From: Boseongicola aestuarii
Lineage (GTDB): Bacteria > Pseudomonadota > Alphaproteobacteria > Rhodobacterales > Rhodobacteraceae
Reading direction: 5' to 3'
Length of the DNA: 64,000 bases
Assembly (NCBI RefSeq): GCF_900184815.1
Contig: NZ_FXXQ01000010.1
Span: 1-64,000, forward strand
Part shown: positions 1 to 64,000 of the stretch, in pieces
How positions within the stretch are numbered: the first letter of the stretch is position 1
Layout: every line of letters starts with the position of its first letter
Notes under the pieces: model-generated
Databases searched by the model: none
The model's input: the letters and a program-made list of their open reading frames with translations, nothing else
What the model was told of the DNA's origin: nothing
Program-made: the position numbers and the translations under genes

Positions 1-1
1 G

Positions 2-2638
2 TCTGCAGCAGAGATGACTGCGGCAAACCTGATCACGCTGACGGCGACCATCGAGGATGGCGACGGGGACACGGACAGTGCCGTGGCCCATATCGCCCAG
101 GCCTTCCAGTTCGAGGACGATGGGCCGACGGCAGCACTTGCAGACAATGGCTCGCTGATTGTCCTAGATGAGACGGACGGTGACGGTGATGATGACGGTC
201 CGGGCGGTGTCCTTGCAGATGTCACCACCTCGATTGCAAGTCTCTACAACGATACATCGGTCTTCGGCAAAGATGGCCCTAAGGACGCTGATGACAGCGA
301 CGATACGGGACTGATTCCGGACGACGATGCTGTGACTTACTCGCTGTTGTTGGATGTCGATGATGGTACGGCATCCGGTCTGATCGATACCTTCACCGAT
401 CGGAGTATTAATCTGTATCAAGTCGACGATTACACGATCGAAGGTCGGGTCGATACGGATGAAGTGGCGGACGGTGAAGACGACACCGTCGCCTTACGGA
501 TCATTGTTACGAACGATCCGGATGACGTCCGGGTGATTCAGTTCCGTGCGGTCAAGCATGACAACCCTCTCGACCCCTTCGAGGAAGGCGCCGAGGCCGA
601 GAGCATCGATCCCGACAAAGTCCTGCTTCTGGTAACAGTTCGCGATGGCGATCTCGATGTTGACAGCGATACGGCCGAACTGGGCGCGCTGATCAATATC
701 GAGGATGATGGACCTGCAGAGGCGGGCTCGGCCACGCTTGTTCTCGAAGAGGACGACATCAGCGCGATCAACGGCAACGACAATGACGCGGCGGACGGTT
801 TTGGTTTGGGAACCGGCAACGAGGACTCGGTCTCAGTCACGCTCAATTCTACGCAGATCTTCTCCGGCGTTGACCTTCCGGTCTCGTTTGCCATCGATGG
901 AGAAACGGATCCGGATACGGTGTTGCCAACCTTGCTCTCGCAGGGCCTGGAAGTGCATTGGGAAGCTGTGACCGGCGGCGCAACGGAATACGTGCGCGGC
1001 TACACCAATATCGATACAACCCGGGAGTTGATCATCGAGTTGGCACTGACCGACAATGGTGACTCAACGGCGAACGCTGTCGTGACCATACATGGCGAGC
1101 TTGATCACGTCATCGAAGGCGGCGGGGGCACTGAAAACGAGCTCCTGCAATTGGCCGGCGGTGGGTCCATCTCGACGATCGACTTCACGCCGATACTCGA
1201 GATCACCGATGGAGATGGCGATATCTTGCCGTTGAACCCGGGCTTCCTAAACGCCAAAGATATCGACGATACGCCAGAGATCAGCGGACCAGTGTCCGAT
1301 CCGGGGGTCGTCGACTTCATCGCGGGCCTGAGCATCGACAACGTGGACCTGAACGGTTCGGTTGGCGCTGATGCCAACGACAGCAATGATGAGAACTCGG
1401 CGGGGACCAAGACCTACACGTTCTCCTTCCCCGTCGATTCCAACGGTGATGGCTTCTTCGATGCCAATGACACGATCACGTCGACATCGATAGAAGGACT
1501 CGAAGCCGAAGTTTCGGCAGACGGGACGACGATCACATACTTCGTGGATGGCTTCGGTGGCGGCACTGTGGATAACACTTGGGAGGCCAGCGAAAGGTTC
1601 TTCGATGTCGTGTTGGGCGACCAGGGGGGCAGCGGTGACTATACCTTCAATGTCTACCAGGGGGCGCCGCCAGCATTTACGGAGTTCGACTTCGAGGACT
1701 TGCCATCTGGCCAAAACCTGCATGGGACGATTGCCAATGACCTGTCAGATCCAACGATTGGTGGGTTGTTGCTGATCCCTGAAGGGACCGTTCTTGATCC
1801 TGCCGATGGCACGTTCACCAACACCAGCCAGACCACCAATACATCAAAAGGTGGTGGTCCGGTCACGATTGGTAATACGAACCAGATGTTCGATCCGGGA
1901 GAGGGGCATTACTTCGTCTATGTCAGTGATACCAATCCGGCAATGGTTGCCGGCGCAGGTCTGGACCAGAACAACGCCGACGATGCCGATACGGTCGAGT
2001 TTGGCGGTACAGAGCCCATAAAGACGGCGCAGGTCGAGATCGTGCAGATCCAGGGGAACAGCCCAGCGACCATCAATATCCAGGCCTTCGATGTTGATTT
2101 CGACGACTTCGCGGATGATGGCGGTGATCTGACACGGATCGACACGGATGCGGAAGCGCGCCTGTTTGTAGAGAATCCGGACACGTACCTGACGGATACC
2201 GACGGTGTTGCACCGGGCATTCAGCAGCCCAAGATCACGTCGATCTCGGTCTACAACACGGCGGATCTGGACGCAGCGGCCGACCCCTCAACCGTGACAC
2301 CTCTTTACACGGTGGACATTGGTGACGGGGATATTATGGGCGTGACCTGGAACAACGGAGGTGAATCTGTTGATGTGGGCAATCTCGGTGCTAACGTCAC
2401 TGTTGAGTTTACCACTGACGTTCCCCACGACATGGCGCTGGTGTCCAACGTTGTCGGCAAGTACGACCTCGGCGGCTTCAATCTGCTGCAAGTCGACGAG
2501 ACCCCGGATCAGCTGTTCGACTACACGGTCGAGATTACTGACTTCGATGGCGACACAGCTGCCGAGACCTTCCAGGTCCTGGTCGATGGAACCGGCAAGT
2601 TCGACGACGGTGTCTTCGATCTAAACCCTGACGTCTGA
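2..2638 (+). CDS. Giant type I-secreted adhesin, C-terminal part (5' end outside window)
   Basis: The reading frame is open from the first bases, so only the C-terminal ~879 residues are seen. The protein is very acidic and built from repeated blocks carrying motifs such as DGDGD, EDDGP and ITDGDGDIL, typical of the T1SS-143/DUF5801 repeats found in large RTX-like surface adhesins of roseobacters. No GGxGxDxxx Ca-binding nonapeptide array is visible here. The last ~50 residues (VEITDFDGDTAAETFQV to DGVFDLNPDV) probably hold the uncleaved C-terminal secretion signal. The ABC exporter and fusion-protein genes follow directly, which supports type I secretion. The role as adhesin or biofilm protein is inferred from the family. 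The true length cannot be judged from this window. Confidence 0.8.
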   Translation, partial: SAAEMTAANLITLTATIEDGDGDTDSAVAHIAQAFQFEDDGPTAALADNGSLIVLDETDGDGDDDGPGGVLADVTTSIASLYNDTSVFGKDGPKDADDSDDTGLIPDDDAVTYSLLLDVDDGTASGLIDTFTDRSINLYQVDDYTIEGRVDTDEVADGEDDTVALRIIVTNDPDDVRVIQFRAVKHDNPLDPFEEGAEAESIDPDKVLLLVTVRDGDLDVDSDTAELGALINIEDDGPAEAGSATLVLEEDDISAINGNDNDAADGFGLGTGNEDSVSVTLNSTQIFSGVDLPVSFAIDGETDPDTVLPTLLSQGLEVHWEAVTGGATEYVRGYTNIDTTRELIIELALTDNGDSTANAVVTIHGELDHVIEGGGGTENELLQLAGGGSISTIDFTPILEITDGDGDILPLNPGFLNAKDIDDTPEISGPVSDPGVVDFIAGLSIDNVDLNGSVGADANDSNDENSAGTKTYTFSFPVDSNGDGFFDANDTITSTSIEGLEAEVSADGTTITYFVDGFGGGTVDNTWEASERFFDVVLGDQGGSGDYTFNVYQGAPPAFTEFDFEDLPSGQNLHGTIANDLSDPTIGGLLLIPEGTVLDPADGTFTNTSQTTNTSKGGGPVTIGNTNQMFDPGEGHYFVYVSDTNPAMVAGAGLDQNNADDADTVEFGGTEPIKTAQVEIVQIQGNSPATINIQAFDVDFDDFADDGGDLTRIDTDAEARLFVENPDTYLTDTDGVAPGIQQPKITSISVYNTADLDAAADPSTVTPLYTVDIGDGDIMGVTWNNGGESVDVGNLGANVTVEFTTDVPHDMALVSNVVGKYDLGGFNLLQVDETPDQLFDYTVEITDFDGDTAAETFQVLVDGTGKFDDGVFDLNPDV

Positions 2639-2647
2639 TGATACAGT

Positions 2648-2676
2648 TACCGGCCGCGAAACCCTCGCGGCCGGTA
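2648..2676. terminator. Perfect 11-bp hairpin between adhesin and exporter genes
   Basis: TACCGGCCGCG and its exact complement flank a 7-base loop (AAACCCT), starting 10 bases after the adhesin stop codon. There is no U-tract, so it is not a canonical terminator. It could stabilise the adhesin mRNA 3' end or lower read-through into the exporter genes. Confidence 0.6.
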
Positions 2677-2712
2677 CCCCAATAAGGCGGTAAGTAGACA
2701 GGAACAAACGGC

Positions 2713-4449
2713 ATGACGAGGCTTAAAAAAAACCTTCTGACGGGAGTTATGGAATCTATATCTCAGCAGAGAGCCGCACTATTTATTTTCAGTTGCCTAG
2801 TGAACATGCTTCTTCTTGTTACTGCAATCTACATGCTTCAGGTGTACGACCGGGTCTTGTCCAGCGGCTCATTGGCAACGCTTGCTTGGCTGACAGTAAT
2901 CGCACTGATTGCGGTGGTAGCCTACGGCTTGCTCGAACAGGCTCGCCGCCTGATCCTGTCGCGAACCGCAAGCTACATTGAAAGCGAATTGAATGCGCCG
3001 ACACTCCGCGGCGCAATGGATCTCAATCGAGAAGGTAAAGTGCCACCGGCGAGCGTGCGGGATGTGGCGGACTTGCGCAATTATTTTCGGAGTGACGCGG
3101 CGCTTTCATTCCTTGACGCACCGTGGAGTGTGATATTCCTTGCCTTCATTTGGCTTTTACATCCGATCCTCGGCTTGATTGCCACGCTCGGAGCCATCAC
3201 CTTATTTGCGGCCACTCTCCTTAATGATGTTCTTACACGCGCTCGACAGCGTGAAGCGGCCGGGGCTGTCCATGCTGCCAATGAAACCGCTGTGCGGCTT
3301 GTGGACGCCGGCGAAACAATTTCAACTCTTGGAATGGCACCTGCCATCTTCTCCCGCTGGAGGGAGCAGCAAAACAGGGCCCATGCCGAACAACAAGAAC
3401 TGGGTGAGAAAACAACTACCATTTTGAGTTTAACCAGGTCTCTTCGTATGGGCCTGCAGATTGCTGTTCTTGGAATGGGCGCATATCTTGTTCTTGGAGC
3501 AGAGATCACCGCCGGGGCGATGATTGCGGCGTCAATCATTACAGGCCGCGCCCTCGCCCCAATTGATCGATTGACCAGCAGCTGGAACCGGTTTGTATTG
3601 GCGCGGTCGGCAAAGAAAAAACTTAAGGCCCTCTTCGAAGAGGTTGCGAAGACACCGGATCGGCTGCAACTGCCCCGACCGAAGGGAATTTTGTCAGTTG
3701 AAAACATCAACTTCATCGCCCCCGGCACTTCGAAGCCGATCTTGCACAGCATTGATTTCAGCTTGGAAAGGCCTGGTACATGTTGTGCGGTGATCGGTCC
3801 TTCCGGTGCAGGGAAATCAACGTTGTGCCGCATGTTGGTCGGCATGTGGAAGCCCAGCGGAGGTCAAGTTCGGCTTGACGGAGCCGATGTATTCACATGG
3901 GACCCGGATCGCTTGGGACCCTACATCGGTTACTTGCCTCAAACGGTCGAGTTGTTTCCAGGAACAATAGCGGAGAACATCGCGCGCTTTGGAGATGCTG
4001 ACAGCGAAGCGATAATTGGAGCCGCGCGCCTGGCAGGTGTTCACGAGATGATCCTTAAGCAACCCGACGGATACGAGACGCAAGTAGGTTTCGCGGGTGA
4101 TCGACTTTCGCTGGGTCAACGGCAACGGATTGGCCTCGCGAGGGCGGTTTATGGCATGCCTTCGTTTGTCGTCCTCGATGAGCCAAACTCAAACCTCGAC
4201 AGTGCGGGAGATGCGGCGCTTCTGTCCACGCTCTCCGCATTAACTGAAAACGGTACTACGACCGTGATCGTTTCCCATCGTGCGGAGGTATTAAAGGGTG
4301 CAAGCAAAGTTCTCGCATTACGCGACGGAACAATAGGGAGTTTTGGGGACCGCGACGAAGTGCTGAAGCCAGTTACGAGCGCAAAAAAGACATCACCCCA
4401 AACCGCAATTCCACGTCAAAAAATCACACTCGGGTCGAAAACCAAATGA
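2713..4449 (+). CDS. Type I secretion ABC transporter, PrtD/PrsD family (permease-ATPase)
   Basis: This inner-membrane exporter couples ATP hydrolysis to one-step secretion of the adjacent adhesin. At 578 residues it is normal for the PrtD family. The N-terminal half is a membrane domain (helices near residues 22-42, 57-75, 137-175 and 247-278). The nucleotide-binding domain follows, with Walker A GPSGAGKST (362-370), a signature loop LSLGQ rather than LSGGQ (465-469), Walker B FVVLDEP (485-491) and H-loop SHR (521-523). No C39 peptidase domain is present. It lies 74 bases after the adhesin and 13 bases before the HlyD-type partner, so the last two are an operon. The DNA is clearly AT-richer than the housekeeping genes of the window. 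Confidence 0.9.
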   Translation: MTRLKKNLLTGVMESISQQRAALFIFSCLVNMLLLVTAIYMLQVYDRVLSSGSLATLAWLTVIALIAVVAYGLLEQARRLILSRTASYIESELNAPTLRGAMDLNREGKVPPASVRDVADLRNYFRSDAALSFLDAPWSVIFLAFIWLLHPILGLIATLGAITLFAATLLNDVLTRARQREAAGAVHAANETAVRLVDAGETISTLGMAPAIFSRWREQQNRAHAEQQELGEKTTTILSLTRSLRMGLQIAVLGMGAYLVLGAEITAGAMIAASIITGRALAPIDRLTSSWNRFVLARSAKKKLKALFEEVAKTPDRLQLPRPKGILSVENINFIAPGTSKPILHSIDFSLERPGTCCAVIGPSGAGKSTLCRMLVGMWKPSGGQVRLDGADVFTWDPDRLGPYIGYLPQTVELFPGTIAENIARFGDADSEAIIGAARLAGVHEMILKQPDGYETQVGFAGDRLSLGQRQRIGLARAVYGMPSFVVLDEPNSNLDSAGDAALLSTLSALTENGTTTVIVSHRAEVLKGASKVLALRDGTIGSFGDRDEVLKPVTSAKKTSPQTAIPRQKITLGSKTK

Positions 4450-4462
4450 GGAAATTCAGTAC

Positions 4463-5938
4463 ATGATGGATTGGTGGAAGACATCAGGAACGGCTCTTTG
4501 GTCAGCAACGATCGGATGGCTGGAATCTCTAGCAAGAGAGGCAAGCCAATTTGCTGTCGAATACGCATGGGTTTTTCTCTATCTCTTCTTGACAGTTGCC
4601 ACTCTTGTTACTCTCCGCGCTTTGTTTTTTCGAAAAGCGCCAGTAGGTGTCGAACTGACGCGAGCAATTCGGCGGCCACGCTTCTTCGGCTATGTCACCG
4701 TATGTGCACTTATTATTTCGTTGGCTAGTTGGTCGTTATTCGCGCCGATTGCAAGTGCGTCGATTGCTTTTGGCGTTGTAAGTCCTGACGGCAGTCGAAA
4801 AACGATCAGTCACCTTGAGGGAGGCATTATCCAATCAATCCATGTCCGTGAAGGCGAAACTGTCGCGGCGGGAGATCCACTCGTAACTCTGGAAGATGTT
4901 CGCGCGCGAACCGAATATAGCGCGTTGCGGGAGCGCATGATGTTTCTACTGGCGTCGCGTGCCCGACTAGAAGCTCAGCGTACGAATAAGGAGCGCATTT
5001 CTTTTCCTGACGAGTTGAAACGCTTCGGTGGAGAAACTGTCGAAACTATAATCGAAGCACAGAACGAATTACTTGAAAGTCAGGAATTAGCGCACAAAGG
5101 TAGGGAAAAAATTTATCGGCAAAGAATATCTCAGATCAACGAGCATACGGCAGGACTTGAGGAAGTCATTGCAGCTCAGGATGAACAGCTGGCAATTCTA
5201 GAAGTTGAGATTGAGAATTATCAAACTCTCTTAGAAAAGGGGTTAACTCAAGCCTCAATTCTCTTTTCGCTACAAAAGGAACGCACCGAGTTGATTGCGA
5301 AGCGTGCGATCAACTCTGCAAAGATTGCAGAGAACCGAGAGGCAATTGCGACCGCCGAGATAGAACTTCTTAATCTTCGAGAAGGACGTATTGAAGACGC
5401 TCATAACAAAATTCCCGAAATTGACAATGAGATTTCCGAGCTACGATCTCAGTTGGAATCGAGGAGCGACGTTTTAAAGCGAACTATAATTAGGGCGCCA
5501 AACGCAGGAACAGTAATTGATCTACAAGTTGCGACGGTTGGGGGCGTGGTGCGTCCAGGTGCCTCAATAATGGAACTTGTACCGCTCGATGCTCAACTCA
5601 TCGTTGATGCCAGGGTGAAGCCGATTGACATAGATCGCGTGCGACCGGGTATGGAAGCGCGAATTATACTTTCGGCTTACAAACAAAGAAATCTGCCACT
5701 CATCAGTGGCACCCTTCTCTCGATTTCGGCTGACCGCCTCGAAGAGGACCGAACAGGTGAGCCATACTATCTCGCGAAGGTCGAAGTTAACCCGGCCGAC
5801 CTTAAGAAGGCAACGGATGTGAAGTTAATCCCCGGCATGCCTACCGAAGTTATGATCTTGGATGGCGAACGATCCGTCATTCACTATTTGCTTGATCCGC
5901 TCACGGCGTCATTTGAGCGAAGTTTTCGAGAGCAGTGA
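4463..5938 (+). CDS. HlyD/PrtE-family membrane fusion protein with extended N-terminus
   Basis: This periplasmic adaptor joins the ABC exporter to a TolC-type outer-membrane channel. The lipoyl-like half motif (HLEGGIIQSIHVREGETV, about residues 113-130) is followed by a long coiled coil (about 150-340) and the second half motif (RAPNAGTVIDLQVATVGGVV, near 350), then a β-barrel region. At 491 residues it is longer than typical PrtE proteins (about 430-450). About 60 extra N-terminal residues add an additional hydrophobic helix (about 34-52) before the usual anchor (about 73-93). An ATG ATG pair opens the frame, and a GAGGAAA element lies upstream. AT-rich codon use matches the exporter gene. 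The symbol prsE or prtE would fit by family only. Confidence 0.88.
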   Translation: MMDWWKTSGTALWSATIGWLESLAREASQFAVEYAWVFLYLFLTVATLVTLRALFFRKAPVGVELTRAIRRPRFFGYVTVCALIISLASWSLFAPIASASIAFGVVSPDGSRKTISHLEGGIIQSIHVREGETVAAGDPLVTLEDVRARTEYSALRERMMFLLASRARLEAQRTNKERISFPDELKRFGGETVETIIEAQNELLESQELAHKGREKIYRQRISQINEHTAGLEEVIAAQDEQLAILEVEIENYQTLLEKGLTQASILFSLQKERTELIAKRAINSAKIAENREAIATAEIELLNLREGRIEDAHNKIPEIDNEISELRSQLESRSDVLKRTIIRAPNAGTVIDLQVATVGGVVRPGASIMELVPLDAQLIVDARVKPIDIDRVRPGMEARIILSAYKQRNLPLISGTLLSISADRLEEDRTGEPYYLAKVEVNPADLKKATDVKLIPGMPTEVMILDGERSVIHYLLDPLTASFERSFREQ

Positions 5939-6486
5939 AGGCCACACCATTCGAAAAGTGCTTGATCTGAAACTGTGCGATAATCGGTTGAAGCGTGCAT
6001 CGCGACGAAGGAGCGTGCGTTCACCCCCGACTTTGTACAGTCTGTTAACCTGATATTCGAACGTATTTTCTTTAAGTATCTATGCGCCAGGGCCTCTTGG
6101 GCGCATGGATTGACGAAAAGCGCCGACTGTTGCTTCGACGGACGTAAATTATCTCGCGAGAGCAACATCTTGCTTTAGTGACGGGTGCGTGAAACTTGTG
6201 ACTGTGAGGAGATACGCAGTTCGAAGCTCCCACATTTCCGGCATTGTTTAAGTCGACAGGGATCAAGCAATTCACAACTAGGATGTCTGTACCGTTCAAT
6301 GGACTCAGGGTCCGCCTTAAGAGAGTGTCTTGGTCCCTAATCAAAGACAGACAATTGGGACGGCCCTTCCAAGCTCAAGAATGGCTGATCCCGATAGCCT
6401 GGCAAGGCCACAGTCCGCTCTTAAGAGCAACTAAGCGGGCGTGGCCTCTCTGGCTATATAGCGTGAAGCATTGTTCCGATGCATCC
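5939..6486. other. Intergenic region between fusion-protein gene and recombinase gene
   Basis: No convincing gene is visible in this ~550-base AT-rich stretch; short open frames on both strands lack recognisable motifs or good ribosome sites. It contains the dyad listed at 6406-6446. It may be the residue of a mobile element next to the recombinase. Confidence 0.5.
6406..6446. repeat. Nested inverted repeat beside the recombinase gene
   Basis: Outer arms GGCCAC/GTGGCC, middle arms CCGC/GCGG and a perfect core palindrome GCTCTTAAGAGC form a compact dyad ending 40 bases past the recombinase stop codon. It could be a terminator for the recombinase gene or a recombination/binding site. No T-tract follows on the recombinase strand. 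Confidence 0.5.
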
Positions 6487-7392
6487 TCAGGCCCAGACAT
6501 TTTGCTCGGCCTTCTCCAAATACCGTGCAAGAATATTCACCGATTTCCATCCCCCGGCCCGCATAATCGCTGCCGTATCATAGCCGGCGCAGAGGAGATC
6601 CTGAGCGGCACCAACGCGCATGGAATGGCCGCTGAAGGCATCAATCTCCCCAGGGGGCAGACCGACGCGTCGCGCCGCAGTTTTTACGAGACGCTTGACG
6701 ATCGTTGTCTCAAGGCTGCGGTTCAGGGCCTTGTTCTGATAGATCGGACAGAAGAGCCAGGGGATATGCGGCCCGCGCCATGCAAGCCAATCCTGAATGA
6801 GACCCGCGGTCCGGAGGGATGTGAAGGCGAGACGTCCTTCTCCGAAGGGATCGGACTTGCTGCGCCGGATGAGTACGCGAAGCGTTCCATCCTCGCGATC
6901 TTCCAGATCATCTGTTTTTAGGGCAACAAGTTCTGACCGCCGGGCCAGGAGTTCGTAGCCGAGGGCCAGCATCGCGCGGTTGCGCAGACCCCAGGGCGTA
7001 TCGGGTTCGCTGGCAATGAACCTCTCGAGATAGTCCCGCGTCAGACCCTTGGCTTGCTTTGGACGAACGGCATGCTTGCGACGAACCCGCCGCAAGGAAA
7101 GGTTGATGTCCTCGTCATAGGTCGGGTCCGGAAGCCCTAAGAGCCGATGGAGCTTTCGGATGGCATAGAGGCGACGTCGCACCGTGGAGGGTGCCCTGAG
7201 CTCGCCTTGCGCTTCCAAGAAGCTGCAAACGGTTCTGACAGACGCCGGGAAGGGCACGTTATCCGAACTCTCACACCAGTCGACAAAGACCTGCACGTCT
7301 GCATAGTAAGACCGAATGGTAGACGGGGCATACGCGCCCTCAAGGCGTTGGATTTCTGCGCGCCAACATGTAATTTTTATGAGGTCATCCAC
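6487..7392 (-). CDS. Tyrosine recombinase / phage-type integrase
   Basis: A site-specific DNA recombinase of 301 residues. An N-terminal SAM-like core-binding domain (about 12-105) is followed by the catalytic domain. The expected catalytic residues are all seen: R152 (in LARRSELVAL), K179 (RRSKSDP), H256 and R259 (SGHSMRVG), W282 (GGWKS) and the nucleophile Y291 (ARYLEKA). The gene therefore looks intact. It is divergent from a small XRE regulator 29 bases away, and a perfect dyad lies between them. Such compact recombinase-regulator pairs occur in integrative elements and in stand-alone chromosomal recombinases. The target site is unknown. Confidence 0.9.
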   Translation of the reverse strand: MDDLIKITCWRAEIQRLEGAYAPSTIRSYYADVQVFVDWCESSDNVPFPASVRTVCSFLEAQGELRAPSTVRRRLYAIRKLHRLLGLPDPTYDEDINLSLRRVRRKHAVRPKQAKGLTRDYLERFIASEPDTPWGLRNRAMLALGYELLARRSELVALKTDDLEDREDGTLRVLIRRSKSDPFGEGRLAFTSLRTAGLIQDWLAWRGPHIPWLFCPIYQNKALNRSLETTIVKRLVKTAARRVGLPPGEIDAFSGHSMRVGAAQDLLCAGYDTAAIMRAGGWKSVNILARYLEKAEQNVWA

Positions 7393-7402
7393 AGATCAAT
7401 TA

Positions 7403-7419
7403 TGATAAAAATTTTATCA
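7403..7419. promoter_or_regulatory. Perfect 17-bp operator-like dyad between recombinase and XRE genes
   Basis: TGATAAAA and TTTTATCA are exact inverted arms around a single central A. They fill most of the 29-base gap between two divergent start codons. The natural reading is the binding site of the XRE regulator, controlling itself and the recombinase. This is inferred from position and symmetry. Confidence 0.65.
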
Positions 7420-7421
7420 CA

Positions 7422-7676
7422 ATGCAAGACATAGAGGTCACCGGATATCAAATTCGCGCAGCGAGAGGCGCATTGAATTGGTCGGTTGGTGACCTTGCGG
7501 AACAGTGTGGGGTAGGGACGGCAACAATCGTTCGCTATGAGACTTCGGTTGGTGTTCCCGCAACCAGAATGGGAAACCTGAGGAAAATCCAGCGCGCCTT
7601 AGAAGCCGCCGGTATCGAATTCATTGGCTCCCCGGACGATGCCCCCGGTATTCGGATCCATCCATCTCCAAATTAG
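7422..7676 (+). CDS. Small XRE-family helix-turn-helix regulator
   Basis: An 84-residue DNA-binding protein that is essentially one lambda-repressor-like HTH domain (about residues 8-70), with the pattern QIRAARGALNWSVGDLAEQC ... TATIVRYE. Members with a GIEFI ending resemble small Cro/CI-type transcriptional regulators. The ATG follows the operator-like dyad by two bases and no Shine-Dalgarno sequence is visible, so it may be translated from a leaderless or very short-leader mRNA. It probably represses the divergent recombinase and itself; that role is inferred. Confidence 0.85.
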   Translation: MQDIEVTGYQIRAARGALNWSVGDLAEQCGVGTATIVRYETSVGVPATRMGNLRKIQRALEAAGIEFIGSPDDAPGIRIHPSPN

Positions 7677-7821
7677 GCGACAGATCGCTTCTATGACCCA
7701 GCCCGATAGCCGTAGCTCCGGGGTATCTCGTTCAGGCGAGCAGCACGTGAAGATCGCTTCCTCGACCCCCCGGAATCGGGAGTTCAGGATCTGCAATATA
7801 TTGATATCAATAAAGAATTGA

Positions 7822-7839
7822 GCCGCCCCGAGGGGCGGC
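7822..7839. terminator. GC-rich hairpin, terminator-like
   Basis: GCCGCCC-CGAG-GGGCGGC sits between the XRE gene and a small minus-strand frame, with an A-rich run on its right. It could end transcription from the minus-strand small genes, which then meet an AT-rich tract. Confidence 0.45.
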
Positions 7840-7867
7840 CCAGAAAAAACTTGCCAAGTTGAGCGCG

Positions 7868-8086
7868 TCAGGCGGAGACGTGAGAGGTCAGTCGCGAACG
7901 AAAGAGGGACACGAGTTCTGATCGCGAAGTGACGCGCGCATCATAGCAAGGGCGGACAAATGGATTGGGTTCACCCTCCTGCTTCCACGCGGCAAAGCTC
8001 CGAAACCGGAGCCCCGACACAAGGAAGTAGAGATAGCGATAAAAGGAGGATTTTTGCGCAAACTTGCGCTGAACATATTTGGACAT
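7868..8086 (-). CDS. Small basic hypothetical protein
   Basis: A 72-residue frame rich in Lys, Arg and aromatic residues (opening MSKYVQRKFAQKSSFYRYLY). An AAAGAG element lies about nine bases before the ATG. A hairpin lies shortly downstream at 7822-7839. No family is recognised and it could be spurious. Support comes only from its amino-acid composition and the flanking signals. The surrounding 7677-8219 interval otherwise shows no gene. Confidence 0.35.
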   Translation of the reverse strand: MSKYVQRKFAQKSSFYRYLYFLVSGLRFRSFAAWKQEGEPNPFVRPCYDARVTSRSELVSLFRSRLTSHVSA

Positions 8087-8219
8087 TTGATACTCTTTAC
8101 AACTGGGTACTTATACAACTCTGCCAGATTTGCAGACAAGTTCGGCCGGATTATGGCGGGGCCGGTGTGATTTCGTGGAATCCCTCGGCCAATTGTGAAC
8201 GCCTCGGGCAACTGCCTGC

Positions 8220-8441
8220 CTATTTACGCGCAAACCAACGTCCGGAGGCGGTATCCTCCTGTAGCGCGTCGACAAACTCGAGATCGAGAAAGCCATCGTA
8301 GCGCAGTCTCGAGGGGCGCATTCTGTCCTTGTTTTTCCGAATGGTCTTCTTCGGGCCTACCGCGTCGTTATGTTCTGGGCAGGGGGAGGAACTCTCCAGG
8401 AAGCACTTTCCCGTTTCCCTGCAGTACTTAAATGTGCACAT
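8220..8441 (-). CDS. Small cysteine-containing hypothetical protein
   Basis: A 73-residue frame opening MCTFKYCRETGKCF, with four cysteines in the first 21 residues, and ending in an acidic/aromatic stretch (RYDGFLDLEFVDALQEDTAS). AAAGG lies eight bases before the ATG, a good ribosome site. It lies in the same direction as, and 49 bases after, the Flp-like pilin gene. The cysteine spacing might bind metal. No family is recognised. Confidence 0.5.
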   Translation of the reverse strand: MCTFKYCRETGKCFLESSSPCPEHNDAVGPKKTIRKNKDRMRPSRLRYDGFLDLEFVDALQEDTASGRWFARK

Positions 8442-8490
8442 ATGCTTTACCTTTGTACTCGCTAACTAAACTCTGTCTTGGACGCATCTC

Positions 8491-8727
8491 TTAGTCGCAG
8501 ACGCCTCCTTCACAGAGTATTCCAGCGCTCTCTTCGAGACTGCTCTCAATCGACGCCGCCGCACCAACAGTTCCAGCGCCAATGGATGTCATGACCACGA
8601 TGGCCAGGGCCACGCAGATTGCGGTCAGAAATATCCAATCGACGGTGACGGCACCTGACTCTTCGGCAAGGAAGCATTTGCATTTGTGGGATGGGCTTTG
8701 AGCGGTAATGGAATTCTGCTTTGTCAT
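8491..8727 (-). CDS. Flp-like type IVb pilin / TadE-type small prepilin
   Basis: A 78-residue protein with the prepilin arrangement: a short polar leader, then EESGAVTVDWIFLTAICVAL, a processing-type site followed by an acidic/hydrophobic helix, as in Flp/Fap pilins. The C-terminus has two cysteines (LCEGGVCD). The start at 8727 is chosen because GGAG lies eight bases upstream; an upstream ATG would add nine poorly supported residues. It follows the OmpA lipoprotein gene in the same direction. It would be a surface pilin subunit processed by a TadV/CpaA peptidase encoded elsewhere; this is inferred. Confidence 0.72.
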   Translation of the reverse strand: MTKQNSITAQSPSHKCKCFLAEESGAVTVDWIFLTAICVALAIVVMTSIGAGTVGAAASIESSLEESAGILCEGGVCD

Positions 8728-8789
8728 TTTAGGGACTCCGAGTCGAAAGGTCATTGAAGAGTGGATGAGGAAACCGGGCTTGCGCGCGG

Positions 8790-9785
8790 TTAATCCTCGT
8801 CACCGCCCTGGTTGCGATCGTACGACTTGCCAGGATCGCCCCCGTCAGGACCATTACCGCGTCCAGCGTCCATGTGATCGCTGCTCGGGGTCGAGGATGC
8901 CTGCGACGGAGTGTTCGGCCTTGAAGCGCTGTCGCTCTTGCCAGGCGTCGGGTCGTTCTTCGGGTTCGTCGGTGTATCCACGGGGGTCGAACGCGTGTTC
9001 TTACTCTCAGAGCCCGATCCAGAAGGGGTGGATACTTTTGTGCCAGGGGGATTTGAGCTTGGGCTCGTGCTTTCGACAGTTCTGCTGGACACGGTGACGA
9101 TCGTTTGAGGAGGTTCGCCATCTTCAACGATAGGGACGCCGGTGGACTCGTTCGAGGTCGTTGACGTGCCAGAGGGCACCGTGTCCGAAGATGACCAGAA
9201 GAATTGCCGGTCCTTGGACCCATCGCTCAGGTTTGGACGATACGGGCGCGGGTGACGCCGCCACCAGGGACCCTCATCGAGCGTGGCGACTTCCTTGACG
9301 AGACCGGCAACCTCGATGGTCACCCTGCGGTTCAGGCGCTCCGGGTTTTCGGTTTCGATAAGAGGGTCGTCTTCGCCTTGGGAGACCAGCGCTTCGAGCC
9401 TGTCGCGCTCGATTCCGGCCGCGACCAGGTACTCGAGAACGCGCTTTGCGCGGCGTTGCCCCAGATCCAGGTTGTAATCGGGGTTGCCGACCTTGTCGGC
9501 ATGTCCCGTGACCGAGAACTGAAGCTCTGGGCGCTCCGCCATCCAGGCAACCTGGGCATTCAGGAGAGCCTGGGCGTTCTGGTCGAGCGTGTCGCGATCA
9601 AAGGCGAAGGTGACAGCCAGAACCGGCCCAACGCGTTCGTCAAGAACCGCGAGCGGGAAGCGCTCTGCGGTGGTGACGGCTTCGCCGCCCGCTGAAAAAT
9701 GGACTGTCTGGGTGTTAGGTGCGCAACCTGCAGTCAGCAGGAGGGCGCCGGCGCAGACCGCGCCGAGAAGCTTACTCGTACTCAT
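8790..9785 (-). CDS. OmpA-family lipoprotein with Pro/Ser/Thr-rich tail
   Basis: A 331-residue outer-membrane lipoprotein. A signal peptide ends in the lipobox LTAGC (cysteine at 20). An OmpA-like peptidoglycan-binding domain follows (about 55-160), with VTFAFDRDTLDQNAQALL, VTGHADKVGNPDYNLDLGQR and RLNRRVTIEV. The rest (about 185-331) is a disordered Ser/Thr/Pro/Gly-rich tail, unusual for this family. OmpA-like proteins are common accessory genes of Tad pilus loci, and the next gene on this strand is a Flp-like pilin, so the pair may act together at the cell surface. Confidence 0.82.
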   Translation of the reverse strand: MSTSKLLGAVCAGALLLTAGCAPNTQTVHFSAGGEAVTTAERFPLAVLDERVGPVLAVTFAFDRDTLDQNAQALLNAQVAWMAERPELQFSVTGHADKVGNPDYNLDLGQRRAKRVLEYLVAAGIERDRLEALVSQGEDDPLIETENPERLNRRVTIEVAGLVKEVATLDEGPWWRRHPRPYRPNLSDGSKDRQFFWSSSDTVPSGTSTTSNESTGVPIVEDGEPPQTIVTVSSRTVESTSPSSNPPGTKVSTPSGSGSESKNTRSTPVDTPTNPKNDPTPGKSDSASRPNTPSQASSTPSSDHMDAGRGNGPDGGDPGKSYDRNQGGDED

Positions 9786-10308
9786 AATTCACCTACTTGG
9801 TGTTACTGGTTAAAACTGGCGGGATACATCCGCCGACAGTTGTCATTTAACAGCACAAAATGGGAGATAGTATGACCCGATTATGGAAATTTTGTGGCGC
9901 ACCGACGGAAGATGTGAACCCTTCGCGTGTCTGATCGAGGCACTCTTTCTTAAGTGTATGAAAGAGGATGACCGAGGCTCTCGTCGACTTTGGTTGGGAG
10001 AGAGTGCGGTATAATGGTTTGCGGAAGGCAATAGAGAGTTCTTGTGAACAATATCTGTGGGCCTGATGGGGCGGAGAAAGACACAGCACAGTCTGCCTTG
10101 GCAACACGATAAAGGCGTGGGCGGCGGGATTCGATATGTCAGCATTGCCCCCGGAGGTCATAAAATAATTCGATTCACCAGACTAAGGTCTGAGTGCCAC
10201 TACGACGTTTTGCGGTACCAGTAGGACCATATGCCGATGCATGTGGCGATTGAATTGCACACATTGGAAACGTACCGCCCAATTTTGGGCCTATACTGGA
10301 GACCGTAC
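9786..10308. other. Intergenic region between OmpA lipoprotein and EF-hand genes
   Basis: A 520-base AT-rich gap between divergent genes. Short frames exist but none has a credible start, ribosome site or motif. It presumably holds promoters for both neighbours. Confidence 0.5.
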
Positions 10309-10674
10309 ATGAAACTTTCCCAACTCCTTCTCACCACATCGATTTGCGCCGTGGTCGCAATGCCTGCTTTCGCTCAGGCCCGGAGCTTTGCTGACGTCGA
10401 CACTGATGGGAACGGCGAGCTCTCCCTTGAAGAACTGAAAGAGGCTTTCGGGAACGCTGGGGCGAACTCCATACTGGTGCGCAATGACCGTGATGGAGAC
10501 GGCGCGGTTACCGTTGCAGAGATCAAGATATCTAAAGATGACGAAGACGATGATGACGAAGACGACGAAGATGACGACGAGTCCAGCGACGAAGACGATG
10601 ATGAAGATGACGACGAGTCTAGCGACGAAGATGACGACAGTGATGACGAGTCTAGCGACGAAGCTGACGACTGA
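10309..10674 (+). CDS. Secreted EF-hand protein with long Asp/Glu/Ser tail
   Basis: A 121-residue exported protein. The start at 10309 is chosen because MKLSQLLLTTSICAVVAMPA is a clean signal peptide (cleavage near AFA-QA) and GGAG precedes it; a longer upstream frame would bury the signal. Two EF-hand loops follow: DVDTDGNGELSLEE and NDRDGDGAVTVAE. The last ~45 residues are almost only Asp, Glu and Ser in a repeating DEDDDESSDED pattern. The protein should bind Ca2+ in the periplasm or outside the cell. The function is unknown. A strong hairpin follows the gene. Confidence 0.8.
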   Translation: MKLSQLLLTTSICAVVAMPAFAQARSFADVDTDGNGELSLEELKEAFGNAGANSILVRNDRDGDGAVTVAEIKISKDDEDDDDEDDEDDDESSDEDDDEDDDESSDEDDDSDDESSDEADD

Positions 10675-10712
10675 TCCAAGCGCGTTGCGCGGCGCCTGAA
10701 CACCGCCATGCT

Positions 10713-10740
10713 GGGCAGCCGTACGGGTGTACGGCTGCCC
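10713..10740. terminator. Perfect 12-bp hairpin after the EF-hand gene
   Basis: GGGCAGCCGTAC and its exact complement flank a GGGT loop. No T-run follows, but position and strength fit transcript termination between the EF-hand gene and the next gene. Confidence 0.7.
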
Positions 10741-10780
10741 ATCAACCTAACCCGGCTTAAAAAAGACAAGGAACGCTTCT

Positions 10781-11419
10781 GTGGAAGCTGTCACACAAAC
10801 CAAATATCAAAAGCTCTTCGCCACGCCGCTCCTCCGCTTCAAGGTCGAGGGAGCGCATAGGCTCAACAAAGAGCTTTTGGCCGAGGGTGGCCGTCTACGT
10901 GCGCAAACCGAAGGTGTTTCAAAATCAAATCGAGGCGGATGGCATTCCGCCGGCAACTTGTTTGAAAATGAAGCGCCGTGCATCCAAGAACTGAAATCCC
11001 ACGCGACACAGACTGTTTTGAGCGCCACCGAGACCATCGGGGCGAAGGCGGATATGTCCGCGTTTGATCTCAAGCTGTTTGCCTGGATGAATGCCAACGT
11101 ACCGGGGGGCTACAATGCCCCCCATACGCATCCGGGCGCGCATTGGTCTGGTGTTTATTACGTTGCGCAACCGGAGGTCGAAACCGGATCATCGGGAAAG
11201 ATCGAATTTCTCGATCCGCGCTCCGACTTGCCCAATTGGCGCAGGCTTCAGGCCCCCCCCTTTAGCGCGAAAAAGGCTTTTCGGCCGGAGCCAGGCGAGC
11301 TCATCCTCTTTCCCTCCTATCTGGTGCACTGGGTACATCCGAATGAAACGCCAGATGAGCGGGTCACAGTCGCGTTCAATGCGACGTTTCGTAAGACCAG
11401 AAAAGGACGAAAAGCCTAA
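10781..11419 (+). CDS. TIGR02466 family protein (2OG-Fe(II) oxygenase-like)
   Basis: A 212-residue protein that resembles the TIGR02466 group, a putative 2-oxoglutarate/Fe(II) oxygenase fold. The likely metal ligands are seen: an H-x-H pair in NAPHTHPGAHWSGVYY and a distal His in LILFPSYLVHWVHPNE, followed by a basic residue in DERVTVAFN. It starts with GTG at 10781; AAGGA lies eight bases upstream. It stands alone and converges with the response-regulator gene. The substrate is unknown. Homologues often occur in marine bacteria and cyanophages. Confidence 0.75.
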   Translation: MEAVTQTKYQKLFATPLLRFKVEGAHRLNKELLAEGGRLRAQTEGVSKSNRGGWHSAGNLFENEAPCIQELKSHATQTVLSATETIGAKADMSAFDLKLFAWMNANVPGGYNAPHTHPGAHWSGVYYVAQPEVETGSSGKIEFLDPRSDLPNWRRLQAPPFSAKKAFRPEPGELILFPSYLVHWVHPNETPDERVTVAFNATFRKTRKGRKA

Positions 11420-11482
11420 TTCGGCGATGCCTGAGACGGGGTTTTTGTCGGCCAGTGCTTCCGTGGAGACAGGCCGCCAAGC

Positions 11483-12127
11483 CTATTCAACGCGCCCCCA
11501 GGCCTCGTGCGCGATCAGGGCGGCTTCAACGCGGTTTCTTGCGTCAAGTTTGCCCATGATAATGGTCATGTAGTGTTTAACCGTTTTTTCCTGAATATCG
11601 AGTGCGTTTGCCACTTCCTTGTTGCTCTGGCCCTTGGCAACCAGCTTCAGGATGTCCTCCTCCCGCTTGGTCAAAGACTGAAGCGGTGACGTCGACGTGT
11701 TGGTGTCGGATTTCGACATTATCGTCAGAACTTTTGCGGCAAGCGCGGGTGACACATGCGCCTCGCCGCGGGTCACGCCTTTAAGAATGCTGCGTAATTC
11801 GCGCGCCGACACCCCTTTGAGAATATAGGCAACCGCGCCCAGCTTCAGCGCATTCGCAACATTTTCGTCTTCTTCCGAGACCGTAAGCATGGCGACGTGC
11901 TTGGCGCTATTTGCAGCAACGATTGCACTCACGGCCGAAAGCCCACCCCCCGGCATCGACAAATCGAGCAGAGCAATATCGGGATGCTTTTGCTCGGCCA
12001 AGCGTATCGCTTCCTGCGCCGAACTGGCCGTCGCGACGACACGGAATTCTCCGGTTTCTTCGAGGCTGGTGACAACGCCATCCCGGTAAATTGGATGATC
12101 ATCTGCGACCAAAATGCGAAGCGTCAT
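11483..12127 (-). CDS. NarL/FixJ-family response regulator
   Basis: A 214-residue regulator with a receiver domain (acidic pair D9-D10, phosphoacceptor D55 in LLDLSMPGGG, Lys in AYILKG) and a LuxR-type HTH (about 150-205, LTKREEDILKLVAKGQSNKE ... VKHYMTIIMGKL). Its ATG overlaps the stop codon of the histidine-kinase gene by four bases (ATGA), so the two are translationally coupled and almost certainly partners. The target genes are unknown. Confidence 0.93.
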   Translation of the reverse strand: MTLRILVADDHPIYRDGVVTSLEETGEFRVVATASSAQEAIRLAEQKHPDIALLDLSMPGGGLSAVSAIVAANSAKHVAMLTVSEEDENVANALKLGAVAYILKGVSARELRSILKGVTRGEAHVSPALAAKVLTIMSKSDTNTSTSPLQSLTKREEDILKLVAKGQSNKEVANALDIQEKTVKHYMTIIMGKLDARNRVEAALIAHEAWGRVE

Positions 12128-13515
12128 TGCCCGTCCTCCAGGATTGGCAGCAGCAATCGAACCGTGGTTCCTTTGCCAGGCTGCGACGTGATTTCAACCT
12201 TGCCACCAAGGGTTGCTGCGCGATCAGAAAGGCCAACAAGTCCCTGTCCTCCGTCATCGCGCACACCGGCAACTGCGCCTTGTTCGAAACCTTTCCCATT
12301 GTCTGTCACAAGGACGGTTATCCAGTCACTGTTCACAGCCAGCTTAGCCGCGATCTCGGTCGCCTCGGCATGTCTGCTGGCGTTTGAGAGTGACTCCTGC
12401 AAGAACCTGTATACGCAGAGCCTTGTTGCAAACGACGTGTCGATATCTATGCCCGGATTTTCTATGAGCTCGGCGTTTGATCCAAAGCTTTTATTGTGGT
12501 CTTTTACCGCCTGAGCGGCGCACTCCTTGAGATCGAGTTTGGCAAGGTCTGGAAGCGACAAACCTCGTGATATGGCACGCAGTTCGGCCATCGCATTTGC
12601 CAAAGACTCCCGTACAGTTTCGGCATCTTTGGAAGACTGGAAGCCCGCAGCCTCAAGCCGCAAACTTGCAAGCGAAAGATGCTGTGCCACGCCGTCATGC
12701 AGGTCCTGTCCAATGCGTTGCATGATCTTTTCTGACTGGGCCGTCGAGCGCTGAGCGGCCTGTGAGACATGTTTGCGCAGCACTTCGTTGCTTTTTGAAA
12801 GCTGGCGGCTTTCTTCAAGTTGCAGCCGAAGTTGTTCGCGCTGCCGCTCAATCAGGCGACTGCCTGCATGGACGATGATAAAGAGAAGGGCGCCACTGAA
12901 TGCAAAAATTCTTGAGACAAACTTCCAGCTATCACGCCGCGCTGCAGTCAAGGCCTCTGCAAGGTCCTCGGCGCGTTGATAAAACTCCACGACGAACAAG
13001 ACCGCCCCTGTATTTGTATCTCGGATGGGAACGTAAACCTCCAAGAGAGGCACGCCTAAGACAGCCTCCGGATGCCCTGCCTGTGCCTGCAATGTCTGAA
13101 ACTCTGCAGCGACGTCGCCCGACAAGGCCTTCAAAAGCGCAGGAGATGGCTCATACACCAATCCGCGCTCTTCGGGGCGGAAAGAGTCCAGAATTTCGCC
13201 GCTCGAACTCCAGATAATATACGTAACGACCCGTTCGCGCAGAATGCCTTCCTGGAAAACTCGGCGGAGCGCGAGACGGGAACTGTCCGATATAATTGCA
13301 TCGTCGGACTCTCCGCGGCTTTGGTTTGGAAGCACGCTCTCAATATAAAGTGCAGCGGCCGTTCCGGAGTTTTGCACCACGCCTTGTTCGATGTGGTCGG
13401 CGACCCAGCTTCCAACAGCAAAAGCAGCCATCGCTATCACCGCTCCGCCCACGAGAAAAAACTGGACTGAGAGTGTGCGAAGCAGTCTGGAGGCTGTATC
13501 TAGCAAGGGTCTCAT
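12124..13515 (-). CDS. NarX-type sensor histidine kinase (HisKA_3)
   Basis: A 463-residue inner-membrane kinase. Helix 1 (about 17-37) and helix 2 (about 205-222) enclose a ~165-residue periplasmic sensor of no recognised family. A coiled coil follows (about 225-275), then the HisKA_3 phosphoacceptor (QDLHDGVAQHLS) and an HATPase_c domain with N-box FLQESLSNASRHAEA, G1 VTDNGKGF and G2 GGQGLVGLSDR. It is coupled to the NarL-type regulator downstream. The signal is not predictable; no nitrate P-box is visible. Confidence 0.92.
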   Translation of the reverse strand: MRPLLDTASRLLRTLSVQFFLVGGAVIAMAAFAVGSWVADHIEQGVVQNSGTAAALYIESVLPNQSRGESDDAIISDSSRLALRRVFQEGILRERVVTYIIWSSSGEILDSFRPEERGLVYEPSPALLKALSGDVAAEFQTLQAQAGHPEAVLGVPLLEVYVPIRDTNTGAVLFVVEFYQRAEDLAEALTAARRDSWKFVSRIFAFSGALLFIIVHAGSRLIERQREQLRLQLEESRQLSKSNEVLRKHVSQAAQRSTAQSEKIMQRIGQDLHDGVAQHLSLASLRLEAAGFQSSKDAETVRESLANAMAELRAISRGLSLPDLAKLDLKECAAQAVKDHNKSFGSNAELIENPGIDIDTSFATRLCVYRFLQESLSNASRHAEATEIAAKLAVNSDWITVLVTDNGKGFEQGAVAGVRDDGGQGLVGLSDRAATLGGKVEITSQPGKGTTVRLLLPILEDGQ

Positions 13516-13790
13516 GTGTCAAAGATGCTCTGTGCTGAAGGGGTTTTCTACCGACCTTAGTCCGAACAGGGCAATAGTTGCGAAAGCGCATACGCCTTTG
13601 TAGCAGAGGTCTCAATTGCCGAGGTGACGGCGCATCGATTTCGGTTTTTGGCGGCACAAACGGCTGTCCAAATCTTGAACGCTTTGACTGTTGAGCGCCT
13701 TCATTTGTCGCGATTGATCAGCAGACAAATACCACCAACACGAATTTGACACATCGACACTGGGAATAAGACCTGACACCTTTAGCGACG

Positions 13791-14357
13791 TCAGCTTTTC
13801 TGGCCCTCGAATACGCGGCTCCATCGAAAGACGAACATCAGGACGATCATGCAAACGACGAGACCAATCAGGTCCCCGATGGCATAAATAGCCCAAACCC
13901 CGATGACCTTGTCCAACTCAATCAGTCCAGAAAAAACAAGCGTTTGGCCAAAAGAGTTGAGAAGAGACGACAGGGCACCCACCGCGATCATCCCTTTCCA
14001 CTGGAGCTTTCTTGAGCCGCCGAAATAGAAATCGAAACCGGCAAGCCGCGCAATCTCGAAGGCGATAAATGCAGAGGCTGACCCAACAAGGATGCCTTCT
14101 ATCAGAGCTGGCTCAAGGAAACTTAAATCTTCAGACGGGCTAAACAGCCAGGCGGACAGGCTCACGCCCAGGATCAGAGCAGGTACCGCCTTCCAGCCAT
14201 ATGCCCATGTTGCGAGAACCCTGACACCGTGGGGAAGATAGACCAGACTGGCGAACACCGTGATTTCTGGCAAAACGAGACTTTGCGCTGGTGTGATAAG
14301 CAGAGCCGTCATTCCGTGACATAGAACGTAAGCGAGGACGATAATGAGAAAGGTCAC
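13791..14357 (-). CDS. MASE1-like integral membrane protein without output domain
   Basis: A 188-residue, very hydrophobic protein with about six helices. The stretch VYLPHGVRVLATWAYGWKAV resembles the MASE1 membrane sensor domain, which usually precedes histidine-kinase or GGDEF domains, but here the protein ends after the membrane part (WSRVFEGQKS). It lies 275 bases upstream of the histidine-kinase gene in the same direction. A stand-alone sensor or partner for that kinase is possible; this is inference. Confidence 0.6.
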   Translation of the reverse strand: MTFLIIVLAYVLCHGMTALLITPAQSLVLPEITVFASLVYLPHGVRVLATWAYGWKAVPALILGVSLSAWLFSPSEDLSFLEPALIEGILVGSASAFIAFEIARLAGFDFYFGGSRKLQWKGMIAVGALSSLLNSFGQTLVFSGLIELDKVIGVWAIYAIGDLIGLVVCMIVLMFVFRWSRVFEGQKS

Positions 14358-14461
14358 GTAAGATGCCCAGTCATTGAAAGTGTGGAGGTGTTCACGAATG
14401 TGTCAGCCTTGCAATGTAGACGGGCGAACCCGTAAATCTCAACAGGTGAAAAACCTATTGG

Positions 14462-14776
14462 CTAGTGAACAACGTCGCTGCGCACCACATAGTGCCTTGC
14501 CTTGTAGCCGTCCGCTTTTTCAAGAAAGCCCAAAGAAACCAAGGACCGCAACGCCCTGTGATAGGATGCTTGCGCCATCCCAGCAATCAATACATGCGTT
14601 CGGATTTCATCAGAGGTAACCGCCTCTCCTTGTATTTCAGACAAAGCATGTGCTGCCAGAAAGACATCCTTTTCTATTTCGCTCAACCCGCCGAGCCCAA
14701 CATCTTGCTCCATCTTCAGCATCATGCTGCGCATTTCAAAGAGCGCAGACAGACTCTTTTGTGTTTTATTTGTCAT
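14462..14776 (-). CDS. Small winged-helix DNA-binding protein (MarR-like)
   Basis: About 104 residues from the ATG at 14776; an upstream in-frame TTG and another ATG are possible starts but neither has a better ribosome site. The pattern ALFEMRSMMLKMEQD, then LSEIEKDVFLAAHAL ... TSDEIRTH ... SYHRALRSLVSLGFLEKADG, is a winged helix with recognition helix and wing, as in small MarR-like regulators. It precedes the MASE1-like gene on the same strand. The target is unknown. Confidence 0.62.
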   Translation of the reverse strand: MTNKTQKSLSALFEMRSMMLKMEQDVGLGGLSEIEKDVFLAAHALSEIQGEAVTSDEIRTHVLIAGMAQASYHRALRSLVSLGFLEKADGYKARHYVVRSDVVH

Positions 14777-15256
14777 AAATCTCATAATCCAAAATAAGTA
14801 ATTCAATCTAATGCACGCCGGAAAATTATCATGTTGACAACTTTAGCAGTAGGGCGGAAAGTGGTTTCTCTCCTTGAGTATCCGTGAGTGGTTAACGAGA
14901 GAGTGTTATATCATTTTCCGCCCCGGTTGCTTAACTGCAACCGGGGTAATTTAGTCGAAAAGTGTCTCGCTTGTCGAGGCCTTAGGAAGTCTGCGCGTGG
15001 TCTCTAGCCTGCCAAGCACAGAAACCTGAATCGGGCACTGCCCTCCTTTTTTCGAGCCAGCGGCCAAGATATGCGCGCGGTTTCATTGACGACGTTTGCA
15101 GTAATCAAGCTTGGCGCTTGGCCACAGGTCGAGGTGATGGCGCGCTCGACATCAAATATCGCTATGTGCGAACATTTGATGAACACTTTGACTCTTGCGG
15201 CTTAGCTGCACTATAAATTGTGTGCGCTGAGTCGGGGGACACAAAGGGTAGTTGCC
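14777..15256. other. Intergenic region with an orphan terminator-like hairpin
   Basis: No gene is supported here. The interval is AT-rich and contains the hairpin at 14921-14946. It presumably holds the promoters of the divergent neighbours. Confidence 0.5.
14921..14946. terminator. Orphan hairpin, terminator-like
   Basis: CCCCGGTTGC-TTAACT-GCAACCGGGG is a perfect 10-bp stem followed by TAATTTAG on the plus strand and preceded by a T/C-rich tract. No gene ends next to it, so it may end an unrecognised small RNA or be a relic of a lost gene. Confidence 0.5.
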
Positions 15257-15823
15257 ATGAAGGATATTCCACCTCAGTCATCTCAATCTGATCTGATCGA
15301 TGCCACGCCCTCACGGAAGTTGTTTCCAGGAGAAGATCGTGGCGCCTTTGAGGCGTTTCGTCTGGCATTGCTTAGCGAACTGTCGCCCTCGACGTTTTAT
15401 GAAGAGCAAATGGCCGAAAACCTCATCGATGTTGAGTGGGAAGCTTTCCGATATCGTAATTTAAGAGCCGATCTAGTCACGGCAAAGGGCCGAGACCGCT
15501 GCGCAAAGGCGATCGAGAGTTCGGTCAATACATTCGGCTCGAGGCCTTCAGAGGAGTCGATCGCGACGGCGGCCACGCTTTTCGGGCCGGATGGCGCTAA
15601 GCAAAAGACAGCCGTGAAGGCGCTTGAGGCAGCCGGGACCAATCTCGATGAGATCGTGGCGTGTGCCTATGCAAAAGAACTTGGAACGCTCAGCCATATC
15701 GAGCGTCATCTGGCGGACATCGAACCGCGCCGGCGTCGATTGCTCGATGATCTTGAGCGGCTGAAAGCGCGGCGTTCCCGGGACATCCCCGATGCCGAGA
15801 TCGTCGATGACAATGGCGACTGA
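15257..15823 (+). CDS. Hypothetical protein, accessory pair member 1
   Basis: A 188-residue, helix-rich, charged protein with no recognised family. The start at 15257 is chosen because AAGGG lies eight bases upstream; an earlier in-frame ATG lacks a ribosome site. The sequence contains SPSTFYEEQMAENLIDVEWE and a C-terminal coiled-coil-like block (SHIERHLADIEPRRRRLLDD). It overlaps the next gene by 11 bases, so the two are a unit. The similar size and charge of both products hint that they act together. Confidence 0.62.
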   Translation: MKDIPPQSSQSDLIDATPSRKLFPGEDRGAFEAFRLALLSELSPSTFYEEQMAENLIDVEWEAFRYRNLRADLVTAKGRDRCAKAIESSVNTFGSRPSEESIATAATLFGPDGAKQKTAVKALEAAGTNLDEIVACAYAKELGTLSHIERHLADIEPRRRRLLDDLERLKARRSRDIPDAEIVDDNGD

Positions 15824-16406
15824 GCTTCAAAGGGCCGCCAATAAGAAGAATGCGGCAAAAAGCACGGGCCCCAAGAGCAAACACGGCAAGCGCCGATCTG
15901 CGCAGAATGCCCGCGCACACGGTTTGACGCAGCCGCCGGATGCGGCGCATGTCCAGCGCTGGTACCGCACCATCATGAACGACCCGACAGCAGAACTCCA
16001 AGACGCCTTCAGCTCTGAAGAGGCCCGAGCAGCGCTTGCCCTCGCCGAAGCGGAGGCGCACCTGGAGCGGACGCGTGATGCCGAACAAGCTCACCTGGAG
16101 AAAATGGTCAGCATTGCGCTTCAACGAGGGCGGCGATCCCTTCTTGAGCTGGCCATGGTTCCTGAATCGGATAAAATGGAAGATGACGATGTTCTGGATT
16201 TGCTGATCAAGAATTATTCTCGTTCCGACATGGAAAAATCTGAACGGGAATTCTTTGTCAGGTCTCTCAAGATTTTCAAAAGCGCCAACCCAAACAGGCG
16301 CGCAGAGCTCAGCCGGCGGATGCTTAAGTTTCGGGGGTACCGTAAGCGCGCGGAAGGCCACCGAAATCGAGTCTCTACCGAATGGCTCAAGGTATCAAAG
16401 GCGTGA
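15813..16406 (+). CDS. Hypothetical protein with N-terminal STGP/HGL motif, pair member 2
   Basis: A 197-residue basic, helical protein. Its N-terminus (AANKKNAAKSTGPKSKHGKR, then SAQNARAHGLT) matches a motif seen in many uncharacterised bacterial proteins of the form N-A-x-K-S-T-G-P-x-T-x-x-G-K ... N-A-x-x-H-G-L; no biochemical role is established. A long helix-rich middle and a basic C-terminus follow. The start at 15813 is inside the upstream gene's last codons (ATGGCGACTGA overlap), which implies translational coupling. Confidence 0.65.
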   Translation: MATELQRAANKKNAAKSTGPKSKHGKRRSAQNARAHGLTQPPDAAHVQRWYRTIMNDPTAELQDAFSSEEARAALALAEAEAHLERTRDAEQAHLEKMVSIALQRGRRSLLELAMVPESDKMEDDDVLDLLIKNYSRSDMEKSEREFFVRSLKIFKSANPNRRAELSRRMLKFRGYRKRAEGHRNRVSTEWLKVSKA

Positions 16407-16503
16407 TCTTGCAGAACGAACCCAAATTCACGTATAGGTTGTTTTTGGGCGGTGGTGTTGATCTAACTGTTTGACTATAAATGAAAAAGTGTGTTTTCGT
16501 GAG

Positions 16504-16530
16504 GCGTCTATATTTCTCTACTTTAGACGC
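16504..16530. terminator. Inverted repeat after the hypothetical pair
   Basis: GCGTCTA and TAGACGC flank a 13-base T-rich loop about 100 bases after the stop of the second hypothetical gene. It may end that operon; there is no strong T-run. Confidence 0.35.
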
Positions 16531-16690
16531 AAATGCCCGATAACGTGTAACGGCAATTTCTCTAGATTTTTGGGTGTCGTAGAAAGCCCGAATTTTCTGG
16601 GCTCAGGAGTTCCCAGCCTCGCCGCAGGTTCCTCTTCTTTTTCATGATAATCAAATCGGCAGTATGCGCTGAATTCACGGGGAAATACTC

Positions 16691-16732
16691 CGGGTCTGCA
16701 ATCCGCTGCGCAACCATTCCGCCACCTCGTCC
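16691..16732 (-). pseudogene. Partial tRNA-Cys (5' part only)
   Basis: Read on the minus strand, about 42 bases match the 5' part of an alphaproteobacterial tRNA-Cys: acceptor GGACGAG, D-arm GGCGGAATGGTTGCGC, then GCGGA-TTGCAGA, an anticodon loop carrying GCA. The 3' anticodon-stem strand (CCCGG) no longer pairs fully, and no T-arm or acceptor complement follows. It is therefore a degraded or truncated copy, possibly left by an integration event. The match is from memory of tRNA-Cys sequence, not from a search. Confidence 0.6.
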
Positions 16733-16856
16733 AAGCAATGCGCTCTCAGCGCATGCGTGATCTCCGCGCAAGCATGTTCGATTGCATGTGCGCTTGCAGC
16801 AAAGTCCGTGTTATGGTTCAAGATGAATGACTGTTCTGAACGAAAGAGTTTAGTTG

Positions 16857-17510
16857 ATGAGCGAATTCGCAAGACGCCGCACAATCATGGTCGACACGCA
16901 GGTCCGGCCGTCTGATGTCACCAAGTTCCCGATCATCGACGCCATGCTGACCATCCCGCGTGAGGTTTTTGTCCCGTCCGCGCTGCAAGAGGCAGCCTAT
17001 GCCGGCGAAAACCTTGCCATCGCGCCGGGGCGCACGCTTTTGGATCCGCGCACCTTTGCCAAGATCCTCGAAGTCGTGAACATACAGCCCATGGATCTGG
17101 TGCTCGATGTGGCATGCGGGATGGGGTATTCTTCGGCCGTTGCAGCACATCTGGCGGAAGCTGTGATTGCACTTGATGACAACTCTGACCTCTGCGCAGA
17201 AGCCGAGAACGCGCTTTCCAGCATTGGCGCGGACAACGTCGCAGTGGTGGAAGGGGCTCTTGACGCTGGCGCGGCGCAGCACGGTCCCTACGATGTCATC
17301 CTTGTTCAGGGGGGCGTCGAGACCATTCCCGAGACCCTAACGGATCAATTGAAGGACGGTGGGCGCATTGCGGCCATTTTCGAGGACGGACGGCTTGGAA
17401 CGGTGCGCGTCGGGCTCAAATCGGACGGCGTCATGTCGTGGCGATATGCTTTCAACGCCGACGCCCCCGTGTTGTCGGCGTTCCGCAAAAGCGTGGATTT
17501 TGCGCTTTAA
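16857..17510 (+). CDS. Protein-L-isoaspartate O-methyltransferase-like protein
   Basis: A 217-residue SAM-dependent methyltransferase of the Pcm family. The N-terminal block TQVRPSDVTKFPIIDAMLTI and the SAM-binding loop VLDVACGMGYSSAV (near 80-93) are visible. A PCMT normally repairs isoaspartyl residues, but this Rhodobacterales-type version is shorter and divergent around the substrate site, so the substrate is uncertain. The ATG at 16857 has AAAGAG upstream. It lies 24 bases before tolC, a gene order common in this group. Confidence 0.8.
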   Translation: MSEFARRRTIMVDTQVRPSDVTKFPIIDAMLTIPREVFVPSALQEAAYAGENLAIAPGRTLLDPRTFAKILEVVNIQPMDLVLDVACGMGYSSAVAAHLAEAVIALDDNSDLCAEAENALSSIGADNVAVVEGALDAGAAQHGPYDVILVQGGVETIPETLTDQLKDGGRIAAIFEDGRLGTVRVGLKSDGVMSWRYAFNADAPVLSAFRKSVDFAL

Positions 17511-17534
17511 CACTCAGATTTGAAAGAGATTCTT

Positions 17535-18896
17535 TTGAAACCTCGCATACTTCGAAGCCTCGCAATTCTCGCCGTCAGCGCAACGATGGTGGCCTCGGCG
17601 CAGGCGGAAACCCTCTCGGACGCTTTGGTGTCGACATACCGCAACTCCGGCTTGATCGATCAAAACCGCGCGGTATTGCGCGCGGCTGATGAAGACGTCG
17701 CTCAGGCGGTCGCGGCTCTGCGACCAGTGCTGGGGTATCTGGCGACGGCGGGCTATGCGGATAACGCGCAAGGCTCGGGCTCGAGCGCGTCGATCGGATT
17801 GTCGGCAGACATGTTGCTTTACGATTTCGGGCGCTCTCAACTGTCAGTCGATATCGCGAAAGAAGCCGTGCTTGCGACACGCTCGGCATTGATCGATGCC
17901 GAGAACACGGCGCTTTTCAACGCGGTGAATGCCTATCAGGCGGTCCGCCGCTCGATGGTGTTCGTGGAATTGCGCGAGAACAACGTGCGCCTTCTGACCG
18001 AGCAATTGCGCGCCACGCGTGATCGTTTCGAGGTCGGCGAGGTCACGCGCACCGACGTTTCCCTGTCCGAGGCGAGCCTTGCCGCCGCACGCAGCGCGCT
18101 TGCCGCCGAACGCGGCGGTTTGGCGCGCGCGCAAGAGCAATACCGCACCGTGGTCGGCGATTATCCGGGCGTTTTGGCACCCGCCGATGTCATGCCGTCG
18201 ATTCCGGGGTCGGAAGCCGAAGCACGTGCGATTGCGCGTCAGGAAAACCCGCTGGTCAAGCAGGTGCAGCACCAAGTGAAAGCGGCCGAACTTGCCGTCG
18301 AGATCGCGTCGCGGGCAATGCGTCCAACGCTGAACGCCAGTGGCGACATTTCGGTGGATGACGACGGCAACGACAGCGCAAGCGTCGGTCTGGCTTTGCG
18401 CGGCACACTCTATCAGGGCGGCGCGATTTCGTCGCGACTTCGCCAGGCGCAGGCGCAGCGCGATCAGGCCAGATCGCAGCTTTACACGACCGGACTGCGC
18501 GTCGACCAGGAAGTCGGTAACGCCTATGCGAACCTTGCGGTGGCGATTGCCAGCATCGACGCATCGGCGCAACAGGTGCAGGCGGCTGAGCTTGCCTTGC
18601 GCGGCACGCGTGAGGAATTGCAACTTGGCGCGCGGACCACGCTGGATGTGCTGGATCAGGAACAAGAGGTGCTGGATGCCCGCACCAATCTTGTCTCGGC
18701 TCAGGTGGACAGGATAGTCGCGGCCTATCAGGTGCTGGATGCGACAGGTCTGATGACGGCCGAAAACCTGCGCCTGAACGTGCCGATTTACGACCCTGCC
18801 GCCTATTACAATTCGGTGTCGGATGCGCCGCGCGGGCAGGTCAGCAAGCAGGGCGAAGCGCTGGACCGGGTGATGCGCTCGCTCGGGAAAGAATAA
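17535..18896 (+). CDS. tolC: TolC-family outer-membrane efflux/secretion channel
   Basis: A 453-residue outer-membrane protein. A signal peptide (ILRSLAILAVSATMVASAQA) precedes two TolC repeats, each with a long periplasmic helical hairpin; the stretches ENNVRLLTEQLRATRDRFEV and LRGTREELQLGARTTLDVLD are the matching helix positions of the two repeats. The TTG at 17535 is preferred because AGAG lies six bases upstream and it gives a normal signal peptide. It would serve as the trimeric exit duct for type I secretion and drug efflux, and is a plausible partner of the exporter at 2.7-5.9 kb. Confidence 0.92.
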   Translation: MKPRILRSLAILAVSATMVASAQAETLSDALVSTYRNSGLIDQNRAVLRAADEDVAQAVAALRPVLGYLATAGYADNAQGSGSSASIGLSADMLLYDFGRSQLSVDIAKEAVLATRSALIDAENTALFNAVNAYQAVRRSMVFVELRENNVRLLTEQLRATRDRFEVGEVTRTDVSLSEASLAAARSALAAERGGLARAQEQYRTVVGDYPGVLAPADVMPSIPGSEAEARAIARQENPLVKQVQHQVKAAELAVEIASRAMRPTLNASGDISVDDDGNDSASVGLALRGTLYQGGAISSRLRQAQAQRDQARSQLYTTGLRVDQEVGNAYANLAVAIASIDASAQQVQAAELALRGTREELQLGARTTLDVLDQEQEVLDARTNLVSAQVDRIVAAYQVLDATGLMTAENLRLNVPIYDPAAYYNSVSDAPRGQVSKQGEALDRVMRSLGKE

Positions 18897-18962
18897 CGTC
18901 GCAAGCTTGTGCGCCCGCGCCCCGGTCGTTACGATGGCGGGGGGCGAAAGAGTCGGTAAAAA

Positions 18963-19772
18963 ATGTCAAAGACGGGCACAGGTCAGAATGTGGAAGATAT
19001 GCTGTCGTCAGTGCGACGGCTGGTCTCGGATGAGCTTCCGCGGATGCCGCGCGCCGAGGTGCCAAAAGCGCCTCCGGCCCTTGTCCTGACGGAATCACAG
19101 CGCATCGAACCGCCGATGTCCGGGCATAATTCGCGCCGGAAATCCCTGGAAGACCGTATCGCCGAACTGGAAGCCGCCGTTGCCGAAAGCTCTGACGATT
19201 GGGAGCCGGATGGCAGCGAGGATCTCGAGCAGCATCGCCCCGATCATATCGTGTTCCGGCCCAGCCGTGCGGTCACGCGCCCGCCGGCGCTTTCGCCTTT
19301 GCGGCTGAGCGAACCCTCCAGAGACGATGACAAGCGCGATGCAAAGGGTATCAACAAGCCGGCGGAACCTATTGTTTTAGTTGAAAAAACTGTGGCCCAG
19401 CCTGCTGCAGAGGCACCTGCAGAAGACTCCGTGGAAGCGCTGCAGGCCGAGGTCGAAACGGCCCTGACCGAAGCGGTGTCATCGGCGATCGTCGGCATGG
19501 CCGAGGATGCGCTGACGGGTGACGAAGCGTTCGAACAGGCGCTGGCCAGCGCGGTTGGCGCTGACGATGGATCCGACAGTGGCGCCAAAGAAGCGCCGAG
19601 CGAACCAGTAGCAAGTCCCGGCCAGATTGATATCGCTGACATCCGCCCGATGATTTCATCCCTGATCCGCGAAGAACTTCAGGGCGATCTGGGCGAGCGG
19701 ATCACGCGCAATGTCCGCAAACTGGTGCGGCAGGAAATCCAGCGCGCCCTGACCGTACGCGAAGTCGAGTAG
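18963..19772 (+). CDS. PopZ-like protein (DUF2497-type ends, disordered middle)
   Basis: A 269-residue acidic protein. The N-terminus (GQNVEDMLSSVRRLVSDE) has the pattern of the PopZ/DUF2497 opening (x-EEILASIRRIIS-x), and the C-terminus (IRPMISSLIREELQ, ERITRNVRKLVRQEIQR) matches the PopZ oligomerisation helices (LRPML-x-W-x-E-NLP-x-L-V-E). Between them lies a long Pro/Ala/Glu-rich linker, another PopZ trait. The position directly after tolC is the common place for popZ in alphaproteobacteria. PopZ forms polar condensates that anchor the chromosome origin; that role here is inferred. Confidence 0.6.
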   Translation: MSKTGTGQNVEDMLSSVRRLVSDELPRMPRAEVPKAPPALVLTESQRIEPPMSGHNSRRKSLEDRIAELEAAVAESSDDWEPDGSEDLEQHRPDHIVFRPSRAVTRPPALSPLRLSEPSRDDDKRDAKGINKPAEPIVLVEKTVAQPAAEAPAEDSVEALQAEVETALTEAVSSAIVGMAEDALTGDEAFEQALASAVGADDGSDSGAKEAPSEPVASPGQIDIADIRPMISSLIREELQGDLGERITRNVRKLVRQEIQRALTVREVE

Positions 19773-19781
19773 CGCCGGGCC

Positions 19782-20351
19782 TTGAACACGCCAGCCCATC
19801 TTTTGCTTGGCGCGGCGGCATTTGGTAGACCCGACAGACGAGGCACCTTTTCGGCAGCACTTCTGGGGGCCTTCGCACCGGACATTTCGCTTTACCTGAT
19901 GGTCGCGGTGTCGATCTGGGGGATGGGCATCCCCGCCGAAACCGTTTTCCGCGAGCTTTACTATTCGGATGCCTGGCAAGCGGTCTTTGCCGTCGACAAC
20001 AGTTTTATCCTTTGGGGGCTTGCGCTTGGCTTTTCCATCTGGCGACGATCGGCGGTGTTCACGGCCTTTTGCGGCGCGGCGATGCTGCATCTGGCGTTGG
20101 ATTTCCCACTGCACACCCATGACGCCCGCCAGCATTTCTGGCCCCTGACCAACTGGGTGTTCGAAAGCCCGTTCAGTTACTGGGACAACGCGGCCTATGC
20201 GAGTGTGGTCAGCCCGATCGCCCTGTCGATGTCAGCGGGCGCTCTGGTGATAATCTGGTCGCGCACGAAGGCGCTCTGGCTGCGTGGGGTCAGCCTTGTG
20301 CTGTTTTTGATGGAATTGATGAGTTCGGGGGTATGGCGCTTCATTTTCTGA
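19782..20351 (+). CDS. YdjM/DUF457-like membrane metal-dependent hydrolase
   Basis: A 189-residue membrane protein with a TTG start nine bases after the PopZ-like gene. Conserved polar residues fit the family: PAHLLLGAAAFG, LLGAFAPDISLYLM and HLALDFPLHTHDARQHFWPL, supplying His and Asp ligands facing the membrane surface. About four to five helices are visible. Homologues are often labelled cobalamin biosynthesis protein in roseobacters without evidence. Its substrate is unknown. Confidence 0.6.
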   Translation: MNTPAHLLLGAAAFGRPDRRGTFSAALLGAFAPDISLYLMVAVSIWGMGIPAETVFRELYYSDAWQAVFAVDNSFILWGLALGFSIWRRSAVFTAFCGAAMLHLALDFPLHTHDARQHFWPLTNWVFESPFSYWDNAAYASVVSPIALSMSAGALVIIWSRTKALWLRGVSLVLFLMELMSSGVWRFIF

Positions 20352-20676
20352 GCGCCACGTAGCCCGCGAAACCAACGCGTGCGTGCGCGACCGAGTGCGC
20401 ATGGCCGGCACGACCGGTGAACAGCGCAAGCTCTGCGGGACGCAAGGCACTGTCAAAGGCTACCCCCGTGGCAGTGCCATTTGTCCAGGCGATTCTGGCC
20501 GCAAAGCGTCTGTCGCGCAGTTGAAGGATCAGTGCATCGCCGATTTCTGCGTCGAAACACTGCTCAAGCATCGCGCCCTGTTTTGACGCGTTGCGCACCG
20601 TCACTTGCCCTTCGAAGGGATCCATTATGACGCGTACACAAACGCCGCTGATTTCCCGTCTGGCTCTGTATCCCAT
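20341..20676 (-). CDS. PilZ-domain protein
   Basis: A 111-residue single-domain protein with the cyclic-di-GMP signature: an arginine-rich start (YRARREISG) and the downstream NASKQGAML (D/N-x-S-x-x-G), then a β-strand-rich body. GGTGGAAAGG precedes the ATG. Its 3' end overlaps that of the convergent membrane-protein gene by 11 bases. It probably senses c-di-GMP in control of motility or surface polysaccharide. Confidence 0.75.
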   Translation of the reverse strand: MGYRARREISGVCVRVIMDPFEGQVTVRNASKQGAMLEQCFDAEIGDALILQLRDRRFAARIAWTNGTATGVAFDSALRPAELALFTGRAGHAHSVAHARVGFAGYVALRK

Positions 20677-20740
20677 GCCTTTCCACCTTTGACCGTACAG
20701 TCTAGGCGCGAGTAGTTTGACATTGGGTTAACGCGGGCCG

Positions 20741-22027
20741 TCAGACTTCTTCGATGCGGATGGCCACAGGCGCGCCAGCCAGAACACCGGTGCTGTCCAT
20801 TGCCGACAGGGCTTCGTCCAGCGTTGACCGCGTGGTCTTGTGTGTCACGATCAGCACGGGCGCGGTGGTGTCTTCGTGGCCGTACTGGCGCATCCGGTCG
20901 ATGGAAATGCCCGCATCTCCCAGAACGGTTGCGATCTTGGCCAGAGCACCCGGTTTGTCGACCAGCGCAAAGCGGATATAGAACGGAGCAGGGGCAGTCG
21001 AAACGGCCGCGCGTGCTGCGACAAGATCGCCAGCGGGCCGTCCGAATGTCGACACACGCGTTCCGCGCGCAAGATCAAGCACATCGGAAAGCACCGCGCT
21101 GGCCGTCGGGCCTTCGCCCGCGCCCGCACCGCGCAGCACGATCTGGCCGACGCTGTCGCCTTCCAGCACGATCATGTTGGTGGCGTTCTCAAGCTGTCCA
21201 AGCGGCGAGGTCGCAGGCACAAGGCAGGGCGACATGCGCGTTTCAAGCCCACGTCCCGTCATCTGCGCAACACCCAGAAGCTTGATCCGATAGCCCATAT
21301 CGGCGGCCTGCTCGATATCCTCGATGGTGATGCGCTCGATGCCCTCAATGGACATCGCGGCGAAATTGACCTGCGTTCCATAGGCGATCGAAGCCAGAAG
21401 CGCGAGCTTGTGCCCGGCGTCGATCCCGCCCACATCAAGCGTCGGATCGGCTTCGAGATAGCCCAGCGCCTCGGCCTCGGCGAACACGGTCTGATAATCG
21501 AGCCCAGCATCCTGCATTCGGGTCAGAATATAGTTGCAGGTGCCGTTCATCACGCCCATCACCCGGGTGATCTCGTTGCCGGCAAGACTTTCGGTCAGCG
21601 CCTTGATCGCAGGGATGCCACCGGCGACGGCCGCTTCAAAGCGCAAACAGGCGCCTTTCGCCTCGGCGGTTTCGGCCAGAGCCTGTCCGTGGATCGCCAG
21701 CATCGCCTTGTTGGCCGTCACTACATCCTTTCCGGCTGCAATCGCGGCTTCGGTGGCCGCTTTCGCCGGGCCGTCTTCGCCGCCCATCAGCTCGACAAAC
21801 ACATCCACGTCGTCGCGCTTGGCAAGGGCAACCGGATCGTCCTCCCAGGCATAGGCCGAAAGATCGACACCGCGGTCGCGCGATTTGCTGCGCGCCGACA
21901 CGGCCGAAATCGTCACCCGACGACCTGTGCGCGAGGCCAGAAGATCGGCGTGGGTCTGGACGATTTTCACGACGCCTGCGCCGACCGTTCCCAGTCCGGC
22001 GATTCCAAGGCGAAGAGGCTTAGTCAT
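20741..22027 (-). CDS. hom: Homoserine dehydrogenase
   Basis: The enzyme reduces L-aspartate semialdehyde to homoserine for threonine and methionine synthesis. Its 428 residues carry an NAD(P)-binding motif GIAGLGTVGAGVV at the N-terminus, the catalytic domain with the NGTCNYI motif (near 170-180, MGVMNGTCNYILTRM), and a C-terminal ACT domain (about 350-428) for feedback control. The ATG at 22027 has AAGGAG ten bases upstream; a longer frame has no ribosome site. Confidence 0.95.
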   Translation of the reverse strand: MTKPLRLGIAGLGTVGAGVVKIVQTHADLLASRTGRRVTISAVSARSKSRDRGVDLSAYAWEDDPVALAKRDDVDVFVELMGGEDGPAKAATEAAIAAGKDVVTANKAMLAIHGQALAETAEAKGACLRFEAAVAGGIPAIKALTESLAGNEITRVMGVMNGTCNYILTRMQDAGLDYQTVFAEAEALGYLEADPTLDVGGIDAGHKLALLASIAYGTQVNFAAMSIEGIERITIEDIEQAADMGYRIKLLGVAQMTGRGLETRMSPCLVPATSPLGQLENATNMIVLEGDSVGQIVLRGAGAGEGPTASAVLSDVLDLARGTRVSTFGRPAGDLVAARAAVSTAPAPFYIRFALVDKPGALAKIATVLGDAGISIDRMRQYGHEDTTAPVLIVTHKTTRSTLDEALSAMDSTGVLAGAPVAIRIEEV

Positions 22028-22108
22028 GGCGTGCGGCTCCTTTTGGCGACGATGCGTGTTAGCGTGTCGCGCGGGCTTGGGCAACGCCCCGAGCGCGTGC
22101 GCGCCGGA

Positions 22109-22396
22109 TTACTGCGAAAGTCTGTCGCGCAGGCGGTCGAAACTGTCCTGACCGGTCAACGGGCTGCGTAATAAAGCGGCGCGCAGGCGCAGACTTGCGG
22201 CGCGTTGCTCGATTGTCCGGAAAGCTGCCAGATCCGTGTCCACGCCGGTCGGTGCCGCGCCGAGGTCAGAAATCGGTTGAAGCCGTGGCCAGGCGTCAGA
22301 GGTGACGCTGCCTTCGGGCTCGGGCACGTCCGGCCAGTCGATGCAGCCCGCCAGAGCAAGCGTAACGCCTAAGATAGAGAGGGACACCAATCGCAT
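22109..22396 (-). CDS. Small lipoprotein
   Basis: A 95-residue lipoprotein with signal peptide MRLVSLSILGVTLALAGC (lipid-anchored cysteine at 18), then a proline/aspartate-rich region and a basic helical end (RLRAALLRSPLTGQDSFDRL). The start at 22396 gives a proper lipoprotein signal. It is divergent from the TetR gene. No function is recognised. Confidence 0.72.
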   Translation of the reverse strand: MRLVSLSILGVTLALAGCIDWPDVPEPEGSVTSDAWPRLQPISDLGAAPTGVDTDLAAFRTIEQRAASLRLRAALLRSPLTGQDSFDRLRDRLSQ

Positions 22397-22454
22397 GGCG
22401 CCAATGTGACCCCAGTCATGGGGCGCTGCAAGAGGCTGCAATCGTCAATTGAAA

Positions 22455-22468
22455 TGAACGCTTGTTCA
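22455..22468. promoter_or_regulatory. Palindromic operator candidate upstream of tetR-like gene
   Basis: TGAAC-GCTT-GTTCA is a perfect 5-bp inverted repeat located 16 bases before the TetR start codon, in the gap shared with the divergent lipoprotein gene. Position and shape fit a TetR-family autorepressor site. Confidence 0.5.
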
Positions 22469-22483
22469 GATACAAAGGACCGC

Positions 22484-23071
22484 ATGGCTCGAAAGGCAGG
22501 TTCACACGCTGATATCACCGGTCCCGCGATCCGCGCGGCGGCTCTGCGCCTGTTCGCGCGCTCGGGTTACGCAGCAGTTTCGATGCGACAGATCGCGGCC
22601 GAAGTCGGTGTCGGGGCGGGGGCGCTTTATCTCTACACGCCGGACAAGCAGACGCTGCTGTTTGACCTGATGCAGGAGCACATGACCGCGCTGCTGGCGG
22701 CTTGGGAGGCCGTGGACAAAGGCAGCACGCCACAGGATCACCTTCAGGCCTTTGTCGCCTTTCACATCGACTTTCATATTGATCGCCCCGATGCTGTGTT
22801 TTTGGCCTATATGGAGTTGCGCAATCTCTCGCCGGGGAATTTCGCCGCAATCGAGGCCCTGCGCCGCCGGTATGAAAACCAGCTTCAATCCATCCTTGAA
22901 AACGGCTCAGGCACCGGCGCGTTCAAGATCGATGACGCCCGCATCACGACAATGGCGCTGATTGCGATGTTGGCCGGCATTCACGTGTGGTATCGCGACG
23001 GCGGACGCCTCAGCCGCGACCGCATTCAGACGATTTACCGCGAACTTGTGCGAAGGACCGTGTCACCGTGA
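22484..23071 (+). CDS. TetR/AcrR-family transcriptional regulator
   Basis: A 195-residue repressor with an N-terminal TetR HTH (about 15-60: AIRAAALRLFARSGYAAVSM, then RQIAAEVGVGAGALYLYTPD) and a helical ligand domain. The ATG at 22484 follows AAGGA by four bases; an upstream ATG would start in front of the operator palindrome, making it less likely. The stop overlaps the GTG of the next gene (GTGA), so the two are coupled, and the regulator probably controls itself and that membrane protein. Confidence 0.86.
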   Translation: MARKAGSHADITGPAIRAAALRLFARSGYAAVSMRQIAAEVGVGAGALYLYTPDKQTLLFDLMQEHMTALLAAWEAVDKGSTPQDHLQAFVAFHIDFHIDRPDAVFLAYMELRNLSPGNFAAIEALRRRYENQLQSILENGSGTGAFKIDDARITTMALIAMLAGIHVWYRDGGRLSRDRIQTIYRELVRRTVSP

Positions 23072-23583
23072 ACGAGACTGCAAGCGACGATCAAAAGACC
23101 GAAGACATCCTGTCCGTTTTGCCGGCCTCGGCCGGGCGGCGATGGATGGGGATTATTGTTTTCTTCGCGCTGGGTGTGTTGCTCTTGTGGCTCGGGATCG
23201 CGAATTCTCCGTCGTTTGGCTGGCGGATCGGCTTCATTGTCTTCGGGGTGGCGGCTCTTTGGGGCGCAGATGTGATGCGCCGTTCCACAGCCGACGAGAT
23301 CGTGCTGACCCGCGAGGTCCTGCGCACACGCTCGGGCCGGGTGCTGACGCGGGTCGACAACGTCGACAAGGTCGAACGCGGGGCCTTTGCCTTCAAACCG
23401 TCGCAGGGGTTCCTTGTGCGCCTCAAGACGCCGACCGAACCCGGCTGGGCACCCGGCCTTTGGTGGGCGCGAGGCACATACGTCGGGATCGGCGGCGTGG
23501 TGTCAGGCGGGCAGGCCAAGGCAATGGCCGAGATTCTGACGGCTGCCAGCCTTAATATGTTGCCGTCCTACGACGACGACTAA
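23068..23583 (+). CDS. Small membrane protein with PH-like C-terminal domain
   Basis: A 171-residue protein starting at GTG and overlapping the tetR stop by four bases. Two hydrophobic helices (about 25-45 and 50-70) are followed by a ~90-residue β-rich cytoplasmic domain (ADEIVLTREVLRTRSGRVLT ...) like the bPH-type domains of uncharacterised bacterial membrane proteins. Coupling to the TetR gene suggests joint expression. No function is known. Confidence 0.62.
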   Translation: MNETASDDQKTEDILSVLPASAGRRWMGIIVFFALGVLLLWLGIANSPSFGWRIGFIVFGVAALWGADVMRRSTADEIVLTREVLRTRSGRVLTRVDNVDKVERGAFAFKPSQGFLVRLKTPTEPGWAPGLWWARGTYVGIGGVVSGGQAKAMAEILTAASLNMLPSYDDD

Positions 23584-23699
23584 GACGAGGCGCCTAGATT
23601 TCAGGCAGGGTTTGTCTGGCAATCCGTGCACGTTCCGATAGGCTTGTTCCCACGCAGCGGCGAAAGACCGCGAAATCATTGCGATAGGGAGGGACGCAT

Positions 23700-25136
23700 A
23701 TGTCCGCACGTACCAGCAACGAACCCAGCTTCCGCGAAAGCGTTGATCTTATGTTCAACCGCGCCGCCGCGCTGATGGACTTGCCGCCGGGGCTTGAGGA
23801 AAAGATCCGCGTCTGCAACTCGACCTATACGGTGCGCTTCGGGGTCAAGCTGCGGGGTCGCATTCAGACTTTTACCGGGTATCGTTCGGTACACTCGGAA
23901 CACATGGAACCCGTGAAAGGCGGTATCCGCTTTTCGCTCGGCGTAAATCAGGATGAGGTCGAGGCGCTTGCGGCGCTAATGACCTACAAGTGTGCGCTGG
24001 TCGAAACCCCTTTCGGGGGGTCCAAGGGCGGTCTTTGCATTGATCCGCGTGAATACGAAGAAGACGAGCTGGAGCGGATCACGCGCCGTTTTGCCTATGA
24101 GCTGATCAAGCGCGACCTGATCCATCCGTCGCAGAACGTGCCCGCGCCCGACATGGGGACTGGCGAGCGGGAAATGTCGTGGATTGCCGACCAGTTCGCG
24201 CGGATGAACACGACGGACATCAACTCGAAGGCTTGTGTCACCGGTAAACCGCCCCACGCAGGTGGTATCCAGGGCCGTGTCGAAGCCACGGGACGCGGGG
24301 TGCAGTATGCGCTTCAGGAATTTTTCCGGCATCCCGAGGATATCGCGAAGACCGGCTTGTCGGGCACGCTCGACGGAAAGCGCGTGATTGTGCAAGGCCT
24401 TGGCAACGTTGGGTATCACGCTGCAAAGTTCCTGTCAGAAGAGGACGGCTGTAGGATCACCGGGATCATCGAACGCGACGGCGCTCTGGTCGACGAAGAC
24501 GGGCTTGACGTGGAAGCGGTCAGCCACTGGATCCGCAGTCATGGCGGCGTAAAGGGCTTTCCTGACGGAACCTATGTCGAAGACGGCACGCTTGTGCTGG
24601 AAAACGACTGCGACATCCTGATCCCGGCGGCTCTGGAAGGCGTAATCAACCTGTCGAACGCCGAGGACATCAAGGCCCCGTTGATCATCGAAGCCGCGAA
24701 CGGTCCGATCACGGCGGGTGCGGATGAAGTCCTGCGCAAAAAGGGCTGTGTGATGATCCCGGACATGTATGCCAACGCGGGCGGTGTGACGGTGTCCTAC
24801 TTCGAGTGGGTCAAGAATCTCAGTCACATCCGCTTTGGCCGTATGCAGCGCCGCCAGGAGGAATCGCGCCACCAGCTTCTGGTGGACGAGCTGGAGCGTT
24901 TGTCAAAAGATACCGGCGTCGGTTGGCAGTTGTCCAAGGGCTTCAAGGACAAGTACCTGCGCGGCGCGGGCGAGTTGGAACTGGTGCGCTCGGGACTGGA
25001 TGACACGATGCGCGGGGCCTATCAGGCGATGCGCGAAACATGGCATGATCATCCCGAGATTTCGGACCTGCGCACGGCGGCCTATGTCGTTGCGATTCAG
25101 CGCGTCTCAGCCAGTTACCGCGCCAAAGGCCTTTAG
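23700..25136 (+). CDS. Glutamate dehydrogenase (Glu/Leu/Phe/Val family)
   Basis: The enzyme interconverts glutamate and 2-oxoglutarate plus ammonia. At 478 residues it has the usual size. Family motifs are intact: EPVKGGIRFSLGVNQDEVEA, the catalytic Lys in TPFGGSKGGLCIDP, the Asp in VPAPDMGTGEREMSWI, the dinucleotide loop VQGLGNVGYHAAKF, and EAANGPITAGAD. The ATG has a strong GGGAGG. Cofactor preference cannot be stated from sequence alone. A hairpin follows the stop. Confidence 0.93.
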   Translation: MSARTSNEPSFRESVDLMFNRAAALMDLPPGLEEKIRVCNSTYTVRFGVKLRGRIQTFTGYRSVHSEHMEPVKGGIRFSLGVNQDEVEALAALMTYKCALVETPFGGSKGGLCIDPREYEEDELERITRRFAYELIKRDLIHPSQNVPAPDMGTGEREMSWIADQFARMNTTDINSKACVTGKPPHAGGIQGRVEATGRGVQYALQEFFRHPEDIAKTGLSGTLDGKRVIVQGLGNVGYHAAKFLSEEDGCRITGIIERDGALVDEDGLDVEAVSHWIRSHGGVKGFPDGTYVEDGTLVLENDCDILIPAALEGVINLSNAEDIKAPLIIEAANGPITAGADEVLRKKGCVMIPDMYANAGGVTVSYFEWVKNLSHIRFGRMQRRQEESRHQLLVDELERLSKDTGVGWQLSKGFKDKYLRGAGELELVRSGLDDTMRGAYQAMRETWHDHPEISDLRTAAYVVAIQRVSASYRAKGL

Positions 25137-25148
25137 GCTCAAAAAGCA

Positions 25149-25175
25149 GCAATCGCCGGATTTTTTGGCGATTGC
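25149..25175. terminator. Hairpin after glutamate dehydrogenase gene
   Basis: GCAATCGCC and GGCGATTGC flank a T-rich loop, 12 bases past the stop codon. No T-run follows, but the position supports termination. Confidence 0.6.
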
Positions 25176-25338
25176 TTCCGGTGCGAGAAACAATCATCAA
25201 ATCCTACGAACACTGATGCCAATTCAAAGACCGAATTGCGCAGAGCATCCTCATTTTCGCCGTTTTTCTGGTGTTAAGTGAATGTCTGGAAAAGTGAATC
25301 CTGCCCCCCCGGATCACCCAGCAAGGAGTGTCTTAGGT

Positions 25339-25752
25339 ATGAGTGTCTTCAAGGCTTTCAGCAGGCTGATCCCGGCCCGGTTCCTTCGTGAAAACGATGG
25401 CACCATTACCGTGGAGGCGGTGTTGTGGGTGCCCATATATCTCATTTTTTTCGCGTTCATTGTGGACGTTTCAAATATTTTCCATGGCCAGGCGAAGGCA
25501 ATACGAATGGCTTACGATGGAAATCGACAAGCCTCTCTTGGAACTTTTGCCGATGCTGACGCGACGCAGGCCGCAATCCTAGCCCGCGTTCAGAGCTTTA
25601 GCCCGAACGCAAAAGTCACAACGGTTTTCGACAGCGAGTCAATATCTACCGTGGTCGTGCTGCCGTCAAACGACCTCGCAATCATCGGAACAATCTCTAC
25701 GATCATGAACCTCGATGTCACGGTCTCTTCGGTTCACATGAGGGATGTCTAA
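25339..25752 (+). CDS. TadE-like pseudopilin-type protein 1
   Basis: A 137-residue protein with a cytoplasmic leader ending ENDGTITVEAVLWVPIYLIF, the TadE-type processing and hydrophobic helix, followed by a periplasmic domain. The start at 25339 is chosen because AAGGAG precedes it by ten bases. It is the first of three similar consecutive genes; its stop overlaps an upstream ATG of the next frame. TadE proteins are minor pseudopilins of Tad/Flp pilus systems. The Tad motor genes are not in the window, so its assembly partners must be elsewhere. Confidence 0.78.
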   Translation: MSVFKAFSRLIPARFLRENDGTITVEAVLWVPIYLIFFAFIVDVSNIFHGQAKAIRMAYDGNRQASLGTFADADATQAAILARVQSFSPNAKVTTVFDSESISTVVVLPSNDLAIIGTISTIMNLDVTVSSVHMRDV

Positions 25753-25753
25753 T

Positions 25754-26182
25754 ATGAAAAAAGCGTTCTCATTTCTTGGTGAAGCAGCTCTGAGACGGGC
25801 TCGCAGGTTTGTCGGAGGCGAGTCCGGAAACGCGACAGTCGAGGCAGCGCTTTGGCTTCCCTTTTTTGTTATTGCATTGATGGCTGCGGGGCAGGTCGCG
25901 TTAATATTCTTTGGGCAGTCTGTGGCATTTGCCGCCGCTCAAACCGGCACGCGTGCATACTCGGTGGGAGATGTTCTAACAGAGGGCGAAACCGTCGCGC
26001 TGATTAAAGCGGAGCTCTCTGGCACGACAAAAAATGCAACCGTTAACGTAGCGATTAACGACAATCTGATCACAACTTCAGTCATTGTTCCTGCGAGTGA
26101 TTTTGGCGGCCCGCTAAATTTCGTTTCTCAGTTCGCGGATCTCAATGTCCGGGTCTTCGCCCAGCAACGTAAGGAGTTCTGA
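25754..26182 (+). CDS. TadE-like pseudopilin-type protein 2
   Basis: A 142-residue paralogue of the previous protein, with ESGNATVEAALWLPFFVIAL as the TadE-type helix. The ATG at 25754 has GAGGG nine bases upstream; another ATG three codons earlier is too close to that ribosome site. It ends two bases before the TadG-like gene, so the three form one operon. Confidence 0.8.
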   Translation: MKKAFSFLGEAALRRARRFVGGESGNATVEAALWLPFFVIALMAAGQVALIFFGQSVAFAAAQTGTRAYSVGDVLTEGETVALIKAELSGTTKNATVNVAINDNLITTSVIVPASDFGGPLNFVSQFADLNVRVFAQQRKEF

Positions 26183-26184
26183 AA

Positions 26185-27636
26185 ATGCAAATTGGAGTCA
26201 ATCGAGCAAGGACTTTTTTCCGTGGACACTGCCGCGATGAAGAAGGGGCAATGTCGGTCCTTAATCTATACTTCTTGATGACGCTGGCAATTTTTGGCGG
26301 CATCGCGATTGATATGGCGAGTCTAATATCTGCTCGAAATCAATTGCAGACGGCTTCCGATGTAGCTGCGCATGCTGCTATGGTATCCTTAAAAAACGGA
26401 AGCACGGTTGCCGAAGCCAAGGAAAAGGCGTTGGAATACGCGCAGGCAAACATGCCAACGGGTCGTTACGGCGATGTGCTTCGGGAAGAAAACGTGCATT
26501 TCGGCGTGTACTGGCAAGCCAGCAAGAAGTTTATCATTCAAGATAACCTGGACGAGGCTGTTATGGTGACCTCCGACCGCCTGGCCGAAAATGCGAACCC
26601 TGTAAGTAGTTTCTTGCTCCGCCTCGTTGGTTTCAACGAATTTGACGTTCGTTCGCAGGCGGTTTTCATTAATGGGGATGTACCGTGCGTTGGCGCGGGT
26701 TTCTATGCTGAGGGACGCGTGGATTTGCAGGCTAACAATACCTTCACCGAAGGATTCTGCGTTCACTCAAACAGCCACGTCGAAATTAACAATGGGAATA
26801 CCTTCGAGCTAGAACCCGCCGTGGGGGTGGACGGAAAGCATTATCCCGTCATAGTTTCGGTGGCAGAGATTATGGAACATGATCTGACTGCAGACGACCT
26901 GATCATTCCTGCAAACGGTTATGAACAAAATGAGGGCCTCTGGGAGGCACAGCGGGGCGTCGGAGAGTACCATTTCGACGTTGATGCCTTTATTACAGAG
27001 GTCGTTGCCGGGGTCCTAAGTCCAACCAAGAACCCGCATACACGTGATTATATCACAGACAAAAATGTCTATACAGTTGACGTTCTAAGCGGATCCAGTG
27101 GCGGCGGCAACGGCAACAACAGCGACCCTAACACTCCCACGAATTGCAAGGTGTTTTCGGTGGACTGCCTCCGTCCCAACGCGATCAACGAAGTCAATTG
27201 CACCGGAACCGGTCTGAGTATCCCGGCAGAGGTCTTTGAAAACGTCGTCCTCATCACCGATTGCGATCTCGACTTTGCAAATGGTTCGGAAATGAGAAAC
27301 GCGACGTTCATCACGCGAAGCACGGACGACAACTCGATCACATCACCACAAGGGCTTGATCTAGGGAATATGGAGGTCTGTGGTGAATCGGGCGGTGCCG
27401 CCCTTATCACCTACGGCGGCATGAAGTCGGCGGCGACGATGCAGCTTCTGGGTGGTCAGATCATCGCAGCAGGTGACGTGAACTTCGCCGCGCAGGCCGA
27501 TGGTTTCGTCGGTGCCTCAGTGATTGCGGGTGGCGAAATCAACGGAACTTCAAACTCGAGCTTCGAAGGCTGCCCTGGCGTTGTCCTTCATAACTTCTTT
27601 CCAACGACTAGCCCTCCGCCGCGTCTGGCGGGATAA
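26185..27636 (+). CDS. TadG-like secreted pilus-associated protein
   Basis: A 483-residue protein beginning like TadG: CRDEEGAMSVLNLYFLMTLA, then AIDMASLISARNQLQTASDVAAHAA, a membrane helix followed by the conserved Putative Flp pilus-assembly TadE/G-like N-terminus. The large periplasmic part contains a Gly/Asn-rich linker (near 308-320) and a C-terminal region of β-like repeats (AAGDVNFAAQADGFVGASVI). Its last ~55 residues are repeated as a decayed copy 130 bases downstream. It probably acts at the cell envelope in the Tad-type system. Confidence 0.8.
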   Translation: MQIGVNRARTFFRGHCRDEEGAMSVLNLYFLMTLAIFGGIAIDMASLISARNQLQTASDVAAHAAMVSLKNGSTVAEAKEKALEYAQANMPTGRYGDVLREENVHFGVYWQASKKFIIQDNLDEAVMVTSDRLAENANPVSSFLLRLVGFNEFDVRSQAVFINGDVPCVGAGFYAEGRVDLQANNTFTEGFCVHSNSHVEINNGNTFELEPAVGVDGKHYPVIVSVAEIMEHDLTADDLIIPANGYEQNEGLWEAQRGVGEYHFDVDAFITEVVAGVLSPTKNPHTRDYITDKNVYTVDVLSGSSGGGNGNNSDPNTPTNCKVFSVDCLRPNAINEVNCTGTGLSIPAEVFENVVLITDCDLDFANGSEMRNATFITRSTDDNSITSPQGLDLGNMEVCGESGGAALITYGGMKSAATMQLLGGQIIAAGDVNFAAQADGFVGASVIAGGEINGTSNSSFEGCPGVVLHNFFPTTSPPPRLAG

Positions 27637-27758
27637 AACCCAGTGGGGACACGGGGCGAGAAGGGCGTTTGCTTTCGAGCTGGCGCCATTCGCTTTTGAA
27701 CTAACGGGTATGACCAACGAAAACCCTCGCTACTTCCGACCCTAAATTACAGATAAAG

Positions 27759-27998
27759 TGTCGGCGGTGCGCAATCATCGCCTTCGGCGGAATGACAACA
27801 GCCGCGAAGATGTCGCTCCGCGGAGGGCAGATCGTTGCCACCAGTAACGTGAAGTTCGCCGCACAAGCCAGTGGATTCGAAGGAGCTTCGGTCATTGCAG
27901 GCGGCGAGATCGACGGCACATCGAACTCTGACTTCGGCACCTGCCAGGCAGACTCCGAAGACCACTTCACCACCACCGGGCGCGTGCGTATGGCTGGC
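27759..27998 (+). pseudogene. Decayed tandem copy of the TadG 3' end
   Basis: Translated from about 27768, this stretch reads AIIAFGGMTTAAKMSLRGGQ, then IVATSNVKFAAQASGFEGAS and VIAGGEIDGTSNSDFGTC. It aligns residue for residue with the C-terminal block of the upstream TadG protein (GGMKSAATMQLLGGQIIAAG, VNFAAQADGFVGASVIAGGE). There is no start region or membrane helix, and the frame is interrupted at its left edge. It is the remnant of a duplicated tadG-like gene whose 5' part was lost. A strong terminator follows. Confidence 0.8.
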
Positions 27999-28023
27999 TA
28001 TGGCGGCGGGACAGCAATAGAAG

Positions 28024-28050
28024 CGGGCGCCCCGAGGGGCGCCCGTTTTC
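28024..28050 (+). terminator. Rho-independent terminator after the Tad cluster
   Basis: A CGGGCGCCC / GGGCGCCCG stem with a four-base loop (CGAG) is followed by TTTT, and lies just before dnaG. Confidence 0.85.
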
Positions 28051-28090
28051 GTCTGTGGACTTCGCCCGCGCAAGGCACAATATTAGAGCC

Positions 28091-30058
28091 ATGAGTCTGC
28101 CCCCCGGTTTCCTTGACGAACTGAAGACCCGCGCCTCGATGTCTCAGGTCGCGGGCCGCAAAGTCATGTGGGACACGCGAAAGTCCAATCAGGGCAAAGG
28201 TGACATGTGGGCGCCGTGCCCCTTTCATCAGGAAAAAACCGCGTCTTTTCATGTGGATGACAAAAAGGGCTTCTACTATTGCTTTGGCTGCCACGCCAAG
28301 GGCGATGTGGTCAGCTTCGTGCAGGAAACAGAAAACGTCTCCTTCATCGAAGCCGTTGAAATCATTGCCCGCGAAGCCGGGATGCAGATGCCCGCGCGCG
28401 ATCCGAAGGCACAGGAAAAAGCCGACCGCCGCTCGCAATTGGCCGACGTCATGGAGCAGGCGGTGCAGTTCTTCCGCCTGAACCTCAAAACCAACGCCGC
28501 AGCACCCGCGCGCGATTATCTGACGAAACGCGGCCTCGGCGACGCCGCTCTGGAACGCTGGAACATCGGCTTTGCACCGGACGGTTGGCAGGCACTCTGG
28601 GACCATCTGACAGGCAAAGGCGTGGCCGAGGACCTGATCCTCGCCGCCGGCCTCGCCAAGCCCTCCAATCAGGGCAAACGCCCCTATGACACGTTTCGCA
28701 ACCGCATCATGTTCCCGATCCGCGATCCGCGCGGACGCGCGATTGCCTTTGGCGGGCGCGCGATGGACCCAAATGACAACGCCAAATACCTGAACTCGCC
28801 AGAGACCGAATTGTTCGACAAGGGCCGCAGCCTCTACAACCACGGTCCCGCACGTGAAGCCGCAGGCAAGGGTCAGCCCTTGATCGTCGCAGAAGGCTAC
28901 ATGGACGTCATCGCGCTTTCGGAAGCCGGATTTACCTCGACGGTCGCTCCGCTTGGCACCGCGGTGACCGAAGCCCAGTTGCAGCTTTTGTGGCGCATCT
29001 CGGACGAGCCGATCATCGCGCTGGACGGCGATACGGCGGGTTTGCGCGCGGCGATGCGTGTTGTCGATCTGGCGCTGCCTCTGATCGAGGCGGGCAAGTC
29101 CCTGCGGTTTTGCCTCATGCCCGAGGGGCTCGACCCGGACGACCTATTGCGCAGCGAAGGGGCAGGGGCCATGCGCCGCCTGCTGGATCAAGCGATCCCG
29201 ATGGTGCAGCTTTTGTGGCGGCGCGAAACCGAGGGCAAGACATTCGACAGCCCCGAGCGCAAAGCGGCGCTGGACGTCACCCTGAGCGAGGCGATCCGCC
29301 ACGTGCGCGACCAATCCCTTCGCCGCCACTACGGCGACGAGATCAACCGCCTGCGCCGCATCCTGTTCGACGGAGCGCCCGAAGGGCAGGGCGGCAAGGC
29401 CCGGAAATTCCAGCGTGGGGGCTTTGGCCGAAGTTTCGGCAAGCCCATTCCGATCCCGATGCCCGAGACGAAATCCAGCGCGCTTGCCGCTGCCGGAACC
29501 GCCTTCGAAGACCATCTCCGTGAGGCCGTGATCCTTGCCACATTGGTGCGCCACCCGGCGCTGGTCGACCGCTTCATGGCCGATCTGGAACGCATGAACA
29601 CAACCCGCCCCGAACACGATGCCGTGCGTTCGGCGCTATTGCAGACCGGGGGTGCCAAGCCCGATGAATTAACTCGGATTTGCGGCGCCGATGCTCTTGA
29701 AAAACTGACCCAAGCGCGCCATGTCCAGATTGCGCCCGGCGTACGATCCGGGGCGGGACAGGACATCGCCGAAATGTCGGTGGCGGAAGAACTTGCGAAA
29801 CTGGCCGCCCGTCGCGGGGCCATACGCGAGTTGGACGACGCCCTTGAGGACTTTTCCGGTGCGGCTGACGAGGTGTTGACGACTCGCCTGCGCCAGGCTG
29901 CAGAGGCCCGCAACAAAAGCGAGAAGTCCGGTTCGGATGATCGCGCAGAATATGACCTTGGGCCCAACGGGGCCCGGGTAAAGCGGGATGAAAAACAGAA
30001 GTTGAGCTCACTTTTGGACCAGATAGATTTCTCGAAAGGTCGCCGCGACAGGCCGTAG
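28091..30058 (+). CDS. dnaG: DNA primase
   Basis: Synthesises RNA primers for replication. The 655 residues have the CHC2 zinc ribbon (CPFHQEKTASF ... YYCFGCHAKGD, about 40-68), the primase catalytic core, a TOPRIM domain (IVAEGYMDVIAL, near 262-273, and the DGD of ALDGDTAGLRA), and a C-terminal helicase-binding region. The start at 28091 (ATG of MSLPPGFLDELK) matches the family. It is followed 109 bases later by rpoD, the conserved macromolecular-synthesis order. Confidence 0.96.
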   Translation: MSLPPGFLDELKTRASMSQVAGRKVMWDTRKSNQGKGDMWAPCPFHQEKTASFHVDDKKGFYYCFGCHAKGDVVSFVQETENVSFIEAVEIIAREAGMQMPARDPKAQEKADRRSQLADVMEQAVQFFRLNLKTNAAAPARDYLTKRGLGDAALERWNIGFAPDGWQALWDHLTGKGVAEDLILAAGLAKPSNQGKRPYDTFRNRIMFPIRDPRGRAIAFGGRAMDPNDNAKYLNSPETELFDKGRSLYNHGPAREAAGKGQPLIVAEGYMDVIALSEAGFTSTVAPLGTAVTEAQLQLLWRISDEPIIALDGDTAGLRAAMRVVDLALPLIEAGKSLRFCLMPEGLDPDDLLRSEGAGAMRRLLDQAIPMVQLLWRRETEGKTFDSPERKAALDVTLSEAIRHVRDQSLRRHYGDEINRLRRILFDGAPEGQGGKARKFQRGGFGRSFGKPIPIPMPETKSSALAAAGTAFEDHLREAVILATLVRHPALVDRFMADLERMNTTRPEHDAVRSALLQTGGAKPDELTRICGADALEKLTQARHVQIAPGVRSGAGQDIAEMSVAEELAKLAARRGAIRELDDALEDFSGAADEVLTTRLRQAAEARNKSEKSGSDDRAEYDLGPNGARVKRDEKQKLSSLLDQIDFSKGRRDRP

Positions 30059-30167
30059 CATTTCTGCGCGTGTCGACATAAAAAACAGGGCCACGGGTTG
30101 TGATTCTCTGATTCGCAATAGATGATTCGCTCAGGCCCGAATCACACGATTTTCTTGGGAGTGCCGG

Positions 30168-32153
30168 ATGGCTGCCAAAGACAACGACGACCGCAAGAAC
30201 GACGATCAGGACGCCGAAGGCGGACTCGACATGAGCCAGGCTGCCGTCAAGAAGATGATCGGCGACGCGCGCGAGAAGGGCTACATCACCTACGATGAGC
30301 TGAACAAGGTTCTGCCGCCGGATCAGGTATCGTCCGAACAGATCGAAGACGTGATGTCGATGCTGTCCGAGATGGGCATCAACATCATCGAAGATGAAGA
30401 AGCCGAAGACGACGACAAAGGCACAACTGATGTTGTCGCTGCGTCCAGCTCTCGCGAAGTCGCGGTCTCGACCACCGAGACTGAAAAGCTCGACCGTACC
30501 GATGATCCGGTCCGCATGTATTTGCGCGAAATGGGCTCGGTTGAACTGCTCTCCCGTGAGGGCGAGATCGCCATCGCCAAGCGCATCGAAGCTGGCCGCA
30601 ACACGATGATTGCCGGGCTTTGCGAAAGCCCGCTGACCTTTCAGGCCATCACCATCTGGCGCGACGAACTTCTGAGCGAAGACATTCTGCTGCGCGACGT
30701 GATCGACCTCGAAACCACTTTCGGCAACACGCTGGGCGATGAAGACGGCAGCGCCCCGGTGGTCGATGCCACCGCTGCGCCATCGGCGGACAAGAAATCC
30801 TCCGCCGATCAGGAAGTCGATGCAGACGGCAATCCGATCCAGACCGACGACGACGATGACGAGGACGAAGACGAAGCCGCCAACATGTCGCTTGCCGCCA
30901 TGGAAGCCGCGCTGAAACCCCGCGTTCTTGAAACACTCGAGGTCATCGCCCACGACTACAACGAGCTGTCGGAAATGCAGGACCTGCGCATGTCCGCGAC
31001 GCTCAACGAGGACGACAGCTTTTCGGACAAGTCCGAGAATGCCTATCAGAAACTGCGTTCAGAAATCGTGCTTCTGGTGAATGAACTTCATCTGCACAAC
31101 AACCGCATCGAAGCTCTGATTGACCAGCTATACGGCATCAACCGCCGCATCATGTCGATCGACTCGAATATGGTGAAACTTGCCGACCAGGCACGCATCA
31201 ACAGACGTGAATTCATCGACGCCTATCGCGGTCGCGAACTTGATCCCAACTGGCTTGAGGAAATGGGCGAAAAATCCGGTCGCGGATGGGTCACTTTGCT
31301 TGAGCGTTCTACACCAAAGATCGAAGAGCTGCGCGCCGAGATGGCGCAGGTTGGCCAGTACGTCGGTGTTGATATCCCGGAATTCCGCCGGATCGTGCAG
31401 CAGGTTCAGAAGGGCGAAAAAGAAGCGCGTCAGGCCAAGAAGGAAATGGTCGAAGCGAACCTGCGCCTCGTGATCTCCATCGCGAAGAAATACACGAACC
31501 GTGGCCTGCAATTTCTTGATCTCATTCAGGAAGGCAACATCGGCCTGATGAAGGCCGTCGACAAATTCGAATACCGGCGCGGCTATAAATTCTCGACCTA
31601 CGCGACATGGTGGATCCGTCAGGCGATCACCCGCTCGATCGCCGACCAGGCTCGCACCATCCGCATTCCGGTCCACATGATCGAAACGATCAACAAGCTG
31701 GTGCGCACAGGTCGTCAAATGCTTCACGAGATCGGCCGCGAGCCGACCCCGGAAGAACTGGCCGAAAAGCTGCAAATGCCTCTCGAGAAGGTCCGCAAGG
31801 TGATGAAAATCGCCAAGGAGCCGATCTCACTCGAAACGCCAATCGGCGACGAGGAAGACAGCCAGCTTGGCGATTTCATCGAAGACAAGAACGCCGTTCT
31901 GCCGCTGGATTCCGCCATTCAGGAAAACCTGAAGGAAACCACGACGCGGGTTCTCGCCTCGCTCACTCCGCGCGAAGAACGCGTTCTGCGCATGCGCTTC
32001 GGCATCGGCATGAACACCGACCACACGCTTGAGGAAGTCGGCCAACAGTTCAGCGTCACACGCGAACGTATCCGTCAAATCGAGGCCAAGGCATTGCGGA
32101 AGCTCAAGCATCCAAGCCGAAGCAGGAAGCTGCGGTCGTTCCTGGATCAGTAG
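30168..32153 (+). CDS. rpoD: Primary RNA polymerase sigma factor (sigma-70)
   Basis: Directs RNA polymerase to housekeeping promoters. The 661 residues include region 1.1 at the N-terminus, an acidic non-conserved insertion (about 200-245, with a run of Asp/Glu), and regions 2-4: [40 protein letters not shown] and the C-terminal HTH ([20 protein letters not shown]). GGGAG precedes the ATG. Confidence 0.97.
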
Positions 32154-32154
32154 G

Positions 32155-32577
32155 TTGAAGGCGCTGATTGGCACATGGGCCCTTTTGGAGTGGACGGCGG
32201 AAGATGACAGCGGCACCGTCACGCACCCAATGGGCCAAGATGCCAAAGGCGTGATTTGCTACACTGATGAAGGCTTCGTGCATGTTCATCTGATGGAAGC
32301 CAGCCGCGTTAACCACGATCTGGCGGACACAATGGACGGGCGGCCTGAAGAATACGTGCGTTCGGCAAAATCGAGCCTGTCATACTCCGGGCGTTGGCAT
32401 ATCGAAGGCGATCAGGTCATCCATCAGGTCGCAATAAGCTCGTTCCCGAACTGGGCACCAAGCCGCCAAGAGCGTTACATGCGCTTTGCCGGAAATGAGC
32501 TTGAGTTGAGCACCGACCCGATTGCGTGGGGAGACAGGCAAATCCGGCATCGTCTCCGTTGGTCCCGCGCGGCGTGA
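32155..32577 (+). CDS. Lipocalin-like domain protein
   Basis: A 140-residue β-rich protein of the Lipocalin-like (Lipocalin_5) type. It begins LKALIGTWALLEWTAEDD and contains MGQDAKGVICYTDEGFVHVH and SYSGRWHIEGDQVIHQV, the usual pattern of these small cytosolic proteins. The TTG at 32155, one base after the rpoD stop, gives a start consistent with the family. No ligand or role is known. Confidence 0.7.
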   Translation: MKALIGTWALLEWTAEDDSGTVTHPMGQDAKGVICYTDEGFVHVHLMEASRVNHDLADTMDGRPEEYVRSAKSSLSYSGRWHIEGDQVIHQVAISSFPNWAPSRQERYMRFAGNELELSTDPIAWGDRQIRHRLRWSRAA

Positions 32578-32603
32578 CTCCAAACAGGAAAGAGAGCATC
32601 CCC

Positions 32604-32885
32604 ATGTCCCTCCTCAAAAAACTCTTCGGCGGCGGCGCCTCTTCGAAGCCCGCCCAAAAGCCCGAAACCTACAAGGACTTCACCATCACCCCTGAACCGA
32701 TGCCCGCCGACGGTCAGCACCGTATCTCGGCGATCATTACCAAAGAGGTGAACGGCGAGATGAAGTCCCATCATCTCATTCGCGCTGACACCTTGATGAC
32801 GCCTGAAGCCGCCGCCGAGGCCGCTTTCGAGAAGGCGAAGACACTGATCGACCAGCAGGGTGACCGGCTCTTTAACCAAGGTTAA
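32604..32885 (+). CDS. HlyU-family protein
   Basis: A 93-residue protein (MSLLKKLFGGGASSKPAQKP, then YKDFTITPEPMPADGQHRIS ... AAEAAFEKAKTLIDQQGDRL) matching the HlyU family. Despite the name, taken from the Vibrio hemolysin activator, family members in Rhodobacterales are uncharacterised. The ATG at 32604 has AGGAAAGAGAG upstream. Confidence 0.8.
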   Translation: MSLLKKLFGGGASSKPAQKPETYKDFTITPEPMPADGQHRISAIITKEVNGEMKSHHLIRADTLMTPEAAAEAAFEKAKTLIDQQGDRLFNQG

Positions 32886-32888
32886 CGG

Positions 32889-33245
32889 GTGGAAACCTTC
32901 GACAGTGTTCTGACGGACCGCGGCTCAAAATACGCGGTTTCGGGTGGACCTGTGATGTCGGCCGACGACATACAGGCCGCTATCAAGTCCCTCTGTAGCA
33001 ACAAGAAATTCGCAAAAGCCACGCATAATAGCTGGGCTGCGATCGTTGATGGCACACCGCTCAAAAGCGATGATCGGGAATCAGGGGCGGGCATGGTGAT
33101 CCTGCGCATGCTCGAACGTGAAGGGCTTGAAAACCATGTCATTGTCGTGACGCGCTGGTACGGCGGTAAACAGCTTGGCGCAGACCGCTTTCGTCGCGTT
33201 CAGGACTGCGTGCGCCATTACTTCAACCATCGCCGGCTTGGTTAA
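32889..33245 (+). CDS. YigZ/IMPACT-like UPF0029 domain protein (short form)
   Basis: A 118-residue protein with a GTG start three bases after the hlyU-like stop. It has the IMPACT N-terminal-type core: THNSWAAIV, ESGAGMVILRML and VIVVTRWYGGKQLGADRFRR. It is shorter than E. coli YigZ (about 204 residues) because it lacks the C-terminal ferredoxin-like domain. The function of the family in bacteria is not settled. Confidence 0.82.
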   Translation: METFDSVLTDRGSKYAVSGGPVMSADDIQAAIKSLCSNKKFAKATHNSWAAIVDGTPLKSDDRESGAGMVILRMLEREGLENHVIVVTRWYGGKQLGADRFRRVQDCVRHYFNHRRLG

Positions 33246-33282
33246 TTCTACGTTTAGGGCGTGGCGGAAAACCTGTTAATCT

Positions 33283-33453
33283 ATGCCCATGGAACCCATT
33301 TCACTTGCCTTTTATGCGACGGTCTGCGGCGTTCTCAGTGTCGTCGCACCGCGCCTTGGCGGATTTATCCCGCGGCTGTTGATCGGGGCCATCGTCGGCG
33401 TGATTGCCGCAGTTTTCTTGCCGTTTCTGCGCGGGCTGGTCACCGGCTACTGA
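33283..33453 (+). CDS. Small hydrophobic membrane protein
   Basis: A 56-residue frame (MPMEPISLAFYATVCGVLSV ... PRLLIGAIVGVIAAVFLPFL) with two predicted membrane helices separated by APRLGGFIPR. It could start at 33283 or two codons later at 33289. Codon use matches neighbouring genes (GC at third positions). Only a weak GGCGGAAA ribosome-like sequence is seen upstream. No family is recognised. Confidence 0.55.
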   Translation: MPMEPISLAFYATVCGVLSVVAPRLGGFIPRLLIGAIVGVIAAVFLPFLRGLVTGY

Positions 33454-33511
33454 CCCCAAAAAGCCAATTTCCCGGCACACTCCCGCCCCAACCGGCCGTT
33501 AACCCGGTAGA

Positions 33512-34267
33512 ATGATCAAGGTCCATCATATCATCCCGCCCGAAGGTCAGGTTTCTGGCCTGGTAAACGCCGTCGAAACGATCACGCTTCAGGGCAATGA
33601 ACTCGCTCCGATTGCTGCCTTGACGGGTGGCATGGGTGAAAACGGGCCGAACATCCTGATCGCGTTGGCGATGCTGGCAGCTGTCCTTCTTGTCCTGCGC
33701 CGCATGTCACGCAAAGCGCGCGCGCAGAAATCCGCAGGGCAGGACCCCGGTGTCAGTTTCGCCGCGTCGGTCGAAATACCGCCCTACGTCGACACTTCGA
33801 ATCTTGCCGCTGTGGCTGCCAACATTGACCCCGATGAAGCTGTGGTGCGCTTGTCGAACACCTGGATGGGTGCGCGCAAGAAGGTTGAGGCGAACCCGCT
33901 TTACAGCCCCAACCCCAATGAATGCATTGCGCGTGATGCCGTTGAAATCGAACGGATTTTCTGCAGCGGCCATCTACCACGCTACCTTGCAAAGCAGCCA
34001 GCCGAGGCGTTTGAACGGTTTGCCAAAACCGCACAGATGCTTGGTGCGGGCAGGATTGCGGACCTTGTGATTGAGGCCAGGTCGCTTGCCTCCAAGGGGC
34101 ATTCGCCAGAGTTGCAGAACCTGCCGCGCAAGGGCGAAGAATGGGCGCTTTTCCGTAAGGAAATCGCGGACCTCGAAACTCGATTTCGCTCCGCCAACAG
34201 CGCAGCGGGCAATGCTGGTCGTGTGGTCACGCTGGCTGACGCCTACACCTCGCAAATCGCCGCCTGA
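33512..34267 (+). CDS. Hypothetical membrane-anchored protein
   Basis: A 251-residue protein with one helix (about 46-63, NILIALAMLAAVLLVLRR) followed by a cytoplasmic, charged, mostly helical domain (RLSNTWMGARKKVEANPLYS ... RDAVEIERIFCSG). No family is recognised. It is followed by the dihydrofolate-reductase-like gene on the same strand. Confidence 0.65.
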   Translation: MIKVHHIIPPEGQVSGLVNAVETITLQGNELAPIAALTGGMGENGPNILIALAMLAAVLLVLRRMSRKARAQKSAGQDPGVSFAASVEIPPYVDTSNLAAVAANIDPDEAVVRLSNTWMGARKKVEANPLYSPNPNECIARDAVEIERIFCSGHLPRYLAKQPAEAFERFAKTAQMLGAGRIADLVIEARSLASKGHSPELQNLPRKGEEWALFRKEIADLETRFRSANSAAGNAGRVVTLADAYTSQIAA

Positions 34268-34329
34268 TCCTGACTTTACCTCTGGTATTAACCATTCCGC
34301 AGCGCGCTGATCGCCGCTAATAAAGGTGA

Positions 34330-34878
34330 ATGGATCAGTCAGGCGCCCATTTCACACTCACTGTTGCGACCTCGCGAAACGGTCTGATTGCCCGCGCCAC
34401 GGACGATGCTCCCCAGACTTGGGCAAGCCCCGAAGAGCAGGCGCTTTTCTTTCGCGATGTCGAAGCCGCGGATTGGGCCATCATGGGACGCAACACGCAT
34501 CTTGCAGCGGACAAGCCCACAAGAAGGCGCATTATTTTTTCCTCAAGAACAAATGGATGGCAAAGGCCAACCCAGCTTTGGCGTGATCCCACGGCCTTAA
34601 CGCCCGATGATCTTGCCCAGCAGGTCAAGCACTTGCGGCCTCTGCAAAACGGTTTGATTCTGGGGGGCACCCGCGTTCACGACTGGTTTCTCAAGCATAA
34701 CGCCATCCATCGTGTTCACCTGACGATTGAGCCGGTAACCTTCGTTAACGGACTACCGGTTTTCACTGATCAGAGCGGCTCCGACCCCCTGTCTATTTTC
34801 ACCGACCGTGGCTTCCGGGTTCTGTCTCAAACCATGTTGAATGATACCGGAACCCAGTATTTCGAGCTTGCGTCATGA
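34330..34878 (+). CDS. RibD C-terminal/dihydrofolate reductase-like protein
   Basis: A 182-residue protein of the RibD_C fold: TLTVATSRNGLIAR at the N-terminus, WAIMGRNTH and NGLILGGTRVHDWFL (the nucleotide-binding GG). Members are NADPH-dependent reductases of pterin-like substrates; the exact substrate is unknown here. AAAGGTGA precedes the ATG. It overlaps yjbQ by four bases (ATGA). Confidence 0.75.
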   Translation: MDQSGAHFTLTVATSRNGLIARATDDAPQTWASPEEQALFFRDVEAADWAIMGRNTHLAADKPTRRRIIFSSRTNGWQRPTQLWRDPTALTPDDLAQQVKHLRPLQNGLILGGTRVHDWFLKHNAIHRVHLTIEPVTFVNGLPVFTDQSGSDPLSIFTDRGFRVLSQTMLNDTGTQYFELAS

Positions 34879-35285
34879 GCCATCTGATAGACATCCAGAC
34901 CCGTGGCCCCGGACTTTACGAGTTCACCGACCGACTTGAACCTTTCGCCACCGGCCATGGCACGCTGACCGTATTCGTCAGACACACGTCGTGTTCGCTT
35001 TTGATCCAAGAGAATGCGGATCCGGATGTATGCACTGATCTAAATGAGTTTTTTCAGCGTCTCGTGCCGCCGTCGGATGATCCGGCGATGGCGTATCTGA
35101 CGCACACCTACGAAGGCCCGGACGATATGCCGGCGCATATCAAGGCGGCAATGCTTCCGGTTTCGTTGACGATTCCAGTCATTTCGGGCCGGATTGCGCT
35201 TGGAACCTGGCAAGGCATTTACCTTTTCGAACATCGACGGCGCGCGCATCAAAGGCAAGTCGCTGTCATGATGATGCAAGCGTAA
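34875..35285 (+). CDS. yjbQ: YjbQ/UPF0047 family protein (secondary thiamine-phosphate synthase)
   Basis: A 136-residue protein with the full UPF0047 signature: VFVRHTSCSLLIQENADP, THTYEGPDDMPAHIKAAMLP and LGTWQGIYLFEHR. The E. coli homologue has weak thiamine-phosphate synthase activity; the physiological role is unsettled. It is translationally coupled to the preceding reductase gene. Confidence 0.9.
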   Translation: MSHLIDIQTRGPGLYEFTDRLEPFATGHGTLTVFVRHTSCSLLIQENADPDVCTDLNEFFQRLVPPSDDPAMAYLTHTYEGPDDMPAHIKAAMLPVSLTIPVISGRIALGTWQGIYLFEHRRRAHQRQVAVMMMQA

Positions 35286-35498
35286 AGGCGCGCTTGGATT
35301 GCGTTAATCAAGATGAACGCGAACGCTTCGACCGCGCGCGATCAGGTGTTCCCATCAGTGGCGGTGCAATCGCGCAACGCATTGTCCTTCGCCTATTTGG
35401 TAGCTTCAATTCGGACCTACCCAAAATCAGGGCGCTCCCCTATAGTCCCTGTGGAAAACAGGGGGATGACCCCCACAGATGGCAGGGAGAAGTAGCGG

Positions 35499-35963
35499 AT
35501 GCGCTGCCCGTTTTGCGGAAATATCGACACCCAGGTAAAGGACTCGCGGCCAGCGGAAGACCATGTCGCCATTCGGCGTCGGCGTTTTTGCCCGGCCTGC
35601 GGTGGCCGTTTTACAACCTACGAGCGGGTTCAGCTCCGCGATCTGGTCGTGATAAAATCCAATGGTAAACGCGAGGATTTCGATCGCGACAAGCTGGAAC
35701 GTTCGATCCGAATTGCGCTTCAAAAGCGCCCTGTCGAGCCGGAACGCATGGACCAGATGATCTCGGGTATCGTGCGGCGCTTGGAAAGCATGGGCGAGAC
35801 GGACATCCCATCCGCCACCATCGGCGAGATCGTCATGGAGTCGCTTGCGCGTATCGATACGGTCGCATACGTGCGTTTTGCCAGTGTTTACAAGAACTTC
35901 CAGGCTGCAGACGACTTCGATAAATTCGTAAGCGAACTGCGTCCTCCGTCGAAAGACGAGTGA
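35499..35963 (+). CDS. nrdR: Transcriptional repressor NrdR
   Basis: Represses ribonucleotide reductase genes in response to dATP/ATP. The 154 residues have the zinc ribbon (MRCPFCGN ... [20 protein letters not shown]) and the ATP-cone domain ([20 protein letters not shown]). The preceding 213 bases hold a small GC-rich stem (CCCTGT/ACAGGG) before the start but no clear gene. It overlaps ribD by four bases. Confidence 0.96.
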
Positions 35964-37057
35964 CCGACGCCGATACAAACCACATGCGCCACGCGCTGTC
36001 CCTTGCCGCGCGCGGTTTGGGGCGCGTTTGGCCCAATCCGGCTGTAGGCTGCGTTATCGTTAACGAAGGCCGCATCGTCGGTCGTGGGCGCACGGCAGAC
36101 GGAGGACGCCCGCATGCGGAAACCTTGGCACTGGCGCAGGCAGGGCGCCTTGCAAAAGGAGCAACGGCTTATGTCACGCTGGAGCCCTGCGCTCATCAAG
36201 GACAGACGCCGCCCTGCGCCAAGGCACTGATTGAAAACGGTATTCATCGCGTCGTGATCGCATGCGAAGACGCCGACCCACGCGTTTCCGGTCGTGGTGT
36301 TGCGATGTTGAGGGAAGCAGGAGTCACGGTCGCGATGGGGTGTTTGTCAGTCGAGGCCAGAAACCTGCAACGGGGTTTCTTCTCGCGCGTTAACCATAAT
36401 CGACCGACGTTAACTTTGAAGCTCGCGATGACTCTGGACGGTCGAATCGCAACTGCGTCGGGGGAAAGCAAGTGGATCACCAGTCCAGAAGCGCGGCGCG
36501 CGGTGCATGGCCTGCGGGCGTCGCATGATGCGGTGATGGTCGGTGCGGGTACGGTTCGTACCGACAATCCCGATCTCAGAATTCGCGATCTCGGCCTGCC
36601 CCACCAACCGGTGCGGGTCGTTGCGTCCAGACACCTGCGCTTGCCCCAGGACAGTCAGTTGTTTGCGACCGCAAAGCAGACGCCGGTATGGATCGTCTGT
36701 GATGACGAGGCGCGGTTATCGCCCGATGCGGAACGCTGGGAAAACGCCGGTGCAAAGCTAATTCCGGTGGCCTCGAGCGGGACGCATTTGTCGCCGCACG
36801 CAACGCTGGAGGCGCTCGGGACGCAAGGGCTTACGCGCGTCTTCTGCGAGGGGGGGGGTATGCTTGCAGCGTCGCTTCTGACGGCCGACCTTGTCGATGA
36901 ACTTATTGTTTTTACAGCCGGAAAGCTGATCGGAGCCGAAGGCCAGCCGGGTGTCGGACCGCTTGGGATTTCTGCCTTGTCAGAAGCGCCCGCCTTCGAG
37001 CTAGTCGGCGTAAATCGCGTAGGCGCTGACGTCATGCAGCACTGGCATCGCGCTTAG
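35960..37057 (+). CDS. ribD: Bifunctional riboflavin deaminase/reductase RibD
   Basis: Performs the second and third steps of riboflavin synthesis. The 365 residues contain the deaminase zinc motifs HAETLAL and [11 protein letters not shown] (about 49-86) and a C-terminal NADPH-dependent reductase ([20 protein letters not shown]). The GTG start overlaps the nrdR stop. Its stop overlaps the stop of the capsule gene kpsC on the opposite strand by four bases, where the capsule block begins. Confidence 0.95.
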
Positions 37058-39048
37058 GGTCGCAGGCCCACGGTCCGTTTCATCAACCGCTGCAAAAGAG
37101 AAAGCCGCGTGGTTTGCACCGGTTGATCTTTCATGCGCACCAGATAGTCGACCGCCTGTTCAGGTGACATCGGCTCGCCGGTTTGGGGGTCGAAATAGCG
37201 TGGGTATCCGATCAATGCGGCATGCGCCAAACCAACAATACCGGGCCCCGGACCGCGGTGCTCGGGCGGCGACGTCAAATCCTGCGTGAGACCCCAACCA
37301 GCGTAGAACGGCATACCTGTGCAGGTGACAGCAGTGCCTCGGATCAGAGCCTCGAAGCCCATCGTCGAGGTGATCGTCCAAAGTTCGTCCGCCAGATCAA
37401 TCGCCGCAAGCGCGCCGATCTTGTCCAGGGCGACATCCGCCAAACCGTTAAGATCTTCCTTCGAAATGGCGCCTTTTCGTAAACCTGCCTCCACATCCGG
37501 ATGCGGCTTCCAGAGAATTCGCGCGTTCGGACGTGCGGCGCGCGCGGCGCGTAGCAGTTCAAGGTTCGTGCGCGCCGTTCCGGCACCGCGAAGCACCGAC
37601 GCATCGTCCTCGACCTGGCCGATCACCAGCACATTTCTCGATCCTTCGACCATTTGGACAGCTTCCTCGTCCATGTTGTATTTGGTCAAGCCCGTGTCCC
37701 GAATGCGAGCCAAATGGCGTTCTGCGCGTTCGATCTCTGCAACCGGAAGATCAACGGAACCAGCAATTAAATCGTCCAGATCCGTGCGATGCGACGGATC
37801 GAAATAGTTGCCCTGCCGATCCACGGACAAAGAAAGCGGCGCGACAAGATCAGCACCCAAACCGCGCGATCTGAGGAACCCGTCCTCGACTCGAAGCGCG
37901 CCTTCGGGCGCCTGCGACGTTCCCCAGGCAATGACCTTTCGGTTGGTTTTCTTAGCCTTGCGCACCGCCGCCTGAGGGGAGTTTGCGAAGGTCATTGGCA
38001 GGACCGATCCGAAGGCCCGTTTGAAAAACGGCCGTTTCCAGCGCCGCATCCCCAGACCGACATATCCATGACGATCTTCCCGCCATGCACGGGCGCGCGC
38101 GGCCAGAATTGCGATGACGTCCTCGATTTCGCAAAGGCGGTCGGATTTGGGGTCATACCAGGTCGGATAAAGGATCATTGCCGCAGCAAACAACTGCGCG
38201 CGCGTCAATTCGCGTCCGCGCCGCGCGCTTGGAACTTCGTCCAAAGTCCGCCCCCAACCCGCATAGAACGGTTGTCCGAAAACCCGCGGCTTGTGCCCGG
38301 CAAAGATCGCCTCGAACCCCAGCGTCGAGGAATGCGTATAGACCCCGACCGCGCCCTCGAACAGGGTCCAGGGGCTGACTGGCTCGGTCAGAATACGGGC
38401 TCGGTCCAGCCCCACATCGTCTGTGAAATGACCTGCTCTTTTGCCCGCGATCGTTTCAGGATGCGTCTTGATCAAGATGTCCGAGGCGGGGTGTTCGTCC
38501 GCCGCAGCCATCAGCATTTCGGCAAAGGCATCGCGACCGGCACCCTGCAAGGCCGCGTCGCCTTCGGTTTGATCGATCACCACCACATAACCCGGATCAG
38601 GAACGCAAAGAGCAGGGTCCGAACCCGAATATTTCCCCAAATGCCAATACTTTATCTGCGAAATAGCCGCCCGCGCCCGGTTCAAGAGCTGCGTGTCATC
38701 CAAAGGGGCGGTGCGCAAAAGCGTCTCAAGATCCGAAGGTTCGGATGCGTCGAAATGCACGCCCGTCGTATCAATCGAAAGCCCGACCGGAACCTCGGAG
38801 CGCAATCGACCCGGCAAGACCGAACGCAGAAACGCATCCTCCACCGTCACCACCGGGGCGTCGCGCCATTCTGCCACGGCTTCGCCCCGCCATGCGGTTG
38901 GCGACCTTCCCCAGATGCCGACGTGATCTCCGTCTTCCGGTACGCCCGTGCCCACATCCCAACCAGCCAACTCAAGGATGCGTCGCTCAGCGCCACGCAT
39001 CAAAAGTCCGCCATTATAGACGCAAAGACGGCCCTTTTTGTCGGTCAC
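37054..39048 (-). CDS. kpsC: Capsule β-Kdo transferase KpsC
   Basis: Adds alternating β-Kdo residues to the lipid anchor of group 2-type capsules. The 664 residues form two tandem glycosyltransferase modules: each repeats a variant of VEDAFLRS / VEDGFLRSRGLG, LIKTHPE / LWKPHPD and GFEAIFAGHKPRVFGQPFYA / GFEALIRGTAVTCTGMPFYA. KpsC enzymes are known as dual-module Kdo transferases. The GTG start overlaps the kpsD-like stop by four bases. Confidence 0.9.
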   Translation of the reverse strand: MTDKKGRLCVYNGGLLMRGAERRILELAGWDVGTGVPEDGDHVGIWGRSPTAWRGEAVAEWRDAPVVTVEDAFLRSVLPGRLRSEVPVGLSIDTTGVHFDASEPSDLETLLRTAPLDDTQLLNRARAAISQIKYWHLGKYSGSDPALCVPDPGYVVVIDQTEGDAALQGAGRDAFAEMLMAAADEHPASDILIKTHPETIAGKRAGHFTDDVGLDRARILTEPVSPWTLFEGAVGVYTHSSTLGFEAIFAGHKPRVFGQPFYAGWGRTLDEVPSARRGRELTRAQLFAAAMILYPTWYDPKSDRLCEIEDVIAILAARARAWREDRHGYVGLGMRRWKRPFFKRAFGSVLPMTFANSPQAAVRKAKKTNRKVIAWGTSQAPEGALRVEDGFLRSRGLGADLVAPLSLSVDRQGNYFDPSHRTDLDDLIAGSVDLPVAEIERAERHLARIRDTGLTKYNMDEEAVQMVEGSRNVLVIGQVEDDASVLRGAGTARTNLELLRAARAARPNARILWKPHPDVEAGLRKGAISKEDLNGLADVALDKIGALAAIDLADELWTITSTMGFEALIRGTAVTCTGMPFYAGWGLTQDLTSPPEHRGPGPGIVGLAHAALIGYPRYFDPQTGEPMSPEQAVDYLVRMKDQPVQTTRLSLLQRLMKRTVGLRP

Positions 39049-40175
39049 TCGATCAGTTGGTCGATGGACGAGGCCGTCTGCAACGGTCCAAGTACCGCCG
39101 ACAAGACCTTGCTGAACTGCGTGTAAGGCGCTTCGGTGACATAGACCGTATCGGCGTCACGGATTGCGAAATCCCGCGCGATGAAGACACCGTTTGGACT
39201 TGTCAAATCAAGCACATAGATCATCCGCTGCGGCCCGATCAGATCGTCTCGGCCCAATACGGCACTGGCGATGTCCTGCGGTTCGTTACGGAAAATGAAG
39301 ATACCCGTCGGATCGGCAATACCGGTCGACAGGCCGCCGACGCGCGCCAGTGCTTCGATCGCGGAGATGCTCTGCGTATCAAACGGCACTTTTTGTTGCG
39401 CTCCGGTAGCCCCAAGGGCGGTGAAAAAGCGCGTGTCTTCTTCGACCAGAATTCGGTCGCCGCCCCGCAAGGCAACGTCCAGTTGTGGTTCGGAGTACAG
39501 ATCCTGCAACCAGATCGTGCCTTTGTGCGCCCCGCGAATCAACGTGATCTGTGTGATTTCGGGGGGCAGGGTGATCCCGCCGGCCGTCGCCAGCATTGCG
39601 GTTAGCGTGCGGTTTGGCCGTTCAATTGCATAAACGCCCTGCGCGCCGACGCCGCCGATCAGCGAAACCGTCGCACCGTCGCCGGCCATCCGGCGGATCA
39701 CGACCTGCGGATCGGGGGTCTGGGCTTCCAGTTTTTCGGTAATGATGCGGCGCACGGCTTCGGTCGAATTGCCCGCCGCGCGGATGCGGCCAGCGTAGGG
39801 CACAAAGATCATGCCTGCACCGTCGACCTGAATTTCCTCAAGCGCGGAACCACCGGCCGAAGCACTTGCCAACAGGCCATCTTCGACATTTTCCCAGATT
39901 GTCAGACCCAGCGTGTCGCCCGGCCGAATGATGTCCGAGCCCAAAGCGGCCGCGCTGGTCAAACCTTCGGCAAACCCAAGCGCGGGCACGAATGCGGTTG
40001 CTGCTGTGACCTGATCGTCCACCGTCACAACAAAGGAATCACCCTGACGCTGCACGGCGCCCGAGAAGATCTCGTTCTTGGTTGGGCCTGATCTTGGAAG
40101 CGCACAACCAGCCACCAGCGTGGTTGCGACACAAAGGGCAACGAAACGCGCCCGGCGTTTGCTCTTAGCTCTCAC
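39045..40175 (-). CDS. Capsule polysaccharide export lipoprotein (Wza/KpsD-like)
   Basis: A 376-residue outer-membrane export protein with a signal peptide and lipobox LVAGC (cysteine at 24), a Poly_export domain (RPGDTLGLTIWENVEDGLLA ... GMIFVPYAGRIRAAG) and SLBB-type repeats. It would form the outer-membrane channel for the capsule. It is coupled to kpsC. Confidence 0.88.
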   Translation of the reverse strand: MRAKSKRRARFVALCVATTLVAGCALPRSGPTKNEIFSGAVQRQGDSFVVTVDDQVTAATAFVPALGFAEGLTSAAALGSDIIRPGDTLGLTIWENVEDGLLASASAGGSALEEIQVDGAGMIFVPYAGRIRAAGNSTEAVRRIITEKLEAQTPDPQVVIRRMAGDGATVSLIGGVGAQGVYAIERPNRTLTAMLATAGGITLPPEITQITLIRGAHKGTIWLQDLYSEPQLDVALRGGDRILVEEDTRFFTALGATGAQQKVPFDTQSISAIEALARVGGLSTGIADPTGIFIFRNEPQDIASAVLGRDDLIGPQRMIYVLDLTSPNGVFIARDFAIRDADTVYVTEAPYTQFSKVLSAVLGPLQTASSIDQLIE

Positions 40176-40271
40176 TGCTCGGTCTCCTCGACCTTATTTT
40201 TTGCCTGCCTCGGCTATTTTGTAAGAACTCTAGTCAGCGGTTTTTGGAAATTCCAGCATAATCACGGGCGT

Positions 40272-41555
40272 TTATGTGACGAGGCGAATGTGTTGCCGGG
40301 TGGACGCAGCAGGGATTGCAAGCCGCATGTAAGGGCCTTCGGGGGCAAGCATCAGATCGGGCAAGCGCGGCAAGAGCTTCTTTCGTGAGGCGTTTGCGTA
40401 AAATCCGCCGGGTATTTGCGAGGTGGCCAAAAGGAACTGACGGTAAATCGCATAGGCCTCGCGATCCGGTCTGTCGGGCTTGGCGAAAAACGCAGCAAGG
40501 GGCTGATCTGAAACGAATTCCGCCCGGTTATAGGTGGCCTTTCCCAGAACCTTTAGGGGCAGCCCACGCCAGAGCACCTGTTCGGCGGCGGTCGAATTCA
40601 CGGTCACAGCACTTTCTGCGCGATCCAAAAGCTGCGCCAGTTTGCCACCGGTTAACAAATGTGTGCGCCCGCTCAACGCGTATTGTTCGCTCAGCCGCCT
40701 CACAAGGTCGGGCAATCCCTCGCGACCGTCCTCAAGCGGATGGGCTTTCACGACCAGATGGTGATGGCGCGGCGCTCCTGCGGCAAATCCGGCAAAGACC
40801 AATTCCAGAAATTCGGCTTGTGTCCTGAAGCTGGAATTGTCCCGGAAATTCGCGTCATGGGAGAGCTGACACAATGCGACGTGATAGGGAAAGGTCGCGC
40901 GCCGGATACGCCCGGTGGCCAGCCGCCTCTGAAGTCGCCGGACTGGCATAGTCAGCAAATGCTTTAGATAAATCCCGAACTCGCCCATCGGCTCGGGTGT
41001 GCGGTGCGAGGTATAAAGCGGATAGCTGCGCCGCCCGGCGACCAAGGCGGCATGATAAACGGCCCCCCAGAAAATATGCTGACGCATATCGCCCCAGGCG
41101 TCCGGGGCCGGGCGCGGGGTTGATCCCCCTGCCGCCAGAGCGTCGCGCATATTCACAATCGTTAACGCGTTCAAAGCGGACTCGGCGTTCGTGCCGTCGC
41201 GCTCGTAGGTGATCCAATAGGGCCGCAGATAGCCTTCCTCGAATGCGTGCACCGTCACACCGCGGCGTTGGGCCAAGGCGCGCGCCTCTGCATGAAACGG
41301 ACGCGATGCTCCATAGCAAACAAGGTCGGTCACACCCTCGTCAAGGGCGGCCTCAAGGCAATCCCGCCAGCCTTCGCGGCGACCCTGAAACGCGCGATAT
41401 CCCGGCAATCCGGCCCAGCCCAAGGCGTCGCCGCCGTTCAGTCCAATTCGGGAAATCCGCGCCCCCAAACCCTGCATCTCGCGCGCCAACGCGCGGAAAA
41501 AAGGCCCGTGCGGACCTTGCAAAAACAAAAAGTGTCGGGGCAGCGTCTGGGACAT
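40272..41555 (-). CDS. kpsS: Capsule β-Kdo transferase KpsS
   Basis: Adds the first β-Kdo residue to the phosphatidylglycerol anchor in group 2-type capsules. The ATG at 41555 (MSQTLPRHFLFLQGPHGPFF) gives 427 residues, near the usual KpsS length. Motifs include FEEGYLRPYWITYERDG, VVKAHPLEDG and the ending VTVNSTAAEQVLWRGLPLKV. A longer frame would run to the ribE start region. It lies 96 bases from the kpsD-like gene on the same strand. Confidence 0.88.
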   Translation of the reverse strand: MSQTLPRHFLFLQGPHGPFFRALAREMQGLGARISRIGLNGGDALGWAGLPGYRAFQGRREGWRDCLEAALDEGVTDLVCYGASRPFHAEARALAQRRGVTVHAFEEGYLRPYWITYERDGTNAESALNALTIVNMRDALAAGGSTPRPAPDAWGDMRQHIFWGAVYHAALVAGRRSYPLYTSHRTPEPMGEFGIYLKHLLTMPVRRLQRRLATGRIRRATFPYHVALCQLSHDANFRDNSSFRTQAEFLELVFAGFAAGAPRHHHLVVKAHPLEDGREGLPDLVRRLSEQYALSGRTHLLTGGKLAQLLDRAESAVTVNSTAAEQVLWRGLPLKVLGKATYNRAEFVSDQPLAAFFAKPDRPDREAYAIYRQFLLATSQIPGGFYANASRKKLLPRLPDLMLAPEGPYMRLAIPAASTRQHIRLVT

Positions 41556-41660
41556 AGCCTGTTGAATATCCGCCCAAAAGCGCTCTGTCACGCACCCATG
41601 CACTTGCGAGACGACGGCAGGCGGTTTACCCCAAGACGTCAAACGCAAGGATCAAAGATC

Positions 41661-42257
41661 ATGTTCACCGGCATTGTCACCGACATGGGAGAAATCCTGT
41701 CGCTTCGTCAGGAAGGCGACCTCAACGCGCGTATCGGCACGCATTACGATATCGACACGATCGACATCGGCGCGTCCATCGCGTGCGACGGGGTTTGTCT
41801 GACCGTGATTGCCCTTGGAGCCAAGCCGATGAACTGGTTCGACGTTCAGATCTCGGCCGAAAGCGTGTCGAAAACCAATCTTGATACATGGGCTGTCGGA
41901 CGTCGCGTTAACCTTGAGCGTGCGCTGAAAGTCGGGGACGAACTGGGCGGTCACATCGTCTCGGGCCACGTCGATGGGCTTGCGATGGTAACCAAGGTTA
42001 ACGACGAGGGCGACAGCACCCGCGTGACCCTGACTGCCCCGCCTGAACTCGCGCGCTTCATTGCGCCGAAAGGTTCGGTCACGCTCAATGGCACATCGCT
42101 GACCGTGAACGAGGTCGAAGGCACCTCGTTCGGGATCAATTTCATCCCCCATACCAAGGCGGTCACAACATGGGGGCGGGTTGCCGTGGGCGACGCCGTG
42201 AACCTCGAAATCGACACTCTGGCGCGGTACGTGGCGCGGTTGGCCGAAACACTATGA
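41661..42257 (+). CDS. ribE: Riboflavin synthase alpha chain
   Basis: Dismutates two 6,7-dimethyl-8-ribityllumazine molecules to riboflavin. The 198 residues contain two lumazine-binding repeats: MFTGIVTDMGEI ... ASIACDGVCLTV and GGHIVSGHVDGLA ... SVTLNGTSLTVNEV. The ATG at 41661 is 105 bases from the divergent kpsS start. Its stop overlaps the start of the next gene (ATGA). Confidence 0.95.
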   Translation: MFTGIVTDMGEILSLRQEGDLNARIGTHYDIDTIDIGASIACDGVCLTVIALGAKPMNWFDVQISAESVSKTNLDTWAVGRRVNLERALKVGDELGGHIVSGHVDGLAMVTKVNDEGDSTRVTLTAPPELARFIAPKGSVTLNGTSLTVNEVEGTSFGINFIPHTKAVTTWGRVAVGDAVNLEIDTLARYVARLAETL

Positions 42258-42814
42258 GCGGGCCTGGTCACAATAAGGGGCCGACAATGGAAAAGGGACG
42301 CGCGTGGCGGCGTTATGCCTGGACCCGTGCCCGCTCGGATCTGATGCCCACCCTGCCGATCGAAGTCGCGCGTCGTCGCGTCCGCCGCGCACGGGAACTG
42401 GGCATCGACTATAAATCCTATGCCGGCATCCGCGCTGCGACTGGCCGCGATATCATCGCGTTGATATTTTCATCCAATGCGCTTCGCCTCGCACGCGAAA
42501 CTGCTGAAATCGACCAGCATCGCCACGAAAAAATTTGCAAAATCATAGATGTAACATCTCTCGCTCTTGTTCACCCTCCACACGATCCGGCCACGGTAAC
42601 CAAGATTAACGCCTGCCTCCACCGGGCTGGGCGCGCCCCGGGCCTGTCACAGACCTGGGCCGAAACACGCGCCCGCGTTCTCGACCTGAAGGGCACCATT
42701 CCCGGTGACGGCGTGATTGTCATCGGCGAAACCGCTTTAGAACGCGAATGGTCCGAAGCCGGGCGTCTGGCCGGATCCCTCCACGCGGATACCTACTTTT
42801 CCGCCACGTCCTGA
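42254..42814 (+). CDS. Hypothetical protein inside the riboflavin operon
   Basis: A 186-residue protein beginning MSGPGHNKGPTMEKGRAWRR, overlapping the ribE stop by four bases. It has basic N-terminal and Ala/Arg-rich sections (IEVARRRVRRARELGIDYKS, RAATGRDIIALIFSSNALRL). The MSGPGHNKGP-type opening is common among small Rhodobacterales proteins of unknown role. Tight coupling to ribE implies co-expression with flavin synthesis. Confidence 0.65.
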   Translation: MSGPGHNKGPTMEKGRAWRRYAWTRARSDLMPTLPIEVARRRVRRARELGIDYKSYAGIRAATGRDIIALIFSSNALRLARETAEIDQHRHEKICKIIDVTSLALVHPPHDPATVTKINACLHRAGRAPGLSQTWAETRARVLDLKGTIPGDGVIVIGETALEREWSEAGRLAGSLHADTYFSATS

Positions 42815-42895
42815 ACCCGGATCAAAAACGCTTACCTCTGGCCTTCGCGTGCGCGTTCCGCTATGCGCAGGCGCAAGTTGACCCGGACCTTGCTC

Positions 42896-44020
42896 ATGAC
42901 CTTTGAAACCGCTGGACCTATCGAAGAAAACTGGCGCGATGCCGTGTCGTCCGTCGAGGAAATCCTCGAAGACGCGCGCAACGGCCGCATGTTCATTCTT
43001 GTGGACCACGAAGACCGCGAAAACGAGGGCGACCTTGTGATCCCCGCACAAATGGCCACGCCCGAAGCCATCAACTTCATGGCGACCTACGGACGCGGGT
43101 TAATCTGTCTTACCTTGCCGGGTGAACGCTGCGACGCGCTTGGTCTGCCGCTGATGGCGTCGCACAATTCGTCGCGCCACGAAACCGCGTTCACCGTGTC
43201 GATCGAAGCACGCGAAGGCGTCACGACGGGCATTTCTGCGCATGACCGCGCCCGCACTGTCGCGGTAGCCATCGACGCGTCCAAGACCAGTCAGGACATC
43301 GCCTCACCCGGTCACATCTTCCCGTTGCGCGCGCGTGATGGTGGCGTTCTGGTCCGCGCAGGCCACACCGAAGCCGCCGTCGATGTGGCGCGGCTTGCAG
43401 GCCTCAATCCGTCCGGCGTCATTTGCGAAATCATGAACGAGGACGGCACCATGAGCCGCTTGCCGGACCTCGTCGCATTTGCGCAAAAGCACAACCTCAA
43501 GATCGGCACGATCAGCGATCTGATCGCCTATCGCCGCCGCCACGACAACCTTGTCGCCATCACGCGTGAAGAAACCGTCACATCTGAATTCGGCGGCGAA
43601 TGGAAGATGCGCGTCTACACCGACACGGCGCATGGAGACGAGCATATCGTCCTGATAAAAGGCGATATTTCCGGCCCCGAGCCGGTTCTGGTGCGGATGC
43701 ATGCGCTGGATCCGGTGCTGGATGTCATCGGCCTTGGACCCAAAGGGCGGGCTGGCGAATTCGGTGACGCGATGAAGCTGATCGCGGGCGAAGGCCGGGG
43801 CGTTCTCGTGCTGTTGCGCGATACCACCATGAAACTTGTGACCGAGGACAGCGTGTCGCCGCAGACCTTGCGTCAATATGGTCTGGGTGCACAAATCCTG
43901 TCCTCGCTCGACCTTGGACAGCTGATCCTGTTGACCAATTCACCCAAGCCGAAAGTCGTCGGTCTGGATGCCTATGGTCTTGAAATTATTGGCACGCGCA
44001 AAATCTCGGAGATTGGTTGA
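42896..44020 (+). CDS. ribB: RibBX: DHBP synthase with inactive RibA-like domain
   Basis: Forms 3,4-dihydroxy-2-butanone 4-phosphate from ribulose 5-phosphate. In the N-terminal domain (about 1-205) the DHBP synthase motifs VDHEDRENEGDLVIPAQMAT, GRGLICL and RAGHTEAAVDVARLAGL are intact. The C-terminal ~170 residues align with GTP cyclohydrolase II, but the zinc motif (SECLTGD ... CDCG) is replaced by MHALDPVLDVIGLGPKG, with no cysteines. This is the RibBX architecture. The start at 42896 fits the family; an earlier ATG would add eleven basic residues. Confidence 0.9.
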   Translation: MTFETAGPIEENWRDAVSSVEEILEDARNGRMFILVDHEDRENEGDLVIPAQMATPEAINFMATYGRGLICLTLPGERCDALGLPLMASHNSSRHETAFTVSIEAREGVTTGISAHDRARTVAVAIDASKTSQDIASPGHIFPLRARDGGVLVRAGHTEAAVDVARLAGLNPSGVICEIMNEDGTMSRLPDLVAFAQKHNLKIGTISDLIAYRRRHDNLVAITREETVTSEFGGEWKMRVYTDTAHGDEHIVLIKGDISGPEPVLVRMHALDPVLDVIGLGPKGRAGEFGDAMKLIAGEGRGVLVLLRDTTMKLVTEDSVSPQTLRQYGLGAQILSSLDLGQLILLTNSPKPKVVGLDAYGLEIIGTRKISEIG

Positions 44021-44559
44021 TGGCCGGACACTCGGACAACGATCTGGGTCTGCCGACCTTCAGTGATCCGGTGAAAGTCGCGATCGTCATCGCGCCGTAT
44101 TACACGAAAATCTCGAATGCACAGCTTGCCTCTGCGCGTGGGGTTCTTGATCGCGCGGGTGTTCAGCACGAGACAATCGAAGTGCCGGGCTCGCTTGAAA
44201 TCCCCGCCGCCGTCGCCCTTGCGCACCGCATGTCGAACTTTGACGGTTATGTTGCGCTGGGTTGCGTGATCCGGGGGCGGACCAGCCATTACGACGTCGT
44301 GGTGAACGAGAGCGCGCGCGGCCTGATGCTCCTCGGGCTTCAGGGTGTTGCGGCCGGCAACGGCATCATCACGGTCGAGAACATGGAACAGGCGGAAGAA
44401 CGCGCCGATGCCGACCGTCTGGACACAGCCGGCGGCGCGGCCGTCGCAGCACTTCACCTGATCGCTCTGGCGCGTCGTTTTGGCGGCGCGAAAAAGGGCG
44501 TTGGCTTCACCCAGGACATTCAGTTGGCCGGTGACAGCGAAGGACCGACCACCGCATGA
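44020..44559 (+). CDS. ribH: 6,7-dimethyl-8-ribityllumazine synthase
   Basis: Joins the RibA/D product with DHBP to make lumazine. The 179 residues include the substrate loop (VPGSLEIPAAVAL), GYVALGCVIRGRTSHYDVV and the catalytic His in that region. The ATG overlaps the ribBX stop by one base and GGAG lies upstream. It overlaps nusB by four bases. Confidence 0.95.
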   Translation: MAGHSDNDLGLPTFSDPVKVAIVIAPYYTKISNAQLASARGVLDRAGVQHETIEVPGSLEIPAAVALAHRMSNFDGYVALGCVIRGRTSHYDVVVNESARGLMLLGLQGVAAGNGIITVENMEQAEERADADRLDTAGGAAVAALHLIALARRFGGAKKGVGFTQDIQLAGDSEGPTTA

Positions 44560-45014
44560 CACCCACCAAACGGCAAATGAAGTCCGCCGCCCGGCTCTAT
44601 GCGGTGCAGGCGTTGTTCCAAATGGAAGCCTCTGGCCAGACCGTCGAGGCAATCCGTGAGGAGTTCGAAACTCATCGTTTCGGCGCCGAATACGACGGCA
44701 TCGAACTGGCGGAAGGCGACGTGACCCTCTTCGAACGTGTGATCGAAGATGCGGTGAATTTTCAGGCCAGGATCGACAAGATGACCGACCGGGGTCTTGT
44801 GGCGAAATGGCCGATCAACCGGATCGACCCGACTTTGCGCGCGCTCTTTCGCGCGGCAGGCGCCGAACTGGTCGAAGGCGAGGCGCCGCCCAAGGTCGTC
44901 ATCTCGGAATACGTCGACGTGGCCAAAGCCTTCTTCCCGGAAGGCCGCGAGCCGAAATTCGTGAACGCCGTGCTCGATCATATGGCGCGCGAAGCCAAAC
45001 CGGACGCCTTTTAA
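44556..45014 (+). CDS. nusB: Transcription antitermination factor NusB
   Basis: Works with NusE/S10 in rRNA antitermination. The 152-residue helical protein has the family blocks RLYAVQALFQME, INRIDPTLRALFRAAGAEL and EAPPKVVISEYVDVAKAFFP. The ATG overlaps the ribH stop, closing the riboflavin operon. The next ~215 bases before sdaA contain AT-rich DNA with a short direct repeat ATACCGACGT twice and no gene. Confidence 0.94.
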   Translation: MTPTKRQMKSAARLYAVQALFQMEASGQTVEAIREEFETHRFGAEYDGIELAEGDVTLFERVIEDAVNFQARIDKMTDRGLVAKWPINRIDPTLRALFRAAGAELVEGEAPPKVVISEYVDVAKAFFPEGREPKFVNAVLDHMAREAKPDAF

Positions 45015-45230
45015 GCGCGCAGGCTTCATCACTTCTTCAACATTTGCGGCCAGACTCCCGCCCGGAATTGGTTAACAAAGTCCTACGCCTGCGAACGGGT
45101 GCACCGACGCGATACCGACGTCATACCGACGTTGCCGTTTTGTTAAAAAAAATATATAAATCAGATAGTTAAAAGCCGAAGATAAAGAAGAGGGCTGAAA
45201 AAACGCCCACGCGCCCGTCTTTTCCGTTTT

Positions 45231-46604
45231 TCAGCAGTTCGGTACATTAACGGCCAGCCCTCCAAGGGCGGTTTCCTTGTACTTTTCGCTCATATCCTGT
45301 CCGGTCTGCCGCATCGTCTCGATTGCGGAATCAAGCGGCACGAAATGCGTCCCGTCACCCCGCAGCGCCAGTGACGCCGCCGAAATCGCCTTTATTGCAC
45401 CTAGTCCGTTGCGCTCGATACACGGCACCTGAACCAGTCCTCTCACGGGGTCGCAGGTCATGCCCAGATGGTGCTCCAAGGCGATTTCTGCCGCGTTCTC
45501 AACGTGTTCCGGACTGCCGCCCAGCACCGCCGCCAGGCCAGCCGCCGCCATGGCCGAAGCCGAGCCAACCTCGGCCTGACATCCGCATTCCGCACCCGAG
45601 ATCGAGGCGTTGAACTTCACCAGTCCGCCAATCGCCGCCGCCGTCAAAAGGAAGGTTCCCACGTCCGCCTCGCGCGCGCCCGGCACGTGATCCAGCCAAT
45701 AACGTATCGTGGCGGGGATCACGCCCGCAGCGCCGTTCGTCGGCGCGGTGACGACCTGTCCGCCGGCGGCGTTTTCCTCGTTCACCGCCATTGCATAGGT
45801 GCTGATCCAGTCGTTTATCACATGAGGCGCGGTCAGATTGCGCCCGCGTTCCGCTTCCAGCGCGCGACGGATCGGGGCTGCGCGCCGTTTCACCTTCAAT
45901 CCACCCGGAAGGATGCCGTCCTGTTCAAGGCCGCGGTCCATGCAGGCCTTCATGACATTCCAGATGCGCAGCATGCCCGCGTCCAAAGTGGCCGCATCCA
46001 TGCGTGAAAGCTCATTGGCGCGTTTCAGTTCCGCCACGCTCAAGCCGGTTCGCGCGCACATCTCCAGCATCTCGGTCGCGGATTTGAACGGGTAGGGCAC
46101 AGGCGCGCCGTCATCGGTATCCTTGCCTCTTGCCAGTTCGGCTTCGGTCAGAACAAAGCCTCCGCCAACGGAATAATACGTCTCTTTCAGGATCACGTCG
46201 CCCTGCGCGTCCGTCGCCATCAGGATCAGCCCGTTCGCATGTCCCGCCAAGGGTGCGCCATAATCGAACAAGAGGTCCGCGCTCGGATCAAAGCGAAGCG
46301 TCGACAATCCCTCGGGCGAAACAACCTTTTGCGCCCGGATATCCGCCATAGCGCTCTCGGCAGCCTCGGCGTCGTATGTGTCGGGCAAAAAGCCGGCAAG
46401 GCCCAGAATAACGGCGCGATCCGTGGCATGTCCAACGCCTGTAAAGGCCAGCGAACCATGCAAGGACGCGCGCAGTCCCTGCGCGGTGAAGGGCGATGCG
46501 CGCAACCGGTCCAGAAACCGCGCCGCCGCCACCATCGGGCCCATGGTGTGAGATGATGACGGGCCAATCCCCACTTTGAACATGTCGAAAACAGACAAAA
46601 ACAT
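45231..46604 (-). CDS. sdaA: L-serine ammonia-lyase (iron-sulfur type)
   Basis: Deaminates L-serine to pyruvate. The 457 residues carry the β domain start [20 protein letters not shown] and the Fe-S cluster motifs [16 protein letters not shown] and [17 protein letters not shown]. The ATG at 46604 has AGGAG eight bases upstream. It stands alone, converging with nusB and divergent from the small gene at 46765. Confidence 0.95.
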
Positions 46605-46764
46605 CGGCATTTCTCCTGACATCGTGGGTATGCCACGAAATTTCAGAACGGCGTAGCCTTGGCAGCGGCATTCGACGATCCGTTTTCGTCTCATACACTC
46701 TCGCCACGCCGCCAAGGGGCATCTATAGAAGGCGTGAAGCAACAAAAACGCTAGGAGCAGGGTC

Positions 46765-47016
46765 ATGTCTAAGGTGGAAGAAATCGCAGACGGATTGGCC
46801 AGGCGCGCGCTTGAACTGTTCAACAAGACCGGCGACGAAACGATCGAAAAGCGGATTGCCGATGAGATCGGCGCCTCGTCTCCGACGCTTCAGGAGGCCT
46901 ACAACACCGCTTTGCGGATCCGCAAAGCGGAACTCCGGGCGTCACGGCTTCTGGACAAATACAGCGTAGGCGACGCCATCCCGAAAGCCGCGATATCGTC
47001 CCAGCCGCAGGACTAA
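46765..47016 (+). CDS. Small hypothetical protein
   Basis: An 83-residue helical, charged protein (MSKVEEIADGLARRALELFN ... LQEAYNTALRIRKAELRASR) with AGGAG upstream. It is divergent from sdaA and its stop overlaps the DUF2065 gene stop by four bases. No family is recognised. Confidence 0.65.
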   Translation: MSKVEEIADGLARRALELFNKTGDETIEKRIADEIGASSPTLQEAYNTALRIRKAELRASRLLDKYSVGDAIPKAAISSQPQD

Positions 47017-47201
47017 AGCGCGCCGGCGCCCCAGACCAGCATTACACCGATGGCAATCGCCGCCAGCCCATAGGCCCGCCGGGTTTCGATCGGTGTGTCG
47101 GCGATGATCTTGATCAGCTCTTCCAGACGCGAAGGGGCCAGTGCGAACACCAGCCCCTCAAACACAAGAACCAGGCCAAGACCCAGCAGGATCGTGCTCA
47201 T
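47013..47201 (-). CDS. DUF2065 family small membrane protein
   Basis: A 62-residue protein with two helices (ILLGLGLVLVFEGLVFALAP and LAAIAIGVMLVWGAG), a close match to DUF2065, which is usually found beside hflK-hflC. Its start overlaps the hflC stop by one base, so it is in the hfl operon. The role is unknown. Confidence 0.85.
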   Translation of the reverse strand: MSTILLGLGLVLVFEGLVFALAPSRLEELIKIIADTPIETRRAYGLAAIAIGVMLVWGAGAL

Positions 47202-48082
47202 CAGTTTCCGACGCCACCGTCTGACTTGAGGAATTCGAAGAACTCGCTGTCAGGTGAGATTACCATGGTCGAATTCGAACCCTGCAAGGCGGACTCATAA
47301 GCTGCCAGCGATCTGTAGAACCGGAAGAATTCGCGGTCCGCGCCATAAGCTTGTGCGAAGATTGCGTTGCGTTCGGCGTCTGCTTCACCTCGGACAATCT
47401 GGCTTTCCCGGTTGGCTTCCGAGACAAGCTCGACAACCGTACGATCCGCTTGCGCACGCACCCGCGTCGCGGCTTCTTCACCACGTGCGACCTCGTCCGC
47501 AGCTTCACGTTCCCGCTCGGCGCGCATCCGGGCAAATGTCGCATCCAAGTTCTGCTCTGGCAGGTTGGTTTGCTTTAAACGCACGTCGACCACATCAAGG
47601 CCAAGCGCGGCTGCACGAAGTTGAGCAAGGTCACGAATACGCACCATCAGATTTGCGCGGTCTGACGACAGGATCGTGTTCGATGTCACACCTTCCGAAC
47701 CAAGAACGGCCCGGATTTGGGTTTGCAGGATCGAGGCCAGACGGTCCTCAGCGGCCCGCAGACCACCGACACCGACCGCCTGCCGGAACTGGATCACATC
47801 AGAGATCCGGTAACGGGCAAACGCATCAACAACCAGACGACGGTCATCCGAAGGCGTGATTTCGATCGGTGGTGTGTCCAGCGACAGAATACGGTCGTCG
47901 TAGCGCACGACTTCCTGAATGAACGGGATCTTGAATGCCAGTCCCGGCTCTTCTTTCACGTCGCGAATTTGGCCGAACTGAAGGACAAGCGCCTTTTCGC
48001 GTTCGTCCACGATGAAAACCGACGACAGAAGTGCGATCACACCTGCCACGCCTGCTATCAGGATAATGGTTCCAGCTCGCAT
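47201..48082 (-). CDS. hflC: HflC, FtsH protease modulator
   Basis: A 293-residue SPFH/prohibitin-family protein with one N-terminal helix (IILIAGVAGVIALLSSVFIV) and VDEREKALVLQFGQIRDV, forming with HflK a periplasmic complex around FtsH. A coiled-coil region follows the SPFH domain. It lies one base after hflK on the same strand. Confidence 0.94.
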   Translation of the reverse strand: MRAGTIILIAGVAGVIALLSSVFIVDEREKALVLQFGQIRDVKEEPGLAFKIPFIQEVVRYDDRILSLDTPPIEITPSDDRRLVVDAFARYRISDVIQFRQAVGVGGLRAAEDRLASILQTQIRAVLGSEGVTSNTILSSDRANLMVRIRDLAQLRAAALGLDVVDVRLKQTNLPEQNLDATFARMRAEREREAADEVARGEEAATRVRAQADRTVVELVSEANRESQIVRGEADAERNAIFAQAYGADREFFRFYRSLAAYESALQGSNSTMVISPDSEFFEFLKSDGGVGN

Positions 48083-48083
48083 A

Positions 48084-49247
48084 TCAGTTGCCTCCCGTCG
48101 TGCTACCGCGGCGCAATTCGTTCAGCGGCAGGTAGGGTACAACGCCCTGGCCGCCGACACCGCCGGAGTTTTCGTCGAGGATGATCTTGTCGATATCGCC
48201 AAGAACCTTCTCGAGGGTTTCGATGTAAAGACGACGACGCGTCACTTCGGGTGCTTGCTGGTATTCCCGCAAAACAGCCGTAAAGCGGCTTGCCTCACCC
48301 TGTGCTTCGTTCACGACGCGTGCGCGGTAGGCTTCGGATTCTTCGAGAACCTGAGCCGCTTCACCACGCGCACCTGCCACAACCGTGTTGGCATAGGCAT
48401 CCGCCTGACGCTCAAGCCGGTCGCGTTCCTGTTCGGCCGCCTGAACTTCACGGAAGCTGTCAATAACCTCGCGTGGCGGGTCAGCCTTGTCGAGGTTCAC
48501 ACGGATGATGTTGATACCCGCATCGTAGTTGTCGAGCGTTGTCTGGATCAGCGTGAAGGCATCCTGTTCGACCTGTCCACGATCACGGTTCAGGATCGGC
48601 GCAAGCTCGCTGCCCGCCACGATCTCGCGCATCGCCGATTCAGACACCGAACGGACCGTCTGTTGCGGATCACGCAGGTTGAACAGGAACTTCGCCGGAT
48701 CATTGATGTTCCAGACTACCTGGAAGTCGATGTCGATAATGTTCTCGTCCGTGGTCAGCATCAGGCCATCACCACCGGATGAACCCGAGCGACCCGTGCC
48801 GATGTCTTCGGATTGCTCTCGTGTGACGGGGATGACTTCCGCCGTGACCAGAGGCCAGGGCGCAAAGTTCAGACCCGGATTGCCGATCGCGCTGAATTCA
48901 CCAAGGAACAATTCCACCGACTGTTCTTCCGGACGCACCGTATAGAACGACTGAAACGCCCAAAGCGCGACCACGGCCACAAGACCCAGCCCGATTGTGC
49001 CGCGTGTCAGTTTTGGGCCATCGCCCCCACCGCCGCCGCCGTTCGGGCCTTTTGGGCCACCGCGACCGCCCATGAGGACGCGCAGTTGCTCCTGGCCTTT
49101 TTTCATAATCTCTTCGATTTCCGGGATCTGCGGCCCGTCCTGCTGTCCGGGTCGTCGTCCGGGGCGACGATCGTCGTCGTCTCCGCCGCCGTTCGATCCT
49201 CCTCCGCCGGAGCCGCCGCCCCAAGGTCCGCCACTGTTATTGGCCAT
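48084..49247 (-). CDS. hflK: HflK, FtsH protease modulator
   Basis: A 387-residue SPFH-family membrane protein. A Gly/Asp/Arg-rich cytoplasmic N-terminus (GGPWGGGSGGGGSNGGGDDD ...), long in this species, precedes one helix (GTIGLGLVAVVALWAFQSFY) and the SPFH domain (YTVRPEEQSVELFLGEFSAI). First gene of the hflK-hflC-DUF2065 unit. Confidence 0.94.
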   Translation of the reverse strand: MANNSGGPWGGGSGGGGSNGGGDDDDRRPGRRPGQQDGPQIPEIEEIMKKGQEQLRVLMGGRGGPKGPNGGGGGGDGPKLTRGTIGLGLVAVVALWAFQSFYTVRPEEQSVELFLGEFSAIGNPGLNFAPWPLVTAEVIPVTREQSEDIGTGRSGSSGGDGLMLTTDENIIDIDFQVVWNINDPAKFLFNLRDPQQTVRSVSESAMREIVAGSELAPILNRDRGQVEQDAFTLIQTTLDNYDAGINIIRVNLDKADPPREVIDSFREVQAAEQERDRLERQADAYANTVVAGARGEAAQVLEESEAYRARVVNEAQGEASRFTAVLREYQQAPEVTRRRLYIETLEKVLGDIDKIILDENSGGVGGQGVVPYLPLNELRRGSTTGGN

Positions 49248-49317
49248 GAAAGGTCATTTCCTTGTTTTTTCCGTTTTTACCGCTTGCTTGGCTAGTTGTA
49301 GCTTTGAGCCGCCGTTT

Positions 49318-50742
49318 TCAAGCACTTCTGACAGGGTTTTGCATCGTTACAAGTTCTTCCGACATGGTCGGATGGACCGCACAGGTCCGGTCGAAGTCTT
49401 CTTTTGTGAGGCCCGCCTTGATCGCGATGCCCACCATCTGGATCAACTCGCCTGCGCCTTCTGCGACGATCTGACAACCCAGCACGACACGGGTCTCTTT
49501 CGAGACGACCAGTTTCATCAAAACCCGGTCGGGTCTTTCCGCAAAGGCCGTGCGCATCGGGCGGAACGACGTGCAGTATACATCAATCGGCTCGATTTCG
49601 CGCGCCTGTTCTTCTGTCAGGCCCACTGTGCCCAGTTCCGGCTGGGTGAAAACGGCCGAAGCGACAAGCGCGTGATCTGGCTTGGTCGGGTTGTTCTTAT
49701 AGACGGTTTCGGTGAAGGCCATGCCCTCGCGGATCGCTACGGGGGTCAGTTGAATACGGTCGGTCACATCACCGATAGCATAGATATTATCGACAGCCGT
49801 CTTGGAATAGTCGTCCACCTCGATCGCACCGCGCCGGTTAATCTTGACGCCAATGTCCTCAAGCCCAAGCCCATGCGAATTCGGCGCGCGCCCCGTGGCA
49901 AACATCACCGCATCAAAGACGCGCGCGTCGCCGTTCGTCGCCTTGACCCAGACGGGCTTGCCAACCGCCTCAGGTCCGGCTTCCGGCACAGGCGCGCCCA
50001 TCGGAGCGCGCATATCTTCGTCCATATCAGCCTCCGCACGCATCTCGACGATGTTTGTGCCCAGATGCAGATCAATGCCCTTTTCCTGCATCATATCCGC
50101 CACCAGCCCGCGCGCTTCGTCATCAAAGCCGCGCAAAATCTGGGCGCCGCGGTAATACTGCGTCACTTCCACGCCAAGGCCGTTCAGAATGCAGGCAAAC
50201 TCGCTTGCGATATACCCGCCGCCAACAATCAAAATCGACTTCGGCAGCGTTTCCATGTTGAAAATATCGTCCGACACCATCCCCAAATGCGCATTTGTCT
50301 GATCGGGCCGCACCGGACGTCCACCAGTTGCCACAAGGATGGTCTCTGCCGTCACCGTCTCGCCGTTCGACAGGGACACCGTATGCGCATCCGTCATCGT
50401 GGCACGCGCGTCATGGATCGCCACATCCGAGCCGTTCAACAAATTGCGATAAACCTGCTCCAGACGGTCCAGTTCGTTGTTCAGCTTTCCGCGAAACGTC
50501 TCCCAGTTGAACTCACCGGCCGAAGCGCTCCAGCCATATTGCTGTGCCAGATGCGCGGCCTCGCGGAACTCACTGGCAAAGACCATCAGCTTCTTCGGCA
50601 CGCAGCCCCGGATGACGCAGGTGCCACCCATCCGGCTGTCTTCCGCCAGAGCCACTTTGGCCCCGGTCGCCGCCGCCGTGCGCGCCGCGCGCACACCCCC
50701 TGAACCGCCACCGATGACAAACAGATCCACGTCATAACTCAT
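49318..50742 (-). CDS. gor: Glutathione-disulfide reductase
   Basis: NADPH-dependent reduction of oxidised glutathione. The 474 residues have FAD motif GGGSGGVRAARTAA, the redox pair in GGTCVIRGCVPKKLMVFASEF-type sequence (two Cys), NADPH motif GGGYIASEFACIL and the C-terminal interface HPTMSEELVTM. The ATG at 50742 is five bases after the rpiA stop on the same strand. Confidence 0.92.
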   Translation of the reverse strand: MSYDVDLFVIGGGSGGVRAARTAAATGAKVALAEDSRMGGTCVIRGCVPKKLMVFASEFREAAHLAQQYGWSASAGEFNWETFRGKLNNELDRLEQVYRNLLNGSDVAIHDARATMTDAHTVSLSNGETVTAETILVATGGRPVRPDQTNAHLGMVSDDIFNMETLPKSILIVGGGYIASEFACILNGLGVEVTQYYRGAQILRGFDDEARGLVADMMQEKGIDLHLGTNIVEMRAEADMDEDMRAPMGAPVPEAGPEAVGKPVWVKATNGDARVFDAVMFATGRAPNSHGLGLEDIGVKINRRGAIEVDDYSKTAVDNIYAIGDVTDRIQLTPVAIREGMAFTETVYKNNPTKPDHALVASAVFTQPELGTVGLTEEQAREIEPIDVYCTSFRPMRTAFAERPDRVLMKLVVSKETRVVLGCQIVAEGAGELIQMVGIAIKAGLTKEDFDRTCAVHPTMSEELVTMQNPVRSA

Positions 50743-50747
50743 CGCGT

Positions 50748-51536
50748 TCAAACTCCTGCGTCCCGAAAGACATTCTCGACAGGTTCGGGCAGAAACTGAG
50801 CCGTATCGGTTTCGCCTGAGTTGATGTCGCGGGTTTCGACCGTGCCGTCGCCGTAACCGGTGACGATCACATCGCAAATATCAATGAACAAACCGTTTTC
50901 CACGACACCCGGCACTTGGTTAAGGATAAGCGCAAGTTGCCGCGCGTTCCCGATCCGCCCCAGATGCAAATCCAGAATGTGATTGCCCTCGTCGGTGACG
51001 AACAGCGCATCGCCCGCCATCCGCGGCGTGGCCTTGTTGCCCATGACGTCCAAACCGTTCAACATTTCTTCCAGCAAAAGCTGTGTTGTCGGCATCCCGA
51101 AAGCCAGAACCTCGACGGGCAGGGGGAATGCCCCCAACGTGGCGACCTTCTTTGTCGAATCCGCGATCACAATCATGCGATCCGACGCCGTCGCCACGAT
51201 TTTCTCCTGCAGCAACGCTCCGCCGCCGCCCTTAATCAGGTTCAGCTCGTCGTCATATTCGTCCGCACCATCAATCGTCAGATCCAGCCATTTCACGTCG
51301 TTGAGCGACGACACCTTGATGCCGACCTCTTGCGCCTGCTTTGCCGTCTGACTGGATGTCGCCACGGCCGTGATTTCCAGACCTTCGTCCTGCACCCGCT
51401 CGCCCAGACATTTCACCAGCCAGGCGGCGGTCGATCCGGTCCCAAGACCCACGCGCATTCCGTCTTCCACGAAGCCGCTGGCCCGCTTGGCGGCGGCGAA
51501 TTTTGCGATGTCGATGGGGGAAAGGTCGGCAGACAT
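50748..51536 (-). CDS. rpiA: Ribose-5-phosphate isomerase A
   Basis: Interconverts ribose 5-phosphate and ribulose 5-phosphate. The 262 residues have the type A motifs GLGTGSTAAWLVKCL, TIDGADEYDDELNLIKGGGG and ALLQEKIVA with the catalytic Asp and Glu. It pairs with gor, supplying pentose-phosphate and NADPH-linked metabolism. Confidence 0.95.
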   Translation of the reverse strand: MSADLSPIDIAKFAAAKRASGFVEDGMRVGLGTGSTAAWLVKCLGERVQDEGLEITAVATSSQTAKQAQEVGIKVSSLNDVKWLDLTIDGADEYDDELNLIKGGGGALLQEKIVATASDRMIVIADSTKKVATLGAFPLPVEVLAFGMPTTQLLLEEMLNGLDVMGNKATPRMAGDALFVTDEGNHILDLHLGRIGNARQLALILNQVPGVVENGLFIDICDVIVTGYGDGTVETRDINSGETDTAQFLPEPVENVFRDAGV

Positions 51537-51653
51537 GGGCAGGCTCCAGCTAAGATCGCAGCCTTATAGGAACATCTCGGCCCGAGCGCGAGGGGGGAAG
51601 GGCGATTTTCCCTCTCGCCAGTCCTGCAATGCTTTGTTAGAGAGCCCTCGGAT

Positions 51654-51738
51654 GCGGGTGTGGCGGAACTGGTAGACGCACCAGATTTAGGTTCTGGCGC
51701 CGCGAGGCGTGGGGGTTCGAATCCCTTCACCCGCACCA
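51654..51738 (+). tRNA. tRNA-Leu (UAG)
   Basis: An 85-base cloverleaf with encoded CCA: acceptor GCGGGTG/CACCCGC, anticodon stem CCAGA/TCTGG around loop TTTAGGT (anticodon TAG at 51688-51690), a long class II variable arm, and T-loop GGTTCGAAT. The 118 bases to rpiA and the tail to 51946 have no other gene. Confidence 0.96.
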
Positions 51739-51946
51739 CCACCGTCGTTTCGCGCAGCGACAACGACACGCGGGCGTCGGTCGTTTCAAAGAAACGATGA
51801 GCGCCCACTCTCGCTACCTTGGCCTTCAAGACACAAAGCGCGCTCCGCCGCTCTCCGAGATCGCTCAAATTCTAAGGATCGGTTCGCTAATCCTTAACTT
51901 GAAGCCGTCATGTCGTGACAAAGCCACCTTGGAGCGGAGCGAAACC

Positions 51947-52819
51947 ATGCCTAAAATCATTACACTTATTGCTGTTGCTCTCTTGCTGACGTCCATGCCC
52001 GAGACGCCAGCGCAGGCCATGGAAATATCGGCGCGCGATGACGCCAAACGCAAGATCAACCTTTCCGGTCGTCAGCGCATGCTGTCGCAACGCATGTCCA
52101 AAGCGCTCTGCTTTGCCCAGGCCGGGGTCGAGGTGGCCGCCGCCCGCGCGCAGGCTGCGGCGGCTGTGGGGGACTTCGAACATGTTCTGGGGGCGTTGCA
52201 AACCGGGGATGCCGAACTTGGTATGCGCCCCGAGAGGACGCCTGAAATTCTGTCGGCCCTCTATCAGGTCGGCGTGCTTTGGCGCGAAATGCGCCCCGTG
52301 GTCAACGCGGGCCTTCAGGCTCCGCTGAGTGACGAAAACCTGTTGGCGCTGCACGCCCGAAATGTCCCTCTCCTGCAGGAAATGAACCGCGCGGTCGGTC
52401 AGTTCGAAACGCATCTTGGCGAAGGCCTCGTCCACCCGGACCTAAAGTCGGCCATCAATATTGCCGGCCGCCAGCGGATGCTGACGCAAAAGGCTGCAAA
52501 GGAAATTTGCATGATCTATCTCGGGGTGCGCCCGGACGAAGATCGCGCGGCGCTGGGCGGAACGATTGCGCTTTTCAATACCTCGCTTCAGGCCCTGCAG
52601 GTTGGCAATTCCAACGCAGGCATCATCGCCGCCCCGAGTGAGGAAATCTTTTGGGGACTGGATTCGGTGAATGCGCTTTGGCAAGCCATCGCCCCAACCT
52701 TGCAGGCCGTCGCCGATGGTGATGCGGTTTCGCTGGAAGATCTCTCCGTGATCGCAGGCAATATCGACGGTGTTCTGGTGGAAGCAAATTTGGTCGTTCA
52801 GCTCTACGAGGAGATCTAG
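51947..52819 (+). CDS. Periplasmic protein with two PilJ-type sensor domains
   Basis: A 290-residue exported protein: signal peptide ending in PAQA (cleavage near residue 24), then two repeats with the PilJ/type IV pili chemotaxis N-terminal pattern, AKRKINLSGRQRMLSQRMSK and SAINIAGRQRMLTQKAAKEI. No membrane helix follows, so it is a free periplasmic protein, unlike PilJ itself or the NarX-like receptors that also carry this domain. GGAGC precedes the ATG. The ligand is unknown. Confidence 0.72.
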   Translation: MPKIITLIAVALLLTSMPETPAQAMEISARDDAKRKINLSGRQRMLSQRMSKALCFAQAGVEVAAARAQAAAAVGDFEHVLGALQTGDAELGMRPERTPEILSALYQVGVLWREMRPVVNAGLQAPLSDENLLALHARNVPLLQEMNRAVGQFETHLGEGLVHPDLKSAINIAGRQRMLTQKAAKEICMIYLGVRPDEDRAALGGTIALFNTSLQALQVGNSNAGIIAAPSEEIFWGLDSVNALWQAIAPTLQAVADGDAVSLEDLSVIAGNIDGVLVEANLVVQLYEEI

Positions 52820-53227
52820 ACCCGGTGGCGGACAATAGCGGCAAACAACTGTTAACCTTTTCCGACTATGTTGCTGTAGTGCGCCAACGGGAACCTGCCC
52901 TTTGGACGTCGTCGAGAATGCACAGGCGAAAAAGCCGGCGTTCGGTGACTGGGCCCATCGCGCAACACCTTCGAACGTCCATTAGCGTGCATTTATCAGG
53001 TGCATAGCCGGGGCCATCACACGCACCCAAGGCAGCCGGCGCGCACCAGCCAAAGGCAAAGCCCGCCCAGTGCCGGGCGGGCTTTGCCTGACGGGTAAAA
53101 CGCCACGGAAACCTCCTCGCATCACGCGCCGCCTTTCGGCTTGCAACCTTACGCCCTCTTGCCTAGAAGGACCGCTGATTTTACGCCTCCCCGGACGTCG
53201 CCGGTTGGGCCATGATAGAGGTATGAT
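52820..53227. other. Intergenic region before trigger factor
   Basis: About 400 bases with no supported gene. It contains the strong hairpin at 53054-53089. The AGAGG ribosome site of tig lies at its right end. Confidence 0.5.
53054..53089. terminator. Perfect 14-bp hairpin between PilJ-domain gene and tig
   Basis: AGGCAAAGCCCGCC and its exact complement flank an eight-base loop. No long T-run follows, but the stem strength and position fit a terminator for the upstream gene or an mRNA-end structure. Confidence 0.6.
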
Positions 53228-54562
53228 ATGCAGGTCACCGAGACCCAGAATGAAGGGCTGAAGCGCGGCTACAGCATCACCATCACAGCCGCCGAACTTG
53301 ACGCCAAGGTCAACGAAAAGCTGGCCGAAGCTGCTCCCGGCATTGAAATGAAGGGCTTCCGCAAAGGCAAAGTGCCTATGGCGCTGCTGAAAAAACAGTA
53401 TGGTCCACGCGTTTTGGGCGAAGCCATGCAGGAAAGCGTCGATGGCGCGATGTCCAAGCACTTCGAAGAAAGCGGCGACCGTCCCGCGATGCAGCCCGAC
53501 GTGAAGATGACCAACGAAGCGTGGAAAGAAGGCGACGATGTCGAAGTCGCGATGACCTACGAAGCTCTTCCTGCGATTCCCGATGTGGATTACAGCAAGA
53601 TCAAGCTGGAAAAGCTCGTCGTGAAAGCTGAAACCGCGGCAATCGACGAGGCGCTCGCTTCGCTTGCTGAGAACGCGCAAAACTTCGTGGACCGCAAGAA
53701 GACGTCCAAAGCCAAAGACGGCGATCAGGTCGTGATCGACTTTTTGGGCAAGGTCGATGGCGAAGCCTTTGAAGGCGGCGCGGCGGAGGACTTCCCGCTC
53801 GTGCTAGGGTCGGGTCAATTCATTCCTGGCTTCGAAGAGCAGCTTGTCGGCGTCAAGGCCGGCGATGAAAAAGCCGTCGAAGTGACCTTCCCCGAGGAAT
53901 ACGGCAACGCCGGCCTTGCAGGCAAAGCGGCTGTGTTCGACGTGACCGTAAAGGCCGTGAAAGAGCCGAAAGCCGCCGAGATCGACGACGAGCTGGCCAA
54001 AAAGTTCGGCGCCGAAGATCTCGAAGCGCTGAAAGCGCAGATCACTGAACGGCTTGAGGCCGAATATGCAGGTGCGTCCCGTTCAGTCATGAAGCGCGGC
54101 CTACTCGATGCGCTGGACAAAGCGGTCAGCTTCGAGCTGCCGCCGTCGCTGGTCGAAGCCGAAGCCGGTCAGATCGCGCATACGCTTTGGCACGAGGAAA
54201 ATCCCGACGTCCAAGGACACGATCACGACACGATAGAGCCGACCGACGAGCACAAGAAACTCGCCGAACGCCGCGTGCGTCTTGGTCTGTTGCTGGCCGA
54301 AGTTGGTCAAAAGGCCGAGGTCGAAGTGTCGGACGCAGAGATGACCCAGGCGGTCATGAACCAGGCGCGTCAGTATCCCGGTCAAGAGCGTCAGTTTTTT
54401 GAATTCGTTCAGCAAAACCCGCAGATGCGCCAGCAAATCCAGGCACCTCTCTTTGAAGACAAAGTTGTCGATCACATGTTCGAGCAAGTGAAGACGACCG
54501 AGAAAGAGATTTCGAAAGACGATCTTCAAAAAGCCGTCGAGGCTCTGGAAGACGACGTCTGA
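53228..54562 (+). CDS. tig: Trigger factor chaperone
   Basis: A ribosome-bound chaperone and prolyl isomerase. The 444 residues have the ribosome-binding signature ([19 protein letters not shown], near 41-60), a FKBP-type PPIase domain ([18 protein letters not shown] ...) and a C-terminal helical substrate domain. AGAGG is six bases before the ATG. It ends with a bidirectional terminator. Confidence 0.96.
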
Positions 54563-54586
54563 TCCCGGTTCTAACGACTGAAACCG

Positions 54587-54617
54587 AAAAGGCCGCCCCA
54601 ACCCGGGCGGCCTTTTT
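54587..54617. terminator. Bidirectional terminator after tig
   Basis: AAAAGGCCGCCC-loop-GGGCGGCCTTTTT lies between two convergent stop codons and has A- and T-rich flanks suited to both directions. Confidence 0.9.
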
Positions 54618-54634
54618 CACATGGACCGGCTCGA

Positions 54635-54841
54635 TTAACCGAGGCGGCTCAACTTGAAAATATCGGCAATCTCTGCGCGAGTCGTCGCTTCCTTACGCTT
54701 GGCGACTTTCAGAAGCGGATTTGCGCGCCCCATCGAGACCCAGCCTCTGTAGGTCTGAAATAATCCTGTCGAAACAATAAAGTAAAAGTAGTTCTTGATG
54801 TCTGTGCGCGAAGCGCAAACGATCGTATCGCGAATTTTCAT
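54635..54841 (-). CDS. Small hypothetical protein convergent with tig
   Basis: A 68-residue frame (MKIRDTIVCASRTDIKNYFY ... GRANPLLKVAKRKEATTR) that ends at the tig terminator and starts after AAAAAAGAG in AT-rich DNA. The bidirectional terminator is its main support. No family is recognised; the base composition differs from its neighbours. Confidence 0.45.
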   Translation of the reverse strand: MKIRDTIVCASRTDIKNYFYFIVSTGLFQTYRGWVSMGRANPLLKVAKRKEATTRAEIADIFKLSRLG

Positions 54842-55082
54842 GTACTTTATTTACTCTTTTTTGTCGTCGACTCGTTACAGGATCAAGATGTCCGACATTC
54901 CGGGCCAAATTGAGGCGCATTCGGCCCAAATCTCCTGAAGTTCTTCATTTCACGTAGCAAAATTGGAAACATTGTATTTCATGGCACTTTGCCCGAAGAC
55001 GTCCCCGCAAACATTGATGAACCCGGACACTTCTGTTAAGGTTAACCTCGTAAACGGTAACCAAGTATGAGTGGAGTGTCTT

Positions 55083-55307
55083 ATGTTAGACATGCAGGAC
55101 GATTTCCAGACCGATATCTGCGATAAGCTGAACTGTGGACCGTTGGACGCGGGTAAACTGCTTGACGCGTTGAAATCCCTTAGCCCCGCAGAGCTTGAAA
55201 AACTTGAAGACGACCTGGACTTTGCCCAATTCACTGGTGTGCAATCCCCTGAAATCCGCGACATGATCAAGCGTCTCGATACGCGGAATATCAAACAGGC
55301 CGCTTAA
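55083..55307 (+). CDS. Small acidic hypothetical protein
   Basis: A 74-residue helical protein (MLDMQDDFQTDICDKLNCGP ... LSPAELEKLEDDLDFAQFTG) with GGAG before the ATG. It ends six bases before the convergent pxpA stop. No family is recognised. Confidence 0.6.
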   Translation: MLDMQDDFQTDICDKLNCGPLDAGKLLDALKSLSPAELEKLEDDLDFAQFTGVQSPEIRDMIKRLDTRNIKQAA

Positions 55308-55313
55308 CCTTCG

Positions 55314-56087
55314 TTAAAGCGGGTCGCCTGAAAACGCCCGAACCGTGATTCCCGCCGACTCCAGACCTGCACGCACGCTGCGCGCGATCTCCACCGCCTC
55401 CGCGCTGTCACCATGCACGCAAATCGTGTCGATCCGGGTCGTCAATTCCCCACCGTCAGCCGTGAGAATCGCACCGGCCTTCACCATGGCGACCATTCGC
55501 TTGGCTGCTTCACCGGCATCGTGGATCATCGCACCCGGCAGACGCCGGTCCACCAAGGTTCCGTCCGCGTTATAGGCCCGGTCCGCGAAAATCTCACCTG
55601 CCCAACGGCAGCCCAACTGGCGGGCGACCTCTTCCATGGCCGTCGCAGCCAGACCCATGATGATGATCGCGGGCGCAACCTCCAGAGCGGCCTCATAGCA
55701 TGTTCGTGCAAGGTTGGCGTCGGTCGATGCCATGTTCGCTAACGCCCCGTGCAGTTTCAGATGTCGCACCGAGCCGCCAGCCGCGCGCGCCATCGCTTCC
55801 GCTGCACCAACCTGATATTTTATCTGGTTTGCCAGTGTCTTGTGCGGAACTTCCATCCGAAACCGCCCAAAGCCGCGAAGGTCGTCAAAGCCCGGATGCG
55901 CCCCGATCCCCACTCCGTTATTGACCGCCAAACTCATGGTTGTGGCCATCGCGTCGGCGTCGCCTGCATGAAACCCGCAGGCCACATTTGCCGAAGTGAC
56001 AATTTGAAGCAAAGCGGCATCATCTCCCATGGACCAGCTGCCAAAGCCCTCGCCCATGTCCGAATTCAGATCGACCGAAATGCCCAT
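55314..56087 (-). CDS. pxpA: 5-oxoprolinase subunit A (LamB/YcsF family)
   Basis: Works with PxpBC to cleave 5-oxoproline to glutamate. The 257 residues have the family start DLNSDMGEGFGSW, ANVACGFHAGDADAM, IGAHPGFDDLRGFGR and the ending ICVHGDSAEAVEIA. PxpB and PxpC are not adjacent here. Confidence 0.92.
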   Translation of the reverse strand: MGISVDLNSDMGEGFGSWSMGDDAALLQIVTSANVACGFHAGDADAMATTMSLAVNNGVGIGAHPGFDDLRGFGRFRMEVPHKTLANQIKYQVGAAEAMARAAGGSVRHLKLHGALANMASTDANLARTCYEAALEVAPAIIIMGLAATAMEEVARQLGCRWAGEIFADRAYNADGTLVDRRLPGAMIHDAGEAAKRMVAMVKAGAILTADGGELTTRIDTICVHGDSAEAVEIARSVRAGLESAGITVRAFSGDPL

Positions 56088-56154
56088 TCCCGCGCTCCCT
56101 TACGTTGCTGCGCGCAGTTCACCCGTGCAATGGTCGCTTTGCAAGGGGCAGGAG

Positions 56155-56826
56155 TTAATTTGCACCTTCGTCTATCAATTCCAGCACGGCCGGGCCGATA
56201 TCCCGGACGATCAGCGCCACTCCCGCCGCATTCGGATGGATGCGATCGCCTTGCATGAATTCCGTCAAAGTGGCGGCGCGGTCGTCACGCGACGTCAGAG
56301 CGCCTAGAAAATTTGGATGAAAATCAACGCCATACTGCCGGGCCAATTCGGGATACATCGCATCAAAGGCTGACTTGTAGTCCGCGCCGTAGTTCGAAGG
56401 CGCCTCCATGCCGACCAAAAGTACGTTCAGATCGCGTTCGGTGGCGATCTGCAAAATACCTTCCAGGTTCGCTCGGCTTGCCGCCGGATCCATACCGCGC
56501 AGCAAATCGTTGCCGCCAAGCGCCACGATGATTGCGTCCACGTCAGGCGTCAAAGTCCACTCGATACGCGACAGGCCACCTGCCGTCGTGTCACCCGAAA
56601 CGCCCGCGTTAATCAGTGTTACCTCGGCACCTTGCTCGGTTAACCATGCCTCCAGTTGCGCAACGAAGCCATCCTCGGGGACCAGACCAAACCCCTGCGT
56701 GAGGCTGTCTCCCAGAGCCGCAATGGTCACGGGATTGGCAAATGCGACACCAACAGAGGCCGCCACGATCAATCCGGCGTTGCGAACCGTGCGTATCACC
56801 CCATATGGCAACCAAGCCCTTTGCAT
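56155..56826 (-). CDS. TesA-like GDSL esterase/lysophospholipase
   Basis: A 223-residue periplasmic SGNH hydrolase: signal peptide (about 1-30), block I ALGDSLTQGFG with the nucleophile Ser, block III GGNDLLRG and block V DRIHPNAAG with the Asp-His pair. It is divergent from the ybbA-like gene with only 13 bases between start codons; AAAAGG lies five bases before this ATG. The tesA-ybbA-ybbP arrangement is conserved from E. coli. Confidence 0.9.
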   Translation of the reverse strand: MQRAWLPYGVIRTVRNAGLIVAASVGVAFANPVTIAALGDSLTQGFGLVPEDGFVAQLEAWLTEQGAEVTLINAGVSGDTTAGGLSRIEWTLTPDVDAIIVALGGNDLLRGMDPAASRANLEGILQIATERDLNVLLVGMEAPSNYGADYKSAFDAMYPELARQYGVDFHPNFLGALTSRDDRAATLTEFMQGDRIHPNAAGVALIVRDIGPAVLELIDEGAN

Positions 56827-56839
56827 CGGAGCCTTTTGT

Positions 56840-57535
56840 ATGACGGACGCGATCCTTTCCCTGAACGACGCCACTTTATCGCTGGACGGCAACGCCGGAC
56901 GTGTCGACATCCTGAAAGGTATCACGCTGGACATCGCGCGTGGCGAAACGGTTGGTTTGGTTGGGCCTTCGGGTTCGGGCAAGTCGTCGCTCCTCATGCT
57001 GATGGGCGGGCTTGAACGCGCTTCGTCCGGGTCTGTCATGGCACTTGGCCACGATCTGACGACACTGGGCGAGGACGCTTTAGCCCGTTTCCGCAGAAAC
57101 CATATGGGCGTGGTTTTCCAATCTTTCCACCTCATTGCGACAATGACTGCATTGGAAAATGTGGCGACTCCGCTGGAACTTGCTGGCGCAAAGGACGCCT
57201 TTGAGCGCGCAGAAGCCGAACTTCAGGCTGTGGGGCTTGGCGACCGCGTTAACCACTATCCCGCACAGATGTCGGGCGGCGAGCAGCAGCGGGTCGCTCT
57301 GGCACGCGCCGCCGCGCCCCGTCCGGACATCCTTTTGGCGGACGAGCCGACAGGCAACCTCGATGGTGTCACAGGGCAGGCGATCATGGATATCCTGTTC
57401 GGACTGCGTGACCGACATGGATCAACCCTTGTGCTAGTGACGCACGCGCCTGAACTTGCTGAACGCTGCGACCGAGTGGTGCGGCTACAGGATGGCAAGG
57501 TGCTGGCCGACAGCTTTGAAAGGGCCGCGGAATGA
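56840..57535 (+). CDS. ABC transporter ATPase, YbbA/LolD-like
   Basis: A 231-residue ATPase with Walker A GPSGSGKSS, Q-loop, signature MSGGEQQRVALARA, Walker B ILLADEPTGNLDG and H-loop LVTHAPELAE. GGAG lies eight bases before the ATG, within the overlap with the divergent esterase start. It is coupled to the permease by a four-base overlap (ATGA). It probably serves a MacB/LolCDE-like envelope transporter. Confidence 0.9.
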   Translation: MTDAILSLNDATLSLDGNAGRVDILKGITLDIARGETVGLVGPSGSGKSSLLMLMGGLERASSGSVMALGHDLTTLGEDALARFRRNHMGVVFQSFHLIATMTALENVATPLELAGAKDAFERAEAELQAVGLGDRVNHYPAQMSGGEQQRVALARAAAPRPDILLADEPTGNLDGVTGQAIMDILFGLRDRHGSTLVLVTHAPELAERCDRVVRLQDGKVLADSFERAAE

Positions 57536-60060
57536 GTCTTGCGATCGCAAGCCGGATTGCACGTCGCGAATTGAGCGGGGGCCTCAAGGGATTTCGCGTG
57601 TTTCTTGCCTGTCTTGCGTTGGGGGTTGGCGCGATTGCCGCCATCGGCAGTGTCCGCGAGAGCATTCGCGGCGGTCTGGACCGGGAAGGCGCGATCATTC
57701 TGGGTGGCGATGCGGCGCTACAGCTGACCTATCGGTTTGCCGAACCCGAGGAACGCGCGTGGATCGACGCGCGCGCAGAAGCCGTCTCGGAACAGGTCGA
57801 TTTCCGCTCGCTTGCGGTGTTCGGAACAGGCGAGACCGCCGAACGTGGTCTGACGCAGGTCAAAGGCATCGACAATGTCTACCCGCTTTATGGCGCGGTC
57901 AGCCTGGATCCGGCCATAACGTTGCCCGATGCTCTTGCCGACCGCGACGGGCGCCCGGGCGCCGTGATGGACCCCGTCTTGATCGCGCGACTTGGGATTG
58001 AGGTCGGCGAGGCTTTCCGTCTGGGCGAACAGGAATTCACGCTCACGGCTGCTTTGATCGCTGAACCCGATTCCGCTGCGGCCGGTTTTGCTCTGGGGCC
58101 CCGCACGATGGTGCGCACCACCTCGCTGGAAAACAGCGGTTTGATCCAGCCCGGAACCCTGTTCGAGACGGAATACAAACTGCGCCTTGCCGAGAATACC
58201 GATCTGGATGCATTGCGCGAAGCGGCCGAGACCGAAATCACCGGAGCGCGCTGGCGCGACAAACGCAACGGTGCGCCCGGCGTGGCCGAATTTGTGGATC
58301 GACTGGGATCGTTTCTGGTGCTGGTCGGCCTTGCGGGACTTGCGGTCGGCGGTGTGGGCGTGTCTTCCGCCGTGCGGGCCTATCTGGGCGAAAAGACTGA
58401 AGTCATCGCCACGCTAAAAACGCTCGGTGCCGAAAGCCGAACGATTTTCTTAAGCTACTTCATACAGATAGGGGTGCTTACCTTGGCGGGTGTCGGCTTG
58501 GGGCTGATCCTAGGTGCGATTGTGCCCATCGCCTTCGCACCGCTGATCGAAGCCAGACTGCCGGTGCCGGCGGCGGTCACGCTCTATCCGATGCCGCTGC
58601 TCGAAGCCGCACTTTATGGCGTCTTGGCCGCACTGATATTTACCATTTGGCCGTTGGCCCAAACCGAAGACGTGCGCGCCGCAACGCTGTTTCGCGATGT
58701 CGGAACGGCCGGGCAGGGATGGCCGCGAGCGCGCTGGATTGTAGTGACGCTAGCACTGTTTGCGGCGCTGGTCGCTCTCGCCGCCGGTTTCTCCGGGTTG
58801 GTCAGCCTGACGGTCTGGTCGGCTGCAGGCATGGCGGCGGCCTTTATCGTGCTGGTCGCGGCCGCTTGGGCTGTTCGGATGCTTGCGAAACGGATCGCGC
58901 GCCTTCGTGCCATCCGGGGAAAAAGTGCTGCGCGGTTGGCTCTTGGATCGGTTGGCGGTCCGGGGGGTGAAGCCGTTTCGGTGGTGCTTTCCCTTGGCCT
59001 TGGACTGACTGTCCTGGCAGCCGTCGGTCAGATCGACTCGAACTTGCGCGGCGCAATCGAGCGCGATTTGCCCGACATCGCACCCTCGTTTTTCATGGTC
59101 GATATCCAGCCGAACCAGCTTGAAACATTCCGCGCATCCCTTGCCGCGAACCCGGCTGTGTCAGATGTCCAAAGCGCGCCGATGTTGCGCGGCATCATCA
59201 CCAAGATCAACGGTCGTCCTGCCGCCGAGGTCGCCGGAGACCACTGGGTGCTTCAAGGGGATCGCGGCGTCACATATTCTGCCAATGCCCCGGACGATGC
59301 CGTTGTCACCCACGGCGCGTGGTGGCCCGCCGATTATTCCGGCCCGCCTCAGGTCAGTTTTGCCACCGAGGAGGCACTTGAAATGGGCCTGTCCCTTGGC
59401 GACAACATTACGGTGAATATCCTCGGGCGCGACATCACCGCCGAGGTCACCAGTCTGCGTGAGGTCGATTTTTCGACGGCAGGCATCGGCTTCATCATGT
59501 CGATGAACCCCTCAGCTTTGCAGGCCGCCCCGCATAGCCACATCGCGACCGTTTACGCGGATGCCGAGGCCGAAGGGGCCATTCTGCGCGATGTTTCCAA
59601 CACCTATCCCAATATCACCGCAATCCGCGTCAAGGATGCGATCGAACGTGTCAGCGACGTGCTTGCAGGGATCGCGGCGGCGATCACATATGGCGCGCTT
59701 GCGACACTCGTTACAGGAGGCGTCGTCTTGATCGGAGCCGCCGCCGCGGGCGTTCGCGCACGCACCTACGAGGCCGCAATACTGAAGACGCTGGGCGCGT
59801 CGCGGCGGACAATATTGACCAGTTTTGCGCTACGCTCGGCGATTTTGGGTGTGGCAGCGGGCGCGGTTGCCATCGTGGCTGGCGGTCTGGCGGGATGGGC
59901 GGTCATGACCTTCGTCATGGACACCGACTATTTCTTCGAGCCGGTGTCCGCGGCCCTGATCGTGTCCGGCGGTGTGTTTGCGACGCTTTTTGCCGGGCTC
60001 GCTTTCGCGTGGGGGCCTTTGGCGGCACGGCCCGCTCAGGTTTTGCGCGCCCGCGAGTGA
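57532..60060 (+). CDS. ABC transporter permease, YbbP/FtsX-like
   Basis: An 842-residue permease with two FtsX-type membrane halves (four helices each, around 265-380 and 720-835) separated by large periplasmic domains, as in YbbP. The stretches TLKTLGAESRTIFLSYFIQI and AAGVRARTYEAAILKTLGAS are the repeated cytoplasmic coupling helices. It is coupled to the YbbA-like ATPase. The substrate of YbbAP is not established. Confidence 0.88.
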   Translation: MSLAIASRIARRELSGGLKGFRVFLACLALGVGAIAAIGSVRESIRGGLDREGAIILGGDAALQLTYRFAEPEERAWIDARAEAVSEQVDFRSLAVFGTGETAERGLTQVKGIDNVYPLYGAVSLDPAITLPDALADRDGRPGAVMDPVLIARLGIEVGEAFRLGEQEFTLTAALIAEPDSAAAGFALGPRTMVRTTSLENSGLIQPGTLFETEYKLRLAENTDLDALREAAETEITGARWRDKRNGAPGVAEFVDRLGSFLVLVGLAGLAVGGVGVSSAVRAYLGEKTEVIATLKTLGAESRTIFLSYFIQIGVLTLAGVGLGLILGAIVPIAFAPLIEARLPVPAAVTLYPMPLLEAALYGVLAALIFTIWPLAQTEDVRAATLFRDVGTAGQGWPRARWIVVTLALFAALVALAAGFSGLVSLTVWSAAGMAAAFIVLVAAAWAVRMLAKRIARLRAIRGKSAARLALGSVGGPGGEAVSVVLSLGLGLTVLAAVGQIDSNLRGAIERDLPDIAPSFFMVDIQPNQLETFRASLAANPAVSDVQSAPMLRGIITKINGRPAAEVAGDHWVLQGDRGVTYSANAPDDAVVTHGAWWPADYSGPPQVSFATEEALEMGLSLGDNITVNILGRDITAEVTSLREVDFSTAGIGFIMSMNPSALQAAPHSHIATVYADAEAEGAILRDVSNTYPNITAIRVKDAIERVSDVLAGIAAAITYGALATLVTGGVVLIGAAAAGVRARTYEAAILKTLGASRRTILTSFALRSAILGVAAGAVAIVAGGLAGWAVMTFVMDTDYFFEPVSAALIVSGGVFATLFAGLAFAWGPLAARPAQVLRARE

Positions 60061-60166
60061 TCTAACCCGACCCAAGCCGAATTTCGCGAAAGATCATCGC
60101 GCGGGACTGGACAATTTCGGTGGGCTTGCCATGCTCTGCTTCAGACAAAATCCTGGGGAGAACAAA

Positions 60167-60997
60167 ATGAAACGGACACTCACACGAACGGCGACAAGCG
60201 CGGTTGCCCTGGTGCTGACTGCCGGTCTTGCGCTGGCGGGTGGTCACTGTGCCGCCGGAAAGACGCTGAACGATGGAATACTGACGATCGCAACTGGAAA
60301 CCCGGCCTATTATCCATGGGTTATGGATGATGCGCCCGAGTCAAAAGCGGGTTTCGAAGCAGCCGTGGCCTATGCCGTAGCCAACCGGATGGGCTTTGAA
60401 GACGCAAATGTCACATGGGTCCGCTCGTCGTTTGATCAGGCAATCCAGCCAGGCGCAAAGGACTTCGATTTCAACCTCCAGCAGTTCTCGATCACCGAAG
60501 AACGCGAAGAAATCGTTGACTTTTCATTGCCGTATTACTCGGCCGCGATGGCGGTTATCACACGTCAGCCGGTCGTCGAAAACGGAGCCGAGGCGACCCT
60601 TGCCTCGCTCAAGGGTCTCTTGTGGGGTGCGCACGCGTCCACGACAGCCGTGCCGATGCTTGCCGAGGTCGTTCAGCCCGACGCCGAGCCTTTGCTATAC
60701 GGTGATAACGCGGACGTGGTCGAGGCGATGAAAGCCAACCAGATCGACGCGGCCCTCATGGACCTGCCGACGGCTTTGTTCACGGCGGCGGTCTTGATGG
60801 ACGACGGTGTCGTGCTTGGTCAGTTTCCACCGGAACGCAGCGAAAACCCCGATCAGTTCGGACTGCTGATGGAAGAGGGCAACCCCTTGAAGGAATGTGT
60901 CGACGCGGCCATCGCCGAGTTGACGGAAGACGGCACGCTGGCGGCCATCGAGGCCGAATGGCTTGCCGAAGCCACGGGTGTTCCGGTCATCGAGTAA
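60167..60997 (+). CDS. Polar amino-acid ABC transporter, substrate-binding protein
   Basis: A 276-residue periplasmic binding protein of the SBP_bac_3 type: signal peptide (AVALVLTAGLALAGG), then TIATGNPAYYPWVMDD, DFNLQQFSITEEREEIVDFS and PYYSAAMAVITRQPV. GGGGAG lies seven bases before the ATG. It is followed immediately by the permease and ATPase. Confidence 0.9.
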   Translation: MKRTLTRTATSAVALVLTAGLALAGGHCAAGKTLNDGILTIATGNPAYYPWVMDDAPESKAGFEAAVAYAVANRMGFEDANVTWVRSSFDQAIQPGAKDFDFNLQQFSITEEREEIVDFSLPYYSAAMAVITRQPVVENGAEATLASLKGLLWGAHASTTAVPMLAEVVQPDAEPLLYGDNADVVEAMKANQIDAALMDLPTALFTAAVLMDDGVVLGQFPPERSENPDQFGLLMEEGNPLKECVDAAIAELTEDGTLAAIEAEWLAEATGVPVIE

Positions 60998-61852
60998 ATG
61001 ACCCAAACCGATCTTGAAGGCCCGGCGGCAACACCGCCGGGCCTCACCCGCCGACAGGTCTATGAAGCCCGTATCCGGCGCCGCTCGATGCGCGTTGCGG
61101 CGACGTCGACTGGCGCGGTCCTGCTTGCATTGTTTATCCTCATTCCGCTTGCTCCGGGTTGGGAAGGCGTGAAGAAGAGTTTCTTCAATGCCGACGTGTT
61201 CGCCCGCACATTTCCCGGGCTTTTGGAGGCGTTTCTGCTGGATGTGGCGATCTTCGCCTGGTCGGCGCCACTGATCTTCTTGCTTGGCTTGTTGATCGCT
61301 CTTTGCCGCGATGCGCAGTCACCGGCCCTTTATCCTCTGCGACTTTTTGGCATTCTCTACACCGATATTTTCCGCGGTGTGCCGGTCATTCTGGTCATCT
61401 ATCTGATCGGCTTTGGTATTCCGGGCCTTGGTCTGCCACGGCCTTGGAATTCGCCTTATATCTGGGGCACCGTTGCGCTGGTTCTAACTTATGCGGCTTA
61501 TGTGGCCGAGGTGCTCAGGTCAGGCATTGAAAGCATTCACCAAAGCCAGCGGGCCGCGGCGGCGTCGCTTGGCCTCAGTCATTCGGACACCATGCGGTTT
61601 GTCGTCTTGCCTCAGGCGATCCGAAGGGTCGTTCCCGCAAACATGAACCTTTTCATAGCGTTACAAAAAGACGTCGCCCTTCTGAGTTTTATCGGACCGG
61701 TCGAGATTTTCCGACAGGCGGGTGTCTACAAGTCCCTTCTGGCCAACTTCACGCCCTATGTCGGGGCGGCGCTGATCTTCCTGGCGGTGACCATCCCGGC
61801 GACGCGATATGCGGATTACCTGATGAACAAACAGGCGCGGGCGCGAAGCTGA
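60998..61852 (+). CDS. Polar amino-acid ABC transporter, permease
   Basis: A 284-residue membrane permease of the HisMQ/GlnP type with the EAA loop [20 protein letters not shown] and [20 protein letters not shown]. It begins with the base after the binding-protein stop and overlaps the ATPase gene by one base. Confidence 0.92.
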
Positions 61853-62580
61853 TGACCAAGCTGGAATTGCAGGGAGTCACCAAGCGGTTTGGCGAAAACG
61901 TCGTGTGCCGCGGGATCGATCTGAAGATAAATGAAGGCGAAATGGTCTGCCTGATTGGCGCGTCCGGTTCCGGCAAGTCGACCCTGTTAAGATGTATGAA
62001 CCTCCTCGAGCCCGTCGATGATGGGGTGATCCTGCTTGATGGGGTGGATATCGCCGAGCCGGGTCTCGACCCGCAACCGGTGCGTCAGCGCATTGGCATC
62101 GTCTTTCAAAGCTTCAATCTGTTTCCGCATATGACGGCTGTGGAAAACGTCATGCTTGCCCCGCGCCGTGTTCACAACCGCACCCGCGATGACCTTTTGC
62201 CCGAGGTAACCGAGCTGTTCACACGCTTTGGTCTGGCGGATCGGATGGATCACTATCCGGATCAGCTTTCGGGCGGGCAACAGCAACGCGTTGCGATCGT
62301 GCGTGCCTTGGCGATGAAGCCGGAAATCATGCTGTTCGATGAAATCACCAGTGCCTTGGACCCGGAACTGGTCGGCGAAGTGCTGGACGTCCTGCGCAGG
62401 CTGCGGGAAGCGGGCATGACGATGGTTCTGGCGACTCACGAAATGGGATTTGCGCGCGAGTTGGCGGATAAGGTCTGCTTTCTCGACAAGGGCGTTATCC
62501 TCGAAGAGGGCCCTCCCGCGCAGTTGTTTTCGGACCCAAAACAAGAGAGAACCTGCGCGTTTCTGGCGCGCGTCCTCTGA
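61852..62580 (+). CDS. Polar amino-acid ABC transporter, ATPase (GlnQ-like)
   Basis: A 242-residue ATPase with Walker [21 protein letters not shown], signature [17 protein letters not shown], Walker [19 protein letters not shown] and H-loop LATHEMGFA. It closes the amino-acid uptake operon. A truncated, antisense nirV relic begins right at its stop codon. Confidence 0.94.
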
Positions 62581-63100
62581 CACCGCGAAGCCGCTTGCGG
62601 TTTCTGCGCCCGTGGCGCGATCCCTTCGACCAGATTGGCAAACGCCCAGGTCAGCGATGGAGTGGTGAACAGTCGATCGGGTTTCTCGGGCACGACACGC
62701 GCAGCGATGTATCGCCATTCCACGGTCGTTGGCAGGCGAAAGCCGTGGTCGGTCCTGGTGTTTTTCCAAGCGACCTATTCCTGGACGTCGAGATGATAAT
62801 GGAAGCCGGTTGCCGGTGTCGTTGCAGGATCTTGATCTGGTCGCGGGCCAAGCGCAAGCGTGCAGCCTTTCTGCGCGACACATGTGGTCCATTCCCGGAT
62901 CGTCACCTCATAGCGCTGCGCATAGATCGGGGCACCGTTCGGGAGCATGATCTCGCGGTCTGCCGTACCGGCAGAACCGAAAGATCGGGGCTACGTATCG
63001 TCAACGCGCACCCGATGGCGATGGTCGCCACCACGACGCCAAGCACCAAAAACCGCGTGGTTTCTTCAGATGACTTCACGTGGCGCGGGGCGACGGACAT
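62581..63100 (-). pseudogene. nirV: nirV pseudogene (FGE/SUMF1-like domain protein)
   Basis: Three pieces on the minus strand add up to one broken gene. From ATG 63100: MSVAPRHVKSSEETTRFLVL and a membrane helix, ending near a frameshift (about 62985-62995). In the next frame: SFGSAGTADREIMLPNGAPI, YAQRYEVTIREWTTC and ATGFHYHLDVQE, then TAG at 62775-62777. After the TAG the same frame continues VAWKNTRTDHGFRLPTTVEW, then RYIAARVV and LTWAFANLVEGIAPRA. This is the formylglycine-generating-enzyme fold (VT-x-x-EW, RLPT-x-x-EW), as in NirV, the usual nirK neighbour. The last part is missing at 62580. GGGAA precedes the start. Confidence 0.8.
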
Positions 63101-63118
63101 CAGATTCTTCCCGTCAGT

Positions 63119-63973
63119 TTAGGCTTCAAAGGAACGCGGGCTGCCCATTTGTTCCATCAGCGCGTTGTCCCAGATTTCATTGACGACGAAGTGCGCGGTG
63201 ACCCTCAGCAACACGCCCTCGATGAGGTTGTGGTTGACGTCGGCTTAAACGCCGGGCTGCTCGAAGGTATACATGGCCGCAACCGCAGAACCGCCGCGGA
63301 CAAACCACCTTGCCATGTCCTGCAAGCGCGGTTCAGTGAACAAATTTTCCCTGACATAGTTCCCATGCCTTCCGATCAGGTGAGGGCGCGAATCCCGGGC
63401 TGCCTGATTGTGGATCATTGGGACGGTCTCGCCGACCGACGCCGTCAGGGCATGTTCGCCCGCGAGCGCGCCAGTCGAGGCGTGAAAGTCGATGTTGTGT
63501 TCCATCATTCTGTCGATGGGACTGCGCCGTGTCAGTTCGGTCATGTCGTCCTGGTGGCAAATGATTGGCGGACCGGGAACAGAGCCGCAACAGGTCAGAG
63601 CCCAGACCGAGGCCCCCGCGTCTTCGTAGACGAGCATCAGGCGTTCAGTCGTTTCCATTGTGATCTCGATGATCTTTGGACAACTTGTGGCCACCTGCTC
63701 ATGCGCCGGTGCGAAAGGAGGCGCGACAAGCTCCTGCTTTGCGCGGGTATACCCGGAGAGATCCGCCGGTTCCGCAATGCTTTCCGCAACTTGCCGGTCG
63801 TTCAAAATGGCGACGGGAACGCATTCAGTGCAGGCGTGCGCGATGGTCGACACAGATCCTCCTGTGCCACAAAGCACCTGACCGGTCTCACCGCAGCGAA
63901 AAGCCGCAGGATGCACGTCGGGGTTCAGATCCGAGGGGTTGCTATCGGATAGCGCCCTGTAGACCCGCATCAA
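63119..63973 (-). pseudogene. nirK: nirK pseudogene (copper nitrite reductase, internally deleted)
   Basis: The frame is open from beyond the right edge to a stop at 63245-63247. NirK similarity begins near 63742: LVAPPFAPAHEQVATSCPKI, VWALTCCGSVPGP, then MEHNIDFHASTGAL (first Cu-ligand region). It jumps directly to ALTASVGETV, RDSRPHLIGRHGNYV and AAMYTFEQPGV, so about 120 residues are missing, including the region with the type 1 Cys and further Cu-binding His. After the in-frame TAA the frame continues ADVNHNLIEGVLLRVTAHFV and ends at 63119. It cannot be functional. The role of the more upstream sequence (to 64000) is not recognised. Confidence 0.8.
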
Positions 63974-64000
63974 AGGCCCGATTTCGCCCGTTCGATATTG

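Follow-up and report, generated by a model that had tools for sequence, protein, structure and literature searches.

The 64-kb window (the whole stretch of DNA analysed here) carries a Cre-like tyrosine recombinase gene and a small XRE regulator gene that diverge from a short gap. Our comparison of related loci suggests that the dyad in this gap is a dedicated operator of the XRE protein, that a bound dimer would repress both genes, and that the operator has been exchanged together with the domain that reads it; taken together, we give this reading a probability of roughly 0.8. In the proposed mechanism, an XRE dimer would read two half-sites (TGATAA in the window) with its third helix (residues 33–41), and would most likely block the overlapping promoters from which its own gene and the divergent recombinase are transcribed. 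The recombinase would be kept off as long as repressor is present, and could be released, for instance, on entry of the module into a new cell. Operator and helix-turn-helix (HTH) domain would have been replaced together repeatedly, with the recombinase and the C-terminal hairpin of the XRE protein staying in place. This would have given rise to a large number of separate repressor-operator types, much like the immunity types of phages. From these comparisons we infer that the protein binds the dyad and represses both genes, that leaders are very short, that entry induces the module and that the types exclude one another, and likewise why the types are so diverse.

The dyad and its place in the genome

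The gap is bounded by the GTG of the recombinase (7392, minus strand) and the ATG of the XRE gene (7422, plus strand). Support for the GTG start comes from a relative (L023): its recombinase can be aligned from residue 1, and the distance from start to dyad is the same as in the window. Within the gap, TGATAAAAATTTTATCA forms a 17-bp dyad with perfect 8-bp arms and a 1-base centre, which extends imperfectly to 25 bp at 7399–7423 (11/12 pairs). The sequence-only reading had described the gap as almost entirely a perfect dyad; the perfect dyad is there, and "almost entirely" was slightly strong for 17 of 29 bases. Arms of at least 8 were reached in 812 of 200,000 shuffles of the gap. Three dyads with a centre of 0 or 1 and arms of at least 8 are found in the window, this one among them; the longest of the three is a perfect 24-bp palindrome, CCGCTTTGCGGATCCGCAAAGCGG, with 12-bp arms at 46907–46930.

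At up to two mismatches the dyad sequence occurs once in the window, and a search for it in the 4.0-Mb genome, which the earlier reading had proposed as a check, likewise returned a single site. At up to three mismatches the genome holds the dyad and two sites with exactly three mismatches (four sites for the reversed control), and a looser operator pattern with at most one mismatch gave three further sites versus two for its reversed control. Because no other genome site matches at up to two mismatches and the looser pattern gives three sites against two in the control, the dyad looks like a private operator of the neighbouring XRE gene, not a regulon box. Since it abuts both starts, repression of both divergent genes by the XRE protein is plausible.

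Table 1. Features of the module, as positions in the 64-kb window; the operator is assigned by comparison of loci.
Feature	Position	Strand	Evidence
Cre-like tyrosine recombinase, 301 aa, GTG start	6487..7392	-	Pfam PF00589 9.8e-18; Cre 1crx match; catalytic residues
Window counterpart of the putative exchangeable cassette	7360..7601	.	Limits inferred from other loci
Gap between divergent starts, 29 bases	7393..7421	.	Sequence
Perfect dyad TGATAAAA-A-TTTTATCA, putative XRE operator	7403..7419	.	Genome search, covariation, shuffles
84-aa XRE/HTH_3 regulator	7422..7676	+	Pfam HTH_3 2.6e-6; AlphaFold pLDDT 92; fold match C.Kpn2I
Codons of XRE residues 31-40 (VGTATIVRYE)	7512..7541	+	Operator covariation; AlphaFold model

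Components and distribution of the module

The catalytic set of the window recombinase is R151, K179, H256, R259, W282 and Y291, and it is conserved across 84 aligned rows (gaps omitted): R151 in 81/81, K179 in 80/80, H256 and R259 in 79/79, and W282 and Y291 in 78/78. The protein matches Cre (1crx) at E 2.3e-27 and XerD at E 6.5e-6, and it scores far under the curated cut-offs of the XerC and XerD models. Judged by its sequence, it has two features of a Cre-type enzyme, the R-K-H-R-W-Y set and a closer relation to Cre than to XerC or XerD. Recombinases of the Cre type (P1 Cre, D6 Dre) resemble it in size and in the full catalytic set, and include the closest solved relative over residues 23–296; the window recombinase is ~29% identical to this type and, unlike it, is coupled to an XRE gene. 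Phage proteins matched the recombinase only at this Cre/Dre level (<60%), and seven pattern matches on viral contigs, in a search that reaches close relatives only, were not confirmed. An anti-phage library gave no match for the recombinase and seven HTH-type matches to the XRE protein, the best being mad1 (8.6e-6) and Control_protein (4.5e-5).

The XRE protein scores 27.8 bits against HTH_3 (gathering cut-off 23). Its AlphaFold model has helices at residues 8–18, 22–29, 33–41 and 52–62, followed by the C-terminal hairpin; the structure alignment covers 56 of the 58 training proteins (L052 and L059 left out). The best solved relative is C.Kpn2I (4yba), with E 0.0023 by sequence and 3.8e-5 by fold.

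The divergent pair recurs in 84 compiled alphaproteobacterial loci. Among the best 80 XRE relatives from genome contigs, 54 have a divergent recombinase relative inside the fetched DNA; to these we added the window, four further loci (L005, L006, L007 and L018) and 26 new loci, and removed L061, the same module as L007, from the counts. The new loci are the usable ones of 29, the other three (L117, L118 and L120) having no detectable divergent XRE gene. At an XRE identity below 90%, 73 loci are non-redundant, and 67 of these have a long recombinase alignment. Recombinase relatives are sporadic: with the own genome counted each time, a threshold of E 1e-20 finds them in 14 of 147 near genomes, and one of 1e-60 in 24 of 390 genomes from the order and in 3 of 385 from the class.

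The own genome contains a second module on another contig (G000 contig C40, L130:9020-15241), and a third XRE relative lies nearby. The operator word of the second module, TGTCAC/CGGCAC, differs from that of the window. The third XRE relative (L130:17587-17802; G000:C40:29589-29807) is ~2.5 kb from the second module and has no recombinase match alongside. Recombinase fragments were also seen near intact modules (L132:1594-1674, L103:5666-5950, L038:4974-5168 and L048:6180-6344), and the one in L103 retains its own XRE gene. The position of such fragments within a few kb of intact copies suggests that modules arrived repeatedly at the same places, where older copies may have decayed.

A literature search, with most subscription journals outside its coverage, found no name for the module in titles or abstract openings. 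Cre-type recombinases have reportedly been mined before, and covariation between C proteins and their C-boxes is said to have been described. The new elements here are an operator-reader cassette, apparently exchangeable, within a recombinase module, and the frequent location of this module close to surface-polysaccharide genes.

Covariation of operator and recognition helix

A dyad with all six outer-arm pairs stands at the expected place in 25 of the 73 loci (shuffled sets: mean 0.9, maximum 4), and one with at least five of six pairs in 56 (mean 13.6, maximum 25); it is missing in 17. The half-site words differ among loci, with TGATAA in the window and TGGCAC, TTGCGT, TGTCCA and others elsewhere, and we count 15 distinct perfectly symmetric six-letter operator words, some of them close to one another. 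The automatically chosen word looks wrong in L051, L053, L047, L052 and L079. The words follow the sequence of the recognition helix: xxATIVRYE goes with TGATAA or near variants, RTLKRIE with TGGCAC, KTIRR with TGTCCA or TGTCCC, and SLRTVQ with TTGCGT or near variants. In L045, L043, L037 and L048 the helix STIKR is paired with TGATAC on one arm or both; an exception is L105, which has TGGGCT, and the STIKR loci L052 and L079 are unread.

Corrected for the rest of the XRE protein, operator similarity is correlated with recognition-helix similarity at a partial r of 0.385 (reached in 0 of 5000 permutations, permuted maximum 0.212), a figure that may carry shared ancestry, as may the other covariation figures, because the Mantel permutations ignore phylogeny. 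With the helix accounted for, the partial r between operator and the rest of the XRE protein is 0.027, and that between operator and recombinase sequence is 0.039 (n = 67). The latter is 0.033 without the row of L103, a locus with two XRE genes of which the one beside the recombinase fragment was kept and mispaired with the intact recombinase; the removal leaves the result unchanged. The XRE residues that covary most with the operator are 34, 38, 39 and 37, all in the model helix 33–41. Because the operator type of the window is common to closely related XRE proteins, this covariation is invisible from the window alone.

We then used the nearest helix to predict operators in held-out loci, 17 of the 26 after nine near-identical ones were removed. 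The mean operator match was 0.717, compared with 0.525 for permuted pairs (0 of 5000; n = 17); half-site scoring was fixed before the held-out operators and the nearest-helix rule was written after them, so that the loci are held out in data, not blind. The poorest predictions were for L122 (0.33), L126 (0.33), L107 (0.42) and L125 (0.50). That the XRE product binds the dyad, as the sequence-only reading had thought very likely, is strongly supported by the covariation of operator and helix, by this held-out prediction and by the lack of a tie to recombinase sequence; on comparative grounds the case for the XRE protein as the reader of the dyad is strong. More broadly, one protein family here offers naturally occurring operator types, each matched to HTH residues that can be read, and an HTH_3 recognition code thereby becomes directly testable.

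A different reading is that the dyad is the recombinase's own lox-like core site and not an operator of the regulator. The recombinase is Cre-like, and Cre-like enzymes can act beside their own gene. However, the sequence of the dyad does not track that of the recombinase (partial r 0.04), recombinases that are 93–95% identical carry unrelated dyads, and 8-bp arms around a 1-base centre misfit the 13-8-13 geometry of loxP, and we regard this reading as highly improbable. A search within ~2.5 kb of the recombinase for lox-like inverted repeats gave 50 overlapping candidates, none common to independent loci apart from the TTCCCTGTT arms and one pair that lies within two recombinase genes. Words shared beyond the recombinase stop were at null level (L059 also left out). 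The lox-like site of a Cre-type enzyme could be farther from the gene, or vary. Inverted TTCCCTGTT/AACAGGGAA repeats lie near the module in the sphingomonad loci L059, L062 and L088; the TTCCCTGTT repeat was considered as a recombination site and dropped, with few copies and none in the window.

It seems also quite improbable that the XRE protein is a recombination directionality factor and the dyad its accessory site. Such a role would suit a small protein of DNA-binding type encoded in a divergent pair with a recombinase, but no recombination site was found near the gene, and the dyad abuts both starts at recurrent spacings.

Mosaic structure of the module

The operator and the HTH domain that reads it seem to be swapped together, as a cassette of ~250 bp, across Alphaproteobacteria. 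The cassette would comprise the first ~10 codons of the recombinase, the operator, and the XRE HTH domain to about codon 60. The pattern is clear in L025 (Paradonghicola), L060 (Marivivens) and L101 (an Aestuarium plasmid), which are 74–96% identical per 50-base bin over the recombinase body and 76–96% beyond the XRE HTH, versus 34–60% from the operator to about XRE codon 60. In this alignment similarity changes sharply around codon 10 of the recombinase and at the GIEFIG codons, which are conserved in the XRE gene. Words common to loci beyond the XRE stop reflect the closely similar downstream DNA of these three loci and duplicates. The same mosaic, with similar flanks on both sides, is seen in L084/L102 and in L038/L058, the latter two being one metagenome bin. 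In L062/L029 and L128/L121 the recombinase body and the XRE tail are shared and the DNA beyond is not; the mosaic is milder in L042/L054 and noisier in L122/L109 and L074/L018. It is because highly similar recombinases and XRE tails go with unrelated operators and HTH domains in several such groups that the operator and its reader seem to be exchanged as one unit. As counter-examples, the related pairs L063/L066, L027/L026 and L065/L106 kept both operator and HTH type, as expected if exchange is frequent and not constant. No exchange partner was found for the module of the window.

As recombinase identity goes from 0.3 to 0.98 among all pairs, the mean identity of the XRE C-terminal part climbs from 0.64 to 0.92, while that of the XRE HTH remains at 0.40–0.51. 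We read the swapping of cassettes as diversification of immunity types, with selection as the presumed cause, and it suggests that a matched repressor-operator unit has been exchanged again and again outside phages. Alternatively, drift and ordinary recombination may have produced the diversity of operators and HTH domains, with no selection for distinct specificities. Conserved flanks allow any segment to be moved by homologous recombination, and the difference between recognition helices in all seven of the two-copy genomes or bins that we noticed is what chance expects given many types. Against this, HTH identity stays flat while C-terminal identity rises, so replacement appears to be concentrated on the specificity unit, and we consider drift a possible but unlikely account beside diversification under selection.

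Gene starts and expression

A Shine-Dalgarno signal of at least 4 nt stands before the start of the XRE gene in 10 of 84 loci and before that of the recombinase in 2 of 58; for comparison, four related plasmid stretches have one at 38 of 81 other annotated genes, and shuffles give 12.7%. These rates are rough, as start codons were chosen by a simple first-start rule and two recombinases had no start found. The sequence-only reading had seen no room in the gap for promoters plus ribosome sites. Its part on ribosome sites is supported, the signals being at chance level for both genes; its part on promoters holds only halfway, since promoter parts can sit inside the neighbour's coding sequence. 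In 20 of 84 loci, the window included, 11 nt separate the XRE ATG from the centre of the dyad. If a -10 element lay within the dyad or next to it, transcripts would have very short leaders, and this is plausible because Shine-Dalgarno signals are at chance. A scan for consensus promoters around the gap was at chance level, so leaderless or very-short-leader mRNAs are, on the sequence, a plausible interpretation. Leaderless mRNAs are known in the class, with 7% given for Methylorubrum in one study (PMC9320726).

Comparison with known systems and gene neighbourhoods

The XRE protein could be an activator or a controller like the C proteins of restriction-modification systems, which activate at low dose and repress at high dose, and the recombinase would then come in a delayed pulse instead of being under plain repression. 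C.Kpn2I, a controller that acts in more than one way, is its best solved relative by sequence and by fold, the Control_protein model matches, and C proteins share with it a small HTH fold and the regulation of a DNA-acting enzyme. In the gaps of L074, L045 and L043 the dyad centre has a further half-site ~10 bp away, which would fit two dimers that cooperate. However, the C-box is a two-dimer site, according to PMC6237814, whereas the window has one clear 17-bp dyad, and its XRE gene is divergent to the recombinase, not operonic with it. We consider such a controller somewhat unlikely, and keep plain repression of both genes as the preferred reading. No methylase/restriction pair was named in four annotated 25-kb module neighbourhoods (whose gene tables are incomplete) or among ten window proteins, the nearest exceptions in the neighbourhoods being a VapC toxin in L104 and, where the L101 stretch ends, one "endonuclease".

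In temperate phages, repressor and operator diversify together and are exchanged. The phage immunity repressors P22 c2 and P2 C resemble the XRE protein in HTH fold, being among its fold matches, and in an operator at a divergent gene pair. They differ in that the window module lies outside any recognisable phage, controls a recombinase, and has a constant C-terminal hairpin with a swapped HTH. Both the C-protein and the phage-repressor assignments of the XRE protein are resemblances only.

A panel of 22 polysaccharide-related proteins had matches at 23 of 48 module loci versus 1 of 25 XRE loci without a recombinase, a comparison in which the panel, drawn from annotated neighbours on module-bearing plasmids, favours related clusters and the control loci come from more distant hosts. 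A Pfam scan of large neighbouring ORFs (137 of 142 chosen, partly the same proteins as the panel matches) was led by sugar-nucleotide epimerase, GDP-mannose dehydratase and glycosyltransferase families. The second module of the own genome directly adjoins gmd, GDP-fucose synthase, manC and manB homologues. The copy in the window has no match to the panel in 64 kb, and its neighbours are ABC-transporter and HlyD genes and a large DUF5801 ORF.

As a more speculative and rather doubtful idea, the module may be a self/non-self gate on recombination at surface-polysaccharide islands, with cassette swapping under diversifying selection. If so, an incoming module with an operator type that the resident repressor does not read would escape silencing, make recombinase, and exchange or insert its island, and modules of the same type would stay silent. 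Swaps of operator and HTH, like phage immunity types, would then decide which surface-coat genes strains trade. Should the polysaccharide link be functional, it would offer a testable mechanism by which Alphaproteobacteria control the trading of surface-coat gene clusters.

Past the XRE gene, recurrent neighbours in L018, L022, L102, L103, L104 and others include VanZ-like and HGGxSTG-domain proteins, proteins labelled "terminase small subunit", and toxin-antitoxin pairs. The "terminase small subunit" label occurs next to two of the four annotated modules, and is the one hint toward a phage link.

Follow-up and report, generated by a model that had tools for sequence, protein, structure and literature searches.

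Remains of a nirK-nirV Pair

The window, that is, the whole stretch of 64,000 nucleotides that was analyzed (C33:1-64000), comes from a 4.0-Mb draft assembly of Boseongicola aestuarii that is 99.96% complete and 0.12% contaminated. Near its right end an intact gene for the ATPase of an amino-acid ABC transporter (61852-62580, plus strand) is followed on the minus strand by the ruins of a nirK-nirV pair. All minus-strand frames of 62581-64000 were translated and compared with intact NirK and NirV (tblastn), and family models (TIGR02376, Pfam) and 80 named loci were used as further comparison sets for the ruin. An earlier note had read this region as a copper nitrite reductase gene followed 18 bases later by nirV, both of them disabled, and all of this is borne out, as the matches are far beyond chance (E 1e-37 and 1e-36 for nirK and 1e-32 for nirV), the gap is correct, and both genes are broken in the ways described below. 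The extent of the remains needs correction, as they are readable from ∼62590, just beyond the end of the ATPase gene at 62580, and no further part of the operon was recognized beyond 64000.

The nirK remnant occupies positions 63790-63119 of the minus strand and consists of two pieces that are joined in frame. The first (63790-63474) encodes the N-terminal cupredoxin part, in which the EHNIDFH motif is kept (55% identity to intact NirK over 126 residues), and it can also be aligned at the DNA level to six Roseobacter-group relatives. The second (63473-63119) encodes the C-terminal cupredoxin part (56% over 121 residues) and ends in the natural stop codon at 63121-63119. The mature part of the protein starts at 63790, and what is tentatively the eroded signal-peptide end, containing indels, extends from 63791 to ∼63930, where it is only faintly readable in a gapped DNA alignment and as a weak continuation of the alignments to L092, L109, and L135, up to L003:5929. 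Hence the whole nirK remnant lies within the window.

Between the two pieces, at the junction 63473-63474, 366 bp (122 codons) have been deleted in frame, and in all six relatives 366 bases stand opposite this gap. The junction falls between two short similar stretches coding for GAL, one in each cupredoxin domain, and the exact deletion point is ambiguous within this repeat; because of this position, a loss between the short repeats would be the simplest cause of the deletion. The deletion takes the alignment columns with the YHC, PYH, GMNG, and PTH motifs, which in NirK carry the type-1 cysteine along with several further residues for copper binding and catalysis. EHN-DFH and NHN are still present, but most of the type-1 and type-2 copper ligands are gone. 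A premature TAA lies at 63245-63247 where the relatives have TAC (Tyr). The in-frame deletion leaves an open frame of 329 codons, which is recognized by the TIGR02376 model (E 3.8e-38) with 131.6 bits against a curated cut-off of 296.3, and it has neither the two-domain length nor the score of a functional NirK. In view of this recognizable open frame, the earlier note overstated the case in saying that annotation pipelines would report "only short hypothetical frames" here. Pfam, unlike TIGR02376, gave no match on the ruin frames. With clear homology and disabling lesions together, the remnant is a NirK-derived pseudogene, and as judged from its sequence it yields no functional nitrite reductase.

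The remnant of nirV, which encodes an FGE-like protein, starts with an ATG at 63100, at a distance of 18 bases from the NirK stop, and extends to ∼62590 on the minus strand. It matches intact NirV over 118 residues (49% identity), and in alignments to the NirV proteins of relatives the identity is up to 59%, with the alignments ending at ∼62589. There is a frameshift near 62967 and a TAG at 62777-62775, and roughly the C-terminal third is absent, such that only residues ∼46-161 of the 243-residue intact NirV can be read, with the TAG inside. PF03781 matches the intact NirV and none of the ruin fragments, which therefore hold no complete FGE-like domain. Sequencing error was rejected as the source of these lesions in view of the 366-bp deletion, the truncated gene end, and the many substitutions at all codon positions.

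Neutral Decay and Its Age

At sites that are unanimous in the six relatives, the ruin is changed at 9.0% of the first (15 of 166), 10.7% of the second (19 of 178), and 10.8% of the third codon positions (4 of 37), a flat pattern, albeit one based on the small number of 38 changes in total. When each of the six functional relatives is compared in the same way with the other five, there are far fewer changes at position 2 and mostly more at position 3. Constraint at the protein level has thus been lost, and by its substitution pattern the ruin decays as a neutral pseudogene would, unlike its functional relatives. The same pattern bears on the idea that the in-frame fusion took on a new role as a functional cupredoxin, either single-domain or truncated, for which the in-frame deletion and the open frame of 329 codons might speak. 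We consider this hardly credible, as constraint on the protein is not evident from the codon positions, the deletion took the type-1 cysteine together with several further copper ligands, and the TAA removes the C-terminal end.

Compared with the consensus of the relatives, the ruin has ∼0.11 changes per site at codon positions 1 and 2, whereas between B. aestuarii and its congeners the difference at four-fold sites in the flanking ABC genes is 0.85-1.0, a rough comparison that gives no date. Since the former value is so much smaller, the decay is younger than the split of the genus, which is in keeping with arrival in this lineage alone, and the earlier note was right that protein similarity is still readable as a result of fairly young decay. 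In its multiple lesions, its flat codon positions, and its youth relative to the genus split, the ruin is the same in kind as other pseudogenes in bacteria that derive from transferred, redundant genes. As a pseudogene it is ordinary, and its history is informative.

The Insertion Site

The ABC transporter ATPase gene is a conserved left flank, with 87-92% amino acid identity in congeners. In three of these (G001, G003, and G004) its stop codon is followed after ∼80 bp by a tRNA-Met gene, whereas in B. aestuarii the distance is 7.3 kb, with the ruin as one of the edges of the insert. The locus is hence present and empty in all three; the match in the fourth congener, G002, stops short of the ABC-tRNA site. 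The inserted segment (C33:62581 to about 69840), of which 62581-64000 is the part within the window, corresponds to L003:4582-11842 (C33:62581-69841). Between the ATPase gene and tRNA-Met it contains, in this order, the ruin, the gene for a small glycine-zipper lipoprotein (plus strand, beyond 64000), marR, and the genes for a membrane-fusion protein and an RND efflux pump. The genes of the segment have no match at the loci of the congeners, and a search upstream of the ruin for further remains of the operon (nnrR, pseudoazurin, nor) gave no significant match. The nirK loci of the relatives, taken with ∼8 kb of flanking DNA, contain no close homologue of the flanking ABC gene (best 47%).

No repeats were recognized at the edges of the insert, and no integrase, IS, or other mobility gene among its ORFs, so the segment does not have the marks of an integrase- or transposon-borne element. 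What it does have is an empty site in relatives, albeit in genomes that are incomplete MAGs, and a NirK phylogeny unlike that of the resident copy (see below), both as expected of a horizontally acquired segment. Such arrival in this lineage is inferred, as the insertion could also be ancestral and have been lost three times, a reading to which the incompleteness of the congener MAGs (70-87% complete) lends some room. The insert may also represent more than one event, and the RND efflux genes and nirKV did not necessarily come together.

Phylogeny of the Ruined NirK

The best protein identities of the ruin (∼79%) are to NirKs of the Roseobacter group, and the resident copy on contig C25 is only ∼55-58% identical. 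In a tree of 60 rows the ruin lies within a Roseobacter-group clade of 16 rows (support 95/91) and the C25 type in a separate clade of four rows (100/100). The end branch of the ruin is long (0.66 against a median of 0.12), so that its placement is approximate and its exact neighbor unsettled. Of the groupings put to the AU test, which were chosen after the first tree, that of the ruin with the C25 type is rejected (p 7.8e-6), as is that with the NirK of G003, a congener (p 0.006); joining the ruin with L076 is not rejected (p 0.45). Duplication of the resident nirKV as the source of the ruin was ruled out by the tree together with the AU test. The NirK of G003 (L070, G003:C82) is of the broad Roseobacter type and lies at another locus; as it exists beside the C25 type, at least two types of NirK are present in the genus.

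The pairs of the Roseobacter group, such as those from an uncultured Litoreibacter (L076), a Sulfitobacter MAG (L077), and Marivita MAGs (L075 and L081), have the same gene order and the same tight spacing as the ruin. What is left of its nirK is 74-77% identical to theirs at the DNA level, and the best protein identity is 79%. In contrast to the ruin, with its 366-bp deletion, stop codons, frameshift, and cut nirV, they are intact and of full length.

The Resident nirK Cluster

The earlier note had concluded that this lineage once reduced nitrite by means of NirK and then lost the ability, and the search of the genome for other denitrification genes that it had proposed contradicts this conclusion, unless contig C25 is a contaminant or its cluster is silent. 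A full-length nirK at C25:58781-59761 matches TIGR02376 (E 1.7e-141) above the family cut-off and has no internal stop, and its product is of normal length and can be matched along the whole of it to copper nitrite reductases of solved structure. An intact nirV lies after the gene, and genes for pseudoazurin and a Crp/Fnr (NnrR-like) regulator lie before it; in locus L004 (C25:50000-61746) the coordinates are 8019-8750 for nirV, 8764-9981 for nirK, 10011-10445 for pseudoazurin, and 10773-11498 for the regulator. This NirK type is common to the congeners G001 and G002 (96-98% identity). The cluster is like the ruin in family (TIGR02376) and in gene order (nirK-nirV), and unlike it in being intact and in belonging to a separate NirK clade. 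The NirK activity of the genome, if any, would come from this intact cluster. That the ruin is what remains of a lost nitrite reduction is thus very improbable: the pair is truly broken and no nirS was found in the B. aestuarii genome, but an intact NirK cluster, of a type shared by two congeners, is part of the same nearly complete and scarcely contaminated assembly.

A search for norB in five genomes of the genus (B. aestuarii and the four incomplete congeners) gave no match, and the norB query did give matches in the positive controls G031 and G077. The search for nosZ was negative as well, but here none of the relatives searched provided a positive control that exceeded the cut-off. In our sample the C25 NirK belongs to a rare clade, present only in this genus and in G164, and in this genus no norB was found. 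The host of the C25 cluster may hence be a producer of NO with no recognized NO reductase.

A few kb from the intact cluster are a transposase-like (L004:437-742) and an integrase-like ORF (L004:2130-3077), and the C25 cluster may itself be a transferred block. Such a transfer is the basis of another reading, xenologous replacement, in which the Roseobacter-type nirKV was the original and decayed after the C25 type arrived. In its favor are the nearby integrase-like and transposase-like ORFs, the frequency of the ruin type among the sampled relatives compared with the rare C25 type, and the persistence in G003 of an intact NirK that belongs to the broad Roseobacter type. However, the ABC-tRNA site is empty in G001, G003, and G004, the copy in G003 is at another place and does not group with the ruin, and the decay is far younger than the genus split, and we regard displacement as unlikely.

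Origin and Significance of the Ruin

We propose that a redundant nirKV pair of the Roseobacter type, probably acquired after the split from the sampled congeners, decayed beside the intact resident cluster. A second nirK-nirV pair would have arrived between the ABC transporter gene and tRNA-Met, at the edge of the ∼7.3-kb insertion, where it would have been redundant beside the divergent nnrR-pseudoazurin-nirK-nirV cluster, and neutral decay would then have led to the in-frame deletion, the stop codons, the frameshift, and the truncation of nirV at the insertion edge. As the ruin is of a different NirK lineage and borders an insertion absent from three congeners, it was presumably a redundant or foreign copy that decayed. 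Redundancy is the likely cause of the decay, and the resident copy is presumably active. A variant of this proposal, in which the pair was dead on arrival, both genes having been damaged (nirV cut, nirK broken) before the segment entered, and never worked here, is possible although rather doubtful. It would account for the cut in nirV at the edge of the insertion, at a distance of ∼10 bp from the stop codon of the ABC gene, but a later deletion explains this edge equally well, the nirK lesions lie away from it, and the order of lesions and arrival is not readable from one genome.

The ruin is hence no proof of lost nitrite reduction, which corrects an inference that might otherwise enter an annotation. 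It is instead an example of gain and decay of nirKV in the Roseobacter group that is younger than its genus, and it is a warning that nirK fragments from gene surveys can be pseudogenes. A more speculative and improbable reading is that NirK turnover was under constraint, in that two nirKV lineages came together in a single genome, within a genus with no recognized nitric oxide reductase, where the one typical of the family was lost and the rare one kept. If true, this would bear on the question of which kinds of NirK a cell with no NorB can tolerate.

The other side of the tRNA-Met gene also differs within the genus. In B. aestuarii (L003:11990-16850) it contains genes for an MFS-like transporter, a 256-residue protein with no Pfam match, and a LysR-type regulator, and in G003 a different gene, for a protein of 788 residues, is found there, and the tRNA-Met gene looks like a variable spot.
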